From positions 434,001 to 498,000 of the forward strand of contig MU271158.1 of the NCBI GenBank assembly GCA_021432605.1: a stretch of DNA of 64,000 nucleotides, read 5' to 3'. Source of the DNA: Coniochaeta sp. PMI_546 (taxonomy: Eukaryota > Ascomycota > Sordariomycetes > Coniochaetales > Coniochaetaceae). Below the pieces are notes generated by a model. That model was given only the letters and a program-made list of their open reading frames with translations, was not told where the DNA came from and did no database searches. The translations under genes and the position numbers were made by a program. Positions 1-64,000 of this stretch are shown here, piece by piece (the first letter of the stretch is position 1; the number at the start of each line of letters is the position of its first letter).

Positions 1-1323
1 GGTTTGTTTCCCTTTTCGATAGACCCAATAGCACAGCCCAAGGCAAAAATGGCGCTGACACGTCTACGAACTAAGCATCACTAACCATGCTGGGGGTAAG
101 CTGAGCCATGACCAAGCCGATTAACTTCATTTTCGTTCTGTCATATCCCCGTCCGCCCTCGACATTAAAGTTTCGCATTGCGTTCCTACGAGGTACTTAG
201 TCCGCATGTCTCCTCCTCCCTTATCCCCATCAACTCGTTATCCTTATTTTCTCCTCTTGCCAAACACCCATGCATTCTCTTTTCCGGGAGTAGAGGCCTA
301 GGCCCCATTTGTCGAACCCCGAGCGAGTCGCCTGACATTGTTCAACGGGAGATTACTGTGGTTTCCCAGTAAGGTATCGTCGTCCAATCTCTGCGCCACG
401 GTATCCTACCTTACACGCGTTGTAGATGATAAAACGCCCAAACCACACCACCACCGCCCAAGGATAACTGCCACCACCACCACTATCATCATCATCATCA
501 TCATCATCCTACTCACCTACTCTGTTATATAACCCAGGTATTCAACTGTGCATTCCAGGTTAGTCATCAAGCTGCGTGCGACTCTCCGGACTCGCGTCGA
601 AATAGCATTTTACTAGTACCACCGTTATCCGCATTCACCTTGTCCTCGGCTTCCACACTCGCTGGACCCACTCTATTTCTGCTAAGGAAGCAACGAGCGC
701 GAGAGCTAAAGAAGTGCTAAGGAAGCCAAAGTCGGGCATCTCCTAAACTAAGGTACTTCAAGTGTGAGGGTCTGCGATCGGTCATCGTCTCCTCCTCAAA
801 TCCGCGTCTAGACATCCATTGTCGATAATCATCGTTACATTCATGTGTCTGTTCAGATTTGTTCCCCATCTGTTGCGCACGGGAAGGGCAAGTGGCCTCT
901 AGTCGCTGCATCCACGGTAGTCGTGTCGCGTTGCCTCTTTCCTGATTCCATCTCGGCGTTGACCACATTTGCTGCACCATCAAATTTGCTATCTCGTGCA
1001 TGAGGTGGTTTCCAGCTTTCTGATCTTTTCTGCAAAGGTGCTTTTGAGTCACATTGGCTCCCGTTGTCAGTAACAAGATTCCTGCCTTGTCACGCGGTGG
1101 CACTCTTTAGCACCGTAACATTGTCGCGTGTTGCTGGACCCATGTCGTGGTGTTTGCTAACACCTCTGCAGATGAACAAGAAAACTGTCGCCGCAAAGAT
1201 CCTCAGGCACTGTGACCACTTGTACATATAGGTCCACCAAGCCTGCAACTTTGTCTGCTCGTTTGGTGTTCCACACTTCGGTGGCCTGGCGCCAGAACGG
1301 CTAGGCCAGAAGGCGCGCACATC
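1..1323. other. Upstream intergenic region with trinucleotide microsatellites
   Basis: I see no convincing gene in this stretch. Short open frames overlap on both strands without domain or splice support. Simple repeats lie at about 443-515, a CAC/CCA-rich run followed by a run of ATC/CAT triplets. The right part is probably the promoter and leader of the large gene that starts at 1324. Confidence 0.5.
441..515. repeat. CAC and ATC trinucleotide microsatellite
   Basis: A CCA/CAC-rich stretch passes into about seven consecutive ATC/CAT triplets. It is a simple-sequence repeat, with no sign that it is translated. Confidence 0.75.
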
Positions 1324-4300
1324 ATGGCAGAAGTCAACAGAGACGGGAGGAGAGAGGAAGTATGGGATGCAATCGAGGACACCTTCCTGAGGTCAGTGCA
1401 CATAAAGCGCGATAAGGAGGACCGCAAAGCGCGAGAAGAACACCAAGAGAGGCTCGAACGGGAGAAGGACGGGTTGCTGAACCTGTGGGCGCAAAGGAAG
1501 CGGCTGGTCGAGGAGCTTTCAAAGATCGATAAGGACATCCACTCTACCAGAAGCCGGATAACATTCGACGAGAACAGCTTCCTGAAAGCTCAGTCACTCG
1601 TGAGTCAACAGCGCGAAAAGGAGGATGCTCGGGACAGAGACCTTCTGAGGACGCATCGATTCGCGGGGCAGCATCTTGGTTGGCCGGTTAAGAACGGTCA
1701 TCCGCCTGCCCCGGGACCGCCGGCCGCAACTTACATCCACTACCAACCCCAGCGTCACTCGCCAGCTCCTCCCGTCTTCACTCCAACCCCGCGGTCCCCA
1801 GTACGACCGCCAGATTCCGAAGATAAGGCTGCGCGGAGGCATGCTGAGATAGCTATGGCTGCACTTGGGAATGGTCAGGCTCCTGGCGTGTCTGATGAGC
1901 CCAAGGCCAATGGGACGCCAGCGGCGTCAGCATCGACAAGCGAAGCGACGACAGTCGTCGGTAGCGGTGCACCGGCCACCCGCGGCCCTGCTAATGGCTT
2001 CGGTGCTGAAGATACATCGGATAGGGAAAAAGTACAAGATAGTGCTCCGCGCGGTGCTCCCGGTGGCGGTGAAGCTGGAAGGCCCGAGGAATCAGCCCAA
2101 GCTGAGGGTGGAGCTGCTACAGGAGACAATGCAGGGTCGGACGCATCTGATAAGACTGGAGTCGAGGTGTACGACTCAGAAGGCAACTTGATAGGCGAAG
2201 TGAAACGTCTGGATCTTAGGAATACCTGGATTAGAGAAGCTGTAAAGCTGCCTATCAAGCGCGGGGTGGTGATCCGCGCCGGGCGCAAGTTCGGGCTGGA
2301 GGACCTCGAAAAGATCTACGAGCCGACCGACAACAAGGGCGCGAAGTGGCTGAGCTGCATAATCCAGGCTACCGGCGAGGTGCAGGCCCACCAGTGTGTA
2401 ACGTGTACGAAGAACATTGGCGTGTTTTCCGAGTGTGTTATCGTTGGCGGGGACACTTTCCCTCGATGCGCCAACTGTGAGTGGAACAGGCAGGGTTGTC
2501 ACGGTGCGTCGCTGACCGCTCGGCCGAAGTCGCCGCTGGCTACGCGGCCCAAATCTCGACATAGTGCGACGAGCGGTGAGGGACCTCAGCCGGGACCAGC
2601 ACCGTCACCGATGCCCACGCGACGGTCGTCATCGCGGGCGGGCTCATTTACCGCGGAACGCTCTCAGCCATCTGGTGGATTCACAGCTGTTAACAGCTCT
2701 GCAACGGCGGCCAAGAAGACCACTGGACCGACCAAGCCTGCTCAGCAGTCTGGTGAGGATCACTCGCGCATTAGCGAGGAAGCCGACGGCCAGGAATCGT
2801 CGCCCCGGACGAAGAAGGAGCGAAAGTCTCTCCCAGGTGGACGCGCAACACACCAAGACACGGCGGCCGGGGAAGGGGCGTCACCTGCACAGAAGAAGAC
2901 TAGGGGTCACCGCAAGAGTTTGCCAGATGGGCCTTCGCAGCAGAAGGACCACGGCGATGATGATGAGGCGGATGCCGAGGAAGATGAAGACACAGAGGAA
3001 ATCACCAAGGACATGCTTGTCTTGGAGGACAACGGCGCCGTATTCACTGGGCCCGAGATCATGCAGGGCGTGCCGCTCGAGAAGATCTCGCCAAGTCACC
3101 CGTACTGGGAGCCTAGTTGGCCGGCCCTCGAGGACTTCATCACTCCGACCCTGGAGAAGTGGCAAGAGAAATACGAGAAGGCTCTGGTCGAGGCTGCGTC
3201 TCAGTCGAGCAAGTACCTCGCCAATCGGCAGGTCAACCGCGGTAACGCCGTGCTTAAGTACCTCCGCGAGGGCCCGATCCATCCCCTGCAGATCATCGCG
3301 AAGCGGTTCATTACGAAGAAGCTGTTTAACTACGATACGATTCATCGCCTGGTGCAGATATTGGATGAGCTGTTGAAGTTTAAGATCGATGTCACGCCCG
3401 CGCAGTGGGTCCGGCACCGGCTGCACCAGAAGTTCCTCGAGAAGGGCGACGAGTTCAGCCTCGACGAGGAAATTGATGCGTTATACCATGACCCCAAGGT
3501 GCGGTACATCCGCAAGAAGAGCGGGTTTGGCAACATCGGACGGCCGTCGGGATATCGGATGAAAGGCGAGCTTGGCGGGACGCCGAAGAAGACGCCGAGA
3601 GGCACGAAGCGGAAGAAGGAGCACTCTGCCAGTCCCGAGGACTCCGGCCCGCAGCAGGAGAAGGAGCCGACGCCGGCTGTGCCTGCTGTGCCCGACTCGC
3701 GCCCGACTTCGTCACGGGGAACGAGACTGCATCGCCCTGCATCGGCTGACGGATCTCAGCATCAGCACTCCCCAGCCCCCGGCAGACGCGGGAACAAGAA
3801 ACACAAGAGCGACCATCCGCCGCCCGACGCCCCAAGTGCCAAGACCGGCCAAGTCGACAACAACAACAGCAGCATAGGGGTCCAGAACCCCGCCGCCCCA
3901 TCCGCCTCCGACAAGGTCGACACCGACCGGCCGTACCCACCGCTGGACGGCCTCGAGTTCACGGGTTACACGTCGCACGACAGCTACAGCCGGGACCCGA
4001 TATGGCGGCACGACTGGCGCGTGTACCAGGTCAAGACGGCGCACATGACGAGCAACCCGAGCGTGACGCAGTACTACCACTGGGTGGACCGGGGCGCCGA
4101 CGGGACGGAGGAGTTCTGCTTCGAGCACCAGGTCCTGAAGGACGTCATCCCGCCCAATAAGGTGACGTGGGGTGTGTACAAGGACCCGTTCGACTTCCAC
4201 TTGAGGCTGTCGGAGCTGGTCGAGGTGAGGTGGAGCCGCGACAGCCTGAAGATGCTGGCCGTCACGCAGCGGGTGCCGGGGGTGGAGTGGAGGGGGGACG

Positions 4301-4533
4301 TGATTGTCAACTTCAAGCGGGAGAGGACGAAGAGGCGCTTCCTCGCGTTTCTGGGGAGGAAGGGGGTTAAGCTCGTGCGGAGTCATGCGTATGTCACCCC
4401 CCCGCTTGTCGACATTGTTCCCGTGTGTGTGTGTGTGTGTTTGTGTTTGCTGACAGGTGTGGACAGGGATGAGATCGAGGCTGCCTGGAGCAACATGAAC
4501 TCGCAGGTCCTGCCGGGTGACGACTCGGAGTAG
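1324..4533 (+). CDS. Large DUF3716-type Cys-rich fungal protein
   Basis: Exon 1 is 1324-4388 and exon 2 is 4467-4533, giving about 1,043 residues; without splicing the frame also stays open. The N-terminus (about residues 1-100) is highly charged and probably a coiled coil. A Cys cluster near residues 355-397 (HQCVTCTKN, then CANCEWNRQGC) matches the fungal DUF3716 zinc-binding type. A long disordered, basic and acidic linker follows, with RKSLP-like repeats (KERKSLPGG, HRKSLPDG). A conserved-looking C-terminal domain at about 865-1020 is rich in Trp, Tyr and His (WRHDWRVYQVKTAHMTS). Disorder and charge suggest a nuclear or chromatin role, but that is inference. The intron starts GTATGT, carries a GT repeat and ends at GGACAG. 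Using an earlier AG at 4456 would truncate the protein. Confidence 0.8.
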   Translation: MAEVNRDGRREEVWDAIEDTFLRSVHIKRDKEDRKAREEHQERLEREKDGLLNLWAQRKRLVEELSKIDKDIHSTRSRITFDENSFLKAQSLVSQQREKEDARDRDLLRTHRFAGQHLGWPVKNGHPPAPGPPAATYIHYQPQRHSPAPPVFTPTPRSPVRPPDSEDKAARRHAEIAMAALGNGQAPGVSDEPKANGTPAASASTSEATTVVGSGAPATRGPANGFGAEDTSDREKVQDSAPRGAPGGGEAGRPEESAQAEGGAATGDNAGSDASDKTGVEVYDSEGNLIGEVKRLDLRNTWIREAVKLPIKRGVVIRAGRKFGLEDLEKIYEPTDNKGAKWLSCIIQATGEVQAHQCVTCTKNIGVFSECVIVGGDTFPRCANCEWNRQGCHGASLTARPKSPLATRPKSRHSATSGEGPQPGPAPSPMPTRRSSSRAGSFTAERSQPSGGFTAVNSSATAAKKTTGPTKPAQQSGEDHSRISEEADGQESSPRTKKERKSLPGGRATHQDTAAGEGASPAQKKTRGHRKSLPDGPSQQKDHGDDDEADAEEDEDTEEITKDMLVLEDNGAVFTGPEIMQGVPLEKISPSHPYWEPSWPALEDFITPTLEKWQEKYEKALVEAASQSSKYLANRQVNRGNAVLKYLREGPIHPLQIIAKRFITKKLFNYDTIHRLVQILDELLKFKIDVTPAQWVRHRLHQKFLEKGDEFSLDEEIDALYHDPKVRYIRKKSGFGNIGRPSGYRMKGELGGTPKKTPRGTKRKKEHSASPEDSGPQQEKEPTPAVPAVPDSRPTSSRGTRLHRPASADGSQHQHSPAPGRRGNKKHKSDHPPPDAPSAKTGQVDNNNSSIGVQNPAAPSASDKVDTDRPYPPLDGLEFTGYTSHDSYSRDPIWRHDWRVYQVKTAHMTSNPSVTQYYHWVDRGADGTEEFCFEHQVLKDVIPPNKVTWGVYKDPFDFHLRLSELVEVRWSRDSLKMLAVTQRVPGVEWRGDVIVNFKRERTKRRFLAFLGRKGVKLVRSHAYVTPPLVDIVPVCVCVCLCLLTGVDRDEIEAAWSNMNSQVLPGDDSE
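4389..4466 (+). other. 78-nt intron with GT dinucleotide repeat
   Basis: The donor is GTATGT at 4389. Acceptor AGs end at 4456 and 4466. Only the second keeps the frame, reading on into DEIEAAWSNMN. The intron is a multiple of three and contains no stop, so retention would add 26 residues. A GT tract occupies about 4423-4441. Confidence 0.6.
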
Positions 4534-5585
4534 CGGGTTAGCGACTTTGGGCACTGATCCGTGGTGGTCAACGTGCATCCGCTTCTTTTCGTTTTGCTGT
4601 CTCTTACGACGAGCTGTTCTTGGCGACGTGCTTCTATATCCTTGCTTCGGACCTCAAGGTTTACCGATTCACCAGCTGGACTGCGGCTATCCGATCGGGG
4701 ACTTTCTCCTGCACCGGGCCAGTATCGACATCACTATATCGAGCGACGACTGTCTACTTGTGTTCACTCTTCAACATTCTCCACACTTGTCTCCTTGGAC
4801 TTTTCACACTATCATACTCTGTGCCATGGGGCCTCGTCTGCTATTTCGCCGTCGTCACAGTTATATCCCGACTCTTCCGGACAGAATTGCGAGGCCTCAC
4901 CTTCTACGGTCTGAGGATCCGTCTCGCGCGTTTTCTCTCCTTTGTTACTTTATGTTATTGCGACATTGCTGCGTTGTCTTCAACCCTGCATCGGAGTTCC
5001 GGACGTCAGCAGGCCTTTGCTCAGCAGTCTCGCTGTTTTTGTCTCTTCCTCTTTTCCGAGACCAGGCTGGTGTACTAGATTGTATGAGTTCGAGATCAGT
5101 CTCAAAGACCCAAGGCGCATCGCCAACCTTTTTCTTTTTTTTCTGCGTGTGTCTATATAGCAGGTCGGGCGCCACAGTGGCTTTCTAGCAGTGTACGAGA
5201 CAGCGTTACAGAACCGGTAGCTAGTAGTAATTTAATCGTTGTAAGATACATCATTTCGCAGAAGCATCCCCCAATGGTGTCATTAAGGTGCATACTCACC
5301 CAAAAGAATCCTCGTGCAACTACCGCGGTTACATGTATAAGTACGAGCTCTTCCCAAAAGGGCACCTGTCCAAAGTCCCTGCGCTTGCACGACGGAGGTG
5401 GCTCCATCCAAATGTGGGCGGCAACCCGGTAAAACTTCGGGCGTACCGGAACTCCGAAAGTTCCGCGGCGACAAGACTCTAGACTTCTTAGCTCGACCGT
5501 CGACATCTCGAATCTCAGCCTTTCCAACTCGGTATCGACGCAACCCGCTCGCGCTGTCAATGACAGCCACCCCAGGCCAGACAAG
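4534..5585. other. Intergenic: 3' region of DUF3716 gene and bS6m promoter
   Basis: I see no supported gene. The stretch is pyrimidine-rich, with T/C runs around 4600-5150. Overlapping short frames on both strands lack splice or domain support. Confidence 0.5.
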
Positions 5586-6079
5586 ATGTTGTACGAGATG
5601 ATTGGCATCGTATGTCCCCCCCCTCCTCATTTTCCTAGTTCCAAACCCTCTCTTACCCCATCCTCTTCCTCATTCCACCCTCCGGACCAGCCCTCTCTCA
5701 TTCCTCTCCAACAAACCAACTAACCGCAACAAAACAGGTCCGCACCGGTCCCAAAGGCGCCCCCAACCTAACCGAAGTAAAAGAGATCGTCCTGACGGCC
5801 GGCTCCCTGATCCTGCAGCAAGGGGGCGTGATCCGCTCCCTCTCGAACTGGGGCGTCTTCGCCCTCCCGCGCGCCGTGTCGCGCAACCAGATGAGGCACT
5901 ACAACGGCCACTACTTCGTTATGCGGTACGACGCCTCGGTCCGGACGCAGGAGCAGGTGCGGCAGACGCTCGGCCTCGACCCGCGCGTCGTGCGGAGCAC
6001 GAGCGTCAAGCTGGGCGACGGGAAGCTGGAGCGGTTGAGCAAGTTTGGGTCTATTGAGTGGAGCAAGAAGGAGGTTTGA
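5586..6079 (+). CDS. MRP17: Mitochondrial small-subunit ribosomal protein bS6m (MRP17-type)
   Basis: Two exons, 5586-5609 and 5738-6079, encode 121 residues. A 128-nt intron (GTATGT...AACAG, with a CTAAC branch-like site at 5720-5724) follows the first eight codons, MLYEMIGI. The product matches the S6 fold of fungal mitoribosomes: YEMIGIVRTG at the start, a central RSLSNWG strand, RHYNGHYFVMRYDAS, and FGSIEWSK at the C-terminus. The length is normal for fungal MRP17. It should sit in the platform of the mitochondrial 37S subunit and bind rRNA with bS18m. The very short first exon, interrupted just after the start, is why the gene could be missed. Confidence 0.93.
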
Positions 6080-6820
6080 GGATGAGGGGAGCTCATAAGG
6101 ATGAATAGTGGGATGGACTTGACTGGGAATGGAAAGGATGATAAACCGAGTCGACTTTACGGGACGAGCACTGAAAATGCCGGCGAGATGAGGATGCATA
6201 CACAGGCTCTAGAGGCTTCCACAACATACCGGCAAGGGAAGAATCTGGCTGGAGGATGGAGCGCTACACTCAGTTTTGGCGGAGAGCATGTATAACATGT
6301 ATGATACACGGGACAGACCTGAGCCCGATAGACGGTGTATAAAAGGTCACTTCAAACATACCAGGAAATTACTGGCCATCGCTCTATGTGGCAGCTGATT
6401 GGACCAATTGATTATCTCCGCGTGCATACTCTTGCAGTATTGTATTCCAGTTTTGAAGGGGCCGTCAGTGAGCTTGAAACCTGGTTCCCTTCTGGCCAGC
6501 AGAGAGTCAACACCACAGCCAACCATAATCACCGTTTGGATAAGCAAGGCTGTTCATTATTCAGTATACTCGTTAGCACGAGTCTGCCCATCTAGCGGCT
6601 ATGTTCTGCCCAATCTGCATCTAAGACGAGGTATTCCACGTCCACAGACCACCTCTAGTCACTCTTGATGCCGCCAAGGACCCGGCGCGAGAGAATCCCT
6701 ATCCTCAGAATTCGGGGTAAGTTCTCCAGCCTACGTCCCCGCCGCTGATCAACGCACCCCCACAACCCTCTCCTTTCCCACCCTATATGCACCGCTCACC
6801 ACCACACACCCCCGGGATCA
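6080..6820. other. Intergenic, convergent gene ends
   Basis: This lies between the 3' ends of bS6m (plus) and DCN1 (minus). I found no supported gene. Confidence 0.5.
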
Positions 6821-8968
6821 TCACGAATCAACCTCCATGACACCCCCGCGTTTATTCTCCCGACACCAGAGAACAAACTCGTCAATCACCCCGGGCCAAG
6901 CGGCATCCTCGCTCCAGAACCCGAGCGTCTCGTCCTCCATGCTCCTGAGCGCGAACTCGAGCGTCTGGTTCCACATGTCCTTGTTGACGGACCGGGTCCA
7001 CTTCTGGCCCAGGAACTCCTTCCACTCCGCCAGCCAGTCCGTCGTCGCCGTCTCCCAGGGCATGCCGGGCGGGCTGAAGACCATGTCCCAGTAGACGATG
7101 GCGTGGTCCAGGCTCAGCGCCTTCTGGTCCGGTTCCTTCCCCGCCGTGAAGGCGGCGCGGTAGACCTTCTTAAAGTACGACACGTCGGTGGACAGGGACT
7201 TGGTGAGCTCCTTGATGTGCTTCTTGTGCGCGGTTATGGAGGTTGGTACACTAGGGGGAACGCTTAAGTCAGTATGCAGTGTTTGGGTGTGGCGTGTGGC
7301 AAGAGTGCGAAAACCCTACCCGGTCGCCCTCCAGCCCTCGACGAAGCCCTTCCGCGTGATCAGCCCGAAGGACGTGGCCTGCACGATATCGAGCACGACA
7401 AAAATCTCGCACGTTTCCGGGTTGACGCCTAGGACGGCGAAGTACTTCATCAAGGACTCGACGCCTATCTCGTCTTTTGCGTCTTTCTCCGGGTCTACCG
7501 CAGCATCAGTGCCCTGCCGAACAGCCAGTGTAGCGAAGGAGATGCCTTACCCCGCAGATCGTCAAACATCTGGTCGAGTTTCACGTCATCGCGCTTGCTG
7601 CCCGTCGACGACTGCGGACTGGATATGCTGATGCCATTGCTCTCAAAGTATCTGTACCCGCAACGTCAGTCAACCAAGTCCTAACAGGCGGCTAGCAGAT
7701 ATTTGCTCTCGTTCTCTCTACAACCAAGAAGTCACTCGACTAGAACGGGGCCAGTAATGCATGCCAGGTGGTTTCGTAGGGCTGAGCTAGGCCCAAGTGA
7801 AAACGCATCCGGCCCTACCCAGTGCCCTTTTTCCCCTTCTTAGTCCCCGAATCCTTCTTGGCGGCTGACTTCCCCCACGGCGTCGTCCTCTCGGGTTTGT
7901 CCGGCGGCACTTCCACCCTCCCTCCCGTACTGGACGACCCAGCAGACTCCTGCTGCTTCGTCGACGACGACCCGAATATGCTGTTGGATGTTCCCCTGCT
8001 TTGTTTGCTCTCTGTTCTGTCGGACGATCCGGGACTTGGACTAGCGTCGTCGTCCGATGACGTATCCTGGCCCTTTTTCCGGCGGGACTTCCCTTTTTTT
8101 ATTGACAGGATGGAGAAGATCCCGCTCAAAGACATAATTCGAGCGAGAGGTGTGTGTGTGTGCGTAATGAGAGGTGCACAAGAGTGAACCGGAGAGGAAA
8201 CAGACAGCAATCGCTAAGACCAAAAAGCCAAATAAGGAAACAGCAGGTATCCTGCAGGTGGTGTCGCTGTCTTTTCGGACCGGTAGATAAGTGTGACGGC
8301 GCATAATTGGGGGCTCCACCAGAGAAGTGACAAGCACCTCTCCCGTCGGAAGGACTCTCGGTGAAATTTAGTAGGCCCGGACGGGAATGGGATATAGGGA
8401 CGGTGCCGGTTCTTGGACTCCAACCTTTATGCGGTTTTGGTCTGCGCGCAGTAGTTCTTTGGTACCAATTGGGACTGTATCGGGAAGGAGTCCTAATATG
8501 GCAAAGAGGTAACGTTCATGATACTCCAGCCAAGACTAGTTTTGAGTTCGCTGTTGCTCGCGATCGACACCGAAGTTCACGGACGGCCGGGACCCCACAT
8601 GCTGTGTAAGCACTGGACCACCCGTTGTGTCATATCAGTCGGCAGTTGGAAACTATTCCACAGCATGTCTTCCAGACGTGGTCCGCCGTGTCGATGGTTT
8701 CAAACAAGACATGTAAACACGAGAAACCAAGAAAACAGAAAAGTCAACGTACTGGTTAACGGCAGCGTCAAGCCTATAACCTGAGTTCTTGAGGAACTGC
8801 CGGGAGGGAACAGCTGGTCAGCTCGCGTGACCATGCAAAGGAATCCATGCCGATCATCATATATAAGAGGTGTCGGCGGCTACTCACTCTCTGAGCAGTC
8901 TTTTCGGACGCGCCAGTCGTCGTCACGAAGGTCTGCACCGCCGTCTTCTGTGAAGCGGTCAACGGCAT
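6821..8968 (-). CDS. DCN1: DCN1-like protein, scaffold-type cullin neddylation factor
   Basis: Five exons on the minus strand: 8968-8888, 8796-8753, 7651-7551, 7494-7320 and 7250-6821, giving 276 residues. The N-terminal UBA domain (about 1-45) is rebuilt across introns: MPLTASQKTAVQTFVTTTGA, then TAQRFLKNSGYRLDAAVNQ, then YFESNG. The potentiating-neddylation (PONY) domain follows, with DPEKDAKDEIGVESL, the EF-hand-like VNPETCEIFVVLDIVQA and the C-terminal WNQTLEFALRSM and WPGVIDEFVLW. DCN1 binds the Nedd8-E2 Ubc12 and cullins and promotes transfer of Nedd8. All donor and acceptor phases agree. The second intron (7652-8752) is 1,101 bp, very long for this locus, and contains a same-strand reading frame listed separately. 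Confidence 0.93.
7815..8135 (-). CDS. Candidate alternative first exon of DCN1, or nested small gene
   Basis: An open frame of 106 codons starts at ATG 8135 inside the large DCN1 intron and on the same strand. The sequence is low-complexity in a protein-like way: MSLSGIFSILSIKKGKSRRK, then Asp/Ser-rich, Ser/Gly-rich and a Lys-rich end (GTKKGKKGTG). Its stop overlaps a good donor, GG|GTAGGG, at 7819/7818. Splicing there leaves phase 2, exactly the phase needed to join the DCN1 exon at 7651. The product would replace the UBA domain with a short hydrophobic start and a basic, Ser-rich tail. It could instead be an independent nested gene or a non-coding coincidence. No transcript evidence is available here. 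Confidence 0.4.
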   Translation of the reverse strand: MSLSGIFSILSIKKGKSRRKKGQDTSSDDDASPSPGSSDRTESKQSRGTSNSIFGSSSTKQQESAGSSSTGGRVEVPPDKPERTTPWGKSAAKKDSGTKKGKKGTG

Positions 8969-10095
8969 TTCGGCGCGTGTGTGGCGGGGTCGTAACTGTG
9001 TCGAAGTGGGTGGATGCGGGGTGTCGAGGAGTGTCGAACGCGGGACTGCAGCAGCAGCACGAGCTGTCAGCTCAGCTCGAGTGTCAATGTTGATTCGAGT
9101 CGTGGTATGTCTTGCCTGCGGGCAGCTGCGGCTAGGTCGGCGAGGCAGGGAGTGCGTATGCGGATTGCGGCTGTCTTCGCGTACCGCCGAGCCGGTACGC
9201 GGGTTGTGACGTGGTAAGAGTTGCCCGCCCTCGTTTCGGAGGTCTGTAGCTGAGGAAAGGTGGGAAACTGCCTCAGTGAACGGTAAACGGTCAGCTGCAG
9301 CTAGATGCGTGGGTTTTCGTGGGGTTCGTCGAGTGTCAGGCAGTGGTGGTGAAGTCAAGATAGAGCTTGTGTGAAGCTGGAAAAGTGACGATCTGATGGT
9401 TGCGGATTTTGGAGAATGGCGCAAGGCTGAGGCGGACGTCATTTATAGCGCCGCCTTACCTGCCAAAGCACACTTCAGAGGCGGGGTTCCCTCCAGCCTC
9501 TAAATTCAGCTTGTTGTCTAGTCTAACCAGTCGCGCCTTCCAAACCATGGCCCAAACATATTCACATAATGTAATTAATGCAAATTCATTCATCCCTCTC
9601 TGTGCTGCTCAGCATAATCGATGAATGTAGAATTGTAGAATACGGTTACCAAGAAGAAGAACTCCCTGCTATGAATACCTTATGCTAGTAAAAGCCAACT
9701 GTAGCCAACTGAAAATGTCAGCAAGGCCTCTCTCTCTCCTTTCGAAACGACCGTACAATAAAGGGGTATGATGGCAGCTCCCACGTCCGTCTGATGTATG
9801 TATGGTCAGTGCATCCCCCTTATATGAACATACTAGCAATCACCACACATAAATCCACGGGCATCACTCAATGGCAGTGCCCCGTCCTCCGACTCCTACA
9901 GCTATCCCTCGACCCTTCACCACTCCTCGTCGCTGTTTCAAAAGGCCTCTGCATTCTTCTCACAGCCTTGCCGAGACTCCTCTCAGAGTGTCCACCTTTA
10001 CTGATAAACCTTCCTGGCTCCCCTCTCTCACCCCCAAGATCCTCTTTCTTGGATCTGCTACCTCTCATGCTGCTGTTGCTGCTCGAAGGCGGCCC
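8969..10095. other. Intergenic between DCN1 promoter and MVP1 3' end
   Basis: Open frames on both strands near 8980-9440 lie in the DCN1 5' leader or promoter and have no domain support. AT-rich sequence at about 9530-9860 is probably the boundary between the two genes. Confidence 0.45.
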
Positions 10096-12767
10096 CTAGT
10101 CGCCCGTAGGCATGCCCTCCAGCTCGTCCAGCAGCCGCCTCCAGTTATCAGCCAGCATCTCGCTGTACTTGACGCGCTCCTGCGCCCAGTCCTGGTTCCA
10201 GCGCGTAACATGGTACTGCGTCGTCTGGAAGTACACCAGCTCGTCGCGCAAGCACTCCTTGACAAACACGGAGCGGTTGTGCTGCGTCACGATGGACTCC
10301 TTGTCCTAAGCCACGAAGTCAGTATCCTGTTCCGAGCGGTATGTGGGTAGAGTAACGACGTACCTTGATAATACTCTCAACAACTCGATCAATCTCCCCG
10401 GGCTTGACCAGCCCCTCCGGCTTGGCCCTCAGACCAGCCAGCTTCGTCTCATTGGTCTGTATCCTCCTCTCCAGGTAGGGTATATTATCTTTGTCGAGCC
10501 TCTCCCGGCGGTCAAACAGATCGCGCAGCGAGACAAGCGCGTCGCGCTGCCTCTTCAAATCCTCCAGCACACCCTGGTCCCACGCCTTGGCCTCGTCCTC
10601 CATAAGGCTCTGTCCGGTGCGCAGGTGCTTGCTCATCGCCACCAAGCCATCGTTCAGCAGCGGCACGTCGTTGGTGTCCGTCGCGTACGTATCGGCGTTC
10701 ACCTCTGTCAGCGAAGTAAGGCTCAGCGCGATCCGCGAATGATCAGCCGCTACGCCCTCAGACCGCTTGACGAGCCTGTCCATCAAGTTGCAAATGGTGA
10801 TGTACAGCTCCGCGCTCCGCCGCACACCAGCCCGCGTGCGCTCGAAGAGGTCGTTGATCGCCGGGCTAAGCGAGTCTTCCAGTCCCGGCGGCAGCGGCTT
10901 TCCGGCGAACTCGTCCTGGACCGAGAGATTGGCCTGTTTCCGCCAGACAGCAAGTTCCTTCACAGACGTCAGTAACGATGAGACGCCTTTTGGGCCTGGC
11001 TCGGCGGAGGAGGGGTCTTGGTGGTTGGATCGTACCGTGGGCACAGTCAGGAACATGATCACCAGCTGCTCCTGGCTCAGGACCGGGTGGCGGACCAGGG
11101 CGTTGAGGAAGCGTGCGAGGCCGCGCCGGCGCTTCTCGATGAAGGCTCCGTCGTTGGAGAGGTGGTTTCCGTTGACTTGCTGTGTCAGTTGCGGACAGGT
11201 GTACGAACAGGACAGGTCTAGCAATACGTACCAGCTACACGCTTCGGAGGAAGCAGAGGCAGAACACGGAAAGGGTATCGTTTGTGTAAGCAGTCCAGCA
11301 GCCACACAAAGTCGCTATACCTCCGCACAACTTTGCTCCCTCTTCTCGGATTCGTCACCTCGTAGTTGTGGTGCTGGAAGAACAGCAGTCCCTCCTTCTC
11401 GGGCATAAGCGTCACTACAATGGTCTCCTCGATCGAGCTCCCTGTCCTGCCGAGCCCTCCAATGGACCGGTTAGGTGCGCGGTCAGGTTGCTCGCCCGGA
11501 TTTCCGCCGCTGCCTCCGCTACCGGCGCCAAATGGGTCTAGGACCGGATTGCTGGCCGCTGGTGGTTGCTCGCCGAAGCCACCAGGTGCCGCTGTGTTGC
11601 CGTCAAAGTATCCCCAGGCACCGCCGGCTGAGGGGCTAGTTCCGGCCGGTAATGTGCTCTGCTGTGTGGTATCGGCTATCGAATGCACAGTGCTTGTCGT
11701 GAAAGTTGATGTCGTCCGACCTCGCAACGTAGCCTCAGGCGTCGCGCCATAACTACCATTGCCATTCACGGGTATGCTTGGCAGCCGCGCATCCGCCCCA
11801 TTCGGCCGTTGCTGCTCGAAAGGGGGATGGTTGTGGTTCTTGTGAAGGTCTGGTGTGCCCCATGGGTCTTCCGGGTAGTCCATCGAAGCCTTCGGCAATG
11901 CACGGGTGTGGCTGGCAGGAGCGGATGGCTTGGTCGGAGCTCTCGTCGGCGTGACTGGTCGCTGTGGGGGCTTGGCACCGAGTTCGCTGAGGTTTGGTAG
12001 AATGGGCTTGTTCTCGTCGACAAGGCCTGGCAGCTTTGGTTGTGGCAGATCTGGACGTTCACAGGCTTGTTAGTCAAGGTACTGGTGACAGGCAGACCCA
12101 CTAGAGCTGTAGCTTTTGGCGATCCACCAGATAGCAACGGAAATTGCATCGGTCAACCGAGCACGAGCTTCTTCGTCGAAGGAGCAATGGCAGATAAGAT
12201 AAGGACAGCAACACGTTCGTAGGGTGAGAGATGTAAAAGACGCAGGGGGAACTGACTTCTCCGACGCTCATCCACGCCGTCAAGATTAGGCACTTCACCA
12301 TCCTGTGCCAGTCCGATCAGAGCCAGCAGAGCATTGAACTCGCTCCTTCCCAGAGCGACCTCTCCGCTACCTGTACCTCCACTCGGCGCAACGATAGCCA
12401 TGATACGGGCTTGCTCATCGGCGCTGATATGGGCAGCGGCCAATGTGCGCGCCACGCCTCCGGCCGTGACCTTGCCGGAGACGCCGCTGTCCCGGACCAC
12501 AGCGTCAAAGATCTCGATGTAGCTCTCGGGTACGTCCGAGGCTGGCAAAAGTGTCTTGAGCAGATCGGCGCGGCTCTTCTGTTTGCGAGGTGTTGGCAGG
12601 TCCCAGGGAGAGTTCGCACCGCTGGCATCGTCGTCTTGAAAGAGAGCGCTCGACGTCGATTTGGTCATGGCGGGTTCATCTTCGAAGAGTGACGAGGTAG
12701 ACCGACCGAAGGTGGATGCCGCTGTCGTAGGCGCCTCGTCAGGTGGAGAGCTGCCGAAGAGCGACAT
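10096..12767 (-). CDS. MVP1: Sorting nexin MVP1 (PX-BAR protein)
   Basis: Five exons: 12767-12257, 12050-11232, 11175-11036, 10957-10364 and 10305-10096, giving 757 residues, close to the usual fungal length. The order is an N-terminal MSLFGSSPPDEAP segment, an EH-like helical region (about 65-165, ESYIEIFDAVV to NALLALIGLA), a disordered Pro/Gly-rich linker, a PX domain with VRRYSDFVWLLDCL and PPKRVA, and a long helical BAR-like C-terminus (QSLMEDEAKAWDQGVLEDLK, then YFQTTQYHVTRW). MVP1/SNX8 proteins bind PI3P on endosomes and act in retrograde recycling to the Golgi. The 78-nt intron at 10958-11035 is a stopless multiple of three; splicing restores the family sequence VPTELAVWRKQA. Confidence 0.93.
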
Positions 12768-13427
12768 GGTGAAGTGGATGCGTAGAGGGAAGATGCGTGG
12801 TTAGGCTGGGAGGATATGAGTTCGAATGCTGATTATATGCTGCTATATACACCGCGTTTTCTCAACAAGAGAGGATATATCGTGAGTATTCCAAATTTCG
12901 AAGATCTTGACGATCCGTTGTCGCAAGAGAGATAGAGTGCGTCGTCGACAACTCGATTGCGTAATGGCGTGTGCGTAATCGCAGATGCAAGCTGCAATCC
13001 AACTCAGCGGCAATTGACAATGAAAGAGCAAGTGACGAGAGTACTGACATGCGAACAAGCAACGCTACAGTAAAGAGGTCAATTGCAGAATGAAGCCCCT
13101 GTCGTGCAATGACGAGATAAGTGACGGGGAAACGAAGGCGAGACGAAGTGATCAGTCCAAGGAGCTTCCTGTATCCCCGAGGCTGGGGAAGTGGAGAGCT
13201 TCCACTCAGCCCGCGCACTTATCGGCCGAATCAGGTTCGAGGTCGTAGAGACGAGGACAAGGGTACGCATCACCAGCCACATCATGCAAGATACACAGCC
13301 ACAGAAGGCTAGACAACGCGAAATATTGAGAGCTCGATGGTGCGTATTTGAAGATGTTGGGCCTTCTAAGCTCTATTATTGATACAGATATACACATACA
13401 GTTGTCTGTCCGGACGGCACCTGATGT
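12768..13427. other. Intergenic: MVP1 promoter and uL15m 3' region
   Basis: I see no gene here. Both flanking genes are on the minus strand, so this holds the MVP1 promoter and the 3' UTR of the ribosomal protein gene. Confidence 0.5.
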
Positions 13428-14404
13428 CTAGAACAGCTTGTCGCCCTCCAACTGCTCCTGCTGCTTGGCCTTGCTGGCAAAGATCTTCTTTGTCTCACCC
13501 GGCACCTTGAAGTACAAACTGGGCGACTCGCCGGGCGCCAGCTGGTGGCTCAAGTATCCCCTGTGCGCCGGATCCCTGTAGTACTCGATGTCCCAACGGC
13601 TCGTAGGGTCCGGCAACCTGTAATAATGCGGACTGTTCTTTGCCTGCTCCAGCACAGCGTCGACGTGCTCCGGTCCGACGGGCAGCGGCTTGTCTGTGAT
13701 GATGCTCTCGCCCTTCGCTAGCCTCTTGAGCGACTCCTTGGTAAAGTAGCGTGTGACGATCTTGCCGCCTGCCGCTTCGACCGCTTCTATTGCGCTCTCT
13801 GATGCTCGGGAAACGATGATGTCGAGGGGTGTTTTAAGGGCGGTTTTGCCGCGTGCGAGGAGTGTAATGCCGTCTTTTAGACTGCGTCCCATTATGCCGG
13901 ACTTGATGAGTTCTCTGGGCGTGATCTTCTTGGTCGGGTCGAGGCGGCCGGCGTCGATCCAGGCTTGGAGACGGTCGAGGTTGACGATGGCCATTTCTGG
14001 GGCGCGACTGGAGACTCAGGTAATCAGGAAACACATTCTTCATACTTGCGATACTACCATTCGTCAGAACCAGCTACTCACAGGTTCACGAAACCCTTTC
14101 GGCCATGGCTCACAGCCAGCGGCGTCTGACCACCCTGGAACCGCGGACTGACTGAGCCATGCTGCTTCTGACCCTTGTGGCCGCGGCCAGACGTCTTTCC
14201 GTAGCCCGAAGAAGGACCGCGACCTACGCGGATGCGCTTCTGATGTGCACCCTTGTTCTCGGAGAGGTTGGCGAGGATGGATGCGTTGCGAGTTTGGATG
14301 GCTAGGGCGGCGAACAGTGAGGTTAGAGGCAATGATGCCGTCTGCGAGTCGAGTGATATCCTACAGCATCGCGCTGCTGCGGAGAGAGGTAACCTGGGCG
14401 GCAT
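13428..14404 (-). CDS. MRPL10: Mitochondrial large-subunit ribosomal protein uL15m
   Basis: Two exons, 14404-14082 and 14007-13428, encode 300 residues, with a 74-nt intron in phase 2. The N-terminus [20 protein letters not shown] is basic and hydroxylated, like a mitochondrial presequence. The L15 signature follows: a Gly/Lys-rich segment [18 protein letters not shown], then GGQTPL and [19 protein letters not shown] across the splice. The C-terminal part contains [13 protein letters not shown] and [17 protein letters not shown]. It should be an integral protein of the 54S mitoribosomal subunit. An upstream in-frame ATG exists at 14482, but the chosen start gives a better presequence. Confidence 0.92.
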
Positions 14405-15047
14405 GGTCGCTTCAATTGACGCGCATGGAGCTGCGGTGGTTTTACGCTTCACAGCTGTGGAATATAGGCTTGAAGAAGCCAAACTTGAACCGAGCCAAGA
14501 GAGTCTAAATTATTTTAGTGGCCTGAGGCAGAAATTCGTTCCAGTGGAGAGGTACCTTTTATCTTATCTGAGTCTCCGGGATCTTATCTGGTTGGGTTCT
14601 GGAACCTTGGCATGATGTCGATTGAGACAAAACAAGTAAAAGGAAAAGCTCTCTCATACGTATAGATACCGAGGAGGAGAATGAATGTTGATTGATCATG
14701 ATTCATGAGTGCCCAGTCACCGTTTATATGGCAAATTAATACAGGCGAGTGACGTCTGGAGTCGTGTAAAGCTGTACAGTCTTGTTCAGTCACTCAAAGT
14801 ACTGACCACAAAGTCGCCATGACTATGAAGCCTCCAGAGCTGGGCCTCATTGGTAGACGTCTAGTTTGTCTTGAGGTCGGACATTGTGTGCGCATGTAGC
14901 AGGTTTGTACTGACCATCTTACGTCCCTTTCCATCCTCATGTTCCACGTCGACTGGAGACGGAACTTGCTCAAACGGGTCGTGATATAACCCAGAGTAAG
15001 GTAGCTCTTGCAACAATTTAACATCTGTCAACATTTGTCTTCCCACC
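14405..15047. other. Intergenic: uL15m promoter and S66 peptidase 3' region
   Basis: No supported gene. Short frames only. Confidence 0.5.
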
Positions 15048-16157
15048 TCACGCAACCCCCTCCTCCAAGAAGCAAAACTCGTCCTTCGCACTATCTAGTC
15101 TCGTCATTGCCCCGAACGGTACCGTAAGCATGGGGCTAGTATGCCCAATATCAACACCAAACAAGACGGGCCACTGCCATCCCCCGCCCTCAACCAACTC
15201 GACAATGATCTCCTTCAACTCCTGATTCATCTTCTCATCATACAGGTACGTCCTCCCCACCACAAGGCCAACAATATCATCAAAGAGCCCCGTGTTGATC
15301 AGGTCCACGAGATCAGATCGCACTCTGAACAGGGGCATGGCGGTATCATACTCGCCTTGCAAAATCTCAAAGAAGAAGATCGCCCCCTTGTGCATCTTTG
15401 GTGGAAGATACGGAGTTCCACAGAGTGAGACGAGTTTGCGCAAAGTGCCGCCCATGATAGGTCCCGAGGCCGTTCCAGGACGTAACCAAACCGCCGGTGG
15501 TGTTGGGACCTTCTCTCTCACTGCTTCCGTATCCTCCTTCGCGCCAGCCGAGAAGAACGGTAAATCCCCTCCGGCGAAAGACTTTGACCTAGGAATCTGT
15601 TTTCCTGTGATTCCTGGTGTTGTCGTACCAGTGACGGGATCATCACCACGGAGGACCTGGAAGAAATGTGAGACCGTGAAGGGATCTGGGCTTGGAGATT
15701 CGGCGAATTCCGTCAAGGCGCAGGGGCCTGTGAAGGAGCGCAAACCAGCCTGGGTGTAGAATGCGTAGATGAGGTGGGTGATGTCTGAGTAGCCAACGAA
15801 GATCTTTGGGTTGCTCCTCACGATGTCATAATCGATGAAACGCAGAAGTTCGTTACTGGTCGTACCACCAACGGTCGATATGATACATGCGACCTGGGGG
15901 TCGAGAAAGGCCTCGTGGAGCTCTCGGACGATGTGAGAGGTCTTGGTAACATAGAGGGAAATCGTGGGTGACAAAGGAACAGTAGGGAGTTGTGTGTATA
16001 TCACTTTTACGGGATGACCGAGAGATTGGAAGAATGACACGGCACGTGAGAGTGGTGCAGGAAAGCGATCGTTCAAGCGTGCAGAGGGAGAGATGAACGC
16101 TATTGTGTCGCCCTGTTTGAGGGCTTTAGGAATGAGTAGGCTTGGATTGGACGCCAT
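15048..16157 (-). CDS. Peptidase family S66 (LD-carboxypeptidase / MccF-like)
   Basis: A single 369-codon exon. The start KALKQGDTIAFISPSARL and the segment ISTVGGTTSNELLRFIDYD are typical of S66 enzymes. The nucleophile Ser lies in VGYSDIT (about residue 124). The expected Glu is in FFFEILQGE and the His in DIGHTSPM near residue 337, so the Ser-Glu-His triad appears intact. Bacterial members cut LD-peptide bonds of peptidoglycan (LdcA) or hydrolyse acyl-sulfamoyl adenylates such as microcin C (MccF). Fungi have no peptidoglycan, so here the substrate is unknown; detoxification or handling of bacterial peptides is plausible inference. No signal peptide is seen, so it is probably cytosolic. 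Confidence 0.9.
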   Translation of the reverse strand: MASNPSLLIPKALKQGDTIAFISPSARLNDRFPAPLSRAVSFFQSLGHPVKVIYTQLPTVPLSPTISLYVTKTSHIVRELHEAFLDPQVACIISTVGGTTSNELLRFIDYDIVRSNPKIFVGYSDITHLIYAFYTQAGLRSFTGPCALTEFAESPSPDPFTVSHFFQVLRGDDPVTGTTTPGITGKQIPRSKSFAGGDLPFFSAGAKEDTEAVREKVPTPPAVWLRPGTASGPIMGGTLRKLVSLCGTPYLPPKMHKGAIFFFEILQGEYDTAMPLFRVRSDLVDLINTGLFDDIVGLVVGRTYLYDEKMNQELKEIIVELVEGGGWQWPVLFGVDIGHTSPMLTVPFGAMTRLDSAKDEFCFLEEGVA

Positions 16158-16657
16158 AATCGGTTTATAGTGGTGTTGTAAGTTGTCTGTACAATCGAGG
16201 TTAGCATGACCTTTAGTGATGTTCTAGACGAGAGAGTCGATAGGTCACATTTTGAGGTTGCGAAAAATACAAAATTGCTGCATGTCATCTTCAGGGCGTG
16301 ATTACCATATATTCGGACAATTGACGTGCGTATGCGAGGGTCGGATCTAAATATATGATATGCGATGCTTTGGGTAGCTCAATTATCGTTACTGTTCGTT
16401 TGGAAACGGATCCTTCTAGGCCTCATCAACCGAGAACCCAGCGATGCGCAAATTGCTCCTTAATGATTTATACCTCAAGTCAAGGTACTCAGGGGTAGGT
16501 TGCTTTGGCCACTAATTGTATGGTACACTTGACGATACATGTCCACCTCAATTGCTTCCTTGCTGCACCTTTACCGCTGAACCTGCGACTCGAGAATACG
16601 ATCACCCTGATCGACCCTAAAAACAAGATACTTCGACAACAATTAGTGACACCCTCT
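16158..16657. other. Intergenic: S66 promoter and zinc-finger gene 3' end
   Basis: AT-richer sequence with no supported gene. Confidence 0.5.
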
Positions 16658-18005
16658 TTACTTGCTCAACAAGTTCCATAGGCGCCTCTCATTCTTCTGG
16701 TGACGATTTCGCACGGCCCTCATCTCCTTGTCGTAATTCGCCTTCAGCTCTTCGGTCAAGACCTTCACTTGCTGCTGATAGCTGTCGAAGCTCTCATCTG
16801 CACCCCCTCGCATCGTCTTCAGTTCTTGCTGATGGCTGTGCCACAACTCCCATAGTTCCTTGACTCTTCTCTCCTCGGCCTCTTGTAGCCCGACCTCTGT
16901 CACAGCTCTCTGGACCCTCAGCTCCTCCACTAGCTTGTCCACCAGACTGCCCAGACGCTTATTCTCGTCCTCAAGCATCGAAAGGCGGTCGTCATCACGC
17001 AACTCCTGGTCAGCGGGACCATAACCCCGTGACCGGTTGCGCACCTCAAGCCGCACATCGGATGGAAGTCGGCTGCCTGCGCCTGTAAGATACTCCAGCA
17101 TAGCATCCATTTCGCCCTGATCAAGCCCATTTGAGCTGTTCGCCTCCCTCCGTCGCTTCTCTGTGTCGCTCTCCATGTCGACACCGTGGATCTCGCGCAT
17201 ATGCCGGCGGAGATTGCTTTCGCGGCAGAACACCTGGCCCTTAGGTCTCTTGCACCCGGGGTATGTGCAGACCAAGCCCAAATGTGCTGCGTTGTCATGA
17301 ATTCTCAGTGCTGCCTTGTCTGGGAACTTCTCGGGACATTTCTTGCACGAGAATGCCCTATCTGGTGTTGATGATGAGGCGACGGCAAAGGCGGCGAGAT
17401 GTGGTGGCCGCGGCTGAAGTTGAGGCGCTTGAAAGGAAGCAGCACTTTGCGCTGCCAGTGTCTCGTTAATATAGGGTGGAGCACCGGCGTGACTTGAGCG
17501 AGCAAGATACGTAGAGGTATCCATTTGCTGCGACATGGGCTGAGGTACGTGCGAAAAAACCTCCTGAGCCATCTGTTGATGCACGTTTGAAGCCATCTGC
17601 GGAGAGTCTTCGGATGACATAAGGCGAGGTATATCGGAATGAGGCATCTGAAAAGGATGGACGGACCCGCTAGGGACAGTTTGTGCATTGTCGCCCTGGT
17701 AAGTGACATATTCAGGAGAGTTATTTCTATAACTGACATGGTTGGCAGCATCGACAGGTGCGTTCACTGCCTACGCGATGTGAATGTTAGTCACGAGAAG
17801 TAATTAAATCCAAACATATAGGCAGCTGTATACTTACAGGAAAGTACCGCTCGCCAAAACCGTCAATTGACAGCATGTTATCACTGCCTGCCGGTGGTCG
17901 GGCAGAGGCCGGATATGCTGTATCTCGCGGGTCTGGATATGAGTGCGGTTGTTGCACCTGCGAACGTTCTCCGTACCCTTGGTCTGGTCTCGAATACGGC
18001 AACAT
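16658..18005 (-). CDS. C2H2 zinc-finger protein with C-terminal coiled coil
   Basis: Two exons, 18005-17838 and 17770-16658, encode 426 residues around a 67-nt intron. The N-terminal half is disordered and rich in Gln, Pro and Ser (HQQMAQEVFSH, VPQPMSQQMD). Two C2H2-type fingers lie at about residues 190-250: FSCKKCPEKFPDKAALRIHD and then CTYPGCKRP...CRESNLRRHMREIH. The second has an extended spacing. The C-terminal 130 residues are charged and helical (MLEDENKRLGSLVDKLVEEL), a likely coiled coil for dimerisation. This architecture is common among fungal transcription-factor-like proteins. I do not recognise a named orthologue. Confidence 0.85.
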
Positions 18006-20030
18006 CTCGCTGGACTTCCTATCCCAACTTTATTGAAGAAGGCAGGATGCTGGACTAGTTCAATGCGTGAAGAGGTCTCAAAGACGTCGGGGAGGAAAGT
18101 GATTCAGTCAGGATCATCTCACATCTTCGGTGGTTTGGGCCAATTCTGTGGAAGAATCGAATGCGGATTAACGATCAAAGCGTCGATTGACGGTGAGCTG
18201 CTGGTAATGGATCGTGCCACTAAAACATCCTGATAACCCAAGTCTCTCATTCACTTTACTCCTGGTATCCGTCATGTTCGCCCTAGACACTTCGGCTGGT
18301 CACGCACGTGTGGAAACTCAAGAAGGTCAGTTCAACAAATATTAAAACCCTTGGCAATCTACACTCTTCGCCAATGGCGACTGGAGAAATACATTTGTTG
18401 TACAATGCGACGAGTGAACAGGATCGGCGTTGACATGTTGCCTTGGGGTTCACCCTCATTCTGTCGAAGATTGACTTCTTGTACCGAAAGTAAGGGCATG
18501 CGAACTAGAAGACAATGTTGTCCAGAACAGGCACTTTCACTCGACATTCACTTGCCCTGGGGAGTTTGTCTGCCCTTTGGACCTATCTTGAAGACACTAT
18601 AAATGGTGCTTGTAACTGGATCGATTTGTAGTGTGGTGTCGTGTAGATACATGGCCAACATCAATTGATGTTTTCGAGAGGCGTAGTGTTCGTGGTTCAG
18701 TGACAGCTCAAAATTGGAAACGCCAGGGACGGGACAACTTCCCTCAGGGACCATCTTGGTGTAGTCGATGAGGTCTTCCATGGACCGCAGGCTGTGGGAG
18801 TTCCGGGTTAGGCTTGGCAAGTACTCGGAGATGGTAATGGCAAGCTTGCTTTAATTCATAAATATTCTTTCTCGCGACGAGTGGGATCCCCATTGATCGG
18901 CTGCCTGGAAGGGTTTCACCAGTGTCACTGAGAGTCGCGTACAGAATCTCGACGTCGCGGATGAGACGAGACGTGAGAGAGACAATAGAGAACTTCTTGA
19001 AGAGCTCGATGACAAATTTTAAGAGCGGTTGGTTGCGTATAGATGGCGTAGGCTTGCCCCTAGATCCATTTTCATTCTAACTTAGAGATTGCTTTCACTC
19101 TACTTCAGCACCAAATTGATGTTGCGCTCGAGCCTCGACGCCACTCCTTAAACTGCAATCGTAGCGATCTCCCAGTGACGAATGTCTTACATCAGCGATA
19201 ACAGAAGTGTCTTGCCCGTCATATACTGGAGTCAGAACCAAGTACAGGTCTCAATGGATCATTCAGTTGCTCACCCTTGGCTACTGAGATAGGATAATAT
19301 CTGCCGAACTGTGCTACTAGACTGTTAGATGCCAGAAGACCCTCGACATCCGTATCTTCCAAATTTGTTTATGCTCATAATCGCCTCTTGGATAACTTAA
19401 GGAGGATCTTCACGCTCTCTTTCTTTCAATAACCATTCGTTGGTGCTGCAACATGGAACGAAGCATCTGGTGGGACAGCTTCAAAACAATATTGACGTAA
19501 TGGTCACCATGTACATGGCCTCGGCATACCTGCAAGCTGAGTCAAATGTATCGTGATCAAATCTTTTGTATGTCATCTATGCCCTCCTTTCGAGAAGAAT
19601 ATACGGGTCCTGTAACGCGGTAAGGGAGTCTTTCCAGCCTCCCTCATCTGGAAAGCTGGTGGACGTTGACAATGGTGTCGTTGTCTTCCTTTTACATAGA
19701 ATCGTGGATCGTCTCACAATGACTATACTCGACCAGCCAAGTTCTTCGCCGAAGCCTTCTTCGATGAGATTATTGAATGCCATCATCTGCTCTTCCGCAA
19801 CAATCCTACGTTCCGGAAACCTTATCAGATGAGTTGCGCAGACACTCCCCGACAGCGATAGCCAATCCACCGATAATGAGCGGCAAGTGAGTCACGATTC
19901 CTGAGAAAAGTCGAGTATGCCACCCCCTAGGACCTTGTTCTCCGAATCCAGAGGGGACTCTTTACCTATAGCGAAGGATAAGTTGCTCCTCGTAGTCTTC
20001 CAGAACATCCCCGCACTTGTCAGAACCAAT
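18006..20030. other. Gene-poor stretch with decayed minus-strand coding sequence
   Basis: No intact gene can be built. On the minus strand two pieces read like protein. One at about 19035-18760 contains LKFVIELFKKFSIVSLTSRL and SDTGETLPGSRSMG. The other, at 18820-18548, contains MEDLIDYTKMVPEGSCPVPG. They lie in different frames, with stops between them. A piece near 19870-19800 reads LPLIIGGLAIAVGE, loosely like the GLPL region of an NB-ARC protein. I read this as gene relics next to the intact receptor gene, without naming the family. Confidence 0.35.
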
Positions 20031-23000
20031 TCACGCGAGCATTACCTTAGCCTTGCTCCGCCACTCGTCGGCTTTAGCTTGGTCCTTTAGACCGTCCAAA
20101 TATATCATCGAGCCCCGGAAAAAGGCTCTCGCAACATGTGGCCTGGCATCGGGCAAGGGCGAGAAAGAATCGATGCTCTGTTGCAAAAGGCTTCTGGACA
20201 TGTTCGTCAGTCCACGAGGAAGAAATTGCATTGATGTTCCCCATCCCACTTACATGGCGGTTTCGTGGTCCTGAAGCAGATCCGCTACATGGGCCGTGTT
20301 ATAGAATGAACAACAGGTGGCCGTGTGAAACGGCATGTTCTTCAGTCGGCCACGTAGGATCTTGGTGTGGAGGCCTAGCGCCTCTGCAAACCTGTTCTGG
20401 GCAACGCGCAGCTGAGCGAGCATGTACAGGGCTCTGTATCATCGTTGTTTTATCCGGTTAGTTATTCTCTGGCTATCTATCTGGGTCGTTGGCTGGAGAG
20501 GGGGGGAAAAGGGTATGACGTACTCGCTATGATTAAAATCGTCCTCACTCTCCAACCCTTGTAACCGCGAGATGGCTTCGTTTATCACCGTCTCCGCCAA
20601 GTCGAAATCGGCGGCGGCTATAGAGAAGGCGGAGTATCTCGCCAAAAACCGTGCGATATTGATCTTGTTGGGCGGGTTGTACTTTTTCTCGTGCTCCCGA
20701 ACCTGGTCGTAGTAGTAGCGGCTCAGCTCCATGTTGCCGAGACTTCCGTGACCCAGTGATAGGTTGAGATAGTTGTTGCCCACGAGCCAGTGTGCCTCGC
20801 CGTCTAGCTCTTGACGGAGTTCCAAGTTCTCGTGCCAGATACGTACTGCGTCTTCGACTTTTCTGGGGTTTTGTGCCATAATGACTGCTCTGATGCTTCG
20901 CGTGGAAGCTCGTAGCCTGCGATCCTCGCAAATGCGTTCTGCGAGTGGAAGGAGGTCTAAGGCGTGCTGAAATTGTGAAATTTCGAACAGGTACCTGGTC
21001 GGAGTCAGGCGTCGGTAGCTGCCGTAGATGGAAGGGGAATGAGGTTGCTTACCAGCATGTATCAGATAGGAGCTTTGGGAACGCCGAGTCGGGTTCAAGT
21101 GGGATCTTCAATCTTTCGAACGATTCGGCGAGGTTACATACATGGGGTAGGCACTCCTGAGCAAGATTCCACTTCTCAGCCTTGAAGTCATCTGGTGTCG
21201 CCGCGGATAGTCCTGTTGGGAAAGCGGCCGCAACTACCACTACCGCATCTTCAAAGCGGTTCGATCGTGTAAGCTGCGGTATGGCATCGAGGACTACGCT
21301 CTGCGTGAGGCGGTGGATACTCATGTCGCCAGAGTCAGTCTCAGTTTGTATGAGCCAAGCTTGCTCTAGCGAATGTTTCATCTCCCTTCCCATGTTGGTT
21401 AGCTGTCACGGCCATGCCTTCTACATCAGGGGTTATTGATTGTCTCACATAAACCCGTCAAAGATCGGCTGCAGGCGCTCCCTGTTGCAATGTACGGGGT
21501 CAACGTCCGTGAACATTGATGAGGGTATACGGTCTGGTTGTAGAAGCGCAAAAATCTCGATTAGCGCTCTATGGGCAGGATCCAGTCCCTGGAGACTCAG
21601 TTGCCAAAGACTGGAGATTGTGGCTGGGTAATCTGGCAGATTGACCTTGGCTCTGTGCACATTCTGCCAACTTCGCCTGTAGAAAGGCAGGAAGTTTCTT
21701 AGTCCACAGCCATACTTTTGGGTATAAGCCCCGACCTGGTTGATCAACAGCGGGAGACCGCCCAACGCCCGGCCAATTTCACAAGCCGTCTCGACATTCT
21801 CGTCTGTTCGAGGCACTTCGCCGAGGATAGACATTATGAGGTTGGCTGTGTGCTCGACCGATAGGTCTGAAACTCTCAGGCGTAGAGACACAGCTGTAGC
21901 TCCGATGGCATGGTCTCGGGAGGTGATGATGACTCCGCAGCCAGCTCGATCAGCTGGGTAATAGTCGCGTATATCATCGAAGCTGTTGACATTATCCAGA
22001 ACCACCAACCATGTTCCTTCTGAAATCAAGAACAGGTCAGTAAGAAGTCCTGCAGCGATGTCGAATGCGAACTCTCTGCTTACCAAATTCATTCAGCCAG
22101 TCCAGCAGCCGCTGTCTTGCCAAAGGTATCTTCTCTCCAGGGCTGACGTTTGCCGGCAGCAGACCAAGCCGTTCAGCGATGGTGCAAGCGTCTCCTGCAA
22201 TCTTCTCCCGATTTGCGGCTACGAGCCACAAGACTGCCGAAAAGGTTCCAGCTCTCTTTTTCGAGTGAGCTAGTTGTAACGCGAGCTGGGTTTTCCCAGA
22301 GCCGGGGTAGCCATATAATGCAATAGTTACGAAACGATCGTCGCATTTGGCTGAAGCGAAATGCTCTGTCAGCTGTTGCAATGCTTCATCTCGGCCTTGG
22401 AAGAACCTATTTAGAATGGTCGGAAGATGGTAATAGTCACTCCTCCGAGACTTGGTGGGAGACATGCTGAGTTTCTGAATTAAATCCTTGAGATCTGAGA
22501 GCTCGACGAGGTTCCTGGAGTGCCGAGCCTCTTCCAACGAGTCTCTTGCCTTGCTTGCTAAGCTTCGTAATGAGAGAGCTGTCTTGTCTGATGCCGCCTG
22601 GATATCGTGCCAATGTGCCTTAATCAACGTGGCTAAGGTAGTGACCACAATCGACGGTTCAGTCGACCTGACACGTGACAGAGTGGGTTCGTTCCTGCTT
22701 ACCATGCTGATGATCACGAAGGAAGGATATAACTTCACCGCAGAATCGAACAAGGATTGCATACATCTCCTCATATAAGTACCATGGCACGGACTGCGGC
22801 GAACGATAGTGCGAGACAGAACCAACGGTCGAGAGTTCCGCCCCGCACTCGTATATAAGCTTGACGGTATTAAGCCGGCGGATTTCTGTCGAGGTATGCT
22901 CTCCGTCGTGATCTATTTACAGACATAAGCCTACACTCTTATATGGGTGAGAAGGAGGATCGAGAGTTCTCTGTTACTTTGCATAGGAGGTATATAGATC

Positions 23001-23268
23001 CCCAAACATGATATCCAGTGGCATCTTTATCTTCGCATGTCTGGGCCACAGACTCCACTAATGTATGAAGATACTTCACTAGAGGATCTAGGAGTCGAGT
23101 GACGACATCCGGCAGCGCAAGCTTGTCGACAAGACGTATTATGATATCGGCATCTTTCACTTCCCGCAACGCGGCAAGATCCTCGTCAGGACCAAAGCGC
23201 TCTAGCTTGCTCTTGTAGCTCGCAAATGTATTCTGCAGAGTTGGTGCCATCTGGATAGACTGCTGCAA
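20031..23268 (-). CDS. NB-ARC / TPR NOD-like receptor (STAND protein)
   Basis: Eight minus-strand exons give a consistent model of 882 residues: 23268-22978, 22793-22703, 22632-22084, 22019-21449, 21385-21053, 20994-20524, 20433-20254 and 20193-20031. The N-terminus resembles the helical domain of fungal STAND proteins (GYHVWGSIYLLCK, then YEEMYAILVRFCGEVISFLR). The NB-ARC domain has a Walker A GYPGSGKTQLALQLA, a Walker B WLVVLDNV, GVIITSRDH and GLPLLINQ. A winged-helix-like region ends in MSIHRLTQSVVLD. TPR-like repeats follow (FEISQFQHALDLLPLAERI, QNRFAEALGLHTKIL). Such receptors act in heterokaryon incompatibility or immune-like responses. The exon 1-2 intron removes a stretch that looks coding, and the frame continues past the final TGA; see findings. 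Confidence 0.8.
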
Positions 23269-23852
23269 CAGTTGCCATCAACCGGTCCAAAGTCGGGTCT
23301 GGTATGGATTCCTCGCATGCTGCGGTCAATGGTGTCATAGTTGAAGGGGTATTGCAAAAGTCAGAGAGGCAGAGAAGAGGTGCGTCCTGCTCAGGTGTGC
23401 CCTGCTTTTACATGCATACGCGCAGAAAGATGCACTTCTGGCCTCCGACCGTCAATCCAATCGGGTTATCTGTCGGCCTGTCATGATTTTGGCTGACCGG
23501 CCGAGTCGCACGACTCGGCCTTGTGCATCTGCGGTCTAGTATGAGAACTAGTAGTACACAGGTTTCATAGGCTTCATGTCCGGTTCTGTCAAAAGCACGT
23601 TTTGCAAGATATCTAGGAGCATCGTGCCGCCGAAACGGTCAAGAGTCTAATTATCCCTATGTTAGGACTTCAACCCAGGTTGAACACACAACACAACTTG
23701 CTCCTGTATACGTCATACCCATGTTCGAAGATCCCAGTGCTGCTATCTGTGATGAGACTATGGCCCTTCAAGAAGCATTGTAGATCCATTTTCGTGTTAC
23801 AATGTCAGCCAGCTATAAGCCTAGAACTGGTCTTCTCGGTCTTTCTATCAGG
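23269..23852. other. Intergenic: receptor promoter
   Basis: No supported gene. An in-frame alternative ATG upstream of the receptor (near 23338, starting MTPLTAACEESIP) opens a frame of about 50 codons that is not the receptor frame. It could be a short upstream ORF. Confidence 0.4.
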
Positions 23853-24300
23853 TTACCACTGACGCCAAAGCTGCAGTATTGATACAACGAAGGCAAAGAA
23901 GTTGAGAATCAAGCCTGTGAGACCAATGAGTAGGATAATCCAAAATGTCATCCAGTCAGCCGAGTTTCTCTTGTCGTGCCATATTTCTCTCCAACCTCGG
24001 GGCTTCCTGTCATCAAGATGGCCCTTGACACGCATAATGCGGTCTCGGAGAAAAGGAAAGGTTGATTACAGCCTGTACATGTCTCAATCCGGGAGTCGAT
24101 TGCCAATGCTTGATTTGGCTGCCTGACAAAGGTTGAACAGCAACGGATCCCTCATCTGCTGGCTATATAACCTCCGGAACCGATCCCGGGATGCTTTGTC
24201 CTGTCCGAACAGTAGGCGATACGACAGCAACACCTCGTCTAGATAGTCAAATACTTGCCACTCCTGCATCCAGTGGGCATCGCAAGTATCCAGACAACAA
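23853..24300 (-). pseudogene. 3' portion of a fungal C-terminal-anchored membrane protein
   Basis: Two well-formed exons, 24300-24128 and 24043-23853, join in phase and end at a stop. The protein reads DAHWMQEWQVFDYLDEVLLS, YRLLFGQDKASRDRF and RDPLLFNLY, then KPRGWREIWHDKRNSADWMT, and closes with one hydrophobic helix (TFWIILLIGLTGLILNFFAF). The W-x-DKRNSA-W-TFW motif before a terminal membrane helix is familiar from a widespread, uncharacterised fungal family whose members are several hundred residues long. I cannot find the rest of the protein upstream: sequence to 24700 has no matching exon. It is probably a 5'-truncated relic, although missed upstream exons are possible. Confidence 0.45.
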
Positions 24301-24707
24301 CTGCAAATATCGTTGATGTCAGATTACGGACGGTGGTAACTAAGAGAGGGACAGAGATCATGTCATTTATTCAAGATAATGCCTGTCTTACCTTTGCAAT
24401 ATTGATCGATCACACAGGTCAGACCCGTTGGCATTATTGGATGTCGCTGCTACAGGAATGCTTGCAAGACAGTAGCTGGGATACTGGAACAAATACAGAG
24501 TTCCCGTCTCGATGTCGAGGTGAAGGTGAGGTAGTCTGCTCTGCCCTCAGTACTCAGGTGCGATTTCCGAGCTATCTTATGTGCCAGCCGCCTCAACTCA
24601 GACTGTTCGTTGCCTTTTTGTTCTTGGCCGTGCTGGGCCGAATCTATCTTTCATTCATGTCGACCATCCCACAATCCGAAGACATAGTCGTAACGTCGTC
24701 GAGCGAC

Positions 24708-25751
24708 ATGGCAGCTAAGAATGTTCTGATCATAGGCAGCTGAGTCTATAACGGAAGCCCCAAGTTTCTGTGATATATGACTTGACTAATGGATCTCGTC
24801 ACTGAGAAGCCAAGCATGGTATCGGTCTAGAGCTTGTGAAGAAGTTTAAGGTTAAAGGATACAACGTTTATGGGTCTGTCCGATCTGTAGACAATGATAG
24901 CGATGAGCTTGGCCCGGTAACTATTGACTATTTAGTCTGGTTTCCTCACCAAGAGAACCCAAAACTGACATGGGCACTGTTAGCTCAAGGAAATCGCGAC
25001 CGAGATCTATTCGATCGACCTGACACAGGAGGAAATGGTGAAGTCAGCAGCCGAGACATGGGGCGACAGGCCGCTCGATCTGCTCGTCAACTCTGCTGGT
25101 AGTGGCTGGCTTATCCTTTGTTGGGTCTATGGCATAGCCACTGATTGCCGGCACAGGGCTCGGACCGAAACCTTTCGACTGGGATGATCACAGTGCCGAC
25201 GACCTCATGGACAAGTTCCGCGTGAATGTCGTTGTACGATGAGATCGCTTGCCGTGACCAGATTGCCCGGGATATCAACTAACTCGACTCTGCAAGGGAC
25301 CATTCCTGGCGATCAAGCACTTTTACCCCGCGCTACAGCGTAGCCGGCAGGCCAATATCATCAACATATCCTCCAACATGGCTTCTATGTCTTCACTCAT
25401 CGGTTCGTGGAGCCGCATTTCATACCGTACGCCGCGAGTCGTGTGTTTGGGCTAACTAGGTCATTCCCTTTCTTTTTAGAAAACCGGCGGGGAAGATCGC
25501 TCGGCTATCGCCTCAGCAAGACTGCCCTCAACCAGCTCACTGTTAGCTTGGGTAGGGAGTTTCGCTCTCACGACAGTAAGGTGACGGTCAATACAATCCA
25601 TCCAGGATGGCTTCCAACCGCAATCTCCAGTTTCACAGGCCCGGACGACATGGATGTCCAAACGGGGCTCATGGTTGAGACAATTGAGCGATTCCGGCCT
25701 GACGAGACGGGCTTGTATGTCAATGCCAAAGGAGAGGACATGCCTTGGTAA
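24708..25751 (+). CDS. Short-chain dehydrogenase/reductase (SDR)
   Basis: Six exons: 24708-24738, 24810-24916, 24990-25098, 25157-25233, 25297-25402 and 25480-25751, giving 233 residues. The dinucleotide-binding motif is rebuilt across intron 1: VLIIGTKHGIGLELVKKF (Gly-x3-Gly-x-Gly). DLLVNSAG is the NNAG-equivalent. NIINISSNMASM carries the Ser and GYRLSKTALNQL the Tyr-x3-Lys catalytic pair. FRVNVVGPFLAIKHFYPALQ is the expected helix, and the C-terminus reads HPGWLPTAISSF. All these sites are present. Substrate unknown; the family includes C-factor-like and carbonyl reductases. Introns 2-5 are GT-AG, but the only in-phase donor for intron 1 is GC (GCTGAG), and without that splice a TGA follows GGC-AGC directly. 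Confidence 0.75.
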
Positions 25752-26107
25752 TTTGTTGCGACTACTGGAGTGGAGCGGATCTGAGGAGTTGGGATTAACA
25801 TTGGCCTATGTATTGCTCACGGGCTATTTGGAACAATCTGGGGCACATGTCTATGAGATTGAATTACGACAAAACAAAACACATGTGATGTTGACAATAC
25901 GAGGTGTACTGATTGACTAATTATGGCTTATAATACCAGGTATCGCTTCGTAATCGGCTTGATGTCACTGTTGTGATGTTGCCTTTGGACCATTTTGTTC
26001 GGCATCTTGCTTGCTATAAACATAGTCTACGCCAGTAACATGCAGGGAATGCTTAGGCATCGCATAGCCTGAGAGCTGCCGCTTTCCATTCACCGACGCC
26101 TGCACAT
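25752..26107. other. Intergenic, convergent gene ends
   Basis: AT-rich 3' sequence between the SDR (plus) and the CmcJ/AsaB-like gene (minus). No gene seen. Confidence 0.5.
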
Positions 26108-27238
26108 TCATTCTTGCCTCGTGAATACCAGCGATCGCGTCTCCACACTCTTCCGCCTGGGCACGTCTGGCGCTGCCAGAGGATTCCGAAACGTCCCGTG
26201 TGCGCATGCTTGAGTGGCATTCAAATCAGTTTCAAGAGGAGACATAGAGAGTGGTGCCTGTTCCCATCACATAGACCTACCTCCTCTGTTGCCGGGTACG
26301 GCTGAGTCGAAACTCGCGAATAGTACCATCTCATCAGTGCGTTGCTCAGGAAGCGAGTACCAAACTTGGGTTTTCGAGAACTTGGGGTGCAGAAACTCGC
26401 CCACAAAGTCGGGCATCACTTGATCGGTTGCGATGAGGTCTTCCTCGGTAAAGGTCCTGCGGTCTCCCAGGATTAGTGGATAGTCGACGGCAGGATTGGC
26501 GATCGGAATCCAGGTGCTGATTGTCAAGTGTCAGACTTCGTCCATTCTGGCCAGCTCTAAGTACAAACTTGATCACTCGTGCCCTCCAGCGCGGGGTGAA
26601 AAGCTCCTCGAGCTCTTGAGGTTGTAGATGCAATTTAAACCGTGTTTGAGCACCGTTGCGCGACAAATCTGCTCGATTTTCACGGTTAGGTCTCACATTG
26701 AGCGACGAGTATGCACGCAGACAGTTCTTCTCTATTCTTACCAGCGTGTATGAGATTCACAACGTCTATAGCTTGGTTCCGGATATCTGTCCGTTCAGTG
26801 TCGGCCCCTTGTGCGGACCGAACCTGCTCCAGGGTCAGCATCCTCATGTTGCAAGTCGCAATAGCGGGCCAATCTCCTACACACCCGGAGGTCATATGGG
26901 TATACGTGTTGAGTCTGGAACTTGTTCTTCAAGAAACCAGCAACGTTACGCAGGTGGGTGTCCACATCAGTAGCGGAGGATATCTGGCCCTGAGGTTCGT
27001 AGGGAACGTACTCGAAGCCGTGAACGTCGAGAGAGAAGTCGGCTTTTCGCGGCCGGCTGTCATAGATTGGCACACTGCTTCGAATTTCGGTCTTAATGTT
27101 TGTCCTCGCAGTTTCTTGATCTTCCGGAAGCGGCCCGACAATTCGATAAGGCTTCTCTTCTACCCATTCCTCGGTGTCGAGTATAAAACACAGGTCGGCA
27201 TGGGCCATCACCCCAGCGTTAACTTTGCTAGGGTCCAT
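26108..27238 (-). CDS. CmcJ / AsaB-type hydroxylase-desaturase family protein
   Basis: Five exons: 27238-26885, 26823-26742, 26668-26569, 26516-26281 and 26208-26108, giving 290 residues, the usual family size. Family landmarks appear in order: a pre-core segment FSLDVHGFEYVPYEP, VYPYDLRVRSAQGADTERTD, HADLSRNGAQTRF (rebuilt across an intron), RVINTWIPIANP with YPLILGDRRTF, WYSLPEQRTDEMVLFASFDS, and the end ACAHGTFRNPLAAP then RSLVFTRQE. Members are often annotated as GA4-desaturase-like or 7alpha-cephem-methoxylase CmcJ-like. They act as oxygenases or desaturases in fungal secondary metabolism (AsaB of aspergillic acid). Substrate unknown. The adjacent convergent SDR is a plausible partner. 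Introns are 52-73 nt with good signals. Confidence 0.85.
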
Positions 27239-27960
27239 GATCGGCTATTCCGTAGTGCAGCTAGACCTCACAGCTTCGTAATAGAGACCTACTCGAGTGG
27301 ATGCAGTTGAACAAGTAGGAGCTCCAAGGGGGCGGGGGTCATGGATACCCCGAATTTGAGACGCAGAGGCGAGATAGGAGGACATGTAGGAAGAGAAGTG
27401 CAGTTTACGATAGATCGCCAGCCATCCTTGTCGGAAGGATTGTGGACGTCGACCTCTGACAAGCTGAACCCATGACTAAAGAAATGAGGTCACCTCGCCG
27501 GCGTTGGATGCTATCGTCTCAGGCTGGGACACGTCACAAATGCTTCTTTTCTTCGTAACGAAATGGTGATGAGAATGAGACCATGATTTGTCGGTCTCTA
27601 TTCGACATGCTTCAAACATGAGTTATCGTGGGGGATAGGATCTTAAGTGGCTAAGAGCTGCAGGCGATAACCAGGCAAGAAATGTCCAGAGCGGCGTCGT
27701 GGTCTCCTTGAACGCCAATGTAGTCTTGTGATGGCTCTCAGCGACCTGCCACCTGTCGTATATTTAGACCCGGTTCTATCCAACGTGTTCCAGGCAGCCC
27801 TTTTAAGAATCCTTTCGACAAGAAGTTGAGAACAAGAAACTTCAAGTTCCGGCACCTTTCACACATCTCGAACGAGGTAAGACTATTCAGAGCTCTCCAG
27901 ATCCGACCAAACAGTCTCTCACACATAAGCGAAGGATCACTTTCAGCAACAACCTTGAAC
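27239..27960. other. Divergent promoter region
   Basis: Lies between the minus-strand CmcJ/AsaB-like gene and a small plus-strand reading frame. A TATA-like TATATTTA lies at about 27758-27765. No other gene seen. Confidence 0.4.
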
Positions 27961-28191
27961 ATGCCTGCAACTGAGCAGACTGAGCAGACTGAGCTGCGTG
28001 CTCCGCATGAGGAGCCTCGTCACCAGGATGAGGAGTCTGACTCGCAGTCGGATGCTGAATCCGTTGGCGAGCCGAAGCAGACCTGGAAGAAATTCCACGC
28101 GGTACCCAAGGTCAAGCCCATTGACCCGACCCTGTCTGGGCTGCTGAGGGTCCGCTTTGAGCAGTGCCCTATTGGCGGCGGGGGCGGCTAG
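27961..28191 (+). CDS. Small acidic hypothetical protein, 76 residues
   Basis: The open frame starts MPATEQTEQTELRAPHEE, with three TEQ/TEL tandem units encoded by a repeated 9-mer (actgagcag). An acidic, Ser/Glu-rich stretch follows (DEESDSQSDAESVGEP), then a more conserved-looking basic tail, KFHAVPKVKPIDPTLSG, and a Gly run. The frame extends upstream without a stop to 27826, but the acidic part begins at this ATG. I recognise no family and see no signal peptide. It could be a short regulatory protein or spurious. Confidence 0.35.
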   Translation: MPATEQTEQTELRAPHEEPRHQDEESDSQSDAESVGEPKQTWKKFHAVPKVKPIDPTLSGLLRVRFEQCPIGGGGG

Positions 28192-28823
28192 ATTGTTGGT
28201 TTTGTGGAGGTTTCAACTGCTGTGTAGAAATGGAAAGAGTGCTAGTACGGGCAGTCAGGCTTTCGGCATGGGAGGTGGATGGTTTGCTGCAGTTGAAAAT
28301 AACCCAGGAAGTCAGTCTAGGTACCTAACTACTTTACATACCAGACAGAAATAACTTCCAGGTTGTCGCTCGTTTCCTGACAGCTTGATGCGGCTTCCCC
28401 GCTTCTGTGCCATCTGTGACACACAACTGCCCTTCCAATATGATGTCCTCTGTGTCCACGTCGGTCTGCTCAGACGAGATAGACATGTCAAATCCCAGTG
28501 ATACTACATCAATGCATATATAGCTTAAGGTACAGGTAGCTAAGTCCTACCTCTATGGCGTGTCCTTGTCTTTTCGCACGGGCGGAGTCGATGTGTGAGT
28601 GGACAGGCTTTGCATGGGCATGCATGTCCTCCTGTAGGATTCCGAAGCACAGTGCGAGAGCAGTGGTAGCCGGTAACGAAGGAAGCCTCTCGGGTCGATT
28701 GGTCTTTCCTAATTAGAGCATCATCACACCGACTGCAGTGATGGTGGTCGTCAATGTTCTATCACCGGGCACCGAGACACATCAACTTCTGCAGCCAGAG
28801 TTAGTGTCTGGTATCTTGACCGC
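28192..28823. other. Intergenic: amidase promoter region
   Basis: No supported gene. Confidence 0.45.
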
Positions 28824-30544
28824 GTGGAAGCAAGCATGAAGCTTGACAACACATCTCGTCCAGGTTTAATGGACATGACTCTGGACGACTTTCGAGCGGG
28901 CTTGCAGGGCCATTTCTTCACCTCTGTCGATCTAGTAGAGACGTATCTGAGACGGATCGAAGAAGTGAACACCAGGGTCCGAGCGATCACAGAAGTTGAC
29001 CCTACGGCGCTGGCTCAAGCAAGGCTTCTCGATGAAGAGCGTGCAGACGGCGAGATACGAAGGTCAAGGACCGCATTCTTCTGCCCAGTGATTCTTTCAT
29101 AGGAGCTGACATAAGACTCAGCCCATTACACGGACTTCCCATGGTCCTTAAGAATCAGTTTGCTACCTACAACTTGGATAATACCTCGGGATCGACAGCA
29201 CTGAAAGGTGCGAGGACGGGCAGGGATGCTTCCGTTGTGAAGAAACTGCGCGATGCCGGTGTCATCATCTTGGGCATCGCCAACCTCACACAGTGGGGCA
29301 ACAATCGAAACCCTCCGACCGCCGGAAACGGCTGGAGCGCAGATGGCGGGCAGGCGGTTGGAGTATTTCTCGAAAACCAGGATCCCTGGGGAAGTAGTAC
29401 CGGCTCCGCCATAGCGACCGCCCTGGGTCTCGCTTTCGCAGGACTCGGCACCGAGGTCGAGGGCAGCCTCACCTGCGTGGCCGAGAGGAGCAATTTGGTG
29501 GGCTTCAAGCCAACCGCGGGCTTGGTATCCCGTGACTTGGTCATGTTGTCGAAACGAATTGGCTCAGTTGGCCACATTACCAGGTGCGTCAAAGATGCCG
29601 CAGCGATCCTCAGCGTCATCGCCGGCAAACGCGTCGGCGACCCCGGCACCGCGTCGATCCCATTCGACACAATGCCAGACTACACTAAGTTCTGTATCTC
29701 GGACGGACTCGACGGCGCAAGGATAGGCGTGCCTCGGAATGCGCTCAAAGGCAACCCTCCACAGGTAGAGCTCACCCCGACCGTGTCCGAGGCTTTCGAG
29801 CGGTACATCGAGCTGATGCGTCGAGTCGGGGCCCAAGTCGTGGACACACACTTTGAGGGATTCGACGAGGCGCTCACGAGCAAATCTCCAGCTGTGGTCA
29901 AGCGCACCGATTTCAAACTTGACCTGGCAAAGTACTTTGAGAAGCTTGAGCACAACCCCAACGACATCCGCACGCTTGGCGACGTGATCCGCTGGACGCA
30001 AAATGATCCCCGAGAAGAGTACCCGTGTCGTGACACCAAGGGTTTCGAGAATGCCTGGGCCAGCTTGAACGACCGAGACAGTGTGGAGTTCAAGGCCGCG
30101 CTCGAATTCATGCAGTGGCTGGCCAACGAAGGCGGCATTCGTGGCGCCCTTGAACGACATAATCTAGACGCCCCCATCCTTCCAACCTGCGTCTCTCCAC
30201 TCGTGCCGCATTTGGGAGGATACCCGATCATTAGCGTCTCACTGGGATTCTATCCAGAAGACACGGAGCTGAAGATGTGCCCACGAGGAGATATGACAGA
30301 ACGAGGTCCAAACCTACCGTGAGTTGAAACTACTGCCAGCAGTGCCGAGTAGATAAGTACTAACACTCGAGCGCTCCTATATAGCTTTGGGCTCAGCTTT
30401 ATTGGAGACTTGTATTCCGAGGAGAAACTGATAAAGTATGCTTATGCATTTGAGTATCACACGGAGGCTAGGAAACTTGGTCGACCGATCATCAAGCCTA
30501 CCACAGAGTTGATCTGGAGATCTGTCTCCTCGTTTCCCTCATAG
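28824..30544 (+). CDS. Amidase-signature family hydrolase
   Basis: Three exons, 28824-29062, 29122-30318 and 30385-30544, encode 531 residues; an ATG at 28869 is an alternative start. The Ser-cisSer-Lys triad is present: Lys about 90 in GLPMVLKNQF, Ser about 172 in PWGSSTGSAIA, and nucleophile Ser about 195 in GTEVEGSLTC. The N-terminal helix (FTSVDLVETYLRRIEEVN) and SPLHGLP, rebuilt at the first splice, are typical. The C-terminus reads FGLSFIGDLYSEEKLIKYAY. The family hydrolyses amides such as acetamide, fatty-acid amides or peptide amides; the substrate cannot be read from sequence. There is no clear signal peptide. The signature is slightly divergent (CVAERSNLVG for the common CPASRNGVVG), but catalytic residues are kept. 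Confidence 0.9.
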
Positions 30545-31857
30545 CTGCAGCAACCCTCTGCGTCACTCTACACGCCGAAATAATGCTAGAAAATGCGAGC
30601 TCTCAGTTAACTTCCTCTCTTCAAGAACGGAGCTGTCGCAGCCTCCTCTCATTTTAGAAGCTCGCCGCAGATACGGTCCTATTGAACGGGTGACGCGGAC
30701 TGTCGAATCACCAGTGCTAGATTTGCTTTACGAAGCACCTCACTTGCCCAGTTCAAGGAGACACAAACGGTGCCCTTTAGCAGCATAGACTGGTGATGGC
30801 TTGCGCGCGTATCGAGGAAGTCAGGGACTGTTGTTTCTGGCTTATGGTCGGCATCTCGACCCAGAGAGTACTATAGTATGTAGAGTCTGACTGAATGTGA
30901 CCTTGGTCGAGCTGGGTTAAACGAACCGGCAACTGAGATTCCCATCGTTCATCCGAGCTGTAGCAACTAGTGGTAATTCTGACATGTACCACCATATTGT
31001 TAGCGCTTAAGAATACACACAACGAAGAAATGAGCAAGGTTGAGATTGCAAACCGTGTAAGTCGAGATGAAGACGCCCAATGTATGTCAACTGCGGGTTG
31101 TGGGTTTGCGTGGCTTCAGACTTCTGTTAGTGCAGTACGAATGATTGCACCGTGTCGCACTGATTGTCTATGTACCTCCGTAATCTCTCCAGGTCGAGGA
31201 CAAGGGCCACTCGCAGGGTCGGTGGGTCCGGCACCGATCTCCCGACCTCGGGTCGATTGAGTTGAAAACTTGTGGAGTTAACAGGGCTGTAAGTGGCCAA
31301 CAGGATCAAAGAGAAAACGCCTCGTGGGGCAGTCGGACGAACATTGGGAAGCGCTAAAAGCGCCACGGCCCACTTGGTGAACCAAATCGCGGAGGCACCG
31401 CCTTGACCGTTGCGTCCTGGCTGCATTTCGAGAAAGTCGGGTCAACACCACGCCGCAAAGGGGTGGAATATCTGTGAATCATCGCAAAATGGCGTCGCGG
31501 TGCTTACGCACTCGCATGCGCATCCACCATTGCGGCCCTGTTCATGGAGGAGGATATAAGAGATGCTTTCGTCCTCTTCTGCGATGGATTGAAAGAACAG
31601 ACAGACATTAGCACCTCAAACACTTCATCCTCACATCACAGATTCACAGAATCACACATCTACATACAACAGATAATCTACGACTCGCCAACTCAAAGTC
31701 TTGTCAAGTTCTACCACCAACAACTTTCTAGCTATACTTCACATACCAGCTCGCCCTACCAGACACTCCCGCAGCTCAAGCCAGCCACATCACTGAGCCT
31801 CTAGACACCTGCCAAAAAAAACCAACACTGGCAATCACATCACCGAATACACACAAA
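30545..31857. other. Intergenic, 1.3 kb
   Basis: No supported gene. A TATA-like GATATAAG lies at 31551-31558, about 300 bp before the next start codon. A long CA/TC-rich leader (31610-31857) precedes that gene. Confidence 0.45.
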
Positions 31858-32601
31858 ATGTCCAACACTACAACTCCCAAGGCAATCCTCTTCCTCGGCG
31901 CAACCGGCGGTTGTGGCTTCTCCACCCTCCGCCGCAGCCTGGAAGCAGGCCACATCTGCATAGCTCTCTGCCGCACCCCCTCCAAGCTTTCCGCGAAACT
32001 GCCCGCAGAGCTCCAAAACAAGCTCAAACTAGAGCAAGGCAACGCCCACGACGTGGCAGCCGTAGCCCGCTGCCTCGTCAACCCTTCCAACCCGAGTCGC
32101 GTCGTGGACATGGTCTTCTCCTCCATCGGCGGTGCCTTCAGCCTGAAGACCGGCATCGACGACGCTCACGTGTGCGAGAAGGGCGCAAGGGCACTGCTCG
32201 AGGCGCTAGCACTCGTACGCAAGAATGGTGCGACGGGTAGCCCGAGGATTATCGGGGTGTCATCGACAGGTATCTCGGACGCGGGGCGCGATATCCCGCT
32301 GCTCATGATCCCGCTGTACAAGGGCCTGCTCGCGATCCCGCACAAGGACAAGAAGATGCTGGAGGAGCTTCTTGCCGGGAGCGGAGAGCAGTGGACTATT
32401 GTCCGCCCTGCCTGGCTCACGGACGGCCAAGCGGTCGGGAACGTCAGGGCTGGCATGGAGGATCTTACCACTCACACATTCGAGAAGAAGGAGATTGGGT
32501 ACACCATCTCGCGCGAGGACGTCGGCAAGTGGATGTTTGAGAATCTGGTGCAGGAGCGGGATGCCACATGGGTGCACAAGGCTGCTAGTCTTGCTTATTA
32601 G
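31858..32601 (+). CDS. NAD(P)-binding Rossmann protein (NmrA/atypical SDR type)
   Basis: A single exon of 247 codons. The N-terminal AILFLGATGGCGFSTLRRSL carries the Gly-x2-Gly-x2-Gly nucleotide motif of atypical SDRs. IIGVSSTGISD marks the strand that holds the active-site Ser in classical SDRs, but no canonical Tyr-x3-Lys is evident. WTIVRPAWLTDG and YTISREDVGKWMFENLV are the usual C-terminal landmarks. It could be an NAD(P)H-binding oxidoreductase or a redox sensor; I cannot tell which. The absence of a signal peptide or membrane segment suggests a cytosolic protein. Confidence 0.87.
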   Translation: MSNTTTPKAILFLGATGGCGFSTLRRSLEAGHICIALCRTPSKLSAKLPAELQNKLKLEQGNAHDVAAVARCLVNPSNPSRVVDMVFSSIGGAFSLKTGIDDAHVCEKGARALLEALALVRKNGATGSPRIIGVSSTGISDAGRDIPLLMIPLYKGLLAIPHKDKKMLEELLAGSGEQWTIVRPAWLTDGQAVGNVRAGMEDLTTHTFEKKEIGYTISREDVGKWMFENLVQERDATWVHKAASLAY

Positions 32602-33710
32602 ATTGGCAGAGGAGTTGGAAGGGGGTCGTGATAATGCGGAGGGGACGATGAAGATGTAATGGTCGCTGGCGCTTGTTTCTCATGTTCTGACTTATCTGGT
32701 TTAGACGCGGATTCCCATAGATTTTCAATAGACTCTGCCTGTTCGCCAACTCTGAGTACGATATCCAGCTTCCCTTGATCACCGTCTGTACCACTAACTG
32801 ATGATGATCGGATGAGACTCTGGGTGCGGAAGTTGGCCCCTGCAGGGGAGTCCGACCGGGGACATGGCGAAGATTATCTGATCTTTCTGATCATTCGAAT
32901 GTTGGGTCTACACGTGTAAGGTTTTTAATGACAGCCTTGTACACTAGATAAGAGCCAAGCATGCAGTCGTCGTACAGCGGTACTTCATGATGTAAGATGC
33001 CAAGATGTGGAGCGCATTAAAATAGACCCTGCGTCTCCGGCGATGGATGACGCCGTGTCGATCAATCAGGCCGACCGGCACCTGCAGCTACCCCTGACAG
33101 CTTCTGACCTTTGGCTTTCAGACAACCTCAATCTGACATTCTCCGCATGCGAGCACCGCCAATACAGCCTTCGCAAGTAGCACAAAACCCCCACAACCAC
33201 TGGACGGCTCGTTTAGAGCAACCGCAGATTCTGACACTGATGACCTCAATGTCGGGTCTGAGCTCCTGTTCTGCTCTTATTTCGACCACATAGCTAACTG
33301 GGAGCAAAATGGCTCTTCTCGCATCCGGAAGAGACCTTCCGCCGGGTTGCGACCCCTGGCCTCAATTGCGTAGCCGTGAGCCGTGAACCGTGAGCCGTTA
33401 GCCGGCTGAGTCTCAATAGCCGCGCAAGCGCGCCAACATCAGACTGACGTTGTCTGTAACGACTTGGCGAGTAGACGATCTCTATGTTGTGACTCGGCCG
33501 TGAGTATCAGGACCGGTCTTATAAGAAGGCGGCCTGGCCTCCGATCATTGACCCGTTCTGTCCATATCAGCATCCCAAAACACAGATCTTCAGATTTCCT
33601 TAGTTTCCTATATCTGGTCTTTTCCCTTTTCCTCTTATTTTGTCTTGTCTCCCTATATTTCTTAGCCTCATTGTCACATTTCCGTGTCAGAACCGCATCC
33701 TGACCTCACG
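32602..33710. other. Intergenic with lactonase promoter
   Basis: No supported gene. It holds a tandem heptamer repeat (33373-33400) and a TATA-like TATAAG near 33519, about 190 bp upstream of the next start. Confidence 0.45.
33373..33400. repeat. Four tandem copies of a heptamer (GCCGTGA type)
   Basis: Four head-to-tail 7-mers read GCCGTGA, GCCGTGA, ACCGTGA and GCCGTTA. They lie about 310 bp upstream of the lactonase start codon. Confidence 0.75.
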
Positions 33711-34922
33711 ATGCGCACCTCACTCAATTTTCTTCTCGGGCTGGGCCTGAGTACCCTCACCTCCGCCATACCGCTCACAGCGCGCCAAGACACTGCTGCC
33801 GCAGTTTCCAAGCTCTTCATCGGCGGCGGCCCCTCAGGCAGCGTCTTAGCCGCCGACTTCGATGGCTCCTCCTTCAAGATCGTGGCCAACAACACCATAG
33901 CCGGCACCTCGGCCTCCTGGCTGCTGTTTAAAGAAGGCACCAACCAGCTCTACGCCGTCGACGAGAACAGCAACACCACGCGGCTTTTCAACTTTGACAT
34001 CGCGACCAACACCCTGACCCTCGTGCAGAATGCGACCGGCTCCTCCGGCGTCGTCTTCCTCGAGTTCACCGCCGACAGGACCAACCTACTCGGCGCATCC
34101 TTCGGGCAGGGCACAGTCGACGTCTGGGACCTAGCGCCGGACACCGGACTCCTGACCCTGAACGACCAGCTCGTCTCCAACGATGCTCTCGGCCCCAACG
34201 CCGCGCGCCAGAACGCCCCGCACCCGCACCAGTCCCTCCTAGACACATCGGGCCGCTTCTTCGTCGTCCCGGACCTCGGCACCGACACCCTGCTAGTGAT
34301 CGACTCCGCCGCCGACGTCTTCGACGTAACCAACCGCGTCCGAGTGCAGCCGCCCGGCTGCGGTCCGCGGCACGGCGTCTTCTGGCCCCCCGTCGCCCCT
34401 GGCGCTGCCCCCGCGGAGGCGACGCACTACTTCCTCGTGTGCGAGGTGCTCAGCCTCGTCGTGGTCTTCGAGCTCGACTACGCCGGCAGCACGATCCAGT
34501 TCACCCAGGTGCAGACCCTGTCGACCTTCGGCGAGGACTTCCCGCCCGCCAACGCCACGACCGCGGCCGCGGGCGAGATCCAGGTCTCCGTTGACGGGAA
34601 GGACGTCTACGTCAGCAACCGGCTGACGGGGAACGCGACGGATAGCATTTCGCATTTCGGAGTCGAGGTCAGCGGGGCCGGGGACGTGAGCCTCGGGTTC
34701 AGGGAGGCCGTGTCCAGTGGAGGGTCGGTGCCGAGGATGTTCAGTCTTGCGCTGGGTGCGGAGAGGTTCGTGTTTGTCACCAACCAGGCTGGTGCTCTGG
34801 GACTGGTGGCGTTTAGGCGCAATGCGGACGGGAGTCTTGATCCTAACCCGGCTGCTTCGTTGCCGGTGAGTGTGTTTGGTCTTGATGGGTTTGGGCCGCA
34901 GTTTGTGCAGCAGATTCAGTAG
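33711..34922 (+). CDS. Secreted lactonase-family seven-bladed beta-propeller
   Basis: A single exon of 403 codons, starting at the ATG that gives a signal peptide: MRTSLNFLLGLGLSTLTSAI, with cleavage likely near TSAIP or LTARQ. The mature part matches the lactonase / 6-phosphogluconolactonase-like propeller (cycloisomerase-2 family): NAPHPHQSLLDTSGRFFVVPD is the typical His-containing strand, CGPRHGVFWPP the second, and DVYVSNRL with FVFVTNQAG close the fold. A potential N-glycosylation site is NATGSS; others are present. Known relatives act on lactones or cyclic muconates, but secreted fungal members are largely untested. An upstream in-frame ATG at 33684 would bury the signal peptide and is less likely. 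Confidence 0.88.
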   Translation: MRTSLNFLLGLGLSTLTSAIPLTARQDTAAAVSKLFIGGGPSGSVLAADFDGSSFKIVANNTIAGTSASWLLFKEGTNQLYAVDENSNTTRLFNFDIATNTLTLVQNATGSSGVVFLEFTADRTNLLGASFGQGTVDVWDLAPDTGLLTLNDQLVSNDALGPNAARQNAPHPHQSLLDTSGRFFVVPDLGTDTLLVIDSAADVFDVTNRVRVQPPGCGPRHGVFWPPVAPGAAPAEATHYFLVCEVLSLVVVFELDYAGSTIQFTQVQTLSTFGEDFPPANATTAAAGEIQVSVDGKDVYVSNRLTGNATDSISHFGVEVSGAGDVSLGFREAVSSGGSVPRMFSLALGAERFVFVTNQAGALGLVAFRRNADGSLDPNPAASLPVSVFGLDGFGPQFVQQIQ

Positions 34923-35311
34923 GAGGTGGGTTTGTTGGGGTCTTCCTGTATCTGGCGTTGAGGTTGGGCATTGGTGTTGGCGTTAAAAGGTGATGCTTGA
35001 AGCATTCGGTGATGTATTATCTCCTTAGGCCGTGCTAGGGCCAGATAGTGGATATTTAAAGTTACAAATCGTTCTCAACAGGAAATCTTGTGGTACGGAG
35101 CCTCAGCGTGTGCCAGTATCTATCCCGGCAGTATGGCAACCTCTTCGTATTGACCGACTGAAGCGACGGTACTAAGTCTGGGCATCTCAGGAACGGCTCG
35201 GAGTCACAACGCTGACCTGCCATGAGACCAACCAAGTACCATTAATCTTCCCATATCTTGTTATCCGATGCACAATGAATCCGCACTTACGTGTTTAGCG
35301 AGTAGCTCCGA

Positions 35312-35530
35312 GCCTGCCACAAGCTGATCCAGCGCAAGATGGCCGGCACCAGCGCCCAGATCGTCGCTGGCGGGGCCGGGACCATGGCAACCTGCGGCGC
35401 CAGTCTCGTCTTTTCCGGCATCGGGCTTCGTCGAGCAAGTGTCAACTCGCAGAAGTGCAAACTGATCGAGGCGAGACTCAGCGAGAAGGGCTGGGTTGGC
35501 CACGACTTTGAATTTGTTGTGTCGGCTTTG
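35312..35530 (+). pseudogene. Fragment of an uncharacterised fungal protein
   Basis: After a possible acceptor (AGTAG at 35303-35307) the plus frame reads ACHKLIQRKMAGTSAQIVAG, then GASLVFSGIGLRRASVN, then KLIEARLSEKGWVGHDF. The pattern of a small-residue hydrophobic stretch followed by KLxLIEAxLxxxGW-x-H resembles a common fungal family of unknown function. Neither a start codon with a signal nor the usual downstream continuation is found. Probably a relic; a small multi-exon gene is the alternative. Confidence 0.3.
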
Positions 35531-36231
35531 ACCCTACAGTTTGCTAGGCTTGCAGCATTCTGGCTTGCCTGTGTCATACGGGTGCGCTGGCTGTCCTATT
35601 CACAGGTGCGCGTAAATACGGACAGCCTTGTCCTGGCCTTATTCTCTGTTGTCTTCCTGTCCTTCCTTCTCTTCTATCCACGCGATGTGAGAGTTACGAT
35701 CGGACAATGAGCCGCTGACAAGATTCTCCAGCAAGGGGGACAGGTAGCTGCAATGAAATTGTAAGAGTTGAGTGATAACGTCATAATATGTCAGGTCTAA
35801 TAGAGCTGATGAGAAATGCGAACGGCAAGCTGTGTTGATAGCAAAATAGTCACCACGTGCGAAAGCGTGAAGTACAGTTCCTCAGTCGAAATTATACCGG
35901 AGAGGAGGTCCGAAAGACTCTCATGTGCGAATCATAAATCTACTCTACATCTTTACGTTCCTCGTGCCAGGTCCGAATCCATTCTGGATAAGAAATCACG
36001 AGGATGAAATACACCAAAGGGCTCGATTTGGGGCTCTACCTGTCGAGCCCGAGTCACTTGTGTTTCCGTGACACAACAACGTCAAACTAGGTACACCATA
36101 TGGACTCGAAATTGTGAAAACTACACAGTTCGAGCGCCTTCTTGTAACATACTAGTCCATAAAACAGGACGGTCTGATACTTTGAGGTGATCGCTCTTTT
36201 ACTGGTAAGACTCCGGCTGAGCAACTCACTG

Positions 36232-36262
36232 AAGTCTAAGTCTAGACGTCAGACTTAGACTT
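36232..36262. repeat. Inverted repeat, 12-bp arms, 7-nt spacer
   Basis: Arms AAGTCTAAGTCT (36232-36243) and AGACTTAGACTT (36251-36262) are perfect reverse complements around AGACGTC. Each arm is itself a doubled hexamer (AAGTCT). Confidence 0.9.
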
Positions 36263-36823
36263 AAAATGGATGCTTCTTACCATCAAGGAACAAAGGTTTT
36301 ACGCACGCGTAGCTGCGAATTGTGCAATGGACCGCGATACCCTACTGCTCCGCCAAACTCATCAGCCGGAGACAGTGACTCCGTTCCTGGCCTGTTTTCG
36401 GATGTACCCCTGGCTCAGTCGTTCCGAAACGCCCGGCTCTGCGGGGGCAGCACCGATCCGGAGTTACAACCAAGAAAATTCAAGCTTCTCAATGTAACCA
36501 CGAAGGGAAAGCAAACCGACTTTCCTAGCGCAGGAACCGATGCTCCGAATTGTGTAGCAAAGGGGCCTTGCTCCAGCTGCTGGTGTTTGCAGCGTGGACG
36601 TTAGTCCTCCGGCGTGAACCATTCAATGCAACCGTTGCAGAGATCTGCAAACTTAGATCTTGATTCAGGTTAAGAGCTGCTGAACCAGGTTGAACCGTAT
36701 ATAGATCTATGTGTTAGCACTTTGTTTGCTGTCGTTCGTTGCAGTACCGGCATAACCACACTTACATCCAATCTAAACGCCTTCAAAACTTTGCCAAGGA
36801 CTTTCGCCAGGTTCTCCTTCATC

Positions 36824-37937
36824 ATGGTTCGCAGAACAGCTCTTCTCGCTGCCGCGACACTCCCATTCTGCCTTGCCCAAGTATCCGACGACTTCGAGAG
36901 CGGATGGGACCAAACAAAATGGCCAATCTATGCGAATGATTGCAACCAAGGAGGCGCTGTCACCCTTGATACCACTACCGCTCATAGCGGCAAGAACTCT
37001 ATCAAGGTTACCAGTCCCGGTGGCTACTGTGGACATATTTTCTTCGGTACAACTGCTGTACCCAGCGGCGATGTATATGTGAGGGTATGGGTGTAAGTAT
37101 TATGCAGTGGCAGGTCACAATACCTTAAAGCAATAAGCTAATACTGTATGACTACTATGCAGCAAAGCATCAGTGGCCCTTACGGGTAACCATGTGAGCT
37201 TCATCACGATGCCAGACACGACCACGGGAAAACATCTCCGTATCGGCGGACAAAGCCAGATCCTCATGTACAACCGCGAATCCGACGATGCTACGCTGCC
37301 CGACCTTTCCCCGTCGGGCATTGCAGCTTCCACTCCCCTGCCAACAGGCGCATTCCAGTGCTTCGAGTACCACCTCGGAACCGACGGCACCATCGAGACC
37401 TGGCTGAATGGCAACGCGATCAGCGGGCTTCAAGCTGGACCAAAAGCCTCCAACCCATATGCTTCTCAATGGGGCACCGCCTACAAGCCGAAGGTGACGG
37501 GCATCTACTTTGGCTGGGAATCCTACGGCGGTGATGTGAACACCATGTGGTATGACGATGTATCCGTCAGCTCCAGCCGTGTAGGATGCGGTAGCAGTGG
37601 TTCGACTGGCACGACAGGACCGGCCTCCTCGACACGATCAACTTCATCGGCCCAGACATCCACTTCGAGTGTCTCGACCCGTGTTGTGACCACTCTTTCG
37701 ACCACAACCACCAAGCCTACCACCACCACCAAATCCACCAGCACGACCACCACCTCATCTACCGGTGCTCTCCAGACGTAAGTTCTCTGATGCTACAGAA
37801 CTGGTTGCAATTGTAAATTGACACATCTCTACAGGAAATGGGGACAATGCGGTGGAACCGGCTGGACGGGACCAACCGCCTGTGTTGCCGGATCAACCTG
37901 CACGTTCTCTAACCAATACTACTCTCAATGCTTGTAA
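36824..37937 (+). CDS. cip1: Cip1-like secreted protein with C-terminal CBM1
   Basis: Three exons, 36824-37092, 37163-37777 and 37835-37937, encode 328 residues. A signal peptide ([19 protein letters not shown]) precedes a domain closely like Trichoderma reesei Cip1: [81 protein letters not shown] and [18 protein letters not shown] Thr/Ser-rich, probably O-glycosylated linker (about 235-292) joins it to a family 1 cellulose-binding module, [16 protein letters not shown] then YYSQCL, with the four Cys and the aromatic face intact. Cip1 has a lyase-like jelly-roll fold and is co-induced with cellulases. The protein is extracellular and points to lignocellulose use. Confidence 0.93.
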
Positions 37938-39490
37938 AGAGGGAACGAATGCCCTTATTCAGCAAAAACGAAGCGTTTCTGGCACACCGTAAATACCTGC
38001 GCCCGTGCTGGCCCTTCTTCGATTGGGGTCATTTCCATTCCAAGATGTACATATTGCCCACAACGGAACATCACACATGATCAAAACTTCCTGTACATAG
38101 ACTACCTAAAGTGAATATTTGCGGCCTACCGATATAGAGCCATTGGATCCTCGGAAGGGGAAATAGTCGGTCATGACTCGTTAAGCGTCAGTGATGAGCT
38201 ATAAGCCCAGTTAGTTGTGTGAGTAGAATTTCAATGCAGTCACTCGATAGGCCAGACAATTGATGAATAGCAGTAGAAGTATCAACAACATTGTGTGACT
38301 ACAACATGCCCTTCATCGACTAGTGTCCTCGCATGTTTGAAGAGCAAAAGCCTTCCTTCTGGCACCCAACCACCACCAAGCCTTCTTGTCTCATTGGCAC
38401 GGACCAGCAAGCGCCATTGCGCCATCTCGGCCGCTCCCTCTTCCGGACTGTTTGAGAACCCAACGCAACAGTTTCAAGGTGCCAGAAATTGGAGGACATA
38501 TTCTCTGATTTTAGAAGCAGGTGAGCAAGACAGCATAGCGACGCGATTGCAGAGCTGCTGAGACCTGCACGATCCCTGGTGGCAGGTGTATCAGTCTATT
38601 GTACAGGATCAAGACTCTGTTTGACAGTTTCCGCCCTGTCACTCGAAAGCATTGCACGCTGACTGCCTCAGAGCCGCTTGCATCATTACACCTTTCATCT
38701 GAAAGATTCGGAAGGGTTTACGAGCGCCCCTCGCGACATCTCACCGTCTGTACAGCATCGGCGATTTGAGCCACGTAGATGACGACGCAGGCCAGATGCA
38801 GCTCGAGTTCACTGAGCTTATCCAGCATTCCTAAGAAGTCGCAAAAAAAACCTGCTTCTTACAAAAGTGGGAGACTCGTCGATGTTCATTGGCACCTCGC
38901 ACAGAAAACATCGAGAAGACTGCAATATCATATTGGAGGATGCAATGACAGCGACGTTATAGTGAGTTGGATACCTTTGCAAGCTTGACGTCTTCTTACA
39001 GGTGTACCACAAACCTCGTCCTCGTGGTGATGTGTAAGAGAAACAGAATATCACCAGTTGCCATGTATCTCGTACGTAATCGTAATGCCGTTCTTGATAG
39101 AGGGGTTGAAGATCTTCATGACAGGTGACGCACAGAGGCCAGGGCGCTGAACAACAGCCTGTGCTTGCACTAACACAACCGGATTACAGAGCCATCAGGC
39201 CACTACCCTGTGGAGCCCTTCGTACATAGTACCTCTCCTTCAACAGAATGTTAAATCCGGAAGGTGCCCCAAGAACTCCGTTTGACTTCCCTGGCGCCTT
39301 CCTTTTTGTCTTCCATGTTCCCTGCCGCTGTCGCATTTTGTCCCACAACCTTATTTCGACTCCCATTAACAACTTAATTCTTTAGACACCGAGGTGTTGA
39401 CTCCTTCAACACCATGCTGCGGGTTTACTCTCGCCTCTCCCCTGGTGTGCTGCTAGTATGCACGCCTCCCATGGTTCCCCCCGATCACCT
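37938..39490. other. Intergenic, 1.55 kb
   Basis: No supported gene. A minus-strand stretch around 38440-38300 reads PEEGAAEMAQWRLLVRANET and GGWVPEGRLLLFKHARTLVD without a start or splice context; it may be a relic. Confidence 0.4.
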
Positions 39491-41112
39491 TCAAGGTCCT
39501 CCAAGACGCCAGCTATCGTCGCCATGACGCCAGCTATCCTCGCCATTGCCGAAATCAACCTGCAGGCTGCCTAGCCCGTTGATGCCATTGACGCCGTCAA
39601 CGCCGTTTTGACTGCTCTTGTGATTGGATATCCCTGCCCTGGTGGCGGCTGATGGTATTATCTGCCTTGCCGGAGTAGACGTGCTCGCCGCAGTGTTGTC
39701 GGCCCGCTGGCGACGAGTGGACACAGATGAGAGCTCAGCTGGCTGCACCCTTTCCTTACCTTTTCCCTTTCCCTTGGATCCTCCATCTCGTTTGTCGACC
39801 TGCTGGCCGGGACTCGAACTTGACGCTTGTGGCCTCCCTTGTGGGCGTTCTACCTCCTGCCTCCTGGAGCTTCCTTCTCCATTGTCGGATGATCGAGACC
39901 CGTTCGTCAGCCGTGGCACGGACCGGTACTGGGACACGGACAGACCGGAATCGGCTCTCTTGTGCCCCTTGCCTTTCGGACTCGGGCGACGCGTTGAACC
40001 GGGATTCGCCAATTCGCGCTTCCATTCAGCTATCGTGGCCTTCCTTTGCATGATCAGACTGATGGCCCTGTGCCTCTGCCTTGTTTTGACCATCTCTTCC
40101 ACAGCGTTGAAGATCCCGTCAATCGTAGCAAGACTATTGTCCGCCATGCTTTTGCGTTTGGCGAGGCTGTGGAGTCCTTGCCCGACTACATGGCGCAATT
40201 CTCTTAGGTCAATGGGGAAAGATCTGGACCCTGCCGGCTGGTACTGTTCAGTCGCAGTCATTGACCTGGTTGGCGTAGATGATGGTTTAGGATCTGGCGG
40301 TTTGATAGCGTCTTCAAACCTTCGAATGAGCTTATACGGGTTGAACTCCTTCAGCTCAGGATGCGCAATGCAATTTTGTTCCCAGGTATCGGTGAGCTCC
40401 CCCAGATTGCTATCCCTAACATCTTGTAGTATCTTATCCGCCAGTCTTTTTGCACGTTGATCGTTTCGATCCGCATACAGTCTCAGTAGCTGGTGCTTGA
40501 GCTCGTCGAAAATGTGTTTCTGTTCTTCGTGCCTCATTGCTGATGGATGTCAGCAGAGCAAGGTCTGTCAGCAACAACTTTCGTTCCCTTACCTTGTAAC
40601 TTTTGCAGCTCAGGCACGGTAGTGTCAAGTTCGGTGTCCAGGGCCCAAACTATGACGCCAAGTTCTTTGCCGAGCTCTTCCTGTTTCCCAAGCACAAGTG
40701 CGCTGATGGCGAGCTGGGCAGCTGTCAAGGTCTCCCGTGGCGGTATTTTTGTACGCCAACATCTCCTTTGTCCGCCTTGGTCCAAGCTTGACTTTTGTGT
40801 CATTCTGTCCCAGAGCCCCTGAAATTGTTCCGGGTCGCATTCGTACTCGACGAGGACGTTGCAGACCTCTGCGACAGATTTTGCGTCGTAGCCCCCGCCA
40901 TGTGCGTCTGCGAACCCGTACTCCAGGTACTCGACGACGTACCTGATGATCGCCGCGTTGGTCGCTCGCTCGTGTGCTGTCAAAACCACGGTGCCGCCGT
41001 CGCTTACGCCGTGAAGCTCGTCGCGGAGGACAACTGATGCTTCCGCTAGCTTCTCAGGTCTCGTGACCTTGATTTCCTCGCCGCCGGGCTCGATGCGAAA
41101 GACGATGGCCAT
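39491..41112 (-). CDS. BTB/POZ-like protein with long disordered tail
   Basis: Two exons, 41112-40593 and 40539-39491, encode 522 residues with a 53-nt intron. The first 110 residues look like a degenerate fungal BTB domain: LRDELHGVSDGGTVVLTAHE, AAIIRYVVEYLEYGFAD, then a helical AKSVAEVCNVLVEYECDPEQ. A helical middle (KHIFDELKHQLLRLYADRND) contains the conserved-looking EFNPYKLIRRFEDAI. The rest is Ser/Gly/Lys-rich and disordered, ending in a small duplication EDSWRHGDDSWRLGG. The role is probably protein-protein interaction; no partner can be named. It is divergently arranged with the ammonium transporter. Confidence 0.75.
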
Positions 41113-42181
41113 GGCTCGACGGAAATTGACGGCCCTACAATCGCGAAGATGTCAGATTCATTTCCGGCAATGCGCGAATCATCACTGCACTTTCTGTAAT
41201 TAGCACCTCACCTCCATGGAAGGCACTACGTTTAGTCCGGCTCACGATTTTTGGTATTTCGCGTCATGAGCAAGGCTGGCAGGACGGATACCAACACATT
41301 CGGTCATCGAGCCGCCTAGGACGGCGTGGCAAGCTGCCTCCCCTCCCCCAGTCCACTGATGTATGCGCAGCAGCGCCTCAAATCATCCAGGCATCCCACC
41401 CGACCACCCTTGATAAGGCCGATAGGGAGCAGCCAATGAGGCGAGTACGCTAAAGCCAAGTTACTGCGAGATCCAAATGCAGCATGCACAAGGCTCTGTA
41501 TCAAGCACGACACGCAACGCCCGAGCGCCGTGGTTCGAACCCCCGCGTTTTGTTGCAGGGAACTGTCAGCGAGGCCCTTTTACTGGAGCGGAAACTCGAC
41601 CAACTTAAGTGCTTGGCCACTTTCGGCTTGACAATTTCTCTGCAATTCACTGCAAACGAGATGTCATTCTCAGCCGCACGCAACAGGCAATGGTCCCGGC
41701 GCCTGTACATCGGGCTTTCACCACCGGTGGGACGGGTCGAGATAAGCTTGGACCTTGTCCTAGGCGCACTGGTATTCGGTTCACCGATTTGACGCCTTGG
41801 CAGCACGCGGCAGCTGGACACTATTGGAAACAGAGGGCTGTGCACCACTCCTTGACTTCTCCCGCCCACAGGAGTCTAAACGCCCAACGGAAAAGAAAAC
41901 GTGATGGTGGCTTGCGCGCAATTTCGAGTCATTATCGGCAGCATGGCCTTCATCGGTTTGGGCCTTGAACGATGACTGGTCCATACAAAAGTGCTAAAAT
42001 GCCTCTCTTCACATGAAAGAGCGGCCCGTCACAATCATTTTGTCTCTCTGATGATTCTGTGGGCGAGGCTGTCAGGCTGCAGCGCACCTCCATTGCGCTC
42101 CGGACAAGTTTGATCTCTTGCTTCCGTGTCTCTTACTTTCGCTCCCCGCGACCAGTCCCGCTCTCTGTTGTTGACAGTGCT
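41113..42181. promoter_or_regulatory. Divergent promoter region with GATA motifs
   Basis: This 1.07-kb region separates the BTB-like gene (minus) and the ammonium transporter (plus). It has GATAAG at 41412-41417, GATAGG at 41421-41426 and GATAAG at 41741-41746, plus a CCAAT at 41433-41437. Paired GATA sites are the known binding pattern of the nitrogen regulator AreA/NIT2, which controls fungal ammonium permeases. Function here is inference. Confidence 0.45.
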
Positions 42182-44327
42182 ATGGCCGTGCTCGTGAACG
42201 ACATGGAGAAGTTCGTCATTGACGTTGCGCCGCCGAAGCCGTTGACCGACGTGAGCGCGACACTGGACGATCTCCTCAAACATGCAGAACTCTACTACCA
42301 AGTCCGCCGCCCTGAAAATTCAATGCTATTTGGACGTGAGACTAATTAACGCCGCGCAGGGTGCTGACATTGTGTGGATGTTGATATCGTCTGCACTAGT
42401 ATTCCAGATGGTCCCAGCGATGTGCCTATTCTATTCCGGGGCGACTTCTCGACTCGCGTCACTGAAACTGTTCCGTCTTCCACTGTTGACAGCCGCTGTT
42501 GTTGGCTTCCAGGTTTGTCACTACGACACGCGTTGATGTCGTTCATGATCTAATATGATCAAAGTGGTATCTCTGGGGCTACACCCTGGCATTCACGCCA
42601 GCAGTGACACCAGGCTCGCTGCCCGGTCCATCGTGGTACGGGTGGGATGCGCGAGGTGTGGCACTACACGACAGCATAACCCGCCCGGTCGGCTCTGTGG
42701 GCCCCAGGATCCCGGAGGTGGTATTTGAGTTCTACGAATCCATGTTCGCTTCTTTCACGTAAGGCAACCTTATCAATCCACCCTCCTGCAGCGCTGACCT
42801 TCGGAAGAGCTGCACTAGTTTGCGGAGGAGCGGTCCGAGATGATCCCGAGAACAAGTTTCCGTCAAGCGACATCCCTGCCGGCCGATTCCTGATATTCAT
42901 CAGTCTTTGGTCACTCCTGGTGTACAATCCTGTTGCTCGGTGGACCTGGCATTGGGCCGGCTGGTCTAATCAGCTAGGTGTCATGGACTTTGCCGGTGGG
43001 ACAGCAGTCCATATCACGTCAGGCACGACAGTGCTGGCCTTCTACATCTTCTACGCCTTACAGACAGGCCGGCTTCGATTCTTCAAACCTAGACCTGAAG
43101 TGGCAGCTTCCAGCGATGGCCACCCTTCCCTTGCTGTCACTCATCAAGCGCCTACCGTCGACGCAATCAAGCCACAGACTGTGAACGGAGACACACATGC
43201 CAGTCGAAGCAATAGTATCATTGGCAGCGACCATTCGAACCACGACGATCTTCCTATAGACAACACCCCAACCGGCAACACGCTAGATCTGGAGACGGGC
43301 ACAGGCACCTCACCAGCAGCCGATAAGGCACCGCATAACGTCAATAACATAGTGCTAGGGACTGCGTTACTCTGGATCGGTTGGTTCGGCTTCAACGGAG
43401 GGTCGGCGCTAGGTGGGAATCTGCGCGCTGCATCGGCCTGCGTCTCAACTCATGTGGCGGCTTGCGCTGGAGGCACATCTATGCTGCTTCTGTTCTGGGG
43501 TTCCAACTATGTAGATCGGCTCCTGAAGAAGAAGACAAAAGGCACCGATGAAAGTGACGCGCGCAACCCTTCCGTCACGCATTTCTGCGATGGTGTCGTC
43601 ATTGCACTCGTTGCCATCACACCTGGAGCTGGCTTCGTAAGTCCGCGACATTGAAGAACCGATTTATGCAGTTTACTCACGTCAGTTCAGGTCCCTGTTT
43701 GGAGTTCCGGTATCTTCGGAATCGTGTCGACTATTGTCGTGTTCTTTTTTAAGTGGTTCACGGCGAAATGGCTCTATGATGAGCCACTTTACGTCTTTGC
43801 TATCCACGCTGGCGGCGGCATGGTCGGAATGATCCTCACCGGAGGCTTTGCTGAGTGAGTGCGACTCGCACGAGATGTTATGAACTGTGCGCTAATATGC
43901 ACGCCGCTTCCAGTCCAGATGTCGTAGGCTTAGATGGATATTCTACCATCCCGGATCGATCGCGAGCTAGACGCGTTGGGTATGACTGAATATGTGCTCC
44001 TGCTCGAGAATACAAGGCTAACATAGTCACAGATACCAGCTCGCAGATGCACTTGCAGGATTTGCCTACACGTTCTGCATGACCATGCTCATCCTTTACG
44101 GACTCAAGGCGGTCCGATCCTTGCTCCGTGGAAAATGGAGTTCAGGATTTGAGAAACCCCAGAAATCGGGCAGAATGAGGCTCGAAGCAGTCCCTCTACA
44201 CGAGTGGGTAGGAGGTGTGACATCTCGGAGACAGGAAGACACAGTCACGGCTGCAGACACAACTGCAACGCCTGTACATGCACATGTACAGCAAGTGCCG
44301 GCAACACTGCCAACAGTGGTGTCATAG
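42182..44327 (+). CDS. Ammonium transporter (Mep/Amt family)
   Basis: Seven exons: 42182-42301, 42360-42512, 42565-42758, 42808-43636, 43691-43854, 43914-43979 and 44033-44327, giving 606 residues. The Amt core is clear: GADIVWMLISSALVFQMVPA and LFYSGATSR (TM1), FTAALVCGGAVRD (rebuilt by a 49-nt intron), LVYNPVARWTWHWAGW, MDFAGGTAVHITSGT (first pore His), LWIGWFGFNGGSALGGN, VVIALVAITPGAGFVPVW, and VFAIHAGGGMVGMILTGGFA (second pore His). Both pore histidines are kept. The loop after TM5 is enlarged by about 90 polar residues, and a cytosolic C-tail of about 90 residues follows the last helix. It should import ammonium at the plasma membrane, probably under nitrogen control. Confidence 0.92.
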
Positions 44328-45000
44328 ATTCACGAAAGTAATTGTAATATCAATATTGTACAGACCCATGGTGCCTGTAGCAAGTCTCTCTATCTAGAAT
44401 ATTTGCCTTCTGCACACCCACAACCATGGACAGATTATCGGGATGGTGTGTAGCATGCGAAGGATTTTGCGCCAGTGTCCCTGGTCATGGACTTAGCCTC
44501 ACCAGTGAACACCCCCTGAGTGCCGATGCCTACCAGAATGCCTCGCGCAGGTTCCGCGTCGAACAACCAATAACATGCGCCGGCCCCCTACAGTTGTCAT
44601 CAGCCTCTGACATAATAGAGCAACTAAGTCAACGAGCTTCATGCTCGGGGCCTAGCAACCGAATCCCGTGGCTTGAAGATTTCTTCTAGAAGATTTCCGA
44701 ATAGGGTCGTGCGGGTTTCAGCTGCCGCTCTTTCGCCCGAGGCTGCCACTCAGAGAAGGATGCCTTATCGTCAGCCAGGTACTACTGCATGAGAGGCCGG
44801 CACCTAACAGGCCTGTGCTTCTTGGCCACTCGCATCTTGACAGCGAGGCTTGACTTTTGGGTACATATGGACACAGCTGTCCCATACAATCCTGCTCTTC
44901 TTACCATGATGGGCTCAGTTGGGATTACGTCCAGAGGAGAGCAGTGGATCGCTTTTGTGATACTTGCGATTACCTACTAACGTCAACACCATACATCATC
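44328..45000. other. Intergenic and 5' leader of the GTPase-patatin gene
   Basis: The coding frame of the next gene is open back to 44857, but protein-like sequence starts at ATG 45001, just after a typical fungal leader (AACGTCAACACC). No other gene seen. Confidence 0.45.
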
Positions 45001-48000
45001 ATGGGGAAAGCTCGAGCTACCCTCCATCCCTTGGAGATGGCTCAGGTCGGCGGTGCATACGCTCATGCCCACTCTCCGACTTTTAGCATTTCTGACGCTC
45101 ATCCATACTCTCCTACATTCAGTATGTCCGATACACAAGGTCACTTCCAGCAGGACTCGTCTACCGAAAGCTCACCAGAAGTCCCAAGTTCTGATGAGGA
45201 TTTCTCCTCGCGAGGTGCATCTCGCGGGAAGGGCATGCGCCGACTGATCGAAGGATTCAAGTGTCACGAATGCGAGAAGGAGCTCACCATCCTGACCGGC
45301 CGGCAGTGTTCTTTCTGCGGCGGACACAAGGACCCCTTCTACTGTATCACGTGTACGGAAGAGGGCTGCATGAAGCGGTTCTGTATGAACCACCAGACGT
45401 GCTGGGACACTCACCTGCCCCGATCCATCAAGCAGAGTCCCTTCCACAAGCGGATAGATCCCCTCCCGCAACTATTCGTCGATGTCGTGACGCACTCGGA
45501 GGGAGACCGCCACAAGCAGAAGCAGATGCACCAGAGAGACGAGCAGGCTCGCTGGTTCAATATTCGCCGGGACCATTTCCACGGCAGGCCCGACTTGTTC
45601 ATCTACGACCGGTTTATACAGCTGTGCGACCCAACCAAGTCAGGGAACACGGACACGAAGAGGCACTACCCCAGTTTTGTGTCGTTTGTGGGTGACACTT
45701 CGGTGGGCAAGTCGACACTCGTTAGGTCAATGCTTCTGATGGGTATTGCAAATCCAACGCGGTACATAGCGCCCAGCGATGACTTGGACCCCTATGACGA
45801 GGCGGCACTGAAGAATCTGGTTGCTGCCATGGACCAGCGGACAAAGGACGGTCCGGTTACTAGATCGGAGATATTCGACCATCAGAAGTATCCCACTACA
45901 TGTGGCGTGCACCTGTACAAAGATGAAGGTATCACAATGGTCCCGAACACCAACCAGAACTCGACTCTCGCCGCTACTCCTCAGAGACTCGACAAATACC
46001 CAATCCTCTTCGCTGACTGCGAGGGCTTCAATGCTGGCGAGGCCATGACTAACGCAGAGAGGCTTGAGACCGACGAGCCGGAGCCGTCCCGTGGTCGCGA
46101 GTTCACAGATCCCCGGAGCAGGTCCCCTTCTCGGAGGCGGGACATGGCACAACAACTACCAGTGACGGCGAGCTGTTACAACAGCCGCGGGAAGGACGGC
46201 ATCGACCTTTTCTACGCCCGCTTCCTCTACGCCATCAGTGACGTGATCATCTTCGTGACCAAAGATGACACCAAGATCCAAATGGAACTGACGCGGGTGC
46301 TCGAGTGGGCGTCCAAGGCAGTGCACAAGTCCGTCAACCACCCCTCGCGCAAGACACTCATCATCGTGCGCAACATGGCCAACTTCCACGATCCGGAATT
46401 CTACGACAATGAGAGGCTCAAGAATCTGTACCTCAGCGGACATCCGAAACTGTGGGAGGACTCGGAAATCCTGCGCGAGTTCGTCAAGGACTACAACAGC
46501 AAGCCCGACCGGCCGTTTGTCTATCGCATCACCACCAACGAGAGGCTCTACAAGGCGCTCTTCAACAACATTGTGTGCTGCTACATCCCCAACAAGAAGA
46601 GCATCAAGGGTCGTCCGCAGGAGCTGTTCCGCCAGTACCAGAGCCTGCGGGATACGATTGAGGCTTCCGTCCGGGAGGGCCTGACACTCCGCGCCGAGAG
46701 CGTCATGCAGTACAACGTGCCGGCCTTGACACATATCCTAAACAGGGCATTTGAGCACTTCACGACGTCGGAACAGCCCTTCGACTTCTACCTGGCCGCG
46801 CGGAAGGACAATCCTAATCCGCAGTCGATGACCGAGCACGTCGCCAACTTTCTACGACACGCCTTCGAGTCCAATGGAGAAAGGAAGGCGATGGACGTCA
46901 TGGTCAAGGACGTCATCTCGGTCGCACTGCTGACGTACACTTACAGGGAGTTCAGCGAGGGCCTGGGTGCGAGACCGGAGGAGATATTCGAGCGCGAGCT
47001 CGAGAAGATCTGCAGCCGGGCGATCGAGCTGTACATCTCGCAGTACGAGATGTGCTGCTTCCGCTTTTCAGACGGGCAGGCGTGTACGTCTCGTCCAGCG
47101 AAGCTACACACCGAGCACACTGCCGGCAAAGGGCAGTTTGAGCCAGGACTGTTCGTTCACCAGCGGCAATGGAGGTCCGGCGACAAGCGCGAGTGGATCG
47201 GGGAGATCCGGCAGCGGTTCGTCGAGTCCTACGAGGCTATTTTTATCCACAAGGATGATCCCGACCGTGCTGCTACCCCTGAGCAGCGATTGACCTCGCG
47301 GCGAGAGTGTGGCCATAGCACCTACTCGACGATCTGGAGGAACATCAAGAGCAACAAGACCTGTCTGTCATGTCTGCAGGCCGTGCCGGACCACGTGCTG
47401 ACCTGTGGACACTCGTACTGCCCTCGCTGTGTGCAGGAGCTGGGAGAAGTGTCGCAGAGCTCAGAGTGCGCTTGGACGATGAAGTGCAGGCTCTGCTGGG
47501 AGGCCAAGGGCAGTAACCTGCACATCGTGCAGCTGAGGCCGAGGTGCGCGGGAGTGCGGATCCTAACTCTCGACGGGGGTGGAATCCGGGGTATCGTGGA
47601 GCTGGTGGTCCTGAACGCTCTGCACAGGTCGGTCGGCTTGAAACTGCTGCCGAAGGACATGTTCGACCTCATCGTGGGGACATCGACAGGTAAGACACCC
47701 GCCCGCTCAGATGGGACAACAGACACTAACAAGATAACAGGCGGCATCATCGCCCTCGCCCTAGCCATGTCCAACGAGTCCGACTCCATCCCCAGGATGA
47801 TGGACTTCTTCGCCGACATCTCGCGTAAGACCTTCTCCACCAGCGTCCTCAAGAAGATCACCAACTACGCCTTCATGGTGCTCCGCATAGCCGACAGCGT
47901 CTTCAGCGCCGACAGCCTGAGGAGAGGTCTGCAGGAGCACTTCAACCCGCAGGAGACCGCCCTCTTCGCCCCGGCCATGCACACGGGCATCATGTCCTCC

Positions 48001-49182
48001 GGGACTCGGGTGGCCGTCACCTCGGCGCGGGACATGGGCCAGACGGCGTGTCTGATCACGAGCTACAACCACCCCTCCGGCCCGGGCAGCAGCAGCACCA
48101 CCACCACCACCACCGGCGGCAGCAGCAGCCTCCTGGTCGAGCGGGAGGAGAACACAGACAAGGACATGAAGATCTGGGAGGCCGCGCTGGCCACATCGGC
48201 GGCGCCGTTCTACCTGCCCGCCTTCGAGAAGCCCGAGACAAACACAAAGTACGTCGACGGCGCCGTGTACGCCAACTGCCCCGCGCAGGTGGCCTACTCG
48301 GAGATGGAGCGCATCTGGCCCGACAGCGGCGCCCCGCTCGACACGCTCGTGTCCCTCGGCACGGGCCTGCAGCGGCGCCGGCCCGCCGACGACGTGCCGG
48401 GCCTGGTCAACATGGGCTTCTTCGTCAGCCTGCGCGCCATGTTCCAGCGGCAGCTCGACAGCAAGAGCTCCTGGGCCGCGTTCCGCGACACCAGCGCCCC
48501 GGCCGCCGTGCGGTGCCGGCTGCGCAGGCTCGACCCCCCGCTGGGCCGGGACGACTACGTGGAGCTGTACGACCACCGCAAGATCGAGGAGCTGAAGGTC
48601 GCCGTGTCGAGGTGGACGGCCGACGAGGCCGCCGCCGAGGTGGAGGAGATCGCCAACACGCTACTAGCGAACCTGTTCTTCTTCGAGCCCGACGGCGTGC
48701 GCTCCGCCACATCATCATCGGCGGCAGGAGCAGCGAAAGGCCTGTCCGACCCGACGCTAGACACCCTCCCGGGGTCGATCCGGTGCCGCCTGGGGCACGG
48801 GACGCCAGAACTGAAGAGGCTGCTGGGCGAGATCGTCGACTCCTTCTACTACGTCCAGCTGCCGCCCAGCCCCAGCTCGACGGCCGTCGACGTGCTCAAG
48901 GAGGTCGCGCGGGTGCCCGAGGCGAGGTGGGAGAAGATCTCCTTCAAGATTCGGGGACGGGACGCGCGGCCGGGCGAGATGCTGGTGGCGGAGAACGTCG
49001 GCGGGGGCAGCACGGTGCAGAAGTTCAGGCTGCCGTACACCTTTGGCGTGAGGAAGGGGAGCGCCGCGCTGCAGGTGCTGGGGGTCAGGCTGCGCCGGTG
49101 CGAGCACCTGGTGCCGCTTAGTGGGTTCCCCAGCACGTTTGCGGAGCTGGCCAGGCGGGCAAAGATGGGGTGGTTGCAGTGA
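45001..49182 (+). CDS. Multi-domain Cys-rich / GTPase-like / RING / patatin phospholipase
   Basis: Exons 45001-47689 and 47741-49182 give about 1,376 residues. In order: a disordered start with two SPTFS-SD repeats; a Cys/His zinc-binding region (about 83-130, FKCHECEKELTILTGRQCSF, CITCTEEGCMKRFCMNHQTC); a P-loop GTPase-like domain with FVGDTSVGKST (about 229-239), DCEG (about 339-342) and DVIIFVTKDDT; a long helical region; a RING-like finger from about residue 788 (CLSCLQAVPDHVLTCGHSYC); and a patatin domain with LDGGGIRGIVEL, nucleophile GTSTG (Ser about 895) and the Asp of YVDGAVYANCP (about 1068). The catalytic dyad and oxyanion loop are intact. Patatins release fatty acids from membrane lipids. 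NTPase-plus-effector layouts suggest a sensor coupled to membrane damage or signalling, which is inference. Confidence 0.88.
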   Translation: MGKARATLHPLEMAQVGGAYAHAHSPTFSISDAHPYSPTFSMSDTQGHFQQDSSTESSPEVPSSDEDFSSRGASRGKGMRRLIEGFKCHECEKELTILTGRQCSFCGGHKDPFYCITCTEEGCMKRFCMNHQTCWDTHLPRSIKQSPFHKRIDPLPQLFVDVVTHSEGDRHKQKQMHQRDEQARWFNIRRDHFHGRPDLFIYDRFIQLCDPTKSGNTDTKRHYPSFVSFVGDTSVGKSTLVRSMLLMGIANPTRYIAPSDDLDPYDEAALKNLVAAMDQRTKDGPVTRSEIFDHQKYPTTCGVHLYKDEGITMVPNTNQNSTLAATPQRLDKYPILFADCEGFNAGEAMTNAERLETDEPEPSRGREFTDPRSRSPSRRRDMAQQLPVTASCYNSRGKDGIDLFYARFLYAISDVIIFVTKDDTKIQMELTRVLEWASKAVHKSVNHPSRKTLIIVRNMANFHDPEFYDNERLKNLYLSGHPKLWEDSEILREFVKDYNSKPDRPFVYRITTNERLYKALFNNIVCCYIPNKKSIKGRPQELFRQYQSLRDTIEASVREGLTLRAESVMQYNVPALTHILNRAFEHFTTSEQPFDFYLAARKDNPNPQSMTEHVANFLRHAFESNGERKAMDVMVKDVISVALLTYTYREFSEGLGARPEEIFERELEKICSRAIELYISQYEMCCFRFSDGQACTSRPAKLHTEHTAGKGQFEPGLFVHQRQWRSGDKREWIGEIRQRFVESYEAIFIHKDDPDRAATPEQRLTSRRECGHSTYSTIWRNIKSNKTCLSCLQAVPDHVLTCGHSYCPRCVQELGEVSQSSECAWTMKCRLCWEAKGSNLHIVQLRPRCAGVRILTLDGGGIRGIVELVVLNALHRSVGLKLLPKDMFDLIVGTSTGKTPARSDGTTDTNKITGGIIALALAMSNESDSIPRMMDFFADISRKTFSTSVLKKITNYAFMVLRIADSVFSADSLRRGLQEHFNPQETALFAPAMHTGIMSSGTRVAVTSARDMGQTACLITSYNHPSGPGSSSTTTTTTGGSSSLLVEREENTDKDMKIWEAALATSAAPFYLPAFEKPETNTKYVDGAVYANCPAQVAYSEMERIWPDSGAPLDTLVSLGTGLQRRRPADDVPGLVNMGFFVSLRAMFQRQLDSKSSWAAFRDTSAPAAVRCRLRRLDPPLGRDDYVELYDHRKIEELKVAVSRWTADEAAAEVEEIANTLLANLFFFEPDGVRSATSSSAAGAAKGLSDPTLDTLPGSIRCRLGHGTPELKRLLGEIVDSFYYVQLPPSPSSTAVDVLKEVARVPEARWEKISFKIRGRDARPGEMLVAENVGGGSTVQKFRLPYTFGVRKGSAALQVLGVRLRRCEHLVPLSGFPSTFAELARRAKMGWLQ
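47690..47740 (+). other. 51-nt in-frame intron splitting the patatin nucleophile elbow
   Basis: GTAAGA donor and AACAG acceptor. Removal gives GTSTGGIIALALAM, the normal patatin elbow. Retention keeps the frame and inserts 17 residues (KTPARSDGTTDTNKITG) directly after the nucleophile motif. Confidence 0.85.
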
Positions 49183-49599
49183 GTGTGCTCTTTTATATAT
49201 ACATGCATTGGGGAGTTTACTGGAGTCTGGGGGAGGTTGGCTTTGGCGCGACGGTCTGGCTTTTGGGTGATGTTATAGTGACCAGAACGGTAGAGCAAGA
49301 TACCAGTCTCCTTCAATATACGAGGTCCTACTTCATCAGCTTCAGTGATAACATTGGGAGCGGGCATTTGTCACAGCACGTCAAACAAACATGTCCAATT
49401 AACTGTCTGCTCTATAACTCGAGACATGGAGTAAAGGACTCACCGCCCAAATCCACCTGGAAGTAAGGTCTCGGGCCGGGTCACATCTGCCACGATGTGG
49501 GCTCCGAATCCAATATCAGCATGACTCGTAATCATTACCCCCAACCCACGGCCCTCATAGCTCGACTGAACGGTCCCCGTATCCACATCCAATTCGGAG
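49183..49599. other. Intergenic between GTPase-patatin gene and tRNA
   Basis: 3' untranslated sequence; no gene seen. Confidence 0.5.
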
Positions 49600-49702
49600 G
49601 GCTGGATCGTCAAGTGGTATGATGCTTCCTTCGGGATTGCTCTCGGTCGTAGCGATATGACTCTTATGGAAGAGGTCCCGGGTTCGAATCCCGGTTCGGC
49701 CC
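49600..49702 (+). tRNA. tRNA-Pro (anticodon CGG) with a 31-nt intron
   Basis: Cloverleaf drawn by hand. The acceptor stem GGCTGGA (49600-49606) pairs with TTCGGCC (49695-49701), and the discriminator is C at 49702. The D arm is GTCA/TGAT with the AGTGGTA loop. The anticodon stem CTTCC (49625-49629) pairs with GGAAG (49668-49672). The anticodon CGG is at 49632-49634, with an intron after position 37 (49636-49666). The T arm is CCGGG-TTCGAAT-CCCGG. The spliced length is 72 nt. Confidence 0.9.
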
Positions 49703-50289
49703 TTGCCTTTTGCTTTTGCTCCCCTACGGACATGTGTGTCTTTACAGGACTTCACGTTGGCCGGTCTGTACTCTGCAGCTGGGTGGCTGGAGGCAGTACG
49801 TGCCTGATGGAACAGCCGAAGCGAACGGAGCAGGCGAGAAGGAGAGAGCGGTGGAAAGGAAGTCACACAGACTGCAGAAGATACACTTTGAACATTCTGG
49901 ATTGAAGCACCTCGCTATGCAGGTACTGCTCTCAGCCCCCCCCCATTATATGTACAGCGCACAGGTCCGATGTTTCGTACATCTGCAAGTCCTACTCCCG
50001 TTGGATCTTTTGCATCCCCGCCTCTCGATGCCTATACTAAAGAGCGGACGGCCGAAGCCATTACCAACCTCCACATGCAGATAACAACCCAAGATCTCCT
50101 CCCCCATTAGAACATTTTTGAGGTCCCCGTACAGTGCTGAGTATTCCCAAGACAGAGATAGGAAACCCTGTGCTCCCACGCACAAACCCAGCCCGGATCC
50201 AGGTCAAGAGAGTGAAAAACAAAGGGATTTCGATATATAAATTAATCAGGTACAAGAAAACATGTCAAACGCCCTCGAAGCAGCATGGC
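49703..50289. other. Intergenic between tRNA and GH16 gene
   Basis: No supported gene. A T-rich tract just after the tRNA is short, and other polymerase III terminators are not obvious. Confidence 0.45.
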
Positions 50290-51831
50290 TCAGAGCAGCA
50301 ACAACCCAGCAACAGCAACCACGACCGCCAAGGCGCTGGCCCCCAGCGTCCGCTCGACCCTGACGCCGGCGCTCTTGCCGCTGGTCCCGGAGCCGGACGA
50401 GCTCGACCCGCTGCAGTCCTGCGAGAAGCCCGTGGCCTGGCAGGCGGCGCTGCTGGCCGAGGAGCTCCCGCTGCTGCTTCCGTCGCCGCTCGTCCCGCTG
50501 CCCGCCTCACCCGGCGACGAGCCGGGCCCGGACGCCGTGCCGCCCGGCACGCTCGCGACGGGCGCGGAGGACGAGGTCTGGGTCGAGGATCCGCTGGCCG
50601 AGGCGCTGCTGCCGCCGGCGTCCATGTTCAGGCCCGTGCCCGCGAAGGACTTGAGTATGGTCCCCTTGTCGCCGTCGACGATGGTGTCGTTGGTGCCCCT
50701 GGCGTTGTTGTAGGTGTAGCTCGTGTGTTTGTTCGTGCCCGGCCCGGAGGTGGCGTTGTAGCACTCGACCTCGACCTGTCCGAAGGTGGCGAAGTCGTAC
50801 CCGTAGCTCTGGATGTCGGGCGAGTTCCAGTCGATCGGACCGCCGGCCCAGTCGATGGTGCCCTGGGCGTTGGTGTCGGCGCCGCCGGGCCAGATGGACA
50901 GCTGGACTCTGGCGGGCGACTGCGGGAAGTTCCACTGGTTGGCCGTCGCGTTCCACGTCTCCGAGCGCTTCTTTGTGCGCCCTACCTTGCCGTCCACCAG
51001 CCAGGTGATGTCGTCTGGGGTCCAGCGGATCTCGTAGTCGTGGAAGTTGTTGTAGGTGTCAGACAAGCCGGTGATGTTGCCGCTGTTTTGGTCTGGGTGG
51101 TCAAAAGGTTAGCATACTGGCTTTGGGAGAGGGGGTGTTGGCAGAAACCATACAGTCTGGAATGCCCTGGAAGTAGTAGTTTGTCTGAGCGACGGTCAGG
51201 TCTGTGCCTACCCACTCGTAGTCAATCTCGTCCTTGACATCGCTAAGCAGAATGAAAGCCGTGACAACACCGGCGCCCCGCGACGTCTTGACCTTCGCCT
51301 TGACGTTTCCGTACCACATATACGACGTCGACGCGAGGACGGTTCCGACCGAGTGCGGGGGCATGGTGAGCAGGACGTTTCCGTTGTAGAGCAGCGGCTC
51401 GCCCTGCGAGACCCAGTCGGCCTTGCTCGGGTCGCCGAGGTACTTGCCGACATCGACGACGCCGTCCAGGCTGTTCATGGGGTAGACCTTGCTCTCGCAG
51501 ACGGGTGCCGGCACACAGGCGTCGAGGGAGAAGCTCATCCGGGGGTCGCAGCCTCCGAGGCAGTAGGCGCCGACTCCGCATTGGCCGTATTCTAAGATGC
51601 GGGTTGCCGTGGTTAGCGTCTCGGCTTGCTCCGGATGGTCTGCAGTTGTGCAACACGACATGCTTGACAGGGGACTTTGGCATCCGACATGGCAGGAACG
51701 GTGAACTTACGAGAGCAGCAGGGCGTTTCCTTGGGGCATTTCTTCTCTAGAGAGCAGGTTGGTATGTCCTGGGCAGCGACTGTGTACGCTCCCAGGAGGG
51801 CAGCGCCCAGCGGGAGAAGTGACCGAACCAT
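50290..51831 (-). CDS. GH16 chitin-glucan crosslinking enzyme, Crh/Utr2 type, GPI-anchored
   Basis: Three exons, 51831-51711, 51591-51154 and 51092-50290, encode 453 residues. A signal peptide (MVRSLLPLGAALLGAYTVAA) is followed by a Cys-rich CBM18-like N-terminus rebuilt by splicing: CCSQYGQCGVGAYCLGGCDP. The GH16 core includes KADWVSQGEPLLYNGNVLLT and the catalytic DEIDYEW (Glu-x-Asp-x-Glu), then IPDYQNSGNITGL across the second intron and WLVDGKVGRT. A Ser/Gly-rich stalk (about 330-425) and a hydrophobic tail (GASALAVVVAVAGLLLL) make a GPI-attachment signal. Crh enzymes transfer chitin chains to beta-glucan at the cell wall. Asn-glycosylation sites such as NATSG are present. Confidence 0.93.
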
Positions 51832-54629
51832 TTTGGAAACGTAATTGAGGTACGCGTTTGTTCAAGCGTGTTCAAGGTGGGAGTATGATCAAAAGCTTGT
51901 AACCAGAGGGTGGTATGACCTAGAGCTCTCGTCGGAGTGAGGCCTAGCAACAAACGACGCGCGCGTTGAAATGCAAACAAGCGATCGAAGGTGGTTACGA
52001 CGCTCCAGCCAAGTAAATCCGGTTTGATTCACCTTTCCCGGGCGAGGCCTGGTCGTGGAATAGAACGTGGTTTATGCGTTCAACCGGGAAGACCAACGAT
52101 AGAAGAGTGGATGGTCAGGTAGCCGGACACGGCACGTCGAGAAAACGATGGAAACCGGCAATTGATTGGCCGAGAGAGAGAGTCGCTGGTTCAGGTATAC
52201 AGCACCGTGTGTAGTCGAGTCTACAGTCGATACAGCTTCGTTTGACTGAAGCAAGAGATGAGGGACCGTGTATACGACGAGCGAGTGTGTTTGTTGGTTG
52301 TTGACTTGATGATGACTTGTCTCGGTGGGGAACCAAGGGATCAAGGGGGAGCAAAATTGCGACTAGGAAGGGGGACCGTGGAGAAGGAATCAAGAAGCGA
52401 GATGGAGATCGAAGATTGGATCGCTCAAGATGCTGTCCACGTAGTGTAGACTTTGCTGGAAACGACAGACTCTGGAAATGTCGCAGCGAGTGGAAGAACT
52501 AGTACGCAAAAAAGATCAACAGGAGGCCTACATAGCACACAGATACCGTTGATGGAAGAGAAGCGAAGGTGGAGAGACGGAATGGAATTGTTGATGGATC
52601 GAGAGATCGATGGCTCCAATTCTTTCATCGACGATACGAGAGGCAAACAGAGGGTCAAAAGGGCCACCGTTGGCGCTGTTCCCTTTCGGGAATGCTGGAC
52701 GCCCTGAATACCTGTGTTCGGTGTGTGCTGCGTGGTATGAGCCGTATGGCTGACATGTCATGAACCAGGGGTTGCATTGGTAGTGCAGCCAGGGCAGCTA
52801 AATTCAGACCTCGTATTGGTTTGGCCTCGGAGCAATGAATGTAGAAAAGTCCCTTCCACCACCACCAAATGCCGTCACTGCCGGCTCTCATGTGTGAAGG
52901 AGACTCTGAAATTATCAAGCATCTTTAAAAGTAACACTTGAACGCGCAATCCTGCATGCCTACACGTGTACACTTATACCTGCAAGATAGTCGGATAACA
53001 GATGTCAGAAATCAATTCGTATGGGGACAAAACAACACATGCGCAAGTGACCCTGTCATACCCTTCCCGAACAAAATTTGGCCATCTTTCCCCAGATTCA
53101 AGCTTGGATGGCGTCAGGCACCAACAAAGCTAAGTGCAGGGGGTTCGCATTCTGGCCGCAGGAAGTGACGCCACAGCCAAGAAAAGCTACATCAACTGCC
53201 GTTTCGACCCCTATATAGTATACATGAGGTACACAGGACGGGCACAATACTCATCGTAGGAGAATATTCCATGTCGGACTTCTCTTTATTTCCTCGGTAG
53301 AAATAACTATGTGAATATCCTATCCTTTGTTCTCGTTGACGCGACACCTTGGACAAGACAACGAGAGAAGACACGCGTCTGTTATTCATTCCATGCCATG
53401 CAACGCTATGCTATGCCGTGCATAACCGTTGGCCGAGCTACAACTAGAGTCCAGGCGGACGAATTGAGAGGCTGTGCTCCCAGCAGTGCTTGCGGATCAC
53501 ATGGTAGCTTTGTGATGTAAAATGTCTGATCAGCCATGTTTACAATCACTTGGTCACTCACGCAGCCTTACTTCCATGCGGGGGTAAAACACTGGTTATT
53601 GTAAGTTGGAGTACCAAAGCCAGCTGGAAAGGTAAATTCTCCTCGAGATAAGAAAGGTACTTGTCCATGGTCGTCGAGCCGACTCTTTTCCGAACGGAAA
53701 CGCGAGAAGGTCATGACCAGTGTCGGGGACGTAGCAAATAGGCAGGATAACAACAACCTAAACCTATATCCATTACGAGCGGTGACGGATGACTGATGAC
53801 TGATGAGGGTATTGCACTCTCTCTTGAAAGCTACCTAGCTACCTAGCAACCGAACTATTCAGTCTCCCTGATACAACTCAATCGATCCTTCACCCCTCCA
53901 CCCTGGACGGCTGAACACTTCCTCCGAGGGAGACTAGAAAAGCGACGCTCTGGAAAAAACAGCGAAGATAGTCGAGACTCCTACACGGCCGAGGATCTCT
54001 GTGGTAGTATGAAAAGCATTTACTAGTCGTAACACGCCGACGTCACCACCTTGAGACAGACGTCGGTGACATCCTTTCCGTAGTATCGAGACCCTGACAA
54101 GCATTCCATATGGCCACCATCAAACGTTGAACCATATAGTTTGCGAGCAAGACTTTCCAGGCCAGACCGCATGTCGTCCATCTCGTCCTAGCTCAAACAC
54201 GAAAATTCCGCCAAAAGGAAAGAAAAGTAAGTCAACCTGCAAGAGAAGAAAGCAACGCACGCCCTTACAGGATCAAAACCACACAAACGTATCTGGCCAA
54301 CGTAGTGCAAAGTCGTCAAGCCCGCCCACTCATTATTAAAGGATATCGACTTAATGGGAGCAAACTGAGAAGTGTAGTGCAGAATTGTTTTCCGTGCCGA
54401 CGCCTTCCCTAAACTCGCAGCCGCAAAACGAACAACAAGGAAGCGCCGCAATGCTCCCTCAGCGGAAGTGCCGTCACTATGGCCAGATATCAAGACTCTT
54501 TCAACTTTCCGCCGTTGCGAGAGGAAGACCTGGCGTGTCTTCCCAGGTTGCTGGTTCTTCTCTTCCTAAGTGGTCTTCGGCATCGTCGAAGACTTGGCGT
54601 ACTTCTGAAACTTATTGGGGCGCCTGATC
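51832..54629. other. Intergenic, 2.8 kb
   Basis: This holds the GH16 promoter on its left and the 3' region of the Myb-like gene on its right. Short frames occur on both strands (for example 52453-52707 and 54188-54493), but none has a domain, signal peptide or splice support. No tRNA or repeat was recognised. Confidence 0.45.
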
Positions 54630-56503
54630 CTATCTAGGCTTCGGAGTCGAAAAGAGGTCGGGGAAATGCTCTTTGGCGTATTGTTCACATGCCTGATCCC
54701 ACAGGGTTAGCATGCGATGACAGCTGGGCAGAGCAATGCCCATGTTTGAGAACAACAACAACTATGCTTACCTTGGCCGGCTTCCCAACCTTCTGGCCAA
54801 TCGTCTTCCACTTATTGTTCTCGTACTCCTTGATTGCATTGAGGAGAGCCTGGCTCTAGAACAAACAGGGCTCGTTAGTGTCTGTCACAGGTGTGCCTTC
54901 CACCATGAGATGGTAGACTAGGTTGGGGCAGGAGATCATACCTCATCTTCGGCGAACTCAGCATAATGCATGTCCTTGTACCAGTGCTTCTTCACGCTGC
55001 CCTCTGTACGGGTCGGGAAAGTCTAACGACATGTTAGCTAAGCTGGCAGAACACTCGAGGTACTATTTTACCCGTCGTCAACATACCTTAGCAATCTCAG
55101 CCCAGCTGTTGCCAGCGTCGCGCATCTGCTTCAAGCGAAGCTCCTCAGCCGGACTCCAAGGTGTATTTGTGCGACTCTTCTTGGCTGGCGGCGGATTGGC
55201 TGCGGAGTTATCGTCCGTCGGTGCTGGTGCGGCAGAACCCCCAGCAGGAACAGGAGGCGCCGGCGCACCTGCAGAAGGCGGCTGAATGGGCGTCTGGATC
55301 ACTGGCGGAGGTGCAGCGACCGCGGCGCCGGAATGAGGTTGAGCAGGTGGCGGCACACCTTGGTGCTGCTGTTGCTGCTGCTGCTGAAGATGCTGGGGGT
55401 GCTGCTGCTGGGGGTGTTGCGGATGCTGTGGATGTTGCTGAACTTGCTGCTGGTGTTGCTGGGGATGCTGCTGCTGAGGATGCTGCTGGGGGTGGGCAGC
55501 GGGAGGATGCGCGACCTGTTGAGAAGGTGCCGGGCGCTTGCGCTGGCGCGGAGTAGGTGCCGGAGCGGGGGTTGGAGTCGGCTGCTGCTGCTGCTGGGGT
55601 TGTGCCGTCGCCTGTGGCTGTTGGACATGAGCCATCGAAGGCTGGACGGGAGCCGCATGATGCTGCTGCTGGCCGGATTGCGCCGGAGGTGGGGCGCCAT
55701 ACGGGGCAAAATGCCCTTGTTGTTCCTGCTGGCGCCTAGCCATGTCAGGCTGAGGATAATGCGGTGCGCTATACCAGTTGGCATGATTAGCGAATTGTGC
55801 TTGCGGTTGTTGTTGTTGCTGCTGCGGCGGTGCCTGTTGCTGTTGCAACGATGGCATCGCCGCCGCCTGTTGTTGGCGTTGCCATGCTTGCACGTCACTG
55901 GCCCGCGCACCCTTCTTCATCGCAGATAGCGACGTGAAGAGGAAAACAGGTCGGGAGAGGCCTAGGTGACTAGCAACCACCAGCACCTAGGCAGACCGCG
56001 ACCAGGGAAGGGGCGGATTGATGACGAGAAGCAATGGCTCGGTTGTTGCGGAAATGGTCCAATGTTATTGGGACGAGGAAGGGATATATGAGCGAGGCAG
56101 CTATATTCGGGATCCAAGGGAAGCTTGCCCAAGGTTCGACCGCGTGTACGTGCGTCGCGCTTGCAAGGCGGGAGAGGAATGGTACTTGGGGTGGATTTTC
56201 GGTCGGTGCAGTATACGGTACTCTTTAGTAGCTCATGAGCTCTCCCATGTCGGCAGGTCGAGGTCAAGGGAGCAAGAGTACTGTACATGAGGTACAAGTG
56301 GAATGAAGAAATGACGGGGGAGAGGAGATGAGTAACATGTGGGCAAAGGAGGGGGATGAGGAGCGCGTCTTGTATGCCCCAAGATACGGGAAAGGTACAA
56401 GAAGAGGGGGTACTACTTACTGCTGCATATCATTTGGGTGGTTGGGCTGCGCGTTGGGGTTGGGGTACCAGTCTGGCACAGGGCCGACCTGCCACTGTTG
56501 CAT
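54630..56503 (-). CDS. Gln-rich Myb/SANT-like DNA-binding protein
   Basis: Preferred exons: 56503-56421, 55897-55087, 55022-54942, 54855-54772 and 54692-54630, giving 373 residues. Exon 1 reads MQQWQVGPVPDWYPNPNAQP. The middle is Gln/Pro/His-rich, with CAG-encoded runs. The conserved end is a Myb/SANT-like module split by introns: TPWSPAEELRLKQMRDAGNS then WAEIAK, TFPTRTEGSVKKHWYKDMHY, SQALLNAIKEYENNKWKTIG and ACEQYAKEHFPDLF. The three small introns are all phase 0. The first intron (523 bp) is uncertain: an acceptor at 55970 (exon from 55969) also fits and gives 397 residues, and an ATG at 55920 could start a shorter form. It is probably a nuclear transcription regulator. Confidence 0.75.
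55333..55880 (-). repeat. CAG/CAA trinucleotide runs coding poly-Gln
   Basis: Several interrupted (CAG/CAA)n runs on the minus strand encode Gln/His-rich tracts of the Myb-like protein. The densest stretch is at about 55360-55500. Confidence 0.8.
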
Positions 56504-57250
56504 GACCTAGAGAGTGGTGGCACCAATCGTTAGCTACTGCTCCAGACCTCTTGTCGCGCGTCCAGGGGGCCCTGTCAGTTCGAAAGCTCCCTGGAGCTCC
56601 AAGCTGTCCAAGCTGCTTGTCGCTTGGCTCCTGTAGCAGCACCTGATGCTGTTGCTGACGACAAGCACAAAAACTGAAACGGAATGTCGTCGACATGCTG
56701 CGGTGCTTGCTGCTGCTGGCCCTGGTTCCGATCTGGCTGCTGTAACATGGAAGAGAGGCGAGCGACAAGAAAGAAGGAAGGATGTTGCACTCCTTGATGC
56801 TGTTGCGCTGCTGCCCAAGTCATGGTGCATGGTGTTGCGCTGCTGCTGCTGCTGTGCTGCGCTGAAATCCTTATCCATTCGTGCGATATTTGGCGAGCAA
56901 TTGGTAGTCGCGAATGAGCTGTGATAGACTGCGCGTGGTCGACATCAATCGAGGCGAGCAAGCGCCTGATGTCGAACCAGTTTGGCGCGTCGATTGATTG
57001 AGCAAGCGATCGATTGCGGTTGCCGTAGACATGGCCGACCAGCATTGGATTTTGCTGGATGTGCGGAGCAGTTCACGGTTTGCGCGTCGAGGCTCGACAG
57101 TGACAGCGGCAGCAACACCTCACACACGTTGCCTTGGAGTATTTCGCGACAGGGCCATTGGAGTTTGGGGGACGTCATCTTGATGAATTGAAAAAAAAGG
57201 GTACTTACGGGCGAGTATTGATGGCACACTCAAGTGCATAAAAATACTGG
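56504..57250. other. 5' leader/promoter of the Myb-like gene with CAG-rich sequence
   Basis: Minus-strand frames here (56878, and 57045 reading MTWAAAQQHQGVQ) are Gln-rich and may be extra 5' exons or upstream ORFs. None can be fixed in phase with confidence. Confidence 0.35.
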
Positions 57251-60200
57251 ACGATGACAATAGTGGATTGAGCTTGGTACAGGTGACCTATGTTGCGCGT
57301 CGTGTGGTGTTGACGAGAAGTACCGAATTCCCAGGGACACACTCTGAAGATGAAAGGAACCTGAAACTCCGGTCTAAAATGTTGGTTTGTCGAAGGTACC
57401 GCGAAGGTTAAGAGGGGTTTGATGGCTGGGGTAAAGTACTGTACTGTGTGGGCTGGGGGGGGGCTGGTGAGAGATGATTGTCCGGGCCGTCAAAAAAGGT
57501 GGGAAGGTTTGTAGAATGTTCCTTTCCGATCTGACTTGGGCTGACCTGCTGACGATGGCAGCCTTCAACCGTCAAGGGTAAGGTAGAAAGTAGAGGGGGT
57601 ACAGCGCGGCCAAAATTATACAGGTGTGTAACGCGTGGCAACTGGGAAGCGACTTCACCAACTTGAGAGCGTGGATGGCAAAACCCTCCAGCGAGAATAA
57701 TCGCTGATGGACAGGATCGTGAAGCGAGAGAACAACGTGACGAAATGCCTGAATTCACGAAAGTATCTCATCGGTCTCAGTAATCAAGGTTTTCGGTGAC
57801 TGGCAGATCGAAAATTTGCGGACGCGAGTCGAGGTGAAGGTGCGAACGCGCTCCAATTGGATGGGTGGTGGGGCCCACAACAGCCAAGCTGGAAAGCTTG
57901 GAGGTCGCTCTCTACAAACAGGCGAGGCCGTCTGTCCTCGATTGTTGGCAGCCCTTCAACATCTGCTTGCTTGCGATTAATTTCGTGCAAGTCAGAGATC
58001 CGCAACTGGTCAGATCAGAGATGTGGTGATGTCTGTATCGTCGTCTCTTCTCTGTTGTCGAGTTTCTTCGCAGGGCAGAGGATCTCGATTGAATGCTGTC
58101 TCATACCAGAGTGGCAGGATCATGTATCCTGGAAGAAAGGTACATCTATTCAGAGTGGCAGTGCGGCAAGGTTCTCAAAAGTAAGTATCGGCTCGAACCT
58201 CGAAGTACCGCCTAGCCAGGGTCACACTGTTATCAATGACGCTTGTTGAAGGCTGTGCTATATCGCGATTGCCGAGTCGAACAAACTTGTCGAAACCCTC
58301 AAAGTCCAATTCTGTCGTCCAACTTCAGGCATCCATTTCCCTTGAGGTTGCTCGATCTATCAGTCTTCAATTCGGTCTGGTATGTTTGTGCACTCTTCGT
58401 TTCGGGTAGACCGGCGTTGCGCTGTGCGATCTCGTTCTCTCCGCGTGGTGCAAGTGAGACCTGGCCCCTCCGTTGCTTGGTGCCCGGCTAGTGTCGACTT
58501 TGTTTTTGATCGACCTACTTGACGCTAGCGGATAACACGTCGCTAGCCATCTCGATTTTCCAGCAAGGTGCGTATATTCCATTGTAGTCAGGTATCTTAC
58601 GCTATTTAGAGCTAACGATTATCATCAACATCTTGAGTGAATTCCACCAGTGCTCAACAAGGTCAAGAAAACTTGACTGCTCCCTATATTCGCTCATATA
58701 GCGGGCTTTCTATCGTGGACGACAGAAGAACCTGAAAGCACAGGCTTAGCGGGGTACTTGCGCCTCAGGTCACTCACTTGTCCTCTGCTTCGAAAATGGG
58801 ACTGAAGCAAGCTTGTCTGTTTTGGGTTTGGGCGCGATTTCACCTCCCCCTGCTCGAGGATGGAGCAAGTGTACGCAGTGACCAATCAAAACACGTTCGT
58901 TTTCAGCCGAAGAACTCCCGACTCAATGTAGAATCTAACGCCAAGAGTGACGTGAGGTTTGTGCAGCCACCAGCCACATATTTTCCTCCCCGCCCAATAC
59001 TGGGGACAATTCCTGCGTAACTGAGGTGTACAGGACAAAGTACGTGTATAGCGTCCCCGATGTCCTATACTACCCTCGACTGTATCCAAGCTCCCCACCT
59101 GCAGGATGGGATAGCCTCGCTCGCCTCCAAAAGCGAGCAGCACAATGATGGGTGTGGCCTGCAAAGCGGGGATTTGACACGGTACTTGCGGGTAGTGCCG
59201 ATACAGATGGCTGATGTATACAGGGACAGAGATTTGCTGCAGCTTAGGGTAGGTGACTGCGAAGAAGTCGCACACTAAACTAATATGTAGATACTTGATA
59301 TAGCAACTGGTACGTCTTCCCAACGAGTCATCGACGACACAATTCTACCTCGAGCAACACCTACACAGCCCCGGAAAGTGGACATGGGCTTTGTGGTTTC
59401 GGAAACAGCTTCGCATACCACAAGATGCACTTGAAGAACTGCCTGTGGCGAGACAGTGACCGCATCGTTTGCTATCACGGTCGTTGTTATGTGGGCATTA
59501 CCGTGGCTTTTCCCTGGCCCAAGTATCAAAAGTCTTTGCTAAGGCGGCGGATGTGTGAACGGCCCTGTTGAAGAGGAGAGAAGGTAGTGATTTTTCACAG
59601 CACGTCGAGATCTTACTGCAGCTTATTCGGAGATCTCTCAGCTTCAACACAAGATCTCATGGCCAAGTCTGTGCTGAGATGATGTGCCTTCCACATTGCT
59701 GTCTCATTGCTGGGCAGGATCTAGCGCTTCGGAGGCTTCGCATCGTGACAACATGCCTTTGGCTCAAAGGTGAAGCGCCACAACCTGTTAAAGTTGCATC
59801 CAACATCGCTAGAAAAGGCATTCCAGAACACCGCATCAAATTCCCTGGCTATGATTGTACAAGTGCGGTTAACGGATGGATGGCTCCATGTTCGTCTGAT
59901 GTCTCCATTCTTCCCATGATAGCATACCGGGTCCCATCCATCCAACATCAGTCGAGTCGAGATGAATCCGTCCCAGCACAAGCCGTGAGGGTGGATGATG
60001 ATCGCTCGCATACGACATCGGTGAAGGCACCAGCCCTGTCTGCCGAACGAGCCGCACCTCACCGGTCAGGTCGGCAGTCATCCGAGCCGAGAAATGACGG
60101 GCACCTAGCCCAGGGCTGCGTCCGCCAGGGGCCCCAGCGACCGTACTAGGACGTCATCTTCGGCTTAGGTAAGATCCTCATCGCTCGTTACGTGCGCATT

Positions 60201-61999
60201 GCCAACCGGGGAACCTTGTCGCATCTATGCCCCGGCGGGCAAGGGTACGGTGTGATATCTTCACCCCCTGGTGGGCGTGGTGTATCGCGCGCGGCTCGCG
60301 GGGCTCGACCACTAGGTCTGACCATGCGGTATTTCGCCATAAGAGGTGGAAATCATGGTTCTTGTTTGTGGAGAGAGGGACGATCTGGCAATCTGCCTTC
60401 TCAGCGGCCGCGTGAGACCAAACTTTTGGTATCAATTCACCTGTTCAGAGTTCGAAGCATCACTAACTGCGCAAGTTCGGAGAGACAGGCGTGCTAGTCT
60501 TCTTCCAATGGGGCCTTCATGAGGAAGTCTTTGCAGAAAAACACATTAGCTTCTCAGAAGGAACAACATCTCCCAGCTCCCTGATAGAATCACTGACGGA
60601 CGAGTCGAAAGGAAGCGGGACTAACCTCAAGCCGAAACATTGCCTAAACCTGCGACTGGAAACAAATGGGACGCTTTGACAAGCTGACTATCCGTCAGAA
60701 GCCTCATCAGACGACAGTGCCCTACCATTGCCAAGATCAAAAAGGTCTTCATCTCGTCTCACGGTTATTCAAACGAGATGAAGTCAAAGTAGAACACAGG
60801 TCTGGTTCATTGCATACAATCCGCCAAGCTCTCGCTTCTCGTCATTAGCAGTTGTGTCAGCGCCGCCATCCCTCGAATGAGACTGAATATGCACAGTCGG
60901 CGGGAGAGAATACGACAGGCCATAGAGTAGAGCGAGAGAGAGTTGTTCATGCTTTCAGAGCAATGAGCTGATTTGAGGTGAAACCAGTCGAGTCGCAGTG
61001 TGTTAGCACCCATGACGGGAGACGTTTGAGGGTGTCGGTTTCGGCGAGGGTGGGGCAACTGACATAGCGTGAGGCTCTTCGCTTATCGACTCCAAAGTGC
61101 ACAGGATTGGGTCTCTCTCCCACTGCAGCGGAACGGACATGATCCCGGTCAACGAACCCTGTCTAAAGTTCCCCACAACTGCTTAACCTTGTATTCTGTA
61201 TCTCACACTGGAGGCTTTGGATTCCTACCACCACCTCACGTAGAGGAACGAGAGGTCAGTGGGACAGATGCAACTCTATCGCTGCGTATTTCAGATGGGT
61301 ATGTCAACCAGGACGATTCCCACTCACGATTGGCACTTTGCCCTTTGATATCGATGTAGCAGGTGCCCTGGCAAAGCGCGGTGACTATCCTGAGACGATC
61401 GTGGGCGGATAACCAAGGATTGAACGAGAATCTCATACGGGGAACACGCTCGAGACTATGGATAGCTGGATGTGCATTGAAATCGTCGCGTTCCCTTAGA
61501 TGAATCGTCTTCCAGAAACCTCCGACCCGTTCCACCAGATATGACGGTTGATGAGCGGCGGGGTGCGAAGTCATAGCATCTCCCCGACTTGGGAAGGCGC
61601 ATATCGACATGTCGATCTTAGACAACCTGTATGCTTTGCTGACCCATTCAGAATCGCCTGAAGCGAGGGTCTTTGCTGGCTCCTTGATACTGTTGAGGCT
61701 TCTTTCCACGATCCAACTTGGTAGTCAGAATGGTTGGGTTTGCGTTAGCTGTACGCGCACATGTAGACACTTAAGAAAGAAATTAGAATCCGGCACTTCA
61801 CGGCTTCGTCAGTCAATGTTGCGCTAGAGTCAGCTACGCAAGCTACAAGGCCACAATCCTGGTATCGCCTTCTCGCAGATCATCATCACGCATAATTATC
61901 CTCCAGTACACTAAGGACCCTGTCTTCTGAACAGGTAATTCTGCTCCTTTTCCCCGCGAGCATGGACGTCTGGTGATGCCCAATCAGCAATGTCGCAAT
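57251..61999. other. Gene-poor region, 4.7 kb
   Basis: No supported gene, RNA gene or mobile element was recognised. The longest open frames (59568-60149 plus, 61236-61709 minus) have no motif, biased composition or splice support, and both strands are equally open there. Confidence 0.4.
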
Positions 62000-62770
62000 G
62001 ACAGTGACATGGCGAGGAACTCTTGCCCTTGTTCAACGATGCTTTCGATGATGATCTAGTCATCGAAGCTGGTGATAACGCAGCCAGTATAGCTCAGTCC
62101 TCGAGGAATGACTTCGATTGGCTTGCTCCCGAGCACATAATATCTATATTGCACCGTGACGGCACAAGAACTACGGCAACCCCTTTTCAGCACCTGATGA
62201 TGAATAATCCCTTCCAGGTACGTTTTGGGAGCAACGACTGTCGATCTACACGACGGGAAGTTCTGTCATGACGGCAAGGACGATCTAATTCATCCCTTGT
62301 GGCCTTGAGTAAGTGTGCTAAACCAAGCACAGCTAGATCCGGTGAGTCCGAGATGGATCTGCGGCTTGATGCAAACCACCGGTGAGTACGAAGAAAGTCA
62401 TCTCGGCCATGGTACGTTCCACAATGGTCCATGAAGAGCTTCGACCCTATGATGAACAAGTCTGAAAATTAAACAAAGACATGTAAGTGCGGAATTAGCT
62501 CTTGACGAGCATAATACAATCTGCCGAGACAAACTGAGCACTTGGCAGCAGCTGTATCCACGCATGGGTTTTGATGGGTGGTAAGTGTCGTCGGAATATC
62601 GACTAAGACCCACCGGTCAAGCGGCCCGGGCAAAATGTGATCTGATGATCAATGTTTCCCTCGACGATGGTACTTGTCAACTGCTGACAGACTATGTACG
62701 AGAGAGACTTGAAATGGACGTCACGCCTGGTCGTCACATTGGTCGGTATCAGAAGGACGTATACTTCTAA
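62000..62770 (+). CDS. Possible multi-exon gene of unknown function, incomplete model
   Basis: Three plus-strand pieces join with good signals. The first runs from about 62023 to 62218 (PLFNDAFDDDLVIEAGDNAA, FDWLAPEHIISILHRDG) and ends CAG|GTACGT. The second starts after CACAG at 62332 (LDPVSPRWICGLMQTT) and ends at GTGAGT. The third starts after TTAG at about 62499 (LDEHNTICRDKLSTWQQLYP) and ends TG|GTAAGT. A later open stretch (LMINVSLDDGTCQLLTDYVR, to 62770) cannot be joined in phase. No clear start codon is found upstream. I do not recognise the family; it may be a decayed gene. Confidence 0.3.
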
Positions 62771-64000
62771 AGACCATGCAGAGCCCACAGTACGTAGAGA
62801 GGTAGGTACGGACAGTCGAAAGATGTCCGGAGCGACAGGTTTTCTGGACTCTGTCCTGCATTGATGCCGATATGGCGTGTCTTAAGCATGCAACGAGTGG
62901 ACCGTACTGATTGAGCAACCAAACAATGCCAAACATGTCGAAACCGTCGTCTGGTTTTATGTGCCTGCTTCTCCGTCCACACCGATGTACCGCTGTCAAA
63001 GCCAACACGGGCTGATAGAGTCTTGGGTGAGATACGGCAGTTTCGAGATCGCTGTTTCTCTTGTCTGATAACAACACGGGCGGCTGGTGACACTCTCTAT
63101 CGCTCCTGATATATGGTGTTTGGTTTCTAATCGGCAGGCTAACAGGCGGCTGGGTGCTATCTTTGGCGTACGATTCATTGGAGCGTCATCATAAGCCAAT
63201 GAGCGTTGCCTGCAGGCCTCGAGGTCGTAGGGACTCGTAGTAAGTTCGACATATTCGAGTCATATGGGACAGACTGACCTGCGAGATGGCTTTGTCGGAT
63301 AAGCTGGCGGCCGAGCGACTGCAGGAAACAAGGCAAGGCCAGAATGCGCTCATTGGCCATTTCAATAGGATTTGTTTCTGCTCTCAGGCTGCGAGACAGC
63401 ATGTGGGATCCATCTGGCATCTGCTGTGGTCTACCTACTGTGGTATGAACATGTGTCGTGGTGACTTTGAAGGGGCCAGAAGGATGAAAAAGACTGTCGG
63501 CGGTTGGAGACCACTTGACGTCGTTCCTTCCCGGGCAGGGGTTGGAGACAGGTGTGTCCAAATTGGGAAAGGCTGACACCTAGTTGAAATTGGCCCACCT
63601 GCTTAGCGAGTTTCAAGGGCCTATGAACCAGGACATCCACGTCCGGAATCCAAGAGTCCCAGGCAAGGGGATTGTGCTAGATGCATTGTACTGTATGCCA
63701 GTGAGATGCTGCTAGTCACCCAAAAGGGAGGGAAAATGCAACTGGTGATGGTGCACATGTTCAGGTACCCTAGGAGCTCGGATAGACGCGGGTCGTGATC
63801 TTGCGGGGTGAGGTACAGAAGTCGTAAATCCCGGAGAAAGCTCTGGGGAAAAAAGACACTTGCTGCCCTTTCGCGAACGTTGAGATCCGAGCTCGATTTC
63901 ATCATACTCATCGTGAATAAGCGTGTTTCCCCCTCTGTATAAGCGGACAGAAAGACCGCCCCCTAGAGCCAATGACGCCTAGCCATCCTGCTACTAAGCA
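62771..64000. other. Right-end region without supported genes
   Basis: Only short overlapping frames on both strands; nothing recognisable. Confidence 0.4.

Follow-up and report, generated by a model that had tools for sequence, protein, structure and literature searches.

A fungal GTPase-RING-patatin gene that appears to be inherited together with a divergent ammonium-transporter gene

GBP and atlastin large GTPases belong to the dynamin superfamily; GBPs, whose G4 motif is RD, are immune proteins of animals, and Sey1 is a fungal relative of these enzymes. Patatin-fold lipases with a Ser/Asp dyad include the CBASS phospholipases CapV and CapE as well as iPLA2-beta. In vertebrates, RNF112 (neurolastin) combines a C3HC4 RING with an atlastin-like GTPase in a single chain; passages of PMC12012479 report both E3 and GTPase activity for it and a P-loop arginine that is not strictly conserved among RNF112s. 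The fungal NLR PLP-1 needs its patatin domain for cell death, according to passages of PMC12881547. On the side of ammonium perception, the bacterial sensor histidine kinase Ks-Amt5 keeps the Amt pore motifs, has an elongated loop 5 and is fused in one chain to its transducer, a kinase. Mep2 transceptors signal limiting ammonium, and passages of a 2019 review (PMC6837285) give a physically interacting partner as one of two proposed mechanisms, describing the molecular details of fungal ammonium transceptor signalling as not understood.

The window analysed here, a stretch of 64,000 nucleotides from Coniochaeta sp. PMI_546, encodes a 1,376-aa protein on the + strand (45001..49182) for which homologs were found. 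Sequence and fold together show the domain order to be a Cys/His cluster, a GTPase, a helical region with an invariant C2H2 knuckle, a RING and a patatin domain, an architecture that is common among fungi in the homolog listing. The sequence-only reading had recognized this multidomain layout, and its domain assignments proved correct, but it had overlooked a single 51-nt intron (47690..47740, + strand) that is in-frame, stopless and placed within the GTSTG nucleophile elbow. It had also missed a linked Amt gene, the feature that tells most about function. Its remark that such a combination is little described agrees with the literature matches listed on fungal patatins combined with GBPs, RINGs, GTPases or Amts, among which there is no account of the protein or of the Amt-patatin pair; passages of PMC12258605 state that an orthogroup with GTPase-like overlaps was left out of that study's NLR set.

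The N-terminal Cys/His-rich, zinc-binding-like cluster (residues 88-138; 45262..45414, + strand) is partly conserved, being missing from some relatives' gene models in the alignment. Compared with the PDB by sequence alone, the N-terminal 780 residues returned nothing usable (best E 0.84), and Pfam gave only sub-threshold scores on the P-loop and RING regions, so that a fold search was needed. The AF2 model of residues 178-593 (45532..46779, + strand) is a high-confidence fold, and Foldseek and VIA-align, the latter covering Foldseek's own candidates only, match it to large GTPases of the GBP/atlastin kind. The possibility that the P-loop region lacks an NTPase fold, named by the sequence-only reading as refuting, was not borne out, and the GTPase class can be named by fold, not by sequence profiles. 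The G1 motif GDTSVGKST (45691..45717, + strand) retains K237/S238 (GKS) in 100 of the 103 aligned members, with gaps in the remaining 3, while G3, DCEG at the locus (46015..46026, + strand), reads D339-x-E-G in 103/103. The G4-like IIVRNM (46360..46377, + strand; Asn458 in 97/103) presents V-R-N, not RD, and we therefore file the region, on its modelled structure, as a GBP/atlastin-like fold and not as a GBP proper. The P-loop arginine finger of GBP1 and ATL1 is likewise missing, with Ser234 in its place and arginine at the position in 0/103 members, which together with the V-R-N G4 makes GTP specificity and hydrolysis uncertain. Up to E 5, Pfam gave no match to NACHT or NB-ARC, the fold matches being GBP/atlastin-like instead, and none to C-terminal WD, TPR or ANK repeats; PF28431, precomputed on many relatives, was absent from the matches of our own scans. 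The idea of a nucleotide switch joined to a patatin effector is shared with PLP-1, yet the passages on that NLR give an N-terminal patatin, NB-ARC and TPR, whereas here the patatin is C-terminal and accompanied by a GBP-like GTPase and a RING, with no repeats found.

Between the GTPase and the RING, a C-x9-C-x7-H-x2-H knuckle (residues 685-706; 47053..47118, + strand) sits in the helical region, its C685, C695, H703 and H706 each invariant in 103/103 members. The finger at residues 788-832 (47362..47496, + strand) is by its sequence of C3HC4 type and a putative E3 ubiquitin ligase; all eight ligands are kept with RING spacing in 24/24 rows of the Amt-linked subclade, though profile scores lie below the Pfam cut-offs (zf-RING_UBOX 10.5 bits vs 25.2; zf-C3HC4 18.8 vs 21 in the relative P0023). 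In RNF112 the RING is N-terminal, whereas here it lies C-terminal of the GTPase, and the passages on RNF112 mention no patatin. The patatin domain (47563..48273, + strand, intron included; PF01734 bounds on P0001, E 3.1e-22) contains DGGGxRG, GxSxG and DGA, with the dyad at Ser895 (codon 47683-47685, + strand) and Asp1069 (codon 48256-48258, + strand). Both residues are conserved in 24/24 subclade rows and each in 76/79 rows outside it, so that the possibility of an inactive dyad gained no support from sequence or fold. The fold of the relative P0015 is CapV/iPLA2-like, its best structure matches being antiphage effectors, with iPLA2 and plant patatin close behind. The Pfam match and fold thus indicate a patatin-like phospholipase of predicted lipase activity, comparable with CapV, CapE and iPLA2-beta by the lipase alone, and differing from them in the attached GTPase as a likely regulator.

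A divergent Amt/Mep ammonium-transporter gene lies 673 bp upstream on the same strand (42182..44327, +), for which a hand-made model of 7 exons and 606 aa is supported by PF00909 pieces, relatives and a Mep2 match. Its cytosolic loop 5 is enlarged to 110 aa between fixed landmarks (43025..43354, + strand), whereas the corresponding loop measures 30-33 aa in five further Amt frames from the same genome, and its tail carries the motif LEAVPLHEW (44181..44207, + strand). Across linked Amts the pore residues, which we take to be equivalent to those of AmtB, are retained: the His pair, Asp, Trp and Ser in 20/20, one Phe in 20/20 and the other in 19/20. Loop 5 is at least 77 aa long in 19/20 linked Amts, so that these proteins share with Ks-Amt5 both the preserved pore motifs and the elongated loop. 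Among the matches listed, however, a long loop also occurs in 28/34 clade Amts without a patatin partner, and the tail motif is present in such Amts as well, so that both traits track the Amt clade and were rejected as markers of linkage. The absence of the canonical motif at the Amt C terminus was set aside as a special trait of linked Amts for a similar reason, since a regular expression found the motif in 0/20 linked but also in 0/44 unlinked named Amts; it occurs in 2/5 of the frames from this genome, and the three without it are exon pieces in which the C terminus may be missing.

In the patatin subclade, 21/24 rows are linked to a divergent Amt: in 6 the two are neighbours or are joined by the gene model, and in 15 they only share a contig. 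Amt and patatin distances correlate across 20 pairs (r = 0.946), a result also expected from plain vertical co-inheritance. In the trees, linkage is confined to one patatin clade, paralogous pairs are matched, and the positions of both proteins cut across fungal classes; the linked pairs presumably span several ascomycete classes. The Amt gene appears to be inherited together with the patatin gene. Sixteen ingroup patatins are not marked as linked to an Amt, which suggests that the GTPase-RING-patatin may also occur on its own.

Our preferred reading, held at somewhat less than even confidence, is that an Amt ammonium sensor and a multidomain phospholipase-type effector act as a pair; we infer the contact between them, their enzyme activities and their output. 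The Amt, with its pore intact, loop 5 enlarged and tail altered, would sense ammonium, or pH linked to transport, and signal it across the membrane, docking onto or gating the GTPase, as in the partner-binding model of Mep2 in passages of PMC6837285. GTP-driven self-association might then gather patatin domains at the membrane and switch on phospholipid hydrolysis, while the RING may limit the signal or relay it via ubiquitin. The output could be regulated cell death or defence, towards which we lean, or nitrogen-starvation membrane remodelling. By analogy, the GBP-like GTPase and CapV-like lipase make the earlier immune-type sensor/effector description plausible. We would suggest, still more tentatively, an undescribed eukaryotic two-gene signalling arrangement, in which an Amt-family sensor tied by co-inheritance to its effector converts ammonium or pH into GTPase assembly and phospholipid hydrolysis, the unit moving between fungal classes. 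If true, this would join fungal ammonium transceptor signalling with lipase-mediated fungal cell death, extend the nucleotide switches coupled to patatin effectors in fungi to large GTPases of the GBP-like kind, and offer a defined pair of genes, with a loop and a tail motif as docking candidates, in species open to experiment (Podospora).

It is unlikely that the protein is instead a stand-alone NLR-like immune or allorecognition effector, whose GTPase region senses a non-self cue and frees the patatin while the Amt is a separate passenger. The role of the patatin domain in PLP-1 agrees with this, as do the enrichment, in P. anserina, of patatin genes outside the NLRs among those upregulated in response to bacteria (5/9; PMC4835503) and family members without an Amt link among the Amt matches listed, but one-clade linkage, matched distances and matched paralogous pairs are hard to square with a passenger Amt across what are presumably several ascomycete classes. 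We give a similarly low probability to a purely metabolic ammonium response, in which the Amt is a nitrogen transceptor and the GTPase-RING-patatin mobilizes membrane or storage lipids at low nitrogen. Mep2 signalling and the intact Amt pore are consistent with it; multiple copies in some species (Immersiella caudata, Fonsecaea erecta) and class-crossing trees are less expected of core metabolism, and antiphage effectors lead the structure matches, albeit narrowly. Less probable again is a guard or antidote pair, with the Amt guarded or silencing a self-damaging lipase that its loss or attack would free: linkage and co-inheritance are equally expected of such a pair, but a pure decoy or antidote would have no need of the retained pore residues examined, and any toxicity of the lipase is hypothetical. 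A patatin of the usual kind, whose GTPase and RING are no more than degenerate additions, as the sub-threshold Pfam scores, atypical G4 and absent arginine might suggest, is very improbable given the conserved GKS, DxEG and RING ligands and the confident GTPase fold.

The preferred pairing differs from Ks-Amt5 in that Amt sensing is putative and the presumed GTPase-RING-lipase effector is encoded by a separate gene. A true fusion at the locus was rejected, as the Amt stop at 44327 is followed by a 673-nt spacer (44328..45000, + strand) before the patatin ATG. Amt and patatin are fused in three gene models only (P0012, P0023 and P0038), most simply explained as joins of neighbouring genes, with a real fusion there less likely. 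When Amt proteins lengthened by fusion were sought, only P0023, P0012 and the unrelated fusion P0121 emerged; P0038, whose Amt part is partial, was missed. The spacer itself contains an 87-aa reading frame (44426-44689).

The GTPase-RING-patatin architecture is a widespread family rather than a singleton, and it carries no descriptive name among the matches listed. At least 164 relatives of the patatin protein were found at E ≤1e-3 among the 7,992 best candidates scored, and the organism-named sources among the 120 relatives listed are, we assume, all fungi. Two relatives, P0060 and P0120, carry additional Pfam domains on the same core, which we take to be ankyrin repeats (PF12796, PF13637) and, in P0060, SPRY (PF00622); these additions suggest exchangeable sensor modules.

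In the assembly containing the window (24 contigs, 33.5 Mb), the open frame of the patatin gene spans 44857-49182, and ATG 45001 is its likely start, because the first residues of the relatives P0002 and P0003 match there. A 51-nt intron at 47690-47740 (plus strand), in frame, stopless and a multiple of three in length, splits the codon for the last glycine of the nucleophile motif GTSTG. Splicing restores GTSTGGII, identical to that of P0001 from Coniochaeta ligniaria NRRL 30616 (91% identity, 97% query coverage), the closest protein match among those listed, and gives a mature protein of 1,376 aa; the unspliced metagenomic relatives P0003-P0007 all (5/5) lose homology precisely at this position. 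If retained, the intron would add 17 residues beside the catalytic serine loop and keep the reading frame; the product would be full-length and probably without lipase function.

Upstream on the same strand, and ending 673 bp before the patatin gene, lies the seven-exon Amt/Mep gene (42182-44327, plus strand; 606 aa), a hand-made model comprising PF00909 pieces. Among the matches listed from a profile search with three Amts (the best 120 of 5,035), Amts fall on contigs matching those of patatin relatives exactly in length and in species: at least 18 of the 39 named patatins in the top 52 share a contig with an Amt, as does at least 1 of the 63 lower-ranked ones. This last case, P0070, sits on a 6.97-Mb contig, and for two of the 18, P0048 and P0051, the locus tags are distant from those of the Amts (A1O7_05071 versus A1O7_04480; AYL99_00523 versus AYL99_01501); all three lie outside the Amt-linked clade and were not counted as linked. 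The 21 labelled patatins comprise the other 16 contig-sharing rows, P0037 (QC762_310000, the counterpart beside QC763_310010 of a sister species), three relatives annotated as single proteins with Amt N-terminal to patatin (P0012 Zalerion, P0023 Lasiosphaeria and P0038 Cercophora samala) and the window. Adjacency is shown in the window. Locus tags point to it in Podospora and in F. erecta (AYL99_01501/01502), and the three fused models imply it; in the remaining 15 of 21, linkage means the same contig only.

All 21 labelled rows of a 43-patatin tree fall inside one 24-row clade (support 100), and the 16 ingroup rows outside it carry no label, counting Amts among the matches listed; the unlabelled clade members P0002, P0008 and P0022 have no same-species Amt among those matches. 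In species with a listed Amt, 17/17 clade patatins, a figure covering the countable ones only, are fused to an Amt or on its contig, versus 3/12 other patatins (Fisher p 2.2e-5), all three on contigs >4 Mb. In a 67-row Amt tree, all 20 linked Amts lie within one clade of 53 (support 100); the remaining rows are 10 unlinked relatives and 4 Amt frames from the PMI_546 genome itself. Amt and patatin distances correlate across 20 pairs (r = 0.946, reached by 0 of 5,000 permutations), omitting P0038, whose Amt is partial, and with one pair (P0037/P0175) combining two sister species. Nearest neighbors agree in both trees for 14/20 pairs, and among the other six only Zalerion (P0012) leaves the shared subclade. 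Vertical descent alone also produces such a correlation. However, Immersiella caudata has two Amt-patatin pairs whose members occupy corresponding positions in both trees, and sequences that we take to be from Leotiomycetes (Cadophora pairs, and Hyaloscypha or Stipitochalara, with linkage shown for Cadophora only) group with presumed Sordariomycetes in both; these sequence patterns speak for the two genes having moved or duplicated as a putative unit.

Residue conservation was compared across 103 aligned rows (the window protein plus 102 named relatives, taken from the 120 listed by setting aside 18 unnamed metagenomic sequences), divided into 24 Amt-linked clade rows and 79 others. G231, G236, K237, S238 and D339-x-E341-G342 are kept in 24/24 clade rows, as are the full set of eight RING ligands and both residues of the catalytic dyad, Ser895 and Asp1069. 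Among the other 79, GKS is present in 76 (the remaining 3 being gaps), DxEG in 79, the catalytic Ser and Asp in 76 each, and Cys or His fills the final RING ligand position in 67. C685-x9-C695-x7-H703-x2-H706 is invariant (103/103), and the N-terminal Cys/His cluster is more variable, its cysteines aligning in 14-17 of 24 clade rows with gaps in most others. Asn occupies the G4 position in 97/103 rows, unlike GBPs, which carry RD there, and the P-loop Arg of GBP1/ATL1 is found in 0/103.

Of the Amt pore residues examined, whose equivalence to AmtB positions we assume, all are kept in 20/20 linked Amts except one Phe (19/20), and fungal Mep2 structures match the three-Amt profile (5af1, E 1e-77). 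The canonical C-terminal motif D-x3-HGE occurs, by regular expression, in 0/20 linked Amts, 0/44 unlinked named Amts and 2/5 own-genome frames, three of these five being exon pieces. Cytosolic loop 5 spans 110 aa in the window Amt, at least 77 aa in 19/20 linked Amts (36 in P0159) and 30-33 aa in five own-genome frames, leaving out a sixth locus. This locus, G000:C2:48741-50002, is an additional Amt-family match in several pieces, one containing a stop, and is absent among matches to the window Amt. Loop 5 is also long (73 aa or more) in 28/34 unlinked clade Amts, the other six having 30-38, and measures 70-74 aa in 2/10 Amts outside the clade. A tail motif, [LFM]-[QRE]-[APS]-[TSVRL]-x2-[QHR]-x-[WF], chosen post hoc from inspected tails, occurs in 13/20 linked Amts, 14/65 other listed Amts (metagenomic ones counted) and 0/5 own-genome frames. 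A Sordariales subclade (P0138, P0139, P0158, P0168 and kin) has both the long loop and the tail motif, with no patatin partner among the matches listed. Kept pore motifs and an elongated loop 5 (19 versus 10-12 residues by its own paper's measure) are shared with Ks-Amt5, a bacterial Amt joined to a histidine kinase; this Amt is reported to bind ammonium and not to translocate it efficiently. Models of Mep2 transceptor signaling include a physically interacting partner (PMC6837285).

Beyond the domain architecture, residue conservation, window adjacency and clade-restricted linkage established here, and a GTPase fold class established at the level of prediction, we propose that Amt would gate the GTPase-RING-patatin effector, that GTP would drive its assembly and that the lipase would act on membranes. 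A role for the pair in nitrogen starvation is a serious rival for the physiological output. We lean toward defence or cell death because of three analogies: the patatin of the fungal NLR PLP-1, an analogue for a cell-death role (PMC12881547); CapV, whose fold resembles the patatin domain of this family; and P. anserina genes upregulated against bacteria, among which non-NLR patatin genes are enriched (5/9), a result that does not single out the gene studied here (PMC4835503). The literature matches listed, with preprints and subscription papers outside their scope, hold no description of the family's GTPase class or Amt pairing; the component parts are of known kinds, and their combination and pairing with Amt look new.

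About 19 kb from the pair lies an NLR-like gene (about 20200-23340, minus strand) with an NB-ARC match (PF00931, E 9.9e-6) at 22040-22825, its sequence running on downstream. Just downstream of the patatin gene is an intron-containing tRNA-Arg(TCG) at 49599-49703, missed by the default tRNA scan. A piece of a glycosyl hydrolase family 16 gene also lies downstream, at 50293-51066 on the minus strand.
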